The position numbers were made by a program, and so were the translations under genes. From NCBI GenBank assembly GCA_947173495.1, contig CAMWFQ010000037.1:1-34387 (forward strand): a stretch of DNA of 34,387 bases. Reading direction: 5' to 3'. This document shows positions 1-34,387 of the stretch, piece by piece (the stretch's first letter is position 1; every line of letters begins with the position of its first letter). The stretch is from an uncultured Lachnospiraceae bacterium. GTDB taxonomy: Bacteria; Bacillota; Clostridia; Lachnospirales; Lachnospiraceae. A model generated the notes under the pieces. It worked only from the letters and a program-made list of their open reading frames with translations, had not been told where the DNA came from and did not search any database.

Positions 1-78
1 TCTTACTCTTCTTGAATTTTCAGACCTGCACTGCTGTTTATTTGTCAAGGTTCAGATAATCATATTGGAGATTATCAA

Positions 79-167
79 CGGAGAAGGAGGGATTTGAACC
101 CTCGCACCGCTATTAACGACCTACTCCCTTTCCAGGGGAGCCCCTTCAGCCTCTTGGGTACTTCTCC
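79..167 (-). tRNA. tRNA-Ser (anticodon GGA)
   Basis: On the minus strand a class II tRNA folds cleanly: a 7-bp acceptor stem (GGAGAAG with CTTCTCC, discriminator G), a D arm, an anticodon loop CTGGAAA giving anticodon GGA, a long serine-type variable arm, and a T arm with GGTTCAAATCC. The 89-nt length fits tRNA-Ser. No CCA is encoded. It is the distal gene of a two-tRNA unit, 49 bp after the UGA isoacceptor. Confidence 0.96.
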
Positions 168-216
168 AAATTGCTGTTTGTCTATCAACAATATTCGTCG
201 GAGCAGGCATCTCCAG

Positions 217-302
217 CGGAGAGGATGGGATTCGAACCCATGCGCCCTTGCGGACAAACGGTTTTCAAGACCGCCTCGTTATGACCACTTCGATACCTCT
301 CC
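217..302 (-). tRNA. tRNA-Ser (anticodon UGA)
   Basis: The minus strand gives a class II tRNA with acceptor stem GGAGAGG/CCTCTCC and discriminator G, anticodon loop CTTGAAA (anticodon TGA), a long variable arm and T-loop GGTTCGAATCC. The 5' end lies about 25 nt after the predicted start point of a strong promoter (334-362), so this gene heads a two-gene serine tRNA transcript. CCA is not encoded. Confidence 0.96.
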
Positions 303-333
303 ATGTGGTACGCTTTTGACCAGCGCATTGATT

Positions 334-362
334 ATTGTAGCAAATCAATCCAATAGTGTCAA
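334..362 (-). promoter_or_regulatory. Sigma-A promoter of the tRNA-Ser pair
   Basis: On the minus strand TTGACA (357-362) and TACAAT (334-339) are separated by exactly 17 bp. Transcription would start near 327, about 25 nt before the first tRNA. The stretch between this promoter and the ispD stop codon (363-428) is AT-rich, and I see no convincing hairpin terminator there. Confidence 0.88.
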
Positions 363-428
363 CACTTTTTTTGTAATTATTTTAATGTTTTTTATTAATC
401 GCCTTTTAACCTTATATTTTTCTGTTGC

Positions 429-1154
429 TTATGAAAAAGACAGGCTGTTCATAAAGTTTTCTGCGGCCAGAAGATCTTCAGGTGTTGTTATTTTAATGTT
501 GGTATAGGCTCCTTCTGTCAGCTTTACAGTATGACCCGTCAGCATTTCCACCACCATGGCATCATCTGTAATATTCATTCCTGCTTCTTGCAGATCCTGC
601 TCCCGCATCAGCAGTTTTCCGTACGCTTCCTTTATCAGGGAATACTCAAATACCTGTGGTGTCTGTACGGTCCATATCAGATTCCGGTCCGGAGTGGATA
701 CGATATTTTCCTGTTCATCTGCAATCTTAATCGTATCCTTCACCCGCATACCCGTCACACAGGCTCCATGCTCCCTGACACAGACCAATGCTCTGTCAAG
801 AATATCCCGGGTCACCATCGGTCTTGCCCCATCATGAATAAACAGATAATCACACTCCTTTACACTGTCTATACCGGCAGCCACCGAATGATACCTTTCC
901 CTTCCGCCTTCCACAATATTCTTCACTTTGGTGAACCCGTATTTTTCAACAATTTCTCTGCGGCAGTATGGAACATCTCCGGGAGAAACCACCAGCACAA
1001 TCTCATCGACAAAGCTGCTCTGAAAGGCCTGCAGCGAATAATAAATTACCGGTCTGCCATTCAAAAGCATAAACTGCTTTTTCATATTGCTTCCCATGCG
1101 CTTCCCGCTGCCTGCCGCCAGTACGATCGCTGCTGTATACTCTTTCCCACTCAT
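429..1154 (-). CDS. ispD: 2-C-methyl-D-erythritol 4-phosphate cytidylyltransferase
   Basis: A 241-residue protein that should transfer CMP from CTP to methylerythritol phosphate, the third step of the MEP isoprenoid pathway, in the cytosol. The N-terminal nucleotide-binding signature AAGSGKRMG followed by KKQF is at residues 14-28, and the IspD motif HDGARP is near residue 107. Length matches the family. The ATG start overlaps the tsaD stop by four bases (ATGA), and AGGAG lies 10 nt upstream inside tsaD, so translation is probably coupled. It is the last gene of the cluster before the tRNA genes. The homologous TarI (ribitol phosphate) family shares the fold, but the motifs and length fit IspD better. 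Confidence 0.93.
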
Positions 1155-2194
1155 TTGAATGAATCTCCTGTATATTTTTCTCCCAGTTTTAAATTAGGTA
1201 TCGCATTCAGATCGAAACCATGCCTGACCCCTTTGCAGTATTCATAATAAGCGGCGGTTCCGATCATTGCAGCATTATCCGTGCAGTAAACCGGCGAAGG
1301 GTGGAAAAAATCAATTCCTTCCCGGCGGCAGGCTTTCTCAAAAGCGTTCCGCAGACTACTATTGGAAGCTACTCCTCCCGCAATGGCAAAGGTTCGGCAA
1401 CTGTAATTTTTAAGTGCTTCCATAGAGTGCTCTACCAGAACATCAATCACTGCGCTCTGGAAAGAAGCCGCAACATCCGCGGTCTTGATCTCCTCCCCCT
1501 TCATTTTACAGGAGTTTAGATAGTTCAGCACTGCAGACTTCAAGCCGCTGAAGCTGAAATCATATTCTGAGTTTCCTACTTTTGCCCGTGGAAAATAAAT
1601 TGCCTGCGGGTTCCCCTCTCTGGAGATTCTGTCGATTTTCGGCCCCCCGGGATACCCAAGTCCAATGGCTCTCGCCACTTTGTCAAAGGCTTCTCCTGCC
1701 GCGTCATCTCTGGTTCTTCCGATAATCTCATATTCTCCATAGTCCTTCACCATTACCAGATGAGAATGTCCTCCGGAAACCACAAGGCAGATAAAAGGAG
1801 GCTTCAGCTCTTTGTTTTCAATATAGTTGGCACTGATATGTCCTTCAATGTGATGCACACCTACAAGAGGAATGCCTGATGCAAAGCTGATCGCTTTGGC
1901 GGCAGATACGCCGACAAGTAATGCTCCCACAAGCCCCGGCCCATAGGTAACCGCCACAGCATCCATATCGATCAGTTCTTTTTCTGCATCGGTAAGTGCT
2001 CTTTCTATCACCTGATTAATCTTTTCAATATGTTTTCTGGAGGCAATTTCCGGCACTACTCCCCCATATTCCGTATGCAGCGCGATCTGGGAGTGAATCA
2101 CATTAGAGCATACGTCCCTGCCGTTTTTGACTACTGCCGCCGCCGTTTCATCACAGGAGCTTTCAATGGCAAGTATATAAACATCCTTTTCCAT
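1151..2194 (-). CDS. tsaD: tRNA N6-threonylcarbamoyladenosine transferase TsaD
   Basis: A 347-residue ASKHA-fold enzyme that transfers the threonylcarbamoyl group to A37 of ANN-decoding tRNAs together with TsaB and TsaE, both encoded about 3 kb upstream. The opening [14 protein letters not shown] is diagnostic, as is the metal-binding HIEGH motif (near 113-117) and VVSGGHSHL (near 138). The C-terminal DNAAMIG completes the nucleotide site. AAAGGA lies 5 nt upstream of the ATG. The gap to the upstream gene is about 130 bp with no clear promoter, and the downstream ispD overlaps by four bases. Confidence 0.96.
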
Positions 2195-2325
2195 GTCTGT
2201 CCTTTCTTATATATAGATAAACGGGTATTCTGATACCGTCCTGTCATACTGTTTACAAAAGTAACACCTTCGTTCCAGGCAGCGCGACATCCAGTTTGGC
2301 ATCGTCTGGCTCATCGCCTGCAGAA

Positions 2326-2904
2326 TCACTCTTCCTCTGGCTGCCATCCGTAAATCTTCCAGTGTCCCTCATCATCTTTACGCAAAAGAAAGATCTCTGT
2401 AAGCGCCTGAATCTGAGTTCCTTTTCTCAGAGTGAAACTACACTGCAATTTTGCCCACTTAAACCCATCCTGCTGGAATTCCTCTACATCTACACTTGAA
2501 GCCGGACTGTAGCTGGATATCACTACGCCTTCCTCTGTAAAATTATGAATGTCCCACTTAAGATCCTCCAGATACTGTTGCTGGGTTTTATTCGCCACAA
2601 GTTCATCATCATACAGCTTCTGTATCTGCAACGCCAGATTCCCGAACTCTTCATCCGTATAGGACTCACCGATCAGACACTGGGTAAGCTCACCGAAATA
2701 TTTGACCACCTCTCGAGGGGTAGGAGGATAGTTATTGTCCAGGTTCCGGGTCAGTACTTCCTGAACCGCAGTGATCTTCACTTCCTCACTGTCATCTTTT
2801 CTCGGCTTTACGTTGGACAGATAATAATAATAACCTGCTACCAGCCCTACCAGAATCACCCCTATCACAATGCTTTTTATCATTCCATTCCCTTGCTTTT
2901 TCAT
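2326..2904 (-). CDS. Membrane-anchored protein of unknown function
   Basis: A 192-residue protein. Residues 8-28 form a single N-terminal membrane segment ending in a Tyr-rich YYYYL, after a short positive N-terminus, so the remainder should be outside the membrane. There is no lipobox cysteine. The remainder is acidic with Tyr and Trp, ending KIYGWQPEEE, and resembles small uncharacterised extracytoplasmic proteins of Lachnospiraceae (possibly the DUF6715 group; I cannot verify this). The start overlaps the rnz stop by four bases and has GAGGAGGG upstream, so it is translated with rnz. Its place inside a tRNA-processing and modification cluster suggests cotranscription rather than a defined role. 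Confidence 0.72.
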   Translation of the reverse strand: MKKQGNGMIKSIVIGVILVGLVAGYYYYLSNVKPRKDDSEEVKITAVQEVLTRNLDNNYPPTPREVVKYFGELTQCLIGESYTDEEFGNLALQIQKLYDDELVANKTQQQYLEDLKWDIHNFTEEGVVISSYSPASSVDVEEFQQDGFKWAKLQCSFTLRKGTQIQALTEIFLLRKDDEGHWKIYGWQPEEE

Positions 2905-3827
2905 ACGGATCCCTCCTCATCATTCTCAAATGTAAGCTCTATTGTTTTTCCATCCCTGCAGATTTCCGTATAAGGGAAAATTTTTCTTACCTCCGCCAGA
3001 TACTCCTCCGGCCTGTTCAGAGAAGGGCTGTAATGGGTAAGCCAGAGTCTGGGCACCTCTGCACGTTTTGCCAGCTGCGCCGCCTCATAAAAAGTCATAT
3101 GCTTGTTTTCCCTGGCTTTGGCGCTCTTCTCCGCTTCTCCGTACATTCCTTCACAAATAAAAAGATCGCTGCCGCAGGCATGCTTTACGATTCCTTCCGT
3201 AGGACGTGTGTCCGTACAGTAAGTCACCTTAAGCCCTTTTCTGGCAGGTCCCAGCACCATTTCCGGCACAAGTGTCATTTCTTTTGTTTCAATGATTTCT
3301 CCCCGCTGAAGCCGGTTCCAGTATTTCTTTTCGATTCCAAGTGCGAGGGCCTTTTCCACCTGAAACTTTCCCGTGCGGGAAACAGATATGCTGTACCCAT
3401 AACAGGGCACATTATGATTCACGCGAAATGCTTCGATATCAAAACCGTCAAAATGAATAATATGCTCCGTCTCATTCAATTCCAGGGTCTCTATCGCGAA
3501 AGGAAGTTCCGGGGCTATAATGCGTAAAGACGCCACTACCTTTGACAAACCTTTTGGACCCACCAAAAGAAGCGGCTCTGTCCGCTCCGCATTTCCCATC
3601 GTGAGAAGCATTCCCGGAAGTCCGCTAATATGATCTGCATGAAAATGGGTAAAGCAAATCACATCAATCGGTTTCGGGCTCCACCCCTTTTCCTTCATGG
3701 CGATCTGCGTTCCCTCTCCACAATCGATCAATATACTCTGGCCGTTATATCTGGCCATCATGGATGTCAGCCACCGGTAGGGGAGCGGCATCATCCCGCC
3801 GGTCCCCAGTAAGCAAATATCCAGCAT
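2901..3827 (-). CDS. rnz: Ribonuclease Z (tRNA 3'-end endonuclease)
   Basis: A 308-residue metallo-beta-lactamase-fold nuclease that removes 3' trailers from tRNA precursors. The zinc motif HFHADH (in FTHFHADHISGLPG) is near residues 62-67. A further conserved aspartate lies in TYCTDTRPT, and HMTFYEA and LTHYSP near residues 243 and 265 supply later metal ligands. Length matches short bacterial RNase Z. GGAG lies 4 nt upstream of the ATG. This is relevant here because the two serine tRNA genes in this window do not encode CCA, the class of precursors on which RNase Z acts. Confidence 0.94.
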   Translation of the reverse strand: MLDICLLGTGGMMPLPYRWLTSMMARYNGQSILIDCGEGTQIAMKEKGWSPKPIDVICFTHFHADHISGLPGMLLTMGNAERTEPLLLVGPKGLSKVVASLRIIAPELPFAIETLELNETEHIIHFDGFDIEAFRVNHNVPCYGYSISVSRTGKFQVEKALALGIEKKYWNRLQRGEIIETKEMTLVPEMVLGPARKGLKVTYCTDTRPTEGIVKHACGSDLFICEGMYGEAEKSAKARENKHMTFYEAAQLAKRAEVPRLWLTHYSPSLNRPEEYLAEVRKIFPYTEICRDGKTIELTFENDEEGSV

Positions 3828-3869
3828 AATTCTCCAAACCTTTCACTTAAAGCAGGCCGGCATATCTTT

Positions 3870-4118
3870 TTAAAATAATTCGCTCATCTCCTCCTCGTCA
3901 ACCGGAACAGAAAATTCACGTATCATTTTATCATAACATTCCTCACACAAATCAAAGGAATGTCTTGTGCCGTCCTTGTTACTGAAATATCCGAAACGGA
4001 CATCCCCCTGAAAGCATCCTTCCATCAGGATCCCGTTTTTGACTTTTAACTCTTTTTTACATTTATTACAAATCACTGTTTTTAAATCTTTCGTAGCATC
4101 ATTTAAAAAAATACGCAT
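3870..4118 (-). CDS. Small zinc-ribbon protein of unknown function
   Basis: An 82-residue protein with two CxxC knuckles, CNKC near residue 18 and CEEC near 59, spaced as in a treble-clef or zinc-ribbon fold, and an acidic tail with EEEMSELF at the end. A strong site (AAAGGAGG, 8-9 nt) precedes the ATG. It looks cytosolic. Similar short proteins occur in Clostridia without an assigned role. It lies between rimI and rnz with gaps of about 130 and 40 bp and may have its own promoter at 4200. Confidence 0.75.
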   Translation of the reverse strand: MRIFLNDATKDLKTVICNKCKKELKVKNGILMEGCFQGDVRFGYFSNKDGTRHSFDLCEECYDKMIREFSVPVDEEEMSELF

Positions 4119-4199
4119 GGACTTATCCTCCTTTAAGTATCTTTCCGGAATAAGATTTTGAAAGCTTTCTCTGTAATCTTATCTCGATCCCCAACTACC

Positions 4200-4205
4200 A
4201 TTATA
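4200..4205 (-). promoter_or_regulatory. Possible -10 element ahead of the zinc-ribbon gene
   Basis: A consensus TATAAT on the minus strand, with ATG just before it, lies about 80 bp upstream of the start at 4118. No good -35 box lies 16-18 bp further upstream (the best is CTGTTT), so this is a weak call for an internal promoter. Confidence 0.4.
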
Positions 4206-4250
4206 CATAAAAGAGGAATAAGAAACAGTGGTAATTCCTCCATGCTCTTC

Positions 4251-4703
4251 CTATCTTTTCCACATGATCAGTGCATCCTCTCTGGGTCTTTCATAGAAAC
4301 CGGGCCTTATTCCTTCCGCTCTGAATCCAAGACTTTCATACAGCCGGATAGCCGGGCGGTTACTGGTACGCACTTCCAGTGTGCAGGCTGAAATACCGAT
4401 TTTCTCCGCCTGACTCAGCATATGTTTCATCATTTGATATCCTATTTTCTGATTTCGATATTCGGCAGACACCACCACATTGGTAATTTCTCCTTCGCCA
4501 GCCATATTCCTGATGCCACAGCATCCCACGATTTTTCCCTCCGACTCCGCCACATAATAGAAGGCGTAATCTGCTTCCACCATCTCCAGGAAATCCTCTG
4601 CTGACCAGGGCATGGAAAAGCTTTCCTTCTCTATTTTACTGACCGCTTCCACATCAGCGGCTTTCATGTCCCTGATCTGTACCAAGATGAATCTCCTTCT
4701 CAT
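4251..4703 (-). CDS. rimI: Ribosomal-protein-alanine N-acetyltransferase RimI-like
   Basis: A GNAT acetyltransferase of about 150 residues. The acetyl-CoA loop appears as RNQKIGYQMM (near 80-90) after the beta-4 segment ITNVVVSAEYR, and the C-terminal LEVRTSNRPAIRLYESLGF is the RimI hallmark. RimI acetylates the N-terminus of ribosomal protein S18 and commonly sits between tsaB and tsaD, as here. I chose the ATG at 4703 because GAGGAG lies 4 nt upstream. An ATG four codons earlier lacks a site, and a TTG at 4685 with AAGGAG is also possible. The Shine-Dalgarno lies at the end of the palindromic element that separates this gene from tsaB. Confidence 0.9.
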   Translation of the reverse strand: MRRRFILVQIRDMKAADVEAVSKIEKESFSMPWSAEDFLEMVEADYAFYYVAESEGKIVGCCGIRNMAGEGEITNVVVSAEYRNQKIGYQMMKHMLSQAEKIGISACTLEVRTSNRPAIRLYESLGFRAEGIRPGFYERPREDALIMWKR

Positions 4704-4707
4704 ATTT

Positions 4708-4835
4708 CTCCTCATTTCTGCGCTGCTTTGTTGCGCTAAGCCATGATATAGCTAAAGCATATTATATGCTTAACAAGTTTGTGGCAAGCAACGCGCAGAC
4801 ACAAATCTCGCGATTGAAAATTTTAATTTTCAATC
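4708..4835 (-). repeat. Intercistronic structured element between tsaB and rimI (family P)
   Basis: In transcript order there are: a perfect 10-bp AT hairpin (826-835 with 812-821 of 4.8 kb) containing the tsaB stop codon in its loop; a hairpin TTTGTG/CACAAA (778-805); a perfect 8-bp hairpin AAGCATAT/ATATGCTT (755-771); then two segments, GCAAC (730-734) and GCGCAGA (717-723), complementary to the loop of the second hairpin (788-799), giving 12 bp with a 6-nt bulge; then AAT and the rimI Shine-Dalgarno (4708-4713). The same order of parts recurs at 7872-7999. Confidence 0.7.
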
Positions 4836-5539
4836 TTTTCGCGCTCCGCCTGAGGCAGCCGCAAATATTCCGGCACATGATCTGCAGCCGGAACTGCTCT
4901 TCTCTCCTTCATATATTGGAATGCCAGTACGGCAAACGCCGCCGCTCTCTGCCGGTTCATATGGGCAGGCGCAAAGCTGTAAGGAACCTTCAGCTCCTCT
5001 TTCAGCCTCTCTGCAAATACAGGTACACCATCTCCTAAGAGGATCGTCTCCCGACCTGTCCCGTTGCATTTTTGAATGATCTCGTCAACAGGAACCGCTC
5101 TCTGGGAAAGCAATACTGCAAGCCGATAAGTGCCGCCCTCCTCCCTTCCTTTGGTAAATTCATAAAGTCCCGTATACACCTGATTTCTCCTGGCGTCCAT
5201 AAGAGGACAGACCAATTTGTCAGTTCCATAAAGGTTGCAGGCCAGGCCATCCAGCGTAGGAATTTCAATCAAAGGTATTTTCAGGGCCAGCCCCAGTCCT
5301 TTTGCAGTCGCCGAACCAATCCTCAAACCTGTAAAAGAGCCGGGTCCTTTGGACAACGCAATGGCGTCCACCGTACTCAGGTCCAGCTCTATCATTTTCT
5401 TCAGTTCGTCCAGCATGGGAAGCAGTGTCTGGGAATGTGTCTTTTTATACTGTACGTTATACTCCCCAATCAGAATATCGTCTTCTATGACCGCTACTGA
5501 CGCCACAAGGCCGGAACTGTCTATCGCTATGATCTTCAT
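4823..5539 (-). CDS. tsaB: tRNA threonylcarbamoyladenosine biosynthesis protein TsaB
   Basis: A 238-residue ASKHA-fold protein that scaffolds the t6A complex by pairing with TsaD. MKIIAIDSSG at the N-terminus and KGPGSFTGLRIG near residues 64-75 are diagnostic. The start lies 5 bp after the tsaE stop, with GGAGG inside tsaE. The last four codons (KIEN) and the stop are encoded by one arm and the loop of a perfect palindrome at 4812-4835, so the end of the protein has apparently been set by a repeat element. The upstream neighbour is tsaE and the downstream one rimI. Confidence 0.94.
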   Translation of the reverse strand: MKIIAIDSSGLVASVAVIEDDILIGEYNVQYKKTHSQTLLPMLDELKKMIELDLSTVDAIALSKGPGSFTGLRIGSATAKGLGLALKIPLIEIPTLDGLACNLYGTDKLVCPLMDARRNQVYTGLYEFTKGREEGGTYRLAVLLSQRAVPVDEIIQKCNGTGRETILLGDGVPVFAERLKEELKVPYSFAPAHMNRQRAAAFAVLAFQYMKERRAVPAADHVPEYLRLPQAEREKIEN

Positions 5540-5544
5540 ATAAT

Positions 5545-5979
5545 TTATTTTTCCTCCAGCCTGATCGTTCTGTAATAAAATCCTCTTTCCATATCCGTGG
5601 AAATCGTAACATGCAAAAAATGTTCCGGAAGTATCTCTTCTATCAGATCAGCCCATTCAACCAGGCATACGCCTTCCCCATAAAAGCAGTCCTCATATCC
5701 GATTTCCTCCATCTCGGAAATATCCCCGATCCGATACACATCAAAATGATAAAACGGATATCGTCCTCCTTCATAGATCTGAAGGATCGTAAAAGTAGGA
5801 CTGTTTACCAACTCTGTGATACCAAGGCCGGCGGCCAGCCCTTTGGTAAAAACCGTCTTCCCCGCTCCCAGATCACCTGTCAGGGTAACGACCATACCAC
5901 CATACGCCTTTTCTCCAATCTTTCGTCCAACCTCAAAGGTCTCCTCCGGACTGAAGGTTTCTATCAGTGTTTCTTTCAT
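5545..5979 (-). CDS. tsaE: tRNA threonylcarbamoyladenosine biosynthesis ATPase TsaE
   Basis: A 144-residue P-loop protein required for cycling of the TsaB-TsaD complex in t6A formation. Walker A is GDLGAGKT near residue 34, followed by the family segment NSPTFTILQIYEG, and LVEWADLI near residue 106. I chose the ATG at 5979 because GATGAGGT lies 5 nt upstream and it gives the usual family length. Longer in-frame starts would overlap the upstream gene. The stop is 5 bp before tsaB. Older annotations call it YjeE. Confidence 0.94.
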   Translation of the reverse strand: MKETLIETFSPEETFEVGRKIGEKAYGGMVVTLTGDLGAGKTVFTKGLAAGLGITELVNSPTFTILQIYEGGRYPFYHFDVYRIGDISEMEEIGYEDCFYGEGVCLVEWADLIEEILPEHFLHVTISTDMERGFYYRTIRLEEK

Positions 5980-6011
5980 TTTTACCTCATCGCTTTGCTT
6001 TTTAAGCATTT

Positions 6012-6491
6012 TCAGCCGCGAATCTTTACCTTCTTTGGCGGCATGTGGATAGAAATTATCTCCATAACTGCCGTCGCCTTCTCTCCAAGATCCTTTCTCG
6101 GAAAAATGGATGCATTCACCCTCGATGTATAAAGGATCAGGCTCCGGGGCGTGGATACCGCCCTGTACATATCTTCCCATTGCTGGCTCTGCACTTCCTC
6201 TTTCTGGGACACTGTCACTCCTTCATCGTTCATCCGGTAATGGAGCGCTTCCTTAAATGCCGGATTTGCAAGATACTGCTGCCGGGATTTGATAAACAGC
6301 GTCCACGGAAGATATGCCAGTATAATAATTCCGCCGATCAGGAAAAGCGCGCCTCCTCCCATAAAAAACGCCACTACCAGAAGCGCGCCCGTGAGGGATC
6401 CGATCAGCCCCGCCGCACTGGTGTAGGTATGATAAAGCATATAATCATAAAGAACGCCGGGTGTTATCTTCACATCAAATTCTACTTCCAT
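6012..6491 (-). CDS. YcxB-like membrane protein
   Basis: A protein of about 159 residues. After about 25 N-terminal residues comes a hydrophobic hairpin of two membrane segments (roughly residues 28-48 and 50-70, rich in Gly, Ile and Leu), then a soluble domain with the pattern YRMNDEGVTVSQ and IFPRKDL typical of the YcxB-like C-terminal domain. Function unknown. The start is uncertain. A GTG at 6539 lies inside a hairpin and lacks a site. The ATG at 6491 has AGGGGA at a long 13-14 nt spacing. It lies 32 bp upstream of tsaE and is the first gene of the cluster. Confidence 0.7.
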   Translation of the reverse strand: MEVEFDVKITPGVLYDYMLYHTYTSAAGLIGSLTGALLVVAFFMGGGALFLIGGIIILAYLPWTLFIKSRQQYLANPAFKEALHYRMNDEGVTVSQKEEVQSQQWEDMYRAVSTPRSLILYTSRVNASIFPRKDLGEKATAVMEIISIHMPPKKVKIRG

Positions 6492-6529
6492 AGCCTTTAT
6501 CCATTCCCCTGTCAAATTCTGTACCAACT

Positions 6530-6557
6530 CAAAGAGCACCTCCGAAGGTGCTCTTTG
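6530..6557 (-). terminator. Hairpin between the export operon and the YcxB-like gene
   Basis: An 11-bp perfect stem (CAAAGAGCACC with GGTGCTCTTTG) lies about 90 bp after the macB-like permease stop codon. Only three T residues follow on the minus strand, so it is a weak rho-independent terminator at best, but it is the only candidate separating the two transcription units. Confidence 0.45.
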
Positions 6558-6647
6558 GCGTTTCTTATTATTTTATTATACTAAAAATCTCATAAAGTGC
6601 AATGTTTTTTGACAATTCACCCTTAAAGCTCACTCATGATTAACGAT

Positions 6648-7865
6648 TTATTCATGCCGCAGGGCTTCTATGGGACTAAGCTTCGCTGCTTTTCTTGCCG
6701 GATAGATTCCGAAGAAAATACCGATGCCGCAGGAAAAAAGTGACGCCGCAAGCACAACTCCCGCACTGATCTGAGCCGTAACCCCTGCAATAGAACAGAT
6801 TCCCATGGCTCCCAGAATTCCCAGAATAATTCCGATAATACCGCCCAGCAGGGTGATAATACCCGCCTCCGCCAGAAACTGCAACAGCACCGAACCTGTC
6901 CTTGCTCCCAGCGCTTTTCTGATACCAATCTCTCTGGTTCGCTCTGTCACAGACACCAACATGATATTCATAACGCCAATACCGCCCACCAGAAGAGAAA
7001 TCGCCGCCACAAAAGAAATAAAGATCGTAATGAATCCCAGTATGGTATCGAACTGAGCTGTGTAGTCCGCAAAGCTCTCTGTCATAATCTGGTTTTCTCC
7101 CCGGACATTGTGTCTGCTCTCCAGCAGTGCCATTACTTTAGATGCGATTTCTGTGGAATATTCCGGCGCTTCCGCAATCACATAAAACTGTTCAATCTCG
7201 TCTATATAGTATCCCAGTTTGTTTGCCATAAAGGTAAGAGGCACCTCTGCCTGTATGGTGACAACTCCATAGCCCGTATTGATCAGACTGGACGCATTGT
7301 CTTTGCGGATACCCACAACACGCAGCTCCTGGGTCACTCCCCAGAAAGTAGCATCAAAGCTCATACCGATCACATCGCTGGTTCCAAAAAGGGCTACCGC
7401 ACTGCCTTCTGTAATAATACAGGTATTTGCAGCGCTGTCATAATCATTCTGGGTAAAATATTTCCCCTTGATAATGGGATCCGAAGAGGTATATTGAAGG
7501 CCTGTGGTTCCTCCGCTCATACGGATATCGAAATCTCCCTTTGGCCCCTCTGCTGTCCCCCAGGTTCCAAAAGTCGGCGTTACTCCTTTCACGTGGGGAA
7601 TCTGCTCCTGGATCGCATCAAAGTCCGCCTGGCTGAAAGTCACCGTTGTATCCTTACGGGTGCTGTCCACATAGAAGGCGATCTGTCCTCCGACAATTCC
7701 CTCCAGTTCTGAATTCACCTCTCCGCGGACACCATTACCGGTGGAAATTACCATGATCACCGACGCAATACCAATAATAATTCCCAGCATAGTAAGAATA
7801 GAACGTCCTCTGTTGCTCCTGATATTCATCAGTGCAATCTTGATGTATTCCCAAATCTGTGCCAT
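6648..7865 (-). CDS. ABC exporter permease, MacB/FtsX type
   Basis: A 405-residue permease. A first membrane segment (about residues 20-42, containing TMLGIIIGIASVIMV) is followed by an extracytoplasmic MacB-type domain of about 220 residues, and then three membrane segments in the C-terminal FtsX domain, with the conserved VTERTREIGIRKALGA loop near residue 315. It should work with the ATPase and adaptor encoded just upstream to export a small molecule or peptide. I chose the ATG at 7865 (GGAG 6-7 nt upstream, usual family length); the reading frame is open further upstream only because a repeat element there lacks stops. Confidence 0.9.
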   Translation of the reverse strand: MAQIWEYIKIALMNIRSNRGRSILTMLGIIIGIASVIMVISTGNGVRGEVNSELEGIVGGQIAFYVDSTRKDTTVTFSQADFDAIQEQIPHVKGVTPTFGTWGTAEGPKGDFDIRMSGGTTGLQYTSSDPIIKGKYFTQNDYDSAANTCIITEGSAVALFGTSDVIGMSFDATFWGVTQELRVVGIRKDNASSLINTGYGVVTIQAEVPLTFMANKLGYYIDEIEQFYVIAEAPEYSTEIASKVMALLESRHNVRGENQIMTESFADYTAQFDTILGFITIFISFVAAISLLVGGIGVMNIMLVSVTERTREIGIRKALGARTGSVLLQFLAEAGIITLLGGIIGIILGILGAMGICSIAGVTAQISAGVVLAASLFSCGIGIFFGIYPARKAAKLSPIEALRHE

Positions 7866-7871
7866 TTTAAT

Positions 7872-7999
7872 CTCCATTCCGGAGCGTTTACGCGACGGGG
7901 CGACGCAAATCTCCAATTTGCGTCTGCCATCAGGGCTTATTTGTGACGCTCCGGCACAAATAGCCGTATGAAAAATCAGCACATCAGTGTGATTTTTCA
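7872..7999 (-). repeat. Intercistronic structured element between macA and macB (family P)
   Basis: In transcript order: a 10-bp hairpin TGAAAAATCA/TGATTTTTCA (7990-7999 with 7969-7978) directly abutting the adaptor stop codon; a hairpin TATTTGTG/CACAAATA (7938-7962) with a 9-nt loop; a perfect 9-bp hairpin GACGCAAAT/ATTTGCGTC (7902-7924); a segment ACGCTCCGG (7879-7887) that is a perfect 9-nt complement of the second hairpin's loop; then AAT and the downstream gene's GGAG. Layout and position match the element at 4708-4835, though the stems differ in sequence. Confidence 0.75.
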
Positions 8000-9496
8000 C
8001 TATTCCTCCATACTGCCAGGAGCCGGCAGCGCAGCTACCGCCATGCCTTCCACCAGATTCGCTGTCACATCCGTCACAATCTGTTCTCCTTCACTCAGCC
8101 CTTCCACTACCTGCACCATAGTGTCAGAAGAAATTCCCGTCACAATCCGTTTCTTTGTCAGGATTCCGTTTTCCACTACATAAACGAACTCTCCCTCCAT
8201 ATCCACATTGACGGATGTCACTGGTATCAACACTGCATTGTCCGCATGATCTGTACTGATGATCACCTTGGCTTCCACGCCCAGAATCACATCGCTGTCA
8301 GGATTATTGATCCGTATCTCTGTGCCTACCACTGCAGCGCCGCTGTTATTGGTCTCAGCCATCTTGTTGATCTTGGAAACCTCGCCATCGTATTCCTTAC
8401 TTGCAATCGTTACTTTTGCTTTCTGTCCCACGGCGATCTTATCCAGATCATATTTGGTGACAGAAATTTTCACCATCACATTCTCTGTGCTCTCCAGCTT
8501 AAGAAGCTGAGATCCCGCGGTTACCGTTCCGCCCTCCACCGCATTCATTTCTGTCACCACACCATTAAACTCAGCGGTTATTCCATTTTCTACGGCTGTA
8601 AGATTTTCCAGAGAATCAGCAGCTTCTATTTCCTTGGTCTGATTTTCGGCTTCCAGTTCTTCCTTTGCACCGGAAGTCATTTTTCCTGCCTCTGCTGAAC
8701 TTTGCTGGGATTTCATTTCCGAGCGGTATTCCTTATAATCTGAAAGCATCTTGTTGTATACATCCAGCTCATCCTGCCATCCCTTGATTTCTTTATTATT
8801 CTGCTGTTCATAGCTGTTGAGCTGTACCAGCTTCTGCAGATTCATATATTCTTCCGAGTCCGGCTGATCCTGCCAGTCCAAAAGCGAAATCTGAAGCAGC
8901 GTACCCTCATAGGCCAGATCGCTCTTTTTCTTTTCGATCTTGTTTTCCAGTCCTGTTATGTATGCTTCTGTATCTGCGATCTGCTGATCCAGAACCTCCA
9001 GATTGACATTTGCCTCGCTTAAATCTCCCAGTTTCTGATTATTACTTTGTACGGAATTTTTGTAACTGCCTTCCGCAGACTGCGCTTTGAGCTGTGCAAG
9101 CTCCTTTTCTTTCGCCAGAGCATCAGCATCATAGGCAATCAACACATCTCCTGCCTTCACAGCATCTCCCGCAGACACAGCCACCTCGCCGATCCGCACG
9201 TCCACATCCGAAAAATAGCTCCTGGTTTTCTCTGTGGTAACCGTGCCGCTGGTGTTAATGGTCTGTTCGATCTCCCCTGAAACGGCGCCTGCGGTCGCCA
9301 CAAAAGTCTGCGCACTGCCTGCGCCAAGAACATTTTTAACAACTACAAAAAGTATGATCACACCAATGATACTGCATGTGATGATCCGCCTGCGCTTCTT
9401 CCTTCCCGCGGCATCCAGCGGCTTCTTTTCCTTTTTGGGTTTCTTCTCTTTCTGAGGTAATGCTTCTATTTCCCCTTCTGATTTCTTTTTAAACAT
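8000..9496 (-). CDS. MacA/HlyD-type membrane fusion (adaptor) protein
   Basis: A 498-residue adaptor. A Lys-rich cytosolic N-terminus is followed by one membrane anchor at about residues 38-58, the first half of a biotinyl-lipoyl domain ([19 protein letters not shown] near 110), a long coiled coil (about 130-290), the second lipoyl half ([24 protein letters not shown] near 310-335) and a beta-barrel domain. It should bridge the ATPase-permease pair on the outer face of the membrane, as in Gram-positive MacAB or YknXYZ-like exporters. GGAGGAG lies just upstream of the ATG. The stop codon touches the palindromic element that precedes the permease. Confidence 0.92.
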
Positions 9497-9510
9497 CGTT
9501 CTCCTCCTCG

Positions 9511-10200
9511 TTATTTTTTATTCACAATGTCATCTACTATCCTGCCATCTCTTATTCGTATGATCCGTCTGGCTCTGGCTGCTATCTCATTGTCATGGGT
9601 AATCAAAATAACCGTTCTGCCTTCTCCATGCAGCTCCTCCAGAATATCCATAATCTCTCCGGTGGATCCGGAATCCAGATTTCCGGTAGGTTCATCCGCC
9701 AGAATCACTGGGGGGGCCTGGGCAATCGCTCTTGCTATGGCCACTCTCTGCTGCTGCCCGCCGCTCATCTCTGATGGCTTATGTTCCATTCTCGCCTTCA
9801 GTCCTACCTTCTCAAGCGCAATCTGTGAAAGTTCTATTCTTTCCTTCTTGCCCACACCACGGTAAATCAGCGGCAGCTCCACATTTTCAAGAGCCGTCAG
9901 ACCTGCGATCAGATTAAAGCCCTGAAATATAAAGCCGATCTCCCGATTCCTGATATCGGAAAGGTCATCGTCGCTGAGTCCTGAAACATCCTGTCCGTTT
10001 AATATGTAAGTGCCGTTGGTAGGCACATCCAGGCATCCAAGCATATTCATCAGGGTAGACTTGCCGGAACCTGACTGACCGATGATCGCCACATATTCGT
10101 TTACATCAATCTTCAGATTCACATGATCCAATGCCCGGACTTCATTTTCTCCGGGATTGTATATCTTACACATTTCCCGGATCTCAATCAGTTCATTCAT
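9511..10200 (-). CDS. ABC exporter ATP-binding protein, MacB/LolD type
   Basis: A 229-residue ATPase with Walker [10 protein letters not shown] near residue 41, Q-loop IFQGFNL, signature MSGGQQQR, Walker [13 protein letters not shown] and H-loop ITHDN, all intact. It forms one operon with the adaptor (14 bp downstream) and permease. I chose the ATG at 10200. GGAGGAG lies 10-12 nt upstream, next to the arm of a leader hairpin. The promoter at 10330-10357 carries a large inverted repeat, so a repressor probably controls the operon, but no regulator gene adjoins it. Confidence 0.92.
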
Positions 10201-10210
10201 CTGTAAAATA

Positions 10211-10300
10211 CTCCTCCATGCTGCCAACACCTGCAAATCTGGGCGTCAGCACAATATTTGCAAAACGAACAAGTTCGTTTGTGAAAAATTTATTTTTCAC
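10211..10300 (-). repeat. Leader hairpins of the export operon (family P-like)
   Basis: The 5' leader holds three successive perfect stems in transcript order: GTGAAAAAT/ATTTTTCAC (10281-10300), AAACGAAC/GTTCGTTT (10263-10280), and TGCAAAT/ATTTGCA (10232-10262) with a 17-nt loop. Within that loop CAGCA (247-251) can pair with TGCTG at 10219-10223, directly before the Shine-Dalgarno (10211-10217). A hairpin whose loop pairs with a segment beside the Shine-Dalgarno is the plan seen at 4708-4835 and 7872-7999, though the hairpin order differs here. Confidence 0.55.
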
Positions 10301-10315
10301 AGTACTCCTTATATC

Positions 10316-10357
10316 ATCTGTACTATTGTATTATATAACTAGTACAGATTTTGTCAA
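10316..10357 (-). promoter_or_regulatory. Promoter with overlapping inverted-repeat operator
   Basis: On the minus strand TTGACA (10352-10357) and TATAAT (10330-10335) are 16 bp apart; the start point should be near 10323, giving a leader of about 120 nt. An inverted repeat with perfect 10-bp arms, ATCTGTACTA (10316-10325) and TAGTACAGAT (10340-10349), spans the spacer, the -10 box and the start point. The position suits a dimeric repressor that blocks RNA polymerase. The regulator family cannot be told from the site. Confidence 0.85.
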
Positions 10358-10592
10358 TACCCAAAACTGCATTCATCATTTATTTTCATTTCCACATTTA
10401 CTTATTATAACGAATTATATATACTAAAAATTACAAAAATCTATAAATAATTCTTAATTTTATCTAACTTTTTTCTTATAACCTGTTTCCGTAATATTGC
10501 CGTCTGAGATATTGTAAAACGACTTACGCTTAACGTCAAATTGTTTAAACCATTTTTATGAAAAGTCAGCGGGCCTGTCAAGTATATTTTTA
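10358..10592. other. AT-rich stretch without a recognisable gene
   Basis: About 235 bp, very AT-rich from 10370 to 10540. There is no open frame with a start and ribosome site on either strand. A stop-free minus-strand stretch of about 30 codons at 10460-10549 reads like coding sequence but has no start. A possible weak minus-strand promoter (TTGACA, 17 bp, TAAAAA) lies near 10552-10580. Confidence 0.5.
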
Positions 10593-10683
10593 CTATGAAA
10601 GTCAAAGACTTTCATAGCATGGATGGCCATGGCGCCCCATGCGCCGCTTTAGCGGCATACTTCCTCTGCATGGGCCTGCGCAT
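10593..10683 (-). repeat. Composite palindromic repeat (family Q single copy plus AT hairpin)
   Basis: Contains a perfect 11-bp hairpin CTATGAAAGTC/GACTTTCATAG (10593-10617), then an outer stem CCCATGC/GCATGGG enclosing an inner stem GCCGC/GCGGC with TTTA loop and the conserved word ATACTTCCTCT, then GGGCCTGCGCAT, which touches the T-tract of the ribU terminator. The part from the inner stem onward matches the tandem units at 11571-11930. The 35 bp at 10596-10630 recur exactly, inverted, at 20886-20920. Confidence 0.8.
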
Positions 10684-10721
10684 AAAAAATCCCCGCCGCC
10701 GGAGTCTTTCCGGTGACGGGG
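10684..10721 (-). terminator. Rho-independent terminator of ribU
   Basis: On the minus strand, 17 bp after the ribU stop codon, CCCCGTCACCGG pairs with CCGGCGGCGGGG around a 7-nt loop, followed by ATTTTTT. The U-tract runs directly into the first bases (ATGCGCAGG) of a family Q repeat. Confidence 0.9.
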
Positions 10722-10737
10722 CAATTGGTCCGAATCT

Positions 10738-11499
10738 TTATAACGGCTTTACTGCTCTCTGTTTTCTGCTAATGGTTCCTTCCTTTAAAATCGGACTTAA
10801 TTTCTTATAAACCAGCATTGTCACCAACGATACGCTGAAACCTTTCAGCAAATTCAAAGGCGCCACTGCGAAAATAACTAAAGTAGTCACACTGGTAATA
10901 TTTTCATTGATAGCAGTTCCCATTCCGACGATGGCGTCCAGAGGCATTCCGTAAAGAGTCGCAAACGTAGGAAGAAGATACACTGCGTTAAACATGGTGC
11001 CGAACACTGTCATGATCCCGGTTCCCACCGCGCAGGCCAGAATTGCATTGGTTCTGGTCTTTTTAAGCATATAAAGAATGGACGCCGGAAGGATGAAACT
11101 GCATCCAATCACAAAATTTGCCAGATCTCCCACAAAAGCTGTGCTGGTTCCCTTCATAAACAGTTTCAGCAGAATCTTGCAGAATTCGATCATTACGCCT
11201 GCCACAGGTCCAAAGGCAAAGGTTCCCACAAGCGCCGGTATCTCGCTGAAGTCCAGCTCGTAAAATGCCGGTGCAAAGGGCACGGGAAATTCAAACAGCA
11301 TCAGCACTGCCGAAATGGCAGAAAACACACCGATAGTCGCAATTTTCCTGGTAGTAAGAATTCTCTCAGTGTCTTTGTTTTTCTTCTTCACTGCCTTTTC
11401 TGCCAGATAAGCAACCAGAAACAGGGCGGCCGCAATCCCTGTTGACGCCAGCACAAATACTGCATTCTCCACTACACTGCTCCATAACTCATTGTTCAT
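10738..11499 (-). CDS. ribU: Riboflavin ECF transporter substrate-binding subunit
   Basis: A 253-residue integral membrane S-component. The core from about residue 48 has the RibU pattern: RKIATIGVFSAISAVLM, the FxxPxxPAFYELDFSEIPAL segment, then hydrophobic helices containing KGTSTAFVGDLANF and VYLLPTFATLYGMP. An additional N-terminal membrane helix (about residues 12-32) and a Lys-rich linker make it longer than typical RibU. Specificity for riboflavin is supported by the FMN riboswitch in its leader. AAGGAGG lies 11 nt upstream of the ATG. It would work with a shared ECF energising module that is not in this window. Confidence 0.94.
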   Translation of the reverse strand: MNNELWSSVVENAVFVLASTGIAAALFLVAYLAEKAVKKKNKDTERILTTRKIATIGVFSAISAVLMLFEFPVPFAPAFYELDFSEIPALVGTFAFGPVAGVMIEFCKILLKLFMKGTSTAFVGDLANFVIGCSFILPASILYMLKKTRTNAILACAVGTGIMTVFGTMFNAVYLLPTFATLYGMPLDAIVGMGTAINENITSVTTLVIFAVAPLNLLKGFSVSLVTMLVYKKLSPILKEGTISRKQRAVKPL

Positions 11500-11570
11500 T
11501 TCTTTCTTTTCCTCCTTAAAAATCCTTATATGATTTTCAGAAAGGTTCTTCTTCCGGCATTTCCCTTATG

Positions 11571-11930
11571 CGGGCCTGCGCAATCGAGTAGAGGAACGCT
11601 TTTCTCCTCTACTCGCCGCGCGGGGTGTGTGCTGCTATAGCAGCATACTTCCTCTGCACGGGCCTGCGCAATCGAGCAGGGGAATGCTTTTCTCCCCTAC
11701 TCGCGCGCGGGGTGTGCCACTTTAGTGGCATACTTCCTCTGCACGGGCCTGCGTAATCGAGTAGGGGAACGCTTTTCTCCCCTACTCGCCGCGCGGCCCG
11801 TGTGCCACTTTAGTGGCATACTTCCTCTGCACGGGCCTGCGCAATTGAGTAGGGGAATGCTTTTCTCCCCTACTCGCCGCGCGGGGTGTGCGCTGCTATA
11901 GCAGCAATTTTCCATACACACCCCTGCGCA
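11571..11930 (-). repeat. Four-unit tandem palindromic repeat array in the ribU leader (family Q)
   Basis: Units start at 11571, 11659, 11744 and 11832, with lengths 88, 85, 88 and about 99 bp. Each has CGGGCCTGCG, a long hairpin with CGAGTAGRGG-type arms and a loop of about nine bases, CGCGCGG, a short inner hairpin, and (units 1-3) ATACTTCCTCTGCA. The inner stem is GCTGC/GCAGC in units 1 and 4 but GCCAC/GTGGC in units 2 and 3: the sequence differs, the pairing is kept. The array fills most of the 430 bp between the riboswitch terminator and ribU, so it should be transcribed when the riboswitch permits read-through. It contains no spacers and no believable gene. Confidence 0.92.
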
Positions 11931-11970
11931 TAAAAAGAATCCCCGAATGCTCTGAATTCATTCGGGGATT
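11931..11970 (-). terminator. Riboswitch expression-platform terminator
   Basis: On the minus strand a perfect 12-bp stem, AATCCCCGAATG with CATTCGGGGATT, 9-nt loop, is followed by CTTTTT. It lies about 55 nt after the FMN aptamer. A further hairpin at 11991-12019 (AACCG and TTTGCA arms) lies between aptamer and terminator and may take part in the switch. FMN binding is expected to favour termination. Confidence 0.92.
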
Positions 11971-12025
11971 GATTTAAATGCCTTGTTCACAACCGCTTTG
12001 CACACACTGCAAAACGGTTCCTTTT

Positions 12026-12207
12026 CTTCTCTCATCCAGACTATACTGTTGGTTTTGGAATTTCACCAAATCAGCCAATTCGTTTCGCCGTGTTTCCATA
12101 CTGCTGTCAGTCAGTATGACTGCAAACCTGCATGAAGACCTCCCGCCGAAAAACTCATGGGTCGCGGACTGTACCGCCAGTAGGGAATTTCACCCTGCCC
12201 CGAAGAA
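12026..12207 (-). ncRNA. FMN riboswitch (RFN element)
   Basis: The minus strand carries the conserved blocks of the FMN aptamer in order: CTTCGGGGCAGGGTGAAATT, then GGCGGT, AGTCCGCGACCC, a variable hairpin, TTTGGTGAAATTCCA, and CAACAGTATAGTCTGG ending GATGAGAGAAG. These are the ligand-core sequences of the class, followed by a terminator, so the RNA should repress the riboflavin transporter ribU when FMN is plentiful. Confidence 0.97.
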
Positions 12208-12230
12208 CTTTTCTTTATTTTACGAAATTT

Positions 12231-12259
12231 ATTTTAGTATGATCAGCCGCAAAAGTCAA
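12231..12259 (-). promoter_or_regulatory. Sigma-A promoter of the FMN riboswitch-ribU transcript
   Basis: On the minus strand TTGACT (12254-12259) and TAAAAT (12231-12236) are separated by 17 bp. The start point would be near 12224, about 17 nt upstream of the aptamer. Confidence 0.85.
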
Positions 12260-12276
12260 TAGCTTATGTTTGCTTT

Positions 12277-14181
12277 TCACTGATACGCCCGGGCCTGCAC
12301 CTCCCACATCCTGCTGTATTCCCCGCCCATGGCAAGAAGCTGCTCATGTGTACCCTTTTCCACAATCTGTCCTTTTTTCATCATATAAATGCAATCGGCG
12401 TCACGGGCCGTGGCAAGGCGGTGGGAGATGAAAATCACCGTCTTGTCCTCCGCGATTTCCTTAAGCTCCTGATTCAGCCGGTATTCGGATGCCGGATCCA
12501 ATGCGCTGGAGGGCTCATCCATGATAATCAGCTCCTGATTCCGGTACAGAGTTCTGGCTATAGCCGCCTTCTGGCTTTCGCCTCCGGAGAGATTGACGCC
12601 TTCCTTTTCAAATTCTGTGGTAAGAGGGGTATCGATCTGGTACTTCAGCTTTCTTTCCTCCAGATGAAAGCCGGCCCGGTCAAGAGCCTTCTCCACCTGA
12701 TAGGTTTCCTGTTTCTGGCCGGTACACAGATCCATCGCCACATTCTCCCGCAGGGTAGCTGCATAGATCTTATAATCCTGGAAAACCGCGCCGATCCCCT
12801 TCCGGTACTGGTCAAGCTTCAGATTCCTGATATCCTCCCCGTTCCACAATATGACACCGCTGTCAGGATCATAAAGCCGCATCAACAGTTTGACCAGCGT
12901 TGTTTTGCCGGCACCGTTGTAGCCCACCAGGGCGATCTTTTCCCCTTTTCGGATCTCCAGGCAGATATCCTTCAGCGTTTCTCCTACCCTTCCCTGTACC
13001 TGAGCGGCCGCTCCCGCCGGCCTCTGTCCCGGATCCTTTGCGGACACTGCCACGGACTCCTGCCCTGCTTCCTCTACAGCCCCGGTTCCGGCGCCATGCC
13101 AGCCCCGGCCGCTCCCGTAGGTAAAGCTTACATGAGAAAGCGTAAGAGTATCCAGAGAGGCATCCACCTCCTTTTCTCCGCTTCTGATCCCCGGTTCATA
13201 AGAGAGAAAGCTTCGTATTCTTCCGATAAAAGTGCTGTTGTAGGTAAGGCCGGACAGACATCCCAGGATCTTTCCCGCATCTGCTATTGTTCTCCGGACT
13301 GCTGCCAGCAGGATCACCATGCTGCTCAGAGAAATGTTTTGCCTGATCATTGCCTGAAACAAAAGCCAGGGAAAATAACCTGCATACAGCATAAAATTCT
13401 GGAAGACATATTCCCTCAGAAAGCCCAGAATCCACAGCTTATGTCCATATTGTATACTTATGTCTGAGAGACGTTCATTGCATTCATGGAAGTCTTTCAT
13501 GATCTTCCCGTTCATTTCCGGATGCAGGCGCAGTTCCTTGGCATACTCATGAAGGTAAAGCACCCTGTGCTGATAAGCCCGCTCCCGTTCTGCAGGCAGT
13601 CTTTCCAACCTGGCCTTTTCCTGCAGACGATAATAGGCCCTGCCCAGCAGATAATTCACCAGGCAGCAGCAAACAGCCAGTACAAGCCCCGCCTTATCCA
13701 TCGCCATAAGATAGGAAAAGTACAAAAGCAGCTGAACCAGCAGACGCAGAAATTCTCTTCCCTCTTCCAGAAACCGTTCCACGCACTGGTCAGCCTGGGT
13801 AGTTGACAGAACAAATTCATTATAAAAATCCGGCTCATCATAGCAGGATAAGTCCATAGTTCTCGCCTTTTCATAGATCTGCCTGCGCAGCCGGAAGGTC
13901 AGTACCGGTTTGATCCTCTCAAAGGACCACTGAAAATAAATGCTGTCAATAAACTGGTGCACCAGATACAGAATAAAAACTCCCAGTGTCAGATAGGCCA
14001 CCTGCGAAAAGGGTGCCCCCTCCTCCGCCGCATTTAAGTTATAACCGATCCAAATGGTGTATTCAAAAAAGAGAAAACAGCTCTGTTCCAGGCAGGCAAA
14101 CAGATTAAAGAAAAACAGCTTTGGTGCGGTACTGATGCAAAATCGCAGCATCCAGAGCTGCTGGGATATCTGCTTTTTCAT
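12277..14181 (-). CDS. ABC exporter, fused membrane and ATPase domains (subunit 2 of a pair)
   Basis: A 634-residue half-transporter. Membrane segments occupy about residues 20-310; the ATPase domain has Walker A GYNGAGKTT, Q-loop VFQDYKIYAATLRENV, signature LSGGESQK, Walker B LIIMDEPSSALD and H-loop ISHRL. The first conserved strand (SHVSFTYGSG) and LKDICLEIRKGEK are separated by an Ala/Gly-rich insertion of about 45 residues not expected in the family. The start is 13 bp after the upstream half-transporter, with AGGAGGTGA before the ATG. The pair probably forms a heterodimer; the substrate is unknown. It lacks a peptidase C39 domain. Confidence 0.9.
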   Translation of the reverse strand: MKKQISQQLWMLRFCISTAPKLFFFNLFACLEQSCFLFFEYTIWIGYNLNAAEEGAPFSQVAYLTLGVFILYLVHQFIDSIYFQWSFERIKPVLTFRLRRQIYEKARTMDLSCYDEPDFYNEFVLSTTQADQCVERFLEEGREFLRLLVQLLLYFSYLMAMDKAGLVLAVCCCLVNYLLGRAYYRLQEKARLERLPAERERAYQHRVLYLHEYAKELRLHPEMNGKIMKDFHECNERLSDISIQYGHKLWILGFLREYVFQNFMLYAGYFPWLLFQAMIRQNISLSSMVILLAAVRRTIADAGKILGCLSGLTYNSTFIGRIRSFLSYEPGIRSGEKEVDASLDTLTLSHVSFTYGSGRGWHGAGTGAVEEAGQESVAVSAKDPGQRPAGAAAQVQGRVGETLKDICLEIRKGEKIALVGYNGAGKTTLVKLLMRLYDPDSGVILWNGEDIRNLKLDQYRKGIGAVFQDYKIYAATLRENVAMDLCTGQKQETYQVEKALDRAGFHLEERKLKYQIDTPLTTEFEKEGVNLSGGESQKAAIARTLYRNQELIIMDEPSSALDPASEYRLNQELKEIAEDKTVIFISHRLATARDADCIYMMKKGQIVEKGTHEQLLAMGGEYSRMWEVQARAYQ

Positions 14182-14194
14182 AACAGGTCACCTC

Positions 14195-16069
14195 CTAAAT
14201 GTCCGGGCAGATCTCCGGGGTTTCTCCCGCCTGCCGTTTCAGAATCCGGGGTTCGGCAAACGCCTTCTCCATTCGGTATTGCTGCGCCTGCATCCTGTAC
14301 AGAGATGCGTATTCTCCATCCGCCGCCATAAGCTGCTCATGGGTCCCCTGCTCTGTCAGACGGCCGTTTTTCAGAACCAGGATTTTTTTCATGTCCTGCA
14401 CCGATGAGAGCCGATGGGAGATCATCAGAAGAATCCTGCCGCTGCCATCCCTTTTGATGCTTTCCATAAGCTCATGCTCCGCCATGGGATCCAGCGCGCT
14501 GGAGGGCTCGTCAAATATTCTGACAGGCGTGTTCTGCGAGAAAGCCCTTGCCGCCACCAGCTTCTGGTTCTGGCCTCCGGAGAGGACCACCCCATCCTCT
14601 GCAAATTCACGCGTCAGCACCGTGTCCATGCCGCCGGGGAGGTCTTCCACCAGCGTTTTTATTCCCGCCCCGGAAAGGGCGTCCAAAAGAGCTTTCTCAT
14701 CCGTCATACGACCCATGGTCAGATTGTCCCGGATGCTGCGGGCAAAGATTTTTCCGTCCTGAAAGGCGGCGGCAAACAGCCTCCGGTATGCCTTCAGATC
14801 ATACTCCTTTATATTGATGCCGTTTACCAGTATTTCCCCTTCTGTGGGATCATAGAAGCGAAGGAGAAGCTTTACCAGCGTTGATTTTCCGGCGCCGTTA
14901 TACCCTACCAGTGCGCAGGCCTCCTTCTCCTGCAGAGAAAAGCTGATGTTTTTTAATACCTCCCGGCCGCTTTTATAGGCAAAGCTAACGTCCCTGAATT
15001 CGATGCTCTGCACCCTCTCTTTTGGCATAATGCCCGGACTGTCCTCCGGAATGGGAGGCTCATATGCCATGAAATCCCGCAGATTCTGAATGAACAGACT
15101 GTTTTTCCTGATTTCCAGAAGAGCTTTTGTGTAGCCGATCAGAATCCAGGAGACGGACGTCATCAAAGTAGTCAGCACGGCAAAATCAGACAACGGCATG
15201 GTTTTGGACACCATGGTCCGATAGGCACCGTAAAAAATCACGCCCTCAAAAATAATCACAAAGGTAAAATAGAGATATCCCCAGCCGAGAAGAACGTTTT
15301 TCACCACATACCTGTCCATGGTGCCGGTAATGCCTGCCTCTGCGTCTTTTTGTTTCTGCTCCATCACACGAAAAATATTGGTCATCCGCAGTTCCTTTGC
15401 ATAGTCTGCCAGATGAATCACCCTGTTGACATAATCGGCGATCCGGCGGAAAATCACAGATTCCTCATAGATTCGATAGGCAAGCCGGTTCAGCGCGCCC
15501 GCAAAAACAAAATTCCCGATCAGGGGAGCAATCACAAACAAAATGACCCAACGGTCGATCCGTATCATCATCACCCAGGAGACGGCGACTGCAGCTGTAC
15601 CCAGCAGGATCTGCCAAAGATTATCCACCGTCTTTGTCAGGCGCTGGTCGCTCTCCGACATCGCCAGCATATACCGGTTGTAGAATTCGGTATCCTCAAA
15701 ACAGGACAGATCAGCATTGCCCGCTTTCTCATAGAGCATTTCATAGAGCCCCTGACAGATCTCCACATCCGTAACTGGCACCAGCAGATTTTGATACCAG
15801 CTGTAAAAGCAGAACACAAGCAAAAACGTGCCCGCGGTGATTCCCAGAAAAGCAAGGACTTCCCCAAAGCTGCTTTCAGCTTCGATCATGGATAATATTT
15901 TCTTCATGAAAAATCCGGAAAAAAACAGGTATTCAAACTGATTCAGACCGAAACTGATTCCGGAAAATATGGTTCTTTTCGGAGAAATACGCCAGGCCAG
16001 ACGCATCATATACAGATTATTTCTGACTGCACCTTCCCTGGTCCCTCCGCTTTTTTTCTTCCTGCTCAA
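14195..16069 (-). CDS. ABC exporter, fused membrane and ATPase domains (subunit 1 of a pair)
   Basis: A 624-residue half-transporter with membrane segments in residues 25-310 and an ATPase domain with Walker A GYNGAGKST, Q-loop AFQDGKIFARSIRDN, signature LSGGQNQK, Walker B VRIFDEPSSALD and H-loop ISHRLSS. The start appears to be TTG at 16069, because GGAGG and AGAGG lie 5-10 nt upstream and an ATG just before runs into a stop. It is the first gene of a two-gene unit divergent from a LytTR regulator and kinase. By position it may be their target. No leaderless peptide or modification enzyme adjoins it. Confidence 0.9.
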   Translation of the reverse strand: MSRKKKSGGTREGAVRNNLYMMRLAWRISPKRTIFSGISFGLNQFEYLFFSGFFMKKILSMIEAESSFGEVLAFLGITAGTFLLVFCFYSWYQNLLVPVTDVEICQGLYEMLYEKAGNADLSCFEDTEFYNRYMLAMSESDQRLTKTVDNLWQILLGTAAVAVSWVMMIRIDRWVILFVIAPLIGNFVFAGALNRLAYRIYEESVIFRRIADYVNRVIHLADYAKELRMTNIFRVMEQKQKDAEAGITGTMDRYVVKNVLLGWGYLYFTFVIIFEGVIFYGAYRTMVSKTMPLSDFAVLTTLMTSVSWILIGYTKALLEIRKNSLFIQNLRDFMAYEPPIPEDSPGIMPKERVQSIEFRDVSFAYKSGREVLKNISFSLQEKEACALVGYNGAGKSTLVKLLLRFYDPTEGEILVNGINIKEYDLKAYRRLFAAAFQDGKIFARSIRDNLTMGRMTDEKALLDALSGAGIKTLVEDLPGGMDTVLTREFAEDGVVLSGGQNQKLVAARAFSQNTPVRIFDEPSSALDPMAEHELMESIKRDGSGRILLMISHRLSSVQDMKKILVLKNGRLTEQGTHEQLMAADGEYASLYRMQAQQYRMEKAFAEPRILKRQAGETPEICPDI

Positions 16070-16104
16070 ATCATCCTCTCCTCCCTTTTCAGGCGTTCAT
16101 GATA

Positions 16105-16134
16105 AGTATACCTGCTAATCACAGGAAAAACCAA
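16105..16134 (-). promoter_or_regulatory. Probable promoter of the ABC exporter pair
   Basis: On the minus strand TTGGTT (16129-16134) and TATACT (16105-16110) are 18 bp apart, about 35 bp upstream of the TTG start. A single AgrA-like word ACAGTT lies just upstream at about 16134-16139. LytTR regulators normally bind two such repeats and I see only one, so control by the adjacent regulator is not shown. Confidence 0.5.
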
Positions 16135-16173
16135 ACTGTCTTTCAATTCCCCCTTTTTGTCTCCGAAAAAAGA

Positions 16174-16202
16174 TTGTTGCTTTCGATAATACTGCTTATA
16201 AT
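16174..16202 (+). promoter_or_regulatory. Promoter of the LytTR regulator-kinase operon
   Basis: TTGTTG (16174-16179) and TATAAT (16197-16202) are 17 bp apart on the plus strand. The start point near 16209 leaves a leader of about 42 nt before the regulator's ATG. Confidence 0.75.
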
Positions 16203-16250
16203 ATAAGTCGAGCAGCACGAAAGCATTTATACGATAAGGACGGTATCGCC

Positions 16251-16991
16251 ATGATCAGAGTAGGCCTGTGCGACGATGAACAGATTTTGCTGGAAAAACT
16301 ATACGGCTTTGTAACAGACTGTTACAGGGAAAATCAGATTTTTGCCAAGGTAGAGAGCTTTCAGAGCAGCCGCCTGCTGCTTTATGAAATTGAGGATGGC
16401 GGACGGTTCGATCTTTTGCTGCTGGATATTGAAATGCCTGGTATGGATGGCATGAAGCTTGCTGCCAGAGTCAAAGAGCTGCTGCCGAAGGTCTTAATCA
16501 TTTTCATCACCTCGCACATGGAATATGTGCTGGATGCCTACGAGCTGTCCGTGTTTCGCTACATTCCAAAGGCCGATCCGGGTCCCAGGCTCAGACATGC
16601 GCTGCTGGATGCAGCGGCCATGACAGAGGTTCAGCTGCGGGACAGCTACGTAATCCAGAATCAGAACCGTTTTGAACGCATTCCCCTTCAGAATCTGCTT
16701 TATATCACCCATGAAGGGAAAAATGCTGTCCTGGTCACAGATCTGTCCGGAGATGCGAATGAAACGACGGCTTGCTGCCGGGTCCGCAAAACACTGCAAC
16801 AGGTATATGAAGAGCTGAACGAAGAAGAATTCCTTTTCATCGACAGAGGCTGCATTGTGAATCTTTCAGGTATCATGAGTATCCGGAACGGATATGTGGT
16901 TTTAAAAAACGGGACGCGCCTGCCGGTGAGCCAGTCCAGAATGCCCCGGCTTAAGGAACGGCTCCTGGAATTCTGGAAGAGGCATATCTGA
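16251..16991 (+). CDS. LytTR-family response regulator (AgrA-like)
   Basis: A 246-residue regulator. The receiver domain (residues 1-120) has the acidic pair CDDE near residues 7-10, the phosphoacceptor Asp59 in LLLLDIEMPGMDG, the conserved Thr/Ser in FITSH, and Lys in FRYIPKA. The C-terminal LytTR DNA-binding domain covers about 135-240, with FLFIDRGCIVNL and LPVSQSRMPRLKERL. Such regulators bind direct repeats upstream of peptide-export or peptide-signalling genes. The kinase follows after 16 bp. The divergent ABC pair is the likely target, by position only. Confidence 0.93.
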   Translation: MIRVGLCDDEQILLEKLYGFVTDCYRENQIFAKVESFQSSRLLLYEIEDGGRFDLLLLDIEMPGMDGMKLAARVKELLPKVLIIFITSHMEYVLDAYELSVFRYIPKADPGPRLRHALLDAAAMTEVQLRDSYVIQNQNRFERIPLQNLLYITHEGKNAVLVTDLSGDANETTACCRVRKTLQQVYEELNEEEFLFIDRGCIVNLSGIMSIRNGYVVLKNGTRLPVSQSRMPRLKERLLEFWKRHI

Positions 16992-17007
16992 TACGAGGAG
17001 ATTTGTT

Positions 17008-17811
17008 GTGAGAAAACACAGAAACGGGATAAGGGAGTCCGAAAAAATAAAAATGCTCGGCAGACAGTATCAGCTGCTCCAGCAGGCATGGTCAGAAAAC
17101 GCCATGCTTTTTCACGATATGGAGAATCATCTGCAAACCATCTATCATATGGCTGAGGAAGGCAAAAATGAAGACATCCGGCACTATATTTCCCAGATCA
17201 GCAGGCCCCTGGAACATCTTTCCGGAATTTGCTGGACCGGGACCGGTATTGTGGATGCCGTGCTCAACGCAAAAAAACAGCTTGCCCAGGAGAATGGCTG
17301 CCGTCTTGATATCAATGCACAGCTGCCCGCCAACACCGGGATTGCAGATGACGACCTCTGTACCATCCTGACCAATCTTCTGGATAATGCCATAGAGTCC
17401 ATTGCCAGAACCAGGAAACTGACTCCCCTTTACAGGCCGCACAGCGAACCGGCAGAAGTCTCAGAGCCCCTGCCGGTAATCGATGTCTCCATAAGGAGTA
17501 TTCATCATTTTCTGGTGATCCGCATCTCCAATCCCTGCCTGGAACTGCTCCCGAAGGATACGCCCACACGGAAAATACTTCCATCCGGAATGCGCCCAAC
17601 GGAAACTTTTCTGAAGGATACGCTCCTAACGGATACGCTCCTAGCGGAGCGGGGATTATGGACAACCTCCAAGGAAGACCGTCTCCGTCACGGATGGGGG
17701 CTTAAAAGTGTCCGCAAAACCGTACACAAATATAACGGATCTCTGTCCCTGGATGTTGCAGATGGCCGGTTTGTGGCGGCCGCCATGCTGTTCTATGACT
17801 GTTTATCCTGA
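17008..17811 (+). CDS. Membrane-free GHKL histidine kinase
   Basis: A 267-residue kinase of the AgrC/GHKL kind. The phosphoacceptor is probably His36 in MLFHDMENHLQ. The N-box is NLLDNAIES (around Asn127), and the ATP lid G-box is HGWGLKSVRKTVHKYNGSL. There is no membrane segment: the protein begins directly with the dimerisation helix, so the usual sensor domain is missing. Residues about 182-222, between N-box and G-box, form an insertion encoded by degenerate tandem DNA repeats. I chose the GTG at 17008 with GAGGAG 7 nt upstream. The 3' end overlaps the convergent tex gene by 19 bp. Confidence 0.88.
   Translation: MRKHRNGIRESEKIKMLGRQYQLLQQAWSENAMLFHDMENHLQTIYHMAEEGKNEDIRHYISQISRPLEHLSGICWTGTGIVDAVLNAKKQLAQENGCRLDINAQLPANTGIADDDLCTILTNLLDNAIESIARTRKLTPLYRPHSEPAEVSEPLPVIDVSIRSIHHFLVIRISNPCLELLPKDTPTRKILPSGMRPTETFLKDTLLTDTLLAERGLWTTSKEDRLRHGWGLKSVRKTVHKYNGSLSLDVADGRFVAAAMLFYDCLS
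17556..17650 (+). repeat. Degenerate tandem repeat of about 15 bp inside the kinase gene
   Basis: Two nearly identical 15-bp copies, GGATACGCTCCTAAC and GGATACGCTCCTAGC, sit head to tail at 17616-17645. Weaker copies beginning GGATACGC, GGAATGCG and GGAAACTT lie upstream from about 17556. All are in frame and encode residues such as DTLLT and DTLLA in the ATP-lid insertion. Confidence 0.75.
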
Positions 17812-20198
17812 TTAATCCGCATCGTCAGGCCGATTCTCTTTTTGGGAACGTCCACCGTAAGCACCTGCACCTCTACAATGTCTCCTACACTGACCGCCTC
17901 CAGAGGATGTTTGATAAAGCGGTCTGTGATCTGCGAAATATGCACCAGTCCATCCTGATGGACGCCAATGTCCACAAACACGCCGAAATCGATCACATTG
18001 CGCACGGTTCCCTTTAAGATCATGCCCGGCTTCAGGTCCTTCATATCCAGCACATCACTGCGCAGAATGGGGGTGGGCATGCTTTCCCTGGGATCCCGGG
18101 AGGGCTTCTCCAGCTCCTTCAAAATATCGGTCAGGGTGATCTCTCCAATTCCAAGCTCCTGGGCCAGCTGTTTTTTATCTTTGATCTTTCTCTCCAGCGC
18201 GGAGATCTGTCCGGCCTGTGCTGAAGAGGAGACGCCCCTCTCCGCTTCCGGAACGGCACCTCTTCCTGTGTTCTTTCGGCCTGTGTTTTCTGTCTCATAG
18301 GCCATGGTAGTTCCGCCCATGGCGGCTGCCAGCGCTTTCCCCATGGCAGTGTTGGTGTTGCGGATCACGATTTTCTGCTGTCTGCCTTTGGCTTCCTTCC
18401 GGGGAACGGGAGCTTCCTTTTTCAGGCTCCCCTTATTTTTTGCCGCCTGCTTCTGGGCAAGGCGTACATCCTCCATAGTAAGCCCCAACTTTTCAAGAAG
18501 CTTTACTGCCGCCTCATAAGATTCCGGATGAACGCTGGTGGCATCCAGGGGATTCTCCCCATCCGGAATTCTCAAAAACCCGGCGCACTGCTCATAGGCT
18601 TTGGGTCCTAATTTCGGCACCTTAAGGAGCTGGGCGCGGCTTGCAAAGCGGCCGTTCTGTTCTCTGTAATCCACAATATTTCTGGCGATGGTTTTGGATA
18701 CGCCGGAAATATATTCCAGAAGAGAAGCCGAGGCTGTGTTCAGATCAACACCCACCTTGTTTACGCAGTCCTCCACCACGCCGCCTAAGGCCTCTCCCAG
18801 TTTCTTCTGGTTCATATCATGCTGATACTGCCCCACGCCGATGGATTTGGGATCGATCTTCACCAGCTCCGCCAGCGGATCCTGCAGCCTTCTTGCAATG
18901 GATGCGGCGCTTCTCTGACCCACATCAAAGTTGGGGAACTCTTCTGTAGCCAGCTTACTTGCAGAATATACAGATGCGCCCGCTTCATTTACAATCACAT
19001 ACTGCACCGGCGTATCTATCTCCTTGATCAGCTCTACAATTACCTGCTCTGATTCTCTTGATGCCGTACCGTTTCCCACGCTGATCAGAGATACCCCGTA
19101 CTTTTTAATCAATTTTTTCAGCTCCGCCTTCGCTTCCTGCACTTTGTTCTGAGGTGCGGTGGGATAAATGACCTTTGTATCCAGCACCTTTCCTGTGGCG
19201 TCTACTACCGCCAGCTTGCAGCCTGTTCGAAAAGCGGGATCCCAGCCAAGCACTATTTTTCCTGCAATGGGAGGCTGCATCAGCAGCTGCTCCAGATTCT
19301 TTCCGAATACGGAAATAGCGCCATCCTCCGCCTTCTCCGTGAGCTCATTTCTGATTTCCCGCTCAATCGCCGGTGCGATCAGTCTGTCATAGGCATCCTG
19401 GATCACATCCTGCAGAACGGGCGTTGTAAACTCATTTTGTCCGGTAATGACCTTTTTGCATAAATACTGAAAAATCCTCTCTGTGGGAGCCGCCACCTTT
19501 ACGGTCAGAAACTTCTCATTCTCACCTCTGTTAAGAGCCAGCACCCTGTGTCCTGCCGTCTTCTTCACAGGCTCTTCATAATCATAATACATCTCATAAA
19601 CGCTCTGAGCCTTTTTGTCTCTGGCGCTGCTGGTGAGCATTCCCTCTTCCATGGTGATGTTCCGGATATACATACGATAGTCCGCCTCGTCGGAGATCAT
19701 CTCCGCAATAATGTCTTTTGCTCCCTGCAATGCCTCTTTTGTATCCATGACTTCTTTTTCTTCATTTATGTATTTAGCCGCTTCCACCTCCAGAGGCTGA
19801 TCCGCCTCCTGCTTTAAGATATATTCTGCAAGTCCCTCAAGTCCCTTTTCTCTGGCCACGCTTGCTCTGGTCTTTCTCTTGGGCCTGTAAGGACGATATA
19901 AATCCTCCACCACCACAAGGGTCTCTGCCGCAAGGATTTTTTCCTTCAGTTCATCGGTCAGCTTGCCCTGTTCCTCGATACTGCCTATCACCTGTTCCTT
20001 CTTCTCTTCCAGATTACGGAGATAGGTCAGTCTCTCATGAAGGTTTCGAAGCACTTCATCATTCAGAGAACCGGTCGCTTCCTTACGGTAACGGGAAATA
20101 AACGGTATTGTGTTTCCTTCATCGATCAGTTTGATGGCGGCTTCTATCTGCCACTTCTCCACCTTCAGCTCTTCTTTTAACTTCAGTACAATGTCCAT
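17793..20198 (-). CDS. tex: Tex-type RNA-binding transcription accessory protein
   Basis: An 801-residue Tex protein: an N-terminal helical region, a YqgF-like RNase H fold (around 315-450, VLGWDPAFRTGCKLAVVD), tandem helix-hairpin-helix motifs (around 480-560, including LKVPKLGPKAYEQCAGFLRI) and a C-terminal S1 domain (around 728-795, GTVRNVIDFGVFVDIGVHQD). It binds nucleic acid in the cytosol and affects transcription and stress resistance. A low-complexity linker at about 590-680 makes it longer than many family members. The stop lies within the 3' end of the convergent kinase gene, so the two transcripts overlap. Confidence 0.95.
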   Translation of the reverse strand: MDIVLKLKEELKVEKWQIEAAIKLIDEGNTIPFISRYRKEATGSLNDEVLRNLHERLTYLRNLEEKKEQVIGSIEEQGKLTDELKEKILAAETLVVVEDLYRPYRPKRKTRASVAREKGLEGLAEYILKQEADQPLEVEAAKYINEEKEVMDTKEALQGAKDIIAEMISDEADYRMYIRNITMEEGMLTSSARDKKAQSVYEMYYDYEEPVKKTAGHRVLALNRGENEKFLTVKVAAPTERIFQYLCKKVITGQNEFTTPVLQDVIQDAYDRLIAPAIEREIRNELTEKAEDGAISVFGKNLEQLLMQPPIAGKIVLGWDPAFRTGCKLAVVDATGKVLDTKVIYPTAPQNKVQEAKAELKKLIKKYGVSLISVGNGTASRESEQVIVELIKEIDTPVQYVIVNEAGASVYSASKLATEEFPNFDVGQRSAASIARRLQDPLAELVKIDPKSIGVGQYQHDMNQKKLGEALGGVVEDCVNKVGVDLNTASASLLEYISGVSKTIARNIVDYREQNGRFASRAQLLKVPKLGPKAYEQCAGFLRIPDGENPLDATSVHPESYEAAVKLLEKLGLTMEDVRLAQKQAAKNKGSLKKEAPVPRKEAKGRQQKIVIRNTNTAMGKALAAAMGGTTMAYETENTGRKNTGRGAVPEAERGVSSSAQAGQISALERKIKDKKQLAQELGIGEITLTDILKELEKPSRDPRESMPTPILRSDVLDMKDLKPGMILKGTVRNVIDFGVFVDIGVHQDGLVHISQITDRFIKHPLEAVSVGDIVEVQVLTVDVPKKRIGLTMRINQDKQS

Positions 20199-20311
20199 AA
20201 CTTTCCAACCTCATAAAATTATTAATCGTCCCTCCCATCTTCTGCAGATCCTCTTTGACGTGAAGGTCTCAATTATCATATCATGCCCCGACTCTCTTTT
20301 TCAAGAAAGAT

Positions 20312-20340
20312 TTGTATTTGAAGGTTAAAAGTGGTAAAAT
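20312..20340 (+). promoter_or_regulatory. Promoter of the DUF4190-like gene
   Basis: TTGTAT (20312-20317) and TAAAAT (20335-20340) are 17 bp apart on the plus strand, in the roughly 200-bp gap divergent from tex. The start point near 20347 leaves a leader of about 50 nt. Confidence 0.6.
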
Positions 20341-20395
20341 AGCGTTACAATTTGAATTACGGCTTTGTATGATAGCAGGGAGGAAAATCTTCTTT

Positions 20396-20851
20396 ATGGA
20401 TTACAATAATAATTACGATCCCAATATACCGCCTGAGAACAGATATGATCCCAGGCGGACTGATAATCTGATACACAATCCGGGTCAGAACATGGCCACT
20501 GCTTCCATGATCCTGGGACTGGTCAGCGTTTTTACCGTGTTTACTGTCTACCTCCCCTTAATCTGCGGAGGCACTGCTTTTGTTCTCGCCATACTTTCCA
20601 AAGGCTATGGAAAGAAAATGCTGGCAACTGCTAAAATAGGGATCGGAGGCGCGATTGGCGGAGTAGTGCTGGTCCTGTCCGTCTTCACTTCTGTAATGGC
20701 ATTACTTTTGTCCGGCGGAGATGCTCTTGTAGATTTGGGCCGGCAGATGGATCAGCGATTTGAACGTCAGACGGGACAGCAGCTGGAGGATTTTCTGGGG
20801 GAATCCTATGAAGATATTATGAAAGATTATGCGGAGATACTCGGGAACTGA
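20396..20851 (+). CDS. DUF4190-like small membrane protein
   Basis: A 151-residue protein. An Asn/Tyr/Pro-rich hydrophilic N-terminus (about 45 residues) is followed by NMATASMILGLVSVF and two membrane segments (about 48-75 and 82-110), typical of DUF4190, and a charged tail. Function unknown. The ATG at 20396 is preferred because AGGGAGGA lies about 11 nt upstream and the family starts near here. The stop codon is inside a short palindrome (CGGGA/TCCCG) that leads into a repeat element. Confidence 0.78.
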   Translation: MDYNNNYDPNIPPENRYDPRRTDNLIHNPGQNMATASMILGLVSVFTVFTVYLPLICGGTAFVLAILSKGYGKKMLATAKIGIGGAIGGVVLVLSVFTSVMALLLSGGDALVDLGRQMDQRFERQTGQQLEDFLGESYEDIMKDYAEILGN

Positions 20852-20867
20852 TATCCCGCAATCAAGC

Positions 20868-20923
20868 GCCCATGCGGCGGGCCGCATGGCCATCCATGCT
20901 ATGAAAGTCTTTGACTTTCACAG
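20868..20923 (+). repeat. Palindromic repeat, second copy of the 10.6-kb element
   Basis: A GC-rich hairpin (GCCCATGCGGC with GCCGCATGGCC, one mismatch) is followed by ATCCATG and the AT hairpin CTATGAAAGTC/GACTTTCACAG (20899-20923). The 35 bp at 20886-20920 are identical, in inverted orientation, to 10596-10630. It fills most of the gap before the next gene. Confidence 0.85.
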
Positions 20924-20965
20924 TAAGCAGCCTGCCGTTTGCGATAAAATGAAGGGAGATTTTTT

Positions 20966-21499
20966 ATGGGTATGATGATCAATGGGAATTTCAATTATGG
21001 GAATACTTATGGCGCAGGATACGGCGCCCTTACAGCCGCCGGATACAGGGCAGGCTTTCAGGGTGAGGCTTCTTCCGGAGCAGGCTCACCTGTCTTAAAT
21101 CCCGGCGAATCCACTAAAGTTTCTCCCGGGCACAAGTCTTCCCCGGCAGAATGCGAGACCTGCCGGAACCGAAAATATCAGGACGGATCGGATGAAATGG
21201 TTTCCTTTAAATCGGCTGCTCATATTTCTCCTCAGGCCTCCGCGTCCAGAGTCAGAGCCCATGAGCAGGAACATGTATCCAATGCCAACGCCAGGGCGGC
21301 GCAAAAGAACGGAAAAGTTCTCTCTGCTTCCGTATCTTTAAAAATGGCTATCTGTCCGGAGTGCGGGCGAAGCTATACGGCAGGCGGAACCACTTCTACC
21401 AAAATTAAATATTCCGACGAGAGCAATCCCTATATTCAAAATCTGAAAAAGCGGGATGCCGCCGCTTTTGTGGGACAGAATCTGGATATTGCTGTCTGA
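20966..21499 (+). CDS. Putative zinc metallopeptidase-like protein (HExxH, SprA-related)
   Basis: A 177-residue protein. The N-terminus is Gly/Tyr/Asn-rich, followed by CETCRNRKYQDGSDE, then VRAHEQEHVSNA near residues 92-103, an HExxH zinc-binding motif. A second pair of cysteines lies in ICPECGRSY. This arrangement resembles the SprA-related putative metalloproteases common in Bacillota. No signal peptide is evident, and proteolytic activity is not proven. A good site (GGGAG, 7 nt) precedes the ATG. Confidence 0.72.
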   Translation: MGMMINGNFNYGNTYGAGYGALTAAGYRAGFQGEASSGAGSPVLNPGESTKVSPGHKSSPAECETCRNRKYQDGSDEMVSFKSAAHISPQASASRVRAHEQEHVSNANARAAQKNGKVLSASVSLKMAICPECGRSYTAGGTTSTKIKYSDESNPYIQNLKKRDAAAFVGQNLDIAV

Positions 21500-21612
21500 A
21501 TCTGCTTTGAGACCGCTTCATTACCCGCGGAAGTTGCCATACAACCGAAAGCAGGCTTACATGTCCGCCTGGCTCGTTGCCCGCGGAAATAAAAAAGAAC
21601 AGGAGATTTTAA

Positions 21613-22401
21613 ATGAATCAATATTTATCATCTTCCAGCCTGAAAGCCCAGGCCAGAGGGCAGTTGCTGGGGAAATACGGTGTTACCGTAGGCGCTTATC
21701 TTCTTCATTTGCTTTGTGTTATTCCGGTCACAATGGCTGTCACCTTTGTGGTCGGTTCCAATACTCTGATAGGAACTCTGCTTTCTGCTGCCGGCAGCTT
21801 TCTGGTAAGCCTTTTTGCCGGTTTTTTTCTTGCCGGCCAGTCTTATATCTATTTAAAGGTCGCCTGCAACCAGATGCCGGTAATCACCGATTTGTTTCAC
21901 TGCTTTCAGGGCGATACCTCCAGAGTCATTTATATTCAGGCTGTGATAGCAGGAATCACCACCGTGGCTGCCCTGCCCGCTTCCATTGCAGGAACTTTCC
22001 TGATAAGCTCTCTGGCAGCAGGCCCCCTTCTGAGAGGTTCTGCTGAAAGTATCTCCATGCCTGGCGGATCCCTGTTTCTGCTCTATGTGATCCTGTATCT
22101 GGCAGGAACTGTCATCACAGTTTATGCGCGCCTTCTGTTTTCACAGGTATATTACCTGATGCTGGATTTTCCTGAATACTCGGCTCCCCAGCTGCTACAG
22201 ATGAGTATACGTCTTATGAAGGGCAATATGGGCAGGCTGTTCTATATCCAGCTTTCCTTTTTCCCGCTGATCATGCTCAGCATGCTTTCCTGTGGAGTCG
22301 CCCTTTTGTGGCTGCTGCCCTATATGGAGGCCACAGCAGCAAACTTTTATCTGGATCTGATCAAAAAAAGCAAATCTCAGGCTGCGGAGGCAGCTCTCTG
22401 A
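21613..22401 (+). CDS. DUF975-like integral membrane protein
   Basis: A 262-residue, strongly hydrophobic protein with about six membrane segments. It begins with the DUF975-type pattern SLKAQARGQLLGKYG and later has YLMLDFPEYSAPQLLQMSIRLMKGN, the conserved cytosolic loop of that family. Function unknown; homologues are broadly annotated as membrane proteins of unknown role. AGGAG lies 7 nt upstream of the ATG. The last eight or so codons and the stop fall inside a perfect 10-bp inverted repeat (22371-22407). Confidence 0.78.
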   Translation: MNQYLSSSSLKAQARGQLLGKYGVTVGAYLLHLLCVIPVTMAVTFVVGSNTLIGTLLSAAGSFLVSLFAGFFLAGQSYIYLKVACNQMPVITDLFHCFQGDTSRVIYIQAVIAGITTVAALPASIAGTFLISSLAAGPLLRGSAESISMPGGSLFLLYVILYLAGTVITVYARLLFSQVYYLMLDFPEYSAPQLLQMSIRLMKGNMGRLFYIQLSFFPLIMLSMLSCGVALLWLLPYMEATAANFYLDLIKKSKSQAAEAAL

Positions 22402-22407
22402 GATTTG
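22371..22407. repeat. Nested palindrome over the end of the DUF975-like gene
   Basis: Outer arms CAAATCTCAG (22371-22380) and CTGAGATTTG (22398-22407) are perfect complements and enclose a GCTGC/GCAGC inner stem. The stop codon TGA (22399-22401) is part of the right arm. The next 15 bases contain no T-run, so this is not a standard terminator. Confidence 0.8.
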
Positions 22408-22423
22408 AAATTTTGCTATGAAT

Positions 22424-22542
22424 CGGGCAGGAAAGATTTTCTCCCTGCCCGCCGCACTGGGCACCGTCAGCTCCTGCTGACATTTTTCCTCTGGGTGCCC
22501 GTGTGCAATCGAGCAGAGGAAGATTAATCTTCCCTACTCGAT
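22424..22542 (-). repeat. Diverged family Q element between convergent genes
   Basis: From the left: an 8-bp hairpin CGGGCAGG/CCTGCCCG (22424-22451); an outer stem GGGCACC/GGTGCCC enclosing GTCAGC/GCTGAC with ATTTTTCCTCT on the right side; then GTGTGCAATC and a hairpin ATCGAGCAGAGGAAGA/TCTTCCCTACTCGAT (22508-22542). The order of parts matches the tandem units at 11.6 kb although most stems differ. The last hairpin runs into prfB and supplies its stop codon. Confidence 0.75.
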
Positions 22543-23640
22543 TTCATCCATTTTAAATATGCATTGATAAACGGATCGATTGCTCCATCCATTACGGCGT
22601 CCACATTTCCTGTCTCTGCGCTGGTTCTGTGATCTTTCACCATAGTATATGGCTGCATTACGTAGGAGCGGATCTGATTTCCCCATCCGATCTCCTTCAC
22701 TTCACCACGGATATCTGAAAGTTTCTCCGCATTTGCTTCTTTCTTCAGTAAATACAGTTTGGCCTTCAGCATCTGCATAGCCTTATCCTTATTTTGGAAC
22801 TGGGAGCGCTCATTCTGGCACTGTACTACGATCCCGGTAGGAAGATGTGTAATTCTGATGGCTGAGGAAGTCTTGTTGATATGCTGTCCTCCTGCCCCGC
22901 TGCTTCGATAGGTATCAATGCGCAGCTCATCCTCATTGATCTCCACATCCACATCTTCTTCGATATCGGGCATCACATCCAGGGATACAAAGGATGTCTG
23001 ACGCTTGCCCTGAGCGTTAAACGGGGAAATACGCACCAGCCTGTGCACACCCTTTTCCGATTTCAGATAGCCATATGCATTCATGCCGTTTACCTGGAAG
23101 GTCACCGATTTGATTCCGGCCTCGTCCCCGTCCAGATAATCCAACACCTCCACTGCAAACCCCTTTCGCTCCGCCCATCTGGTATACATTCTGTAAAGCA
23201 TAGAGCACCAGTCGCAGCTCTCCGTGCCTCCGGCCCCCGCGTTCAGTTTCAGGATCGCATTGTTGGCATCGTATTCTCCGGAAAGCAGGGTACTGATGCG
23301 GATATCCTCAAAAACAGTGATAAACTCATCCATTTCCCCGCGGATATCCGCTGCCAGCGAATCATCCTCCTCTTCATAGCCCATCTCAATCAGCATTTCA
23401 ATATCCTCATATTGAGATTCCAGCCTCTGGATGGTATCCACGGTATCTTTTAAATTTTTCAGCTCTTTCATCTTACGGTTGGAAATATCGGGATCGTCCC
23501 AGAATCCCGGGGCTTCCATTTCTCTTTCCAGCTCTTCGATCTTCTTTGACTTATTTGCTAAGTCAAAGTGAATCCCTCACTTCCGCTAAAGGGCTTTTGT
23601 AAGTCTGTAGTTCAGATTTCATCTGATCTAATTCTACCAC
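22524..23640 (-). CDS. prfB: Peptide chain release factor 2 (programmed +1 frameshift)
   Basis: RF2, 371 residues after frameshifting. Frame 0 starts at GTG 23640 (AGAGGTG about 7 nt upstream) and encodes 25 residues up to CTT TGA C at 23562-23568; the second frame continues DLANKSKKIEELEREMEAPG. The stop-codon recognition motif SPF (in VRISPFNAQGKRQTSF) and the peptidyl-transferase motif GGQ (in YRSSGAGGQHINKTSSA) are intact, so it is RF2, reading UGA and UAA. The final residues SSRED and the stop lie in the arm and centre of a palindromic repeat. It follows secA by 49 bp. Confidence 0.96.
23562..23568 (-). promoter_or_regulatory. prfB programmed +1 frameshift site
   Basis: The minus strand reads CTT TGA C at codons 25-26. 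A Shine-Dalgarno-like GAGGG precedes it by about five bases. When RF2 is scarce the in-frame UGA is read slowly and ribosomes slip +1 to GAC, a known autoregulatory loop of bacterial prfB. GTGAGGGATTCAC also forms a short inverted repeat just upstream. Confidence 0.93.
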
Positions 23641-23689
23641 CTTGCGTCACCTCTTTCTTTTTTTATTTACTAAATGCTATGCTGCTGCC

Positions 23690-26272
23690 TCAGGCCGGTT
23701 TTCCGCCCTGTGCTCTTCCGCAGCACTGCTTATATTTTTTCCCGCTGCCGCAGGGACAGGGATCATTGGGATAGATTTTGGTGCTTGCACGTTTCACCGG
23801 CGCTTTCGCCACAGAATCGTCCTTGTTGGTGCCGGTCACCTTGGCAACCTGCTCCCGCTCTACCTTCTGCTCCACTCTCACATGGAACAGAACCCTCACG
23901 GTCTCCTCACGGATATTCTGGGTCATCTCATCAAACATTTCGTAACCGCTGAGCTTATATTCCACCAGAGGATCTCTCTGGCCGTAGGCCTGAAGCCCAA
24001 CACCCTGGCGGAGCTGCTCCATGTCATCGATATGATCCATCCACTTGCGGTCGATCACTTTCAGCAGGATCACCCTCTCCAGCTCACGGATGGCTTCCGG
24101 TTCCGGGAACTCTGCTTCCTTTGCCTCATAGAGCTTTACTGCCTCCTCTTTGAGCTGATGCTTTAAGGCATTCTTCTTCGGCGTATTGATCCGTCCTCTG
24201 TTCACCGGCTTTAAGGGAATGGTGGGAAGCAGCAGTGTGTTCAGCTCCTCCAGATTCCATTCATCGAAGTCCGTATCATCTCCTATCACGATGTCCACCA
24301 CGTTTTCCGTGATATCTGTAATCATTTTGTAGATGGCATCCCGCATACTCTCACCGTTCAACACCCGGCGGCGTTCCTCGTATATGATCTCCCTCTGTTC
24401 ATTCATCACCTGATCATATTCCAGGAGATTCTTTCTGATGCCATAATTGTTGTTCTCTATCTTCTTCTGGGCAGACTCGATGGCATTGCTCAGGGTCTTG
24501 TGCTCGATCTCCTGATTCTCGGGAATCCCCAGAGCATTAAACATCTTGATCATGCGCTCGGAACCAAAGAGGCGCATCAGGTCATCCTCGAGAGAGATAT
24601 AAAACTTGGACTCACCGGGATCCCCCTGACGACCGGAACGTCCTCTCAGCTGATTATCGATACGCCTGGATTCATGGCGCTCCGTACCGATGATCTTAAG
24701 TCCTCCCGCTGCCTTGGATGCATCGTCCAGCTTAATATCGGTACCACGTCCCGCCATATTGGTGGCGATGGTAACCGCCCCGTGAATGCCTGCATCCGCA
24801 ACGATTTCTGCTTCCAGCTCATGGAATTTGGCGTTCAGAACCTTATGAGGAATTCCCTGTTTCGTGAGAAGTCTGCTGAGTTCCTCAGATGCCTCGATTG
24901 TGATGGTGCCAACCAGAACCGGCTGCTGTTTTGCATGAGCTTCCTTTACCGCCTCTACAATCGCATGGAGCTTTTCCTTTTTGGTCTTGTAGACCGCGTC
25001 CTGCAGATCCTTTCTTGCAACAGGCACATTGGTAGGAATCTCTATAACGTCCATTCCGTAAATATCCCGGAATTCTCTCTCCTCTGTAAGAGCCGTACCC
25101 GTCATACCCGCTTTCTTCTCAAATTTATTAAAGAAATTCTGGAAAGTGATGGTCGCCAGGGTCTTGCTCTCCCGTTTCACCTTCACATGTTCCTTTGCTT
25201 CTATTGCCTGATGAAGACCGTCCGAATAACGCCTTCCCGGCATGATACGGCCGGTAAACTCATCCACGATCAGCACCTGCTCGTCCTTCACCACATAATC
25301 CTGATCCCGGAACATCAGATTATTGGCGCGCAGAGCCAGGATGATATTATGCTGAATCTCAATATTCTCCGGATCTGCAAGATTTTCAATCTGGAAAAAC
25401 TTCTCTACCTTTTCCACTCCCTGTGCGGTAAGATTAACCACCTTGTCCTTTTCGTTGACAATGAAATCTCCGGTCTCTTCCCGTTCCACACCCATAATGG
25501 CATCCATCTTAGTCAGTTCTTCCATATCCTCGCCGCGCTTCATCTGCTTGGCAAGCACATCGCACACTTCATAAAGCCTGGTGGATTTTCCACTCTGACC
25601 GGAAATGATCAAAGGTGTTCTTGCCTCGTCGATGAGCACTGAATCCACCTCATCGATAATGGCATAGTGCAGCCCCCTCTGTACCAGCTGCTCCTTATAG
25701 ATCACCATATTGTCTCTCAGATAATCAAAGCCCAGCTCGTTGTTCGTGACATAGGTGATGTCACAGTTGTAGGCTTCTCTCCTCTCGTCGGATTTCATGC
25801 TGTTTAAGACCACGCCTACTGTAAGTCCCAGGAAACGGTAGATCTCTCCCATCCACTCCGCGTCACGTTTGGCCAGGTAATCATTCACTGTCACCACACA
25901 TACTCCTTTGCCTTCCAGGGCATTTAAGTAGGCCGGCAGCGTTGCCACCTGGGTTTTTCCTTCCCCGGTTTTCATTTCAGCAATCCGTCCCTGATGGAGA
26001 ATGATACCGCCGATCAGCTGAACCCTGTAATGCTCTGTATTGAGCACTCTCCGGGCAGCTTCCCTGACCGCCGCAAAGGCTTCCGGAAGCAGCTCGTCCA
26101 GAGTTTCCCCTCCCGCAAAACGCTTTTTGAATTCTTCTGTTTTAGCGGCAAGCTCTGCATCTGTCAATGCCTGCATGGAAGGCCGCAAATCTTCTATCTT
26201 TTTTACGGTATCTTCTATTCTTTTCAGCTCCCGCTCACTGTGAGTTCCAAATATTTTTTGGACTAGTTTCAT
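23690..26272 (-). CDS. secA: Preprotein translocase ATPase SecA
   Basis: An 860-residue motor of the general secretion pathway, acting at the SecYEG channel. Walker A appears in [10 protein letters not shown] near residue 100, the Walker B/DEAD region in [17 protein letters not shown] near 200, helicase motifs in [13 protein letters not shown] and [13 protein letters not shown], and the C-terminal zinc-binding tail is [14 protein letters not shown]. All conserved parts are present and the length is typical. AGAGGT lies 12 nt upstream of the ATG. It forms a probable two-gene operon with prfB, an arrangement common in Bacillota. Confidence 0.97.
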
Positions 26273-26348
26273 TTCTATCTATTACCTCTCTGAAAGATGG
26301 TTTCTCTTCACACCTGAGCCCAACTCCTGTATGAAAAGCGAATAATGA

Positions 26349-26385
26349 TAAAAACTGCAAATCTTATTGTAACAGATTTGCAGTT
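26349..26385 (-). terminator. Rho-independent terminator upstream of secA
   Basis: On the minus strand AACTGCAAATCT pairs with AGATTTGCAGTT around a 9-nt loop, followed by TTTATC. It lies 28 bp after the stop codon of the acidic coiled-coil gene and separates that transcript from secA. No clear secA promoter is visible between 26273 and 26348. Confidence 0.85.
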
Positions 26386-26413
26386 CAGATTCAACCATTA
26401 TAAAATTGTTACG

Positions 26414-27280
26414 CTACACACTGGCGTCAAAATTCCCGCCGGTGCCTTCGCCCATGGCAATCACCTCCGCCGCAGAGGCTTCCATAACGGGGATTGGCAC
26501 TTCCGCCCCGGCAAGTTCTAACGACACTCCCCCTGCCGGCTGCTGCGCCATAGACTGGGCGATGGCTTGGGAAACTGCCTGGGAAGCCGACTCCTTATCT
26601 CTTTCAAATTTATCAAAAAGAGCCTTCAGGTATTTCATATCCGCTTCCACGATATCCCGGAGCTCCTCGGATCTGTGCTTTTTCTTCAGAAGCTCTAAAT
26701 CTGCGGGATCCATCTCTCTCAATTCAGTCATTGACAGCTCTTCCAGAAGGTCGCCGTTTTCAAGCTCCTCCAGCTCCTTCATCATATCTTCCATTTCCCG
26801 CATCAGGTCGTCCAGGAGCCGTTTCATTTCCTCCGCACTGAGTCCGGCCACATCCTCCTGTTCCTCCAGTTCTTCCGGCAGGAGCTCTTCGGTTTTCTCC
26901 TCCAGGTCCGCCTCGCAGGGTCCTCCCTGCTTTTTGGCTCTCTCTTCTTCCTGAAGATGCTTCATTTTCTTTTTGGCAATCCGCTCCATCTTCCGCGCAT
27001 GAATAATGGCGTGCCGAAGCTCCGTCTCGTCATACTCTCCGCCGGCCTTCTTTCTGAGCAACGTGACAGTCTGGCTCTTGGCTCTTGTGAGCACCCGCCT
27101 TGCGCTGCCTGAGGTTTTGGCGGTCATGATCTGATTTCCAATCCGCTTAAAGCTGTATTGCAGCCGTTTGCGTTTTTTGGGCTCCGGCTTGCTGACCTGC
27201 ACGGCCTTTGAACCGGAAACACTTTTGTTTTTGTAGGCAATCGCTCCCAGGGCAGCGCCGCCAATACCTGATATACCCAT
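26414..27280 (-). CDS. Acidic coiled-coil protein of unknown function
   Basis: A 288-residue protein not recognised. A Gly-rich start (MGISGIGGAALGAIAYKNK) is followed by a basic region (about 30-125: KKRKRLQ, RRVLTRAK, KKKMKHLQEEER), a strongly acidic Glu/Leu/Met-rich coiled coil (about 130-215) and a Gln/Ala-rich tail. It resembles conserved Lachnospiraceae proteins without assigned function. There is no signal peptide. I chose the ATG at 27280 because GGAGG lies 8 nt upstream. It is the last gene after the ABC permease and is followed by a terminator. Confidence 0.72.
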   Translation of the reverse strand: MGISGIGGAALGAIAYKNKSVSGSKAVQVSKPEPKKRKRLQYSFKRIGNQIMTAKTSGSARRVLTRAKSQTVTLLRKKAGGEYDETELRHAIIHARKMERIAKKKMKHLQEEERAKKQGGPCEADLEEKTEELLPEELEEQEDVAGLSAEEMKRLLDDLMREMEDMMKELEELENGDLLEELSMTELREMDPADLELLKKKHRSEELRDIVEADMKYLKALFDKFERDKESASQAVSQAIAQSMAQQPAGGVSLELAGAEVPIPVMEASAAEVIAMGEGTGGNFDASV

Positions 27281-27302
27281 ATTTTCGTCCTCCATGACTG
27301 AA

Positions 27303-27416
27303 TCAAGCAAAAGAAACTCTTTTCTCTCCCGCTTTCCGATACTCCTTATCGGAAAAATACCGTGCTGCTTTTCTATGAATATATCGGCAGAAAGGCATGA
27401 AAAAGTAATCTTTCAT
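27303..27416 (-). CDS. Possible small basic protein
   Basis: A 37-residue frame (start MKDYFFMPFCRYIHRKAARY) between the ABC permease and the acidic protein gene, with AAGGAA about 9 nt upstream. An in-frame ATG at 27437 adds seven residues. Composition is basic and aromatic. Nothing else supports it; the roughly 200-bp gap holds no other feature. Confidence 0.25.
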   Translation of the reverse strand: MKDYFFMPFCRYIHRKAARYFSDKEYRKAGEKRVSFA

Positions 27417-27496
27417 GTCATCAATTTCCTTTTTCATGTCACCAGTTGAAGCCTCTGCCCTGAAAAAGACTCCGGAAGTGGCACGCGCATATCCGG

Positions 27497-30055
27497 TCAC
27501 ACCTCCGTAAGCCGCAGCCTTTCGATGATGCTCTTTTTGCACAGGGCATGATAACAGATCACCGGCAGGAGCACGGAGAGAATTCCGATCACGGGAACAC
27601 TCAGGGCCAGGGGCAGAATGCTGAAGTGCCACTCAAAATACGCCATATTCTTGCCCACCAGATAGATCAGCCCGTAGCTCACCACATTCCCAAAGGTGGC
27701 GGATATGGCCAGGGTCCAGATGCCGTACCAGATTCCCTCCATGGTGAGCATCTGCTCTAACTGCCTGCCGGTCATTCCCACCGCCTGCATCATGGCAAAC
27801 TCCTGCCTCCGGGACAAAATGCTGGTAACCATGGCATTGATCAGATTCAGGATCCCGATCAACGCCAGAATGAAGCTCAGCAGCCCGCCTATCATGGAAA
27901 ACATCCTGGTCTCTCCTGCAAATTCCTCTTCCAGAGTGGCTTTGGTGGAAAGCACCAGCTCCGGATGCTCCTGCTCGATCATTTCATTTAAGGACAGCAT
28001 CACCTCTTCCTCCCGTCCCTCCTCCACATCAAGGCAGGCGTAGAGTCCGCCTTTCACATCGTAAAGCTCCCGGAAATCCTTTTCGCTGAGCAGAAGCTCC
28101 ACGCCGCCTATGACGGTTGAGCGGGTACTTATGGCATAGGGATAGTCCGCGATGGCCATGATCTCCAACTCCTTCTTCGGCAAAGCCTCTTTTGCGCTGC
28201 CCGCTGTCAGCTTATCCCCCACGCGGACCCACTTGTCCTGCTGGTTGACAAGCAGCAGAGCATATCCCCCCTGCGCAAAGAGCTCCGGATCAAATTTTCC
28301 TTCTTTTATGTCCAGATAGGACATCATATCCTCTCCGAGATGGTAAATCGTTCCGTTGGTCGCTTTTTCTGTCTGTATCTGTTCCACGATCTGTTCCAGC
28401 CAGGGGCCGCTTTCGGATACCATCTCTTCCGAGGCAAAGTATTCCGTCAGCTTCCCGATCATTTCATCCGACAGGTCGATACGTCCGCCTTTGTGCTCCG
28501 GAACCCTGACCTGTTCCACGCCCGGCATCTGTTCGATCTCCGCTCTCACCTCCGGCGTGATAGCCTCGTAATCGCTTGCATCCGCCGCAAAATTGACAGT
28601 GGAAAAATGCCCCACCTGCATATCCGTGAGCAGGTAGGTTTTCACGTACTGATCAAAACTGAAGCCGTTTACCAGGCACCAGGTACCGCTTAACAGGATC
28701 AGGCTTAAAGACAGAGAACTGATCACCGACACGGCCTTACGCCTGTTTCTCCCCATATTGGCCAGCGCCATCCGTCCCATGGAGACCTTTGCGGTTTTTC
28801 TTTCCTTCTTTTTATACCGGGCGTTATCCACATAGCGGACCGCTTCTATTGGGGAGATTCCCGTGGCCAGCCGGCAGGGCCTGATGCAGCTTAAGTAGAC
28901 TACCAGCAGAGAAAACAGGGCGGAACCTGCAAAAATCCAGGGATTTAAGGATACCTTCTTTACACCGTCTGTGAAAAGCGCCTCAAAAAGAGCAGGCAAA
29001 ACTCCCTTTCCCACAAACCACCCGGCTATCATGCCCAGAGGGATTCCTGCCGCAGAGAGCATAAAGGCCTGCAGGCGCACCATACGTCGCAATTGTCTTC
29101 CCGTGGTTCCAATGGTCTTTAACAGACCGTAATACCGGATATCCGTGGTTACATTGATATAGAAAATGTTATAGATGATCAGGTATCCGGAGAGGATGAT
29201 CACCGCCAGTATTCCCACTCCCAGCATCAGGGTAACGGTATCCACCGTGGCCGACGCATAAGCCCAGTTTACACTGATGCGCACCTCCTCATCGGAAAAG
29301 CCTGCCCGCTCCGTGAGCTCTTCCATCTGAGAATCTATATCATAAGAGGAAGCAAACCAGATGGAAGCCTGAATGGAACCTTCCGCATGATAAAGCCCCC
29401 TTTCATTCATGCGGCTGTTGTAATTTTCTTCCAGAAGATCAATATTCTCCTCCAGCCACTGCCTGGAGACCCAGAATTCCTGGGCATGGGATGCGTCGTT
29501 GGAGTACCAGAAGCCGCTTAAGACAAATTCCGCTTCTATTTTCCTCTCATTTCCCTCCCTGTCGTGGGTACTGATGGTCATAGGCACCTTTTCACCCAGC
29601 CTTAAGGGAACGCCCAGGGCCTCCAGAACCTTTGAGCTGGCCGCACATTCATGCAGCTCATGGGGCATTTCTCCTTCCTCCGGATAGCTGAAGGACCACT
29701 TCGCCATCTTATCCTCCGCGTAGCGCACCTCTGTCTGGATGGTATTCAGCTCCGGGCTTGCGCCAAAGCCCGCTATGATATCATAAGAGATATCCTCATA
29801 GCCGCCGGCCTGCCTGATCTTTTCATACTCCTCTCCCGACAGGTATTTATATCCTCCGTGGGCGCTGGTTCCGATCTGCCGGAAGGTAGCCTCCTGAATG
29901 GACTCGATCATGGATCCCCCTACCGTAAACAGGGCCGTGAAAAGCAGTGTAGTCAGAGCGATTGCCAGAACGGCAATCAGATTTTTCCATCCCTTCTCCC
30001 ACATGGTCCGCCAGGAAAGGGAACGGATTATTTTTTTATTCGATACTTTTTTCAT
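27497..30055 (-). CDS. ABC transporter permease with two FtsX domains
   Basis: An 852-residue permease. One membrane segment at about 24-46 is followed by a large extracytoplasmic domain, a first FtsX-type bundle of three segments (about 300-430, with YGLLKTIGTTGRQLRR), a further segment near 485, a second extracytoplasmic domain, and a final FtsX bundle (about 735-840, with EFAMMQAVGMTGRQLEQML). It works with the ATPase 116 bp upstream. I chose the ATG at 30055, which begins MKKVSNKKIIRSLSWRTM, the usual family opening. Such pairs beside a two-component system are often tied to antimicrobial-peptide resistance; here that is inference. Confidence 0.88.
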   Translation of the reverse strand: MKKVSNKKIIRSLSWRTMWEKGWKNLIAVLAIALTTLLFTALFTVGGSMIESIQEATFRQIGTSAHGGYKYLSGEEYEKIRQAGGYEDISYDIIAGFGASPELNTIQTEVRYAEDKMAKWSFSYPEEGEMPHELHECAASSKVLEALGVPLRLGEKVPMTISTHDREGNERKIEAEFVLSGFWYSNDASHAQEFWVSRQWLEENIDLLEENYNSRMNERGLYHAEGSIQASIWFASSYDIDSQMEELTERAGFSDEEVRISVNWAYASATVDTVTLMLGVGILAVIILSGYLIIYNIFYINVTTDIRYYGLLKTIGTTGRQLRRMVRLQAFMLSAAGIPLGMIAGWFVGKGVLPALFEALFTDGVKKVSLNPWIFAGSALFSLLVVYLSCIRPCRLATGISPIEAVRYVDNARYKKKERKTAKVSMGRMALANMGRNRRKAVSVISSLSLSLILLSGTWCLVNGFSFDQYVKTYLLTDMQVGHFSTVNFAADASDYEAITPEVRAEIEQMPGVEQVRVPEHKGGRIDLSDEMIGKLTEYFASEEMVSESGPWLEQIVEQIQTEKATNGTIYHLGEDMMSYLDIKEGKFDPELFAQGGYALLLVNQQDKWVRVGDKLTAGSAKEALPKKELEIMAIADYPYAISTRSTVIGGVELLLSEKDFRELYDVKGGLYACLDVEEGREEEVMLSLNEMIEQEHPELVLSTKATLEEEFAGETRMFSMIGGLLSFILALIGILNLINAMVTSILSRRQEFAMMQAVGMTGRQLEQMLTMEGIWYGIWTLAISATFGNVVSYGLIYLVGKNMAYFEWHFSILPLALSVPVIGILSVLLPVICYHALCKKSIIERLRLTEV

Positions 30056-30171
30056 ACTTCCCGATATGTTCCTTTCTTTTAATAGGAAACGGCTTTCGTC
30101 GTTTCGTTTTGCACTGTCTGCAGGATTCGGATGCAGCAAAATTTCCTGTGCGAACGTGCGCATTGCGCCCT

Positions 30172-30843
30172 TTAAGTTCTTGACTTTACTTTTCCGTCCT
30201 CAATCCTCACCATACGGTCCGCCATCTGTGCAATCTCTTCATTATGGGTGATCATCACAATGGTCTGCTCGAATTTCCTTGCCGTCACCTTTAAAAGTCC
30301 CAATACATCCTGGCTGGTTCCCGAATCCAGATTCCCTGTGGGCTCATCCGCTAAAATGATGGCAGGTTTGGCAGCAAGCGCTCTGGCTATGGCCACTCTC
30401 TGCTGCTGCCCTCCGGAGAGCTGGGATGGCAGGCTGTTTGTCTTACTTTCCAGTCCCAGGGTTTTGATAATCCGGTCAATGTACTCCTCATCGATTTTAT
30501 TTCCATCCAGCTGTATGGGAAAAACAATGTTCTCGTATACATTCAGAACCGGCACCAGGTTGTAGCTCTGAAACACAAAGCCTATCTTTCTTCGACGGAA
30601 AATGGCCAGAGCATCCTCCTTCAGGGTGGAAATATCCTTGCCGTCCACCACCACCTTCCCTTCCGTTGGGTAGTCCAGACCGCCCAGCATGTGCAGAAGC
30701 GTGGATTTTCCGCTTCCCGAGGTTCCTATGATAGAAACAAATTCACCCTGCTCCACCTTCAGATCCACGCCGTCAAGGGCTTTTACCAGGCTCTCGCCCT
30801 CTCCGTAATATTTCTTTAATCCCGTTGTCTCCAAAATGATCAT
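30172..30843 (-). CDS. ABC transporter ATP-binding protein (LolD/BceA-like)
   Basis: A 223-residue ATPase with Walker [10 protein letters not shown] near residue 40, Q-loop VFQSYNLVP, signature LSGGQQQR, Walker [13 protein letters not shown] and H-loop ITHNEE. Partner of the two-FtsX permease encoded downstream. GGAGG lies 6 nt upstream of the ATG. The 333 bp upstream hold a repeat element and an AT palindrome, with the kinase gene beyond, so it could be cotranscribed with the two-component genes or have its own promoter. Confidence 0.92.
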
Positions 30844-30900
30844 ACCTTACCTCCGCATTATTTCCTTAAGATCAACATACCTCACTATTCTGATCTCATA

Positions 30901-30923
30901 TTTTTTATTATTATAATAAAAAA
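30901..30923. repeat. Perfect AT palindrome upstream of the ABC ATPase gene
   Basis: Arms TTTTTTATTAT and ATAATAAAAAA are perfect complements around a single T. It contains TATAAT on the minus strand but no good -35 box at 16-18 bp. It could be a regulator site or part of a promoter; its function is open. Confidence 0.5.
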
Positions 30924-30981
30924 GCCTTTCCCTCCTCTTTCCGAATTCTAACAGTTCTGAAAGATTTGGTTCCGGCTATTT

Positions 30982-31173
30982 GTAACTATTCAGCCTCCTG
31001 CTTCATAGTTACGGAATCTGCCCATTCCAAATGTCTACGTTCCACTCCGGTCGGCGCTGGACAAACGTCCACCGGACGTTTCGCGCCCTTCGGCGAGAGC
31101 AGATTCCCTCTTGGCTAAATTTACACGTTCTCACGGACTTTGCAACAATTGCAAAGTCCTAGCTGAATAGTAC
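30982..31173. repeat. MITE-like element with terminal inverted repeats
   Basis: About 192 bp bounded by GTAACTATTCAGC (30982-30994) and GCTGAATAGTAC (31162-31173), inverted with one extra base. Inside are further nested inverted repeats: GTAACTAT/ATAGTTAC at the left end, GGAATCTGC/GCAGATTCC, GGCGC/GCGCC around AAACGTCC/GGACGTTT, and an 11-bp perfect hairpin GGACTTTGCAA/TTGCAAAGTCC at the right end. No coding frame. It fills most of the gap between the kinase stop and the ABC ATPase leader. No target-site duplication is clear. Confidence 0.7.
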
Positions 31174-31176
31174 CGT

Positions 31177-32136
31177 CTATTTTTCATTCTTACTGATATA
31201 AAAAGAGAATATACTTCCCTGTTGTCCCGACTTCACTTTTACATAACCGTTCTGCTTTGCGGCAATTTCCCGCACCAGGTAGAGGCCGATCCCCACACCC
31301 TTCTCCTGTGCCGCATCCCGGCTTCTGTAAAACCGCTCAAAGATCTGCGCCTGCTCCTCCTCCCGCATCCCGATTCCCTGATCCTCCACCTGCACGGCCG
31401 CAAACATTTCATATTCCTTCACTTTCACCCGCACTTCCGTATTGGGAGGACTGTATTTCACTGCATTGTCGATGAGATTCCCGATGGCTTCTTCTGTCCA
31501 TTTCCGGTCAAAGCAGGCGAATGCTTCCGAGGGTTCCAGAATCACCCTGATCCCCTTTGCGGACGCTTCCTCACCGGCGCCTGAAACCGCCGATGCAAGC
31601 ATGGGCATAAGAGGCTGATTCTCAGGATTCAGTACAAAGATCTCTCCCTCCAGACGGGAAGCTTTCACCAGCGAGCGGATCAGAAAATCCAGCTTTTCCG
31701 ACTGCTCTCTTATATTTTCCACAATGGGAACAAGCTCCGGATCTCTCTCCCTCTCCTGCAGAAGCTGGGAATAAAGCAAAATATTAGCGATGGGCGTTTT
31801 GGTTTGATGGGAGATATCGGAGATCAGCGACTTGATCCTCCCCTGTTCCTCCTCCACCCGCCGTTTTGAAGCCATGGAGGAGGATAAGAACCGCCTCCAT
31901 TTTGTCTCCAGCCTGGAAAGCCTGCTCTCATCATACTCTCCCTCCTCAAAGGTGCCATCCATGGCTTCGTCCAGCATGTTTTCCAGTATTTCCATGGTTT
32001 TAAAGCGTGTTCTTTTCTTTCTTTTCACCCTGCCCTCCATGCTGCCCTTTTTTGCAGCATCGCGATGTGAAATTGGCACAGACACTTTTGCGTCTGCGAT
32101 TCCATTTATGCTGCGTTTAGAGACGTTTTCACTCAT
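31177..32136 (-). CDS. Membrane-free sensor histidine kinase
   Basis: A 319-residue kinase from this start. The H-box is LISDISHQTKTPIANIL (His110), the N-box NLIDNAVKYSPPN, G1 DQGIGM, F-box FERFYRS and G2 GVGIGLYLVREI: a complete HisKA and ATPase core. No membrane segment is present. The ATG at 32136 overlaps the regulator stop by four bases (ATGA), which favours it. However, residues about 8-36 are encoded by a palindromic element, and a GTG at 32028 has GGAGG only a few bases upstream, so the true start may be 32028 (283 residues). It pairs with the OmpR-type regulator and probably governs the ABC genes downstream. Confidence 0.88.
   Translation of the reverse strand: MSENVSKRSINGIADAKVSVPISHRDAAKKGSMEGRVKRKKRTRFKTMEILENMLDEAMDGTFEEGEYDESRLSRLETKWRRFLSSSMASKRRVEEEQGRIKSLISDISHQTKTPIANILLYSQLLQERERDPELVPIVENIREQSEKLDFLIRSLVKASRLEGEIFVLNPENQPLMPMLASAVSGAGEEASAKGIRVILEPSEAFACFDRKWTEEAIGNLIDNAVKYSPPNTEVRVKVKEYEMFAAVQVEDQGIGMREEEQAQIFERFYRSRDAAQEKGVGIGLYLVREIAAKQNGYVKVKSGQQGSIFSFYISKNEK
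32034..32114 (-). repeat. Palindromic element at the regulator-kinase junction (family P-like)
   Basis: Contains a hairpin CACAGACAC/GCGTCTGCG with TTTT loop (32077-32098, some wobble pairs), flanked by GCAGCAT (32054-32060) and ATGCTGC (32108-32114), and another GGGCAGCAT copy at 32039-32047 that competes for the same partner. It ends in the word CTCCATGCTGCC (plus strand), identical to that at the Shine-Dalgarno of the export operon near 10214. It reads in frame through the annotated kinase N-terminus. Confidence 0.6.
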
Positions 32137-32804
32137 ACTTTCCAGATATATCCTTTTCCGTAGACAGTCTGCAGATGGCCGTCTCCGCCTTCCCGCAGTT
32201 TTGTCCGGAGTCTGTTGACCGTGACAGACAATGCATTTTCATCCACATATTCCGTCTCCTCTGTCCAGATGCGGTCTATCAGCTTTTCTCTGCTGAGGAT
32301 GATATTTCTATTTTCCACCAGAATTTGAAGGAGCTTAAGTTCTGTCCTGCTTAAGGGAATCTCCTCGCTTCCCCTTCTGACCTGCATCTCCTCGAAGCAG
32401 AAGGTCAGATCTCCAAACCGGTAGATCTCTTTTCTTCCCCTGCCTGTATTTTTGAGCGCCTTATCAATTCTTGCCCTGAGCACCATAAGACTGAAAGGCT
32501 TCGTGATGTAATCCTCCGCCCCCAGTTCCAGTCCGCGCACTTCATCGATCTCCAGATCATTCGCCGTAATGATCACCACCGGAATATTTCTGCTGTCCTT
32601 TATCCGCCTCAGAAGATCATAACCGCTGCCATCCGGCAGATTCAGATCCAGTAGTATCAGATCAAGCTCCGGCTGTGCCTCTATGGCCACTTCGGCCTCC
32701 GATATGCTTTCACACAGAACGAATGTAAAATCCTCTCTTTTCAGGGCCAGTTCAATTCCTTCCCTGAGCCCTCTGTCGTCTTCCACAATCAAAATATTCT
32801 TCAT
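32133..32804 (-). CDS. OmpR/PhoB-family response regulator
   Basis: A 223-residue regulator. The receiver domain has the acidic pair VEDD near residues 8-10, Asp53 in ILLDLNLPDGSG, the conserved Thr in VIITAND and Lys in YITKPFS. The C-terminal winged helix covers about 127-222, with ELKLLQILVENRN and VTVNRLRTKLRE. It overlaps the kinase gene by four bases. AAAGGAAG lies 8-10 nt upstream of the ATG and aligns with a conserved word of family Q repeats. Target genes are probably the ABC pair downstream, by position. Confidence 0.94.
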   Translation of the reverse strand: MKNILIVEDDRGLREGIELALKREDFTFVLCESISEAEVAIEAQPELDLILLDLNLPDGSGYDLLRRIKDSRNIPVVIITANDLEIDEVRGLELGAEDYITKPFSLMVLRARIDKALKNTGRGRKEIYRFGDLTFCFEEMQVRRGSEEIPLSRTELKLLQILVENRNIILSREKLIDRIWTEETEYVDENALSVTVNRLRTKLREGGDGHLQTVYGKGYIWKV

Positions 32805-32818
32805 ACAAACTTCCTTTT

Positions 32819-32876
32819 GCGGGCCTGCGCATGCTGCGCTAAAAATTGAGCAGGGAGAAAAATTCCCCCTGCTCGA
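32819..32876 (-). terminator. etfBA terminator joined to a family Q repeat fragment
   Basis: On the minus strand, about 40 bp after the etfA stop, GAGCAGGG pairs with CCCTGCTC around an 11-nt loop, followed by AATTTTTA (32841-32876). Directly after the T-run comes GCGCAGCATGCGCAGGCCCGC, which carries the GCGCAGGCCCG word of the family Q units. Confidence 0.8.
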
Positions 32877-32912
32877 TTATTTTCCCAGTTTCATTTCTCA
32901 GTTTCTGATAGT

Positions 32913-33956
32913 TTACTTGCCCGCAAGTTCCACTTTCAGGCTCTCTGTGAGAGCAGGAACAATCTTGTTCAGATCACCTACGATGCCGTAATCAGCCACA
33001 TCAAAGATAGGAGCTGTCTCATCCTTGTTGATTGCAATGATGATATCGGACTCCTCCATACCTGCCACATGCTGAATCGCTCCGGAGATGCCGATGGCAA
33101 AATATACATTGGGACGTACAGTCTTTCCGGTCTGTCCTACCTGCAGATCCTTCGGCTTCCATCCTGCGTCAACTACTGCACGCGAGCAGCTTACGGTAGC
33201 ACCCAGCACTGCCGCCAGATCATCCAGAATCTTAAAGTTTTCGGGGCTTCCTACACCACGGCCGCCTGATACCAGAATCTTCGCATCCATAATATCGGCC
33301 ACATCTGAAACAGCCTTAACCACCTCAAGAATTTCAACATACTTCTCATTAGGTGTAAATCCGGGATTAAACTCGATCACTTCCGCCTTTCTTCCTGCCT
33401 CCCTGGGCGCCTTCTGCATAACGCCGGGACGAACAGTTGCCATCTGCGGGCGGAAATCAGGACATGCGATGGTTGCAATTGTATTACCGCCAAATGCCGG
33501 ACGTGTCATAAGCAGCTGATTATGAAGCTGCTCCCTGCCGGGAATGGGATTTAACGGGAAATCTCCGATATCCAGCTGTGTACAGTCAGCCGTCAGTCCT
33601 GTATGGATCCTTGCCGATACCCTGGGACCCAAGTCACGTCCGATAGCGGTCGCGCCGATCAGGAAAATTTCAGGCTTGAATTCATTGATTACAGAGCTGA
33701 TAGCATGCGCATAGGGCTCTGTTCTGTACTCCTTCAGTTCGGGATCATCCACAACGATTACCTTGTCAGCGCCGTACTCGGCAAGTTCGTCAGCCAGACC
33801 CTTTACACCGGAGCCCACCAGAACGGCTGTTACTTCTGTGCCCAGATCCTTTGCAAGGTCTTTGCCCTTGCCTACCAATTCCAAAGCAATTCCACCGAGT
33901 ACATTGTCTACCTGCTGAGCAAAGACAAATACTCCCTTATAATCTTGAATATTCAT
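32913..33956 (-). CDS. etfA: Electron transfer flavoprotein alpha subunit
   Basis: A 347-residue ETF alpha subunit. The N-terminal domain includes SVINEFKPEIFLIGATAIGRDLGPRVSA (roughly residues 90-115), and the C-terminal FAD domain has VSGGRGVGS, then VVDAGWKP, QVGQTGKTVRPNVYFAIGISGAIQH and IIAINKDETAPIFDVADYGIVGD, all diagnostic. With the beta subunit it carries electrons for acyl-CoA dehydrogenases, in Clostridia often the bifurcating butyryl-CoA dehydrogenase complex. GGAGG lies 8 nt upstream of the ATG. It follows etfB by 39 bp. Confidence 0.96.
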   Translation of the reverse strand: MNIQDYKGVFVFAQQVDNVLGGIALELVGKGKDLAKDLGTEVTAVLVGSGVKGLADELAEYGADKVIVVDDPELKEYRTEPYAHAISSVINEFKPEIFLIGATAIGRDLGPRVSARIHTGLTADCTQLDIGDFPLNPIPGREQLHNQLLMTRPAFGGNTIATIACPDFRPQMATVRPGVMQKAPREAGRKAEVIEFNPGFTPNEKYVEILEVVKAVSDVADIMDAKILVSGGRGVGSPENFKILDDLAAVLGATVSCSRAVVDAGWKPKDLQVGQTGKTVRPNVYFAIGISGAIQHVAGMEESDIIIAINKDETAPIFDVADYGIVGDLNKIVPALTESLKVELAGK

Positions 33957-33995
33957 TTTGAACCTCCATTATTGTATTTAAATCGCAATCGTTCT

Positions 33996-34387
33996 TTAAA
34001 TTACATGCTTTACTTTTAACTTCTCGATGATGTAGTTTACAGATTCCGCAGGATCAAGAGTAACCTTTTCGCCGGCACCCTTTCTCACCTTGTCAGATGC
34101 CTTTGCAATCTGAGTAGGCGACCCCTTAAGTCCAAGGTTGGAATCCTCCACATCAACCAGATTTGCTCTTCCCCATACGGTAATTTCTGTGTTATATGCA
34201 TCAAAAATCCCGCCGGGAGTCATATAACGGGGCTCATTTAATTCAGCAAGTGCCGTAATCAGGCAGGGCATTTTTGCCTTTAAAACATGATATCTGTCGT
34301 CATACTGGCGCTCTACGATCACACTGTCACCTTCGATCTGAATCTTCTGTGCATAGGAAATAACAGGGATTCCAAGATGCTCGGAAA
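33996..34387 (-). CDS. etfB: Electron transfer flavoprotein beta subunit (C-terminal part)
   Basis: The C-terminal 130 residues of ETF beta; the gene runs off the right end of the window. The fragment begins SEHLGIPVISYAQKIQIEG and contains VLKAKMPCLITALAELNEPRYM, typical of the beta subunit, and then GLKGSPTQI, a conserved late-domain motif. It precedes etfA in the same direction; an acyl-CoA dehydrogenase gene would be expected upstream, outside this window. Confidence 0.94.
   Translation of the reverse strand, partial: SEHLGIPVISYAQKIQIEGDSVIVERQYDDRYHVLKAKMPCLITALAELNEPRYMTPGGIFDAYNTEITVWGRANLVDVEDSNLGLKGSPTQIAKASDKVRKGAGEKVTLDPAESVNYIIEKLKVKHVI

Follow-up and report, generated by a model that had tools for sequence, protein, structure and literature searches.

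A dispersed, pseudoknotted RNA element between the Shine-Dalgarno sequence and the start codon of Lachnospiraceae genes, probably a non-autonomous mobile element

The window is the whole 34,387-nucleotide stretch of Lachnospiraceae DNA that was analysed. On its minus strand a gene for a macA-like membrane fusion protein is followed by one for a macB-like permease, and the gap between them (minus strand 8000-7866) holds a folded element, here called F1. The macA stop codon is TAG at 8002-8000, and the first hairpin of the element starts directly after it. The features of the locus are as follows.

8000-9496, minus strand: upstream gene, macA-like membrane fusion protein (Pfam HlyD_D23 and HlyD_3)
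8005-8010, minus strand: native (left) Shine-Dalgarno sequence TGGAGG at the end of macA, recognised by sequence and stranded upstream of the F1 element
7872-8000, minus strand: whole F1 element, 5' end at 8000 and 3' end at 7872, between the macA stop with the native Shine-Dalgarno sequence and the macB start codon
7968-8000, minus strand: hairpin A, beginning with a GTG codon, supported by the fold and a covarying stem
7955-7962, minus strand: 5' arm TATTTGTG of hairpin B, whose stem is stem 1 of the pseudoknot
7946-7954, minus strand: loop CCGGAGCGT of hairpin B, with the pseudoknot 5' strand at positions 3-9 and a probable linker at positions 1-2
7938-7945, minus strand: hairpin B 3' arm CACAAATA
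7902-7924, minus strand: hairpin C, GACGCAAAT-TGGAG-ATTTGCGTC, variable in sequence and covarying
7879-7887, minus strand: pseudoknot 3' strand ACGCTCCGG, perfect complement of the hairpin B loop, whose CTCC can alternatively pair with the Shine-Dalgarno GGAG
7872-7878, minus strand: element-borne Shine-Dalgarno sequence AATGGAG for macB, recognised by sequence
6648-7865, minus strand: downstream gene, macB-like permease (Pfam MacB_PCD and FtsX)

In this copy the stem of hairpin A is formed by TGAAAAATCA and TGATTTTTCA plus CAC/GTG, the arms of hairpin C are GACGCAAAT (7924-7916) and ATTTGCGTC (7910-7902), and six nucleotides separate AATGGAG from the macB ATG (7865-7863). All the parts listed in a preliminary description of this gap, namely hairpins A, B and C, the loop complement, AAT and the macB Shine-Dalgarno sequence, were found on the minus strand. 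The gap also folds much more stably than expected by chance, with a minimum free energy of -52.3 kcal/mol (z -5.04) that was equalled by 0 of 200 shuffles. A scan of the window with Rfam 15 placed only an FMN riboswitch (12020-12211, minus strand, 109.1 bits) and two tRNAs (79-167 and 217-302, minus strand) above the cut-off. The best matches within F1 and within a second element near 4.7 kb, F2, reached 11.3 bits against a cut-off of 49 and 16.4 bits against one of 39, and at E<=5 each element gave a single chance-level match. The view that no published family corresponds to the gap therefore holds at the Rfam gathering cut-off.

Copies of F1 are dispersed. A BLAST search with the gap sequence gave 31 matches at E<=1 in the whole genome of origin, and at E<=0.001 it found matches in 11 of 40 genomes, among them the genome of origin and a member of a different family within the order. 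A homologue search of the kind suggested in the preliminary description was made with a covariance model, R1, built from 26 copies; it returned 57 matches at E<=1 in the same genome, 22 of them below 3e-5. The window copy, itself among the 26 training sequences, was matched over 7872-8002 with 131.3 bits. The 22 strong matches can be read as roughly 18 F1 places, once four are set aside: a reverse-strand match on an F2 copy, two variant families (L064 and L066), and a match to the remaining half of a copy that is interrupted. The possibility of a single locus, raised earlier as an argument against the element, thus gave way to many copies. Both F1 and F2 occur as short, dispersed, non-autonomous copies, as MITEs do.

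Beyond this genome, the distribution of F1 was patchy. The F1 loop pattern occurred in 35 of 397 genomes of the family, own genome included, with 23 matches in genome G540, and the same pattern read backward was found in no genome among those listed from the 397. A class-wide scan matched 2 of 291 genomes, again including the genome of origin, which under its strict filters is a lower bound. The pattern was present in at least 119 stretches of a named collection. According to the titles of 80 of these, most come from Lachnospiraceae or from genera such as Acetatifactor, Eisenbergiella, Roseburia and Lachnospira, and the remainder mostly from bins labelled Clostridia, Eubacteriales, Clostridium, Eubacterium and, once, Bacillus. 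Three unrelated matches, in Cycloclasticus, Pelagibacteraceae and Pseudoalteromonas, show the loop pattern without the other parts of the element.

Intact copies are about 105-155 bp long, non-coding, and lie in sense orientation relative to the gene. From 5' to 3', the old Shine-Dalgarno sequence is followed by hairpin A, by hairpin B, whose loop takes part in the pseudoknot, and by hairpin C; then come the 3' strand of the pseudoknot, AATGGAG, a spacer of about 6 nt and the start codon. Hairpin A opens with TAGTGTGAAAAATC, AAGGTTGAATAAAT or AAGATTGAAAAT, the stem of hairpin B is TTTGTG/CACAAA, and TTTGTG, GRAGCG, TGATGGCAGA and AATGGAG are strongly conserved. No terminal inverted repeats were seen by eye, the left ends (TAGTGTGAAAAATC / AAGATTGAAAA) and right ends (CGGAATGGAG) not being inverted copies of each other. 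A set of 197 right-end copies was retained after 41 of 238 anchors with low scores or misplaced ends had been dropped. Hairpin A could not be aligned in 44 of the 197, a few of which have a different or shortened hairpin there; hairpin A is therefore dispensable for the host gene.

The structured element is not specific to macAB, and the rule common to its copies is their place between a Shine-Dalgarno sequence and a start codon. In 174 of 192 right-end copies (the 197 minus five too near a sequence end), a start codon at +11 to +16 after the pseudoknot strand opened a frame of 50 codons or more, compared with 1860 of 23000 random positions (8.1%). The other 18 copies have no such start where it would be expected, and in at least four of them a further element follows. 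Among copies found through the hairpin B loop, the strict rule gave 96 of 110 with a start opening at least 50 codons, to be set against the same random rate. The first ATG lay exactly 13 nt past the pseudoknot strand in 135 of the 197 copies, and 12-14 nt past it in 166. A search for hairpin B with its loop in named-collection and viral loci yielded 132 matches, 117 with at least 7 of 8 pairs in the partner strand and 108 with a start opening at least 50 codons or reaching the end of the stretch. A looser count, ATG, GTG or TTG within 12 nt of the right-end motif, reached 194 of 197, but its chance rate is 38% (4734/12330), and the stricter measure was therefore relied on. The few downstream genes that were identified, the macB-like permease, a GNAT acetyltransferase (Pfam) and leuD (by sequence), are unrelated.

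Of 145 full copies, 106 have GGAG or GAGG in the 14 nt that precede the element on its 5' side; the three windows farther upstream contain either motif in 11, 9 and 9 of the 145. In the 44 copies that do not align over hairpin A, either motif stood at the break in 5, against 1, 5 and 6 in control windows. The complete element thus lies immediately behind a Shine-Dalgarno sequence, and this boundary is usually lost in decayed copies.

Comparison with relatives showed sites without the element. The leuD gene carries F2 in the genome of origin, and no element lay within 150 nt of it in any of the 22 relatives compared, of which 16 belong to the genus and 6 to other families; two of the 25 leuD loci, L224 and L225, were left out. 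Most of these show the end of leuC, a short spacer, a Shine-Dalgarno sequence and ATG, and a few have a longer or different upstream stretch. At locus L041 the site is empty in G013 (CAGGAGGTAAAAAATGGCAAG), G008 (CAGGAGGTAAAATATGGCAAG) and G019 (CAGGAGGTAAGAAATGGCAAG) and filled in G003, where the element lies between CAGGAGGTAAAG and AATGGAGGAAAATATGGCAAG. At L031, G018 is empty (AAAGGAGCGTGAGTATGAAAATT) and G007 is filled, between AAAGGAGCGCAGTGTG and AATGGAGGAAAAAATGAAAATT. The macA-macB gap itself is empty in G008 (GAGTGGAGGTAGAAATGGCACAG). When the flanks of 15 loci were joined, one-piece matches across the junction were obtained in several genomes, for L031, L041 and L001 among others.

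Target duplication differed between genomes. It was clear in G386 (8 copies, 9.38 against 5.61 in shuffles, 0/2000), G556 and G520 leaned toward it (64 and 88 of 2000), G650 and G030 fell below the shuffles, and it was absent in the genome of origin for both F1 (7 copies) and F2 (19 copies). The similarity of the F1 flanks over 49 copies in 12 multi-copy genomes was 6.42 against 5.32 (0/2000), and in a second set of 85 copies 5.73 against 5.08 (0/2000), the latter inflated by nested insertions. These tests inherit the error of the hairpin A stem finder, which succeeded in 92 of 139 copies and placed some boundaries a few nucleotides off. In the genome of origin the right-hand Shine-Dalgarno sequence appears to belong to the element, since it is constant while the left flanks differ and no excess similarity is found. 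In G386, by contrast with a constant sequence, each copy has a right-hand Shine-Dalgarno sequence that matches its own left flank, as a target duplication would. In copies L161-L164 of that genome, target-specific Shine-Dalgarno sequences flank the element on both sides, unlike in the genome of origin. It looks as if there were two insertion modes, judging from these sequences.

Nested insertions were also observed. By pattern search, the right end of an older element lies directly upstream of 10 of the 145 full copies. In the genome of origin, two tandem units of a different repeat, which have the sequence GGCATTGCAGATACCACCATGAATGAAAGGG in common, interrupt an F1 copy (L013, about 1490-2110; G000 contig C3 near 223618-224121), so that different repeat families nest in this genome.

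The conservation of the RNA structure was evaluated by covariation, and hairpins A, B and C together with the loop pairing all covaried, in agreement with the earlier proposal of a structured RNA with homologues. F1 is thus a conserved structure with covariation that lies 5' of start codons. In the 26-sequence alignment, 12 of 16 pairs of hairpin A had changes on both sides with 81% of cells paired, hairpin C (helix 6) had them in 5 of 7 pairs, and the outer helix around hairpin C was only 80% paired. With the pseudoknot written in, paired cells amounted to 88.4% against 77.1% in shuffled and 33-44% in slid alignments, the covariation score was 0.281 against 0.131 shuffled (reached by 0 of 500) and 0.046-0.090 slid, and cells changed on both sides numbered 128 against 49.9 shuffled and 25-37 slid; the structure was written from two of these mutually related sequences, and the controls thereby favour it. 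The pair count and the pair-type count beat the shuffles less strongly, being reached by 9 and 5 of 500.

The loop pairing was examined in 169 distinct copies, which remained from 269 loop matches in redundant, overlapping loci after 71 without the strict right-end motif had been dropped and repeats merged. Loop position 4 and its partner formed G-C in 87 copies, A-U in 58, G-U in 21, other combinations in 3 and A-C in 0. This position was Watson-Crick in 145 of 169, compared with at most 101 in 500 shuffles, and position 9 covaried too (132 against at most 127 in 500 shuffles); the copies are related sequences and the pair counts are not independent events. The tolerated G-U pairs in the sense strand fit RNA and are compatible with a single-stranded DNA role as well. 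Loop positions 1 and 2 showed no covariation with their partners in the 169 copies. The whole 9-nt loop had been described as pairing downstream; this is true of the window copy, where the complement is perfect, while across the copies a helix of about 7 bp and a linker of 2 nt are probable, given that positions 1 and 2 do not covary. Hairpin B and the loop pairing had further been suggested to exclude each other. They need not do so, since an H-type pseudoknot can be built with 7 bp in stem 2 and 2 nt in loop 1, and both could then form together.

The F2 element shares the topology of the macA-macB gap element, with which the preliminary description had grouped it. Its features are listed below.

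4708-4835, minus strand: F2 element, before a GNAT acetyltransferase gene (Pfam) with probable start codon ATG 4703
4835-4812, minus strand: F2 hairpin A
4805-4800, minus strand: F2 TTTGTG
4799-4784, minus strand: F2 loop
4783-4778, minus strand: F2 CACAAA
4723-4717, minus strand: F2 pseudoknot 3' strand GCGCAGA
4712-4708, minus strand: F2 Shine-Dalgarno sequence AGGAG

An in-frame ATG at 4715 is a longer start choice for the GNAT gene. The pseudoknot helix of F2, TCTGCGC/GCGCAGA, occupies the same place as that of F1 and is wholly unlike it, and the second segment of its loop varies together with the partner in some copies (GTTGC/GCAAC against GCTGC/GCAGC) and not in others. BLAST with F2 gave 87 matches in the genome of origin, 40 below 1e-25 with the copy in the window included, and F1 model matches touched 23 of these 40 strong places, nearly all weakly. 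Loop matches with up to one mismatch numbered 59 in this genome; of the 37 genomes of the genus, three others had 10, 3 and 1 and the remaining 33 had none, a distribution that looks like a lineage burst. A search by pairing plan (TTTGTG-type hairpin, loop partner, Shine-Dalgarno sequence and start codon) over 1.6 Mb of loci found 138 F1, 26 F2 and 1 F2 variant, forward counts that are uninformative for loci chosen mostly for holding elements; the same search on the reversed sequence found none. At two loci of G000 there seem to be additional families built on this plan: L064 has the loop pairing GCCGC/GCGGC before ATGGAGG, and L066 is a shortened form before AAAGGAG.

Dispersal, empty sites in relatives, a near-fixed position, and conserved sense-strand hairpins with an H-type pseudoknot ending before the element's own Shine-Dalgarno sequence are together best accounted for by a non-autonomous mobile element of the gap between Shine-Dalgarno sequence and start codon, carrying a pseudoknotted replacement ribosome-binding site, in Lachnospiraceae and near kin; we consider this reading likely. 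Insertion between the two signals would strand the old Shine-Dalgarno sequence upstream. Hairpin A, a few nucleotides past it, would usually bury an NTG codon and so disable the old signal, and the host gene would then be translated from the element's AATGGAG, as the sequence suggests. The pseudoknot would keep this Shine-Dalgarno sequence open and, in F1, would occupy the CUYC strand that is able to cover it. The element may thus persist by replacing the ribosome-binding site that it displaces, with a trans-acting enzyme presumably recognising the Shine-Dalgarno-to-start region as its target.

A bolder form of this reading, which we put forward tentatively and at somewhat below even chances, is a transposable element that targets the translation-initiation region itself. 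It would read the Shine-Dalgarno sequence and start codon, perhaps as mRNA or via the ribosome, insert between them, silence the old ribosome-binding site by a hairpin, install a pseudoknot-protected one, re-insert at its own right end and put dozens of genes under one RNA leader. Two candidate mobilisers were considered, and neither was matched in all element-bearing genomes tested. Elements derived from IS200/IS605 have subterminal hairpins, no inverted repeats and a fixed orientation to the target, and F1 shares these traits; unlike what they would lead one to expect, Y1 transposase was matched in only some of the 14 element-bearing genomes and gave no match in 8 of them, including the genome of origin (G000, G007, G018, G520, G540, G650, G483 and G556; these are drafts, in which a missing match is not final). 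It was matched in 5 of the 12 genus genomes where the BLAST survey had found no F1. In SINE-like or group II intron retroelements many copies keep the 3' end and lose the 5' end, and copies with only the 3' end occur here too. RVT_1 had no match in 4 of the 14 (G540, G009, G030 and G650), one of these being 99% complete with 23 loop matches, and was matched in 8 of those 12 genus genomes. G540, which has 23 loop matches, had neither a Y1 nor an RVT_1 match. Truncation at the 5' end was rejected as a mark of retrotransposition, since the Shine-Dalgarno motif stands at the break about as rarely as in the control windows, which fits later decay and is unlike truncation at insertion. That breaks cluster at hairpin B is in part due to the search itself, as many copies were found through its loop.

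Another interpretation is a cis-regulatory RNA regulon, a riboswitch-like or protein-binding leader in which the pseudoknot frees the Shine-Dalgarno sequence, pairing of CUCC/CUUC with GGAG gives the off state, and spread is incidental. The riboswitches preQ1-II, preQ1-III and SAM-II are pseudoknots with a Shine-Dalgarno sequence at the 3' end. F1 and F2 share with them an H-type pseudoknot with an inserted hairpin that ends at that sequence, like a translational leader, and the strong conservation of the F1 motifs would suit such a role. The F1 strand CUCC/CUUC indeed has alternative partners, the loop or the Shine-Dalgarno GGAG, and a hairpin covering the latter is present in the minimum free energy fold of the gap. 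This hairpin was computed at -4.9 and -3.4 kcal/mol, against -11.2 and -8.8 for the 7-bp pseudoknot helix, which outweighs it so that no switch is needed, and the counterpart piece of F2 folds no such hairpin (0.0 kcal/mol). Such a two-state switch, which is another one than the exclusion of hairpin B and loop pairing first suggested from the sequence, may exist in F1, where the covering hairpin is weak, and is not required by the computed energies. Near-identical copies before different genes, unrelated as far as the few identified ones go, empty sites in relatives and wholly different F1 and F2 helices set these elements apart from pseudoknot riboswitches, and we regard a regulon as unlikely.

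It could also be supposed that F1 is an ordinary MITE-like repeat which inserts at random, and that copies survive only before start codons since they carry a Shine-Dalgarno sequence. Its short, dispersed, non-coding copies with hairpin ends, some of them decayed, are what one would expect. Under random insertion, copies at neutral intergenic, antisense and 3' sites should survive as well, yet they are rare among our copies, which form no complete genome census, and nearly all right ends lead into a gene-like frame. The old Shine-Dalgarno sequence is kept directly at the left end of most full copies, inverted terminal repeats were not seen by eye, and duplication is not constant, all of which make this account improbable. 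Least probable of all, and rejected as the main reading, is a leader peptide with translational coupling, started at the hairpin A NTG from the native Shine-Dalgarno sequence, melting the pseudoknot and restarting at the gene: an NTG opens hairpin A in 130 of 145 full copies and the window copy's frame runs into macB, but that frame stays open through the right-end Shine-Dalgarno sequence in only 44 of the 130 (1 and 24 in the other frames), 86 have a stop before it at varying places, some have NTG followed by an immediate stop, and copies lacking hairpin A rarely show GGAG/GAGG at the break (5/44).

The mobile element with a replacement ribosome-binding site can be compared with small repeats already described. 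According to PMC3049150, the pneumococcal repeats BOX, RUP and SPRITE, like bacterial MITEs and like F1 and F2, are small, dispersed, strongly folded, without a transposase of their own and now and then inserted into one another. BOX and RUP have terminal inverted repeats and target duplications (PMC3049150), in contrast to F1 and F2, where no inverted repeats were seen and duplications are inconsistent. A further difference is that F1 and F2 sit in the gap between Shine-Dalgarno sequence and start codon with their own Shine-Dalgarno sequence. A review of MITEs, PMC10969869, uses none of the terms Shine, start codon or ribosome binding in its main text. Among the matches listed from the open literature, a scope outside which most subscription papers fall, no paper described such an element by its title and the start of its abstract. 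We know of no small repeat that lies by rule between a Shine-Dalgarno sequence and a start codon with its own pseudoknotted ribosome-binding site. Small, dispersed and folded repeats are of a known kind, and the new aspect would be this location together with the pseudoknotted site. A survey of 2017 reportedly contains 224 candidate structured RNAs, and one of its motifs may overlap F1 or F2.

If the preferred reading is true, F1 and F2 would be mobile elements that bring along an entire ribosome-binding site in the form of a folded RNA module and land where this module can replace the displaced one, an unusual solution to harmless insertion beside needed genes. Gut anaerobes would then possess a natural collection of translation leaders that can be exchanged for one another, and the idea that one repeat family rewires how many genes are translated could be tested on them.

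Viral contigs were searched with the same loop patterns. F2 had no viral match, and nine contigs matched that of F1. Only one of them, L390 (IMGVR_UViG_3300024268_002848, minus strand near 1870), has the full right half of F1, without a recognisable hairpin A; its partner strand is followed by a Shine-Dalgarno sequence and the start codon of a 597-codon open frame, which continues past the end of the available stretch. This contig may be a vehicle or host DNA. Phage carriage was rejected; six of the other viral matches share the loop ATGGAGCGG without a partner and look like chance.

Gene annotation is affected where a copy has landed, with start sites and leader lengths shifting. In the window, the GTG of hairpin A (7998-8000, minus strand) is in frame with macB and the frame stays open into it, so that automatic annotation may add to MacB 45 residues read through the F1 element.
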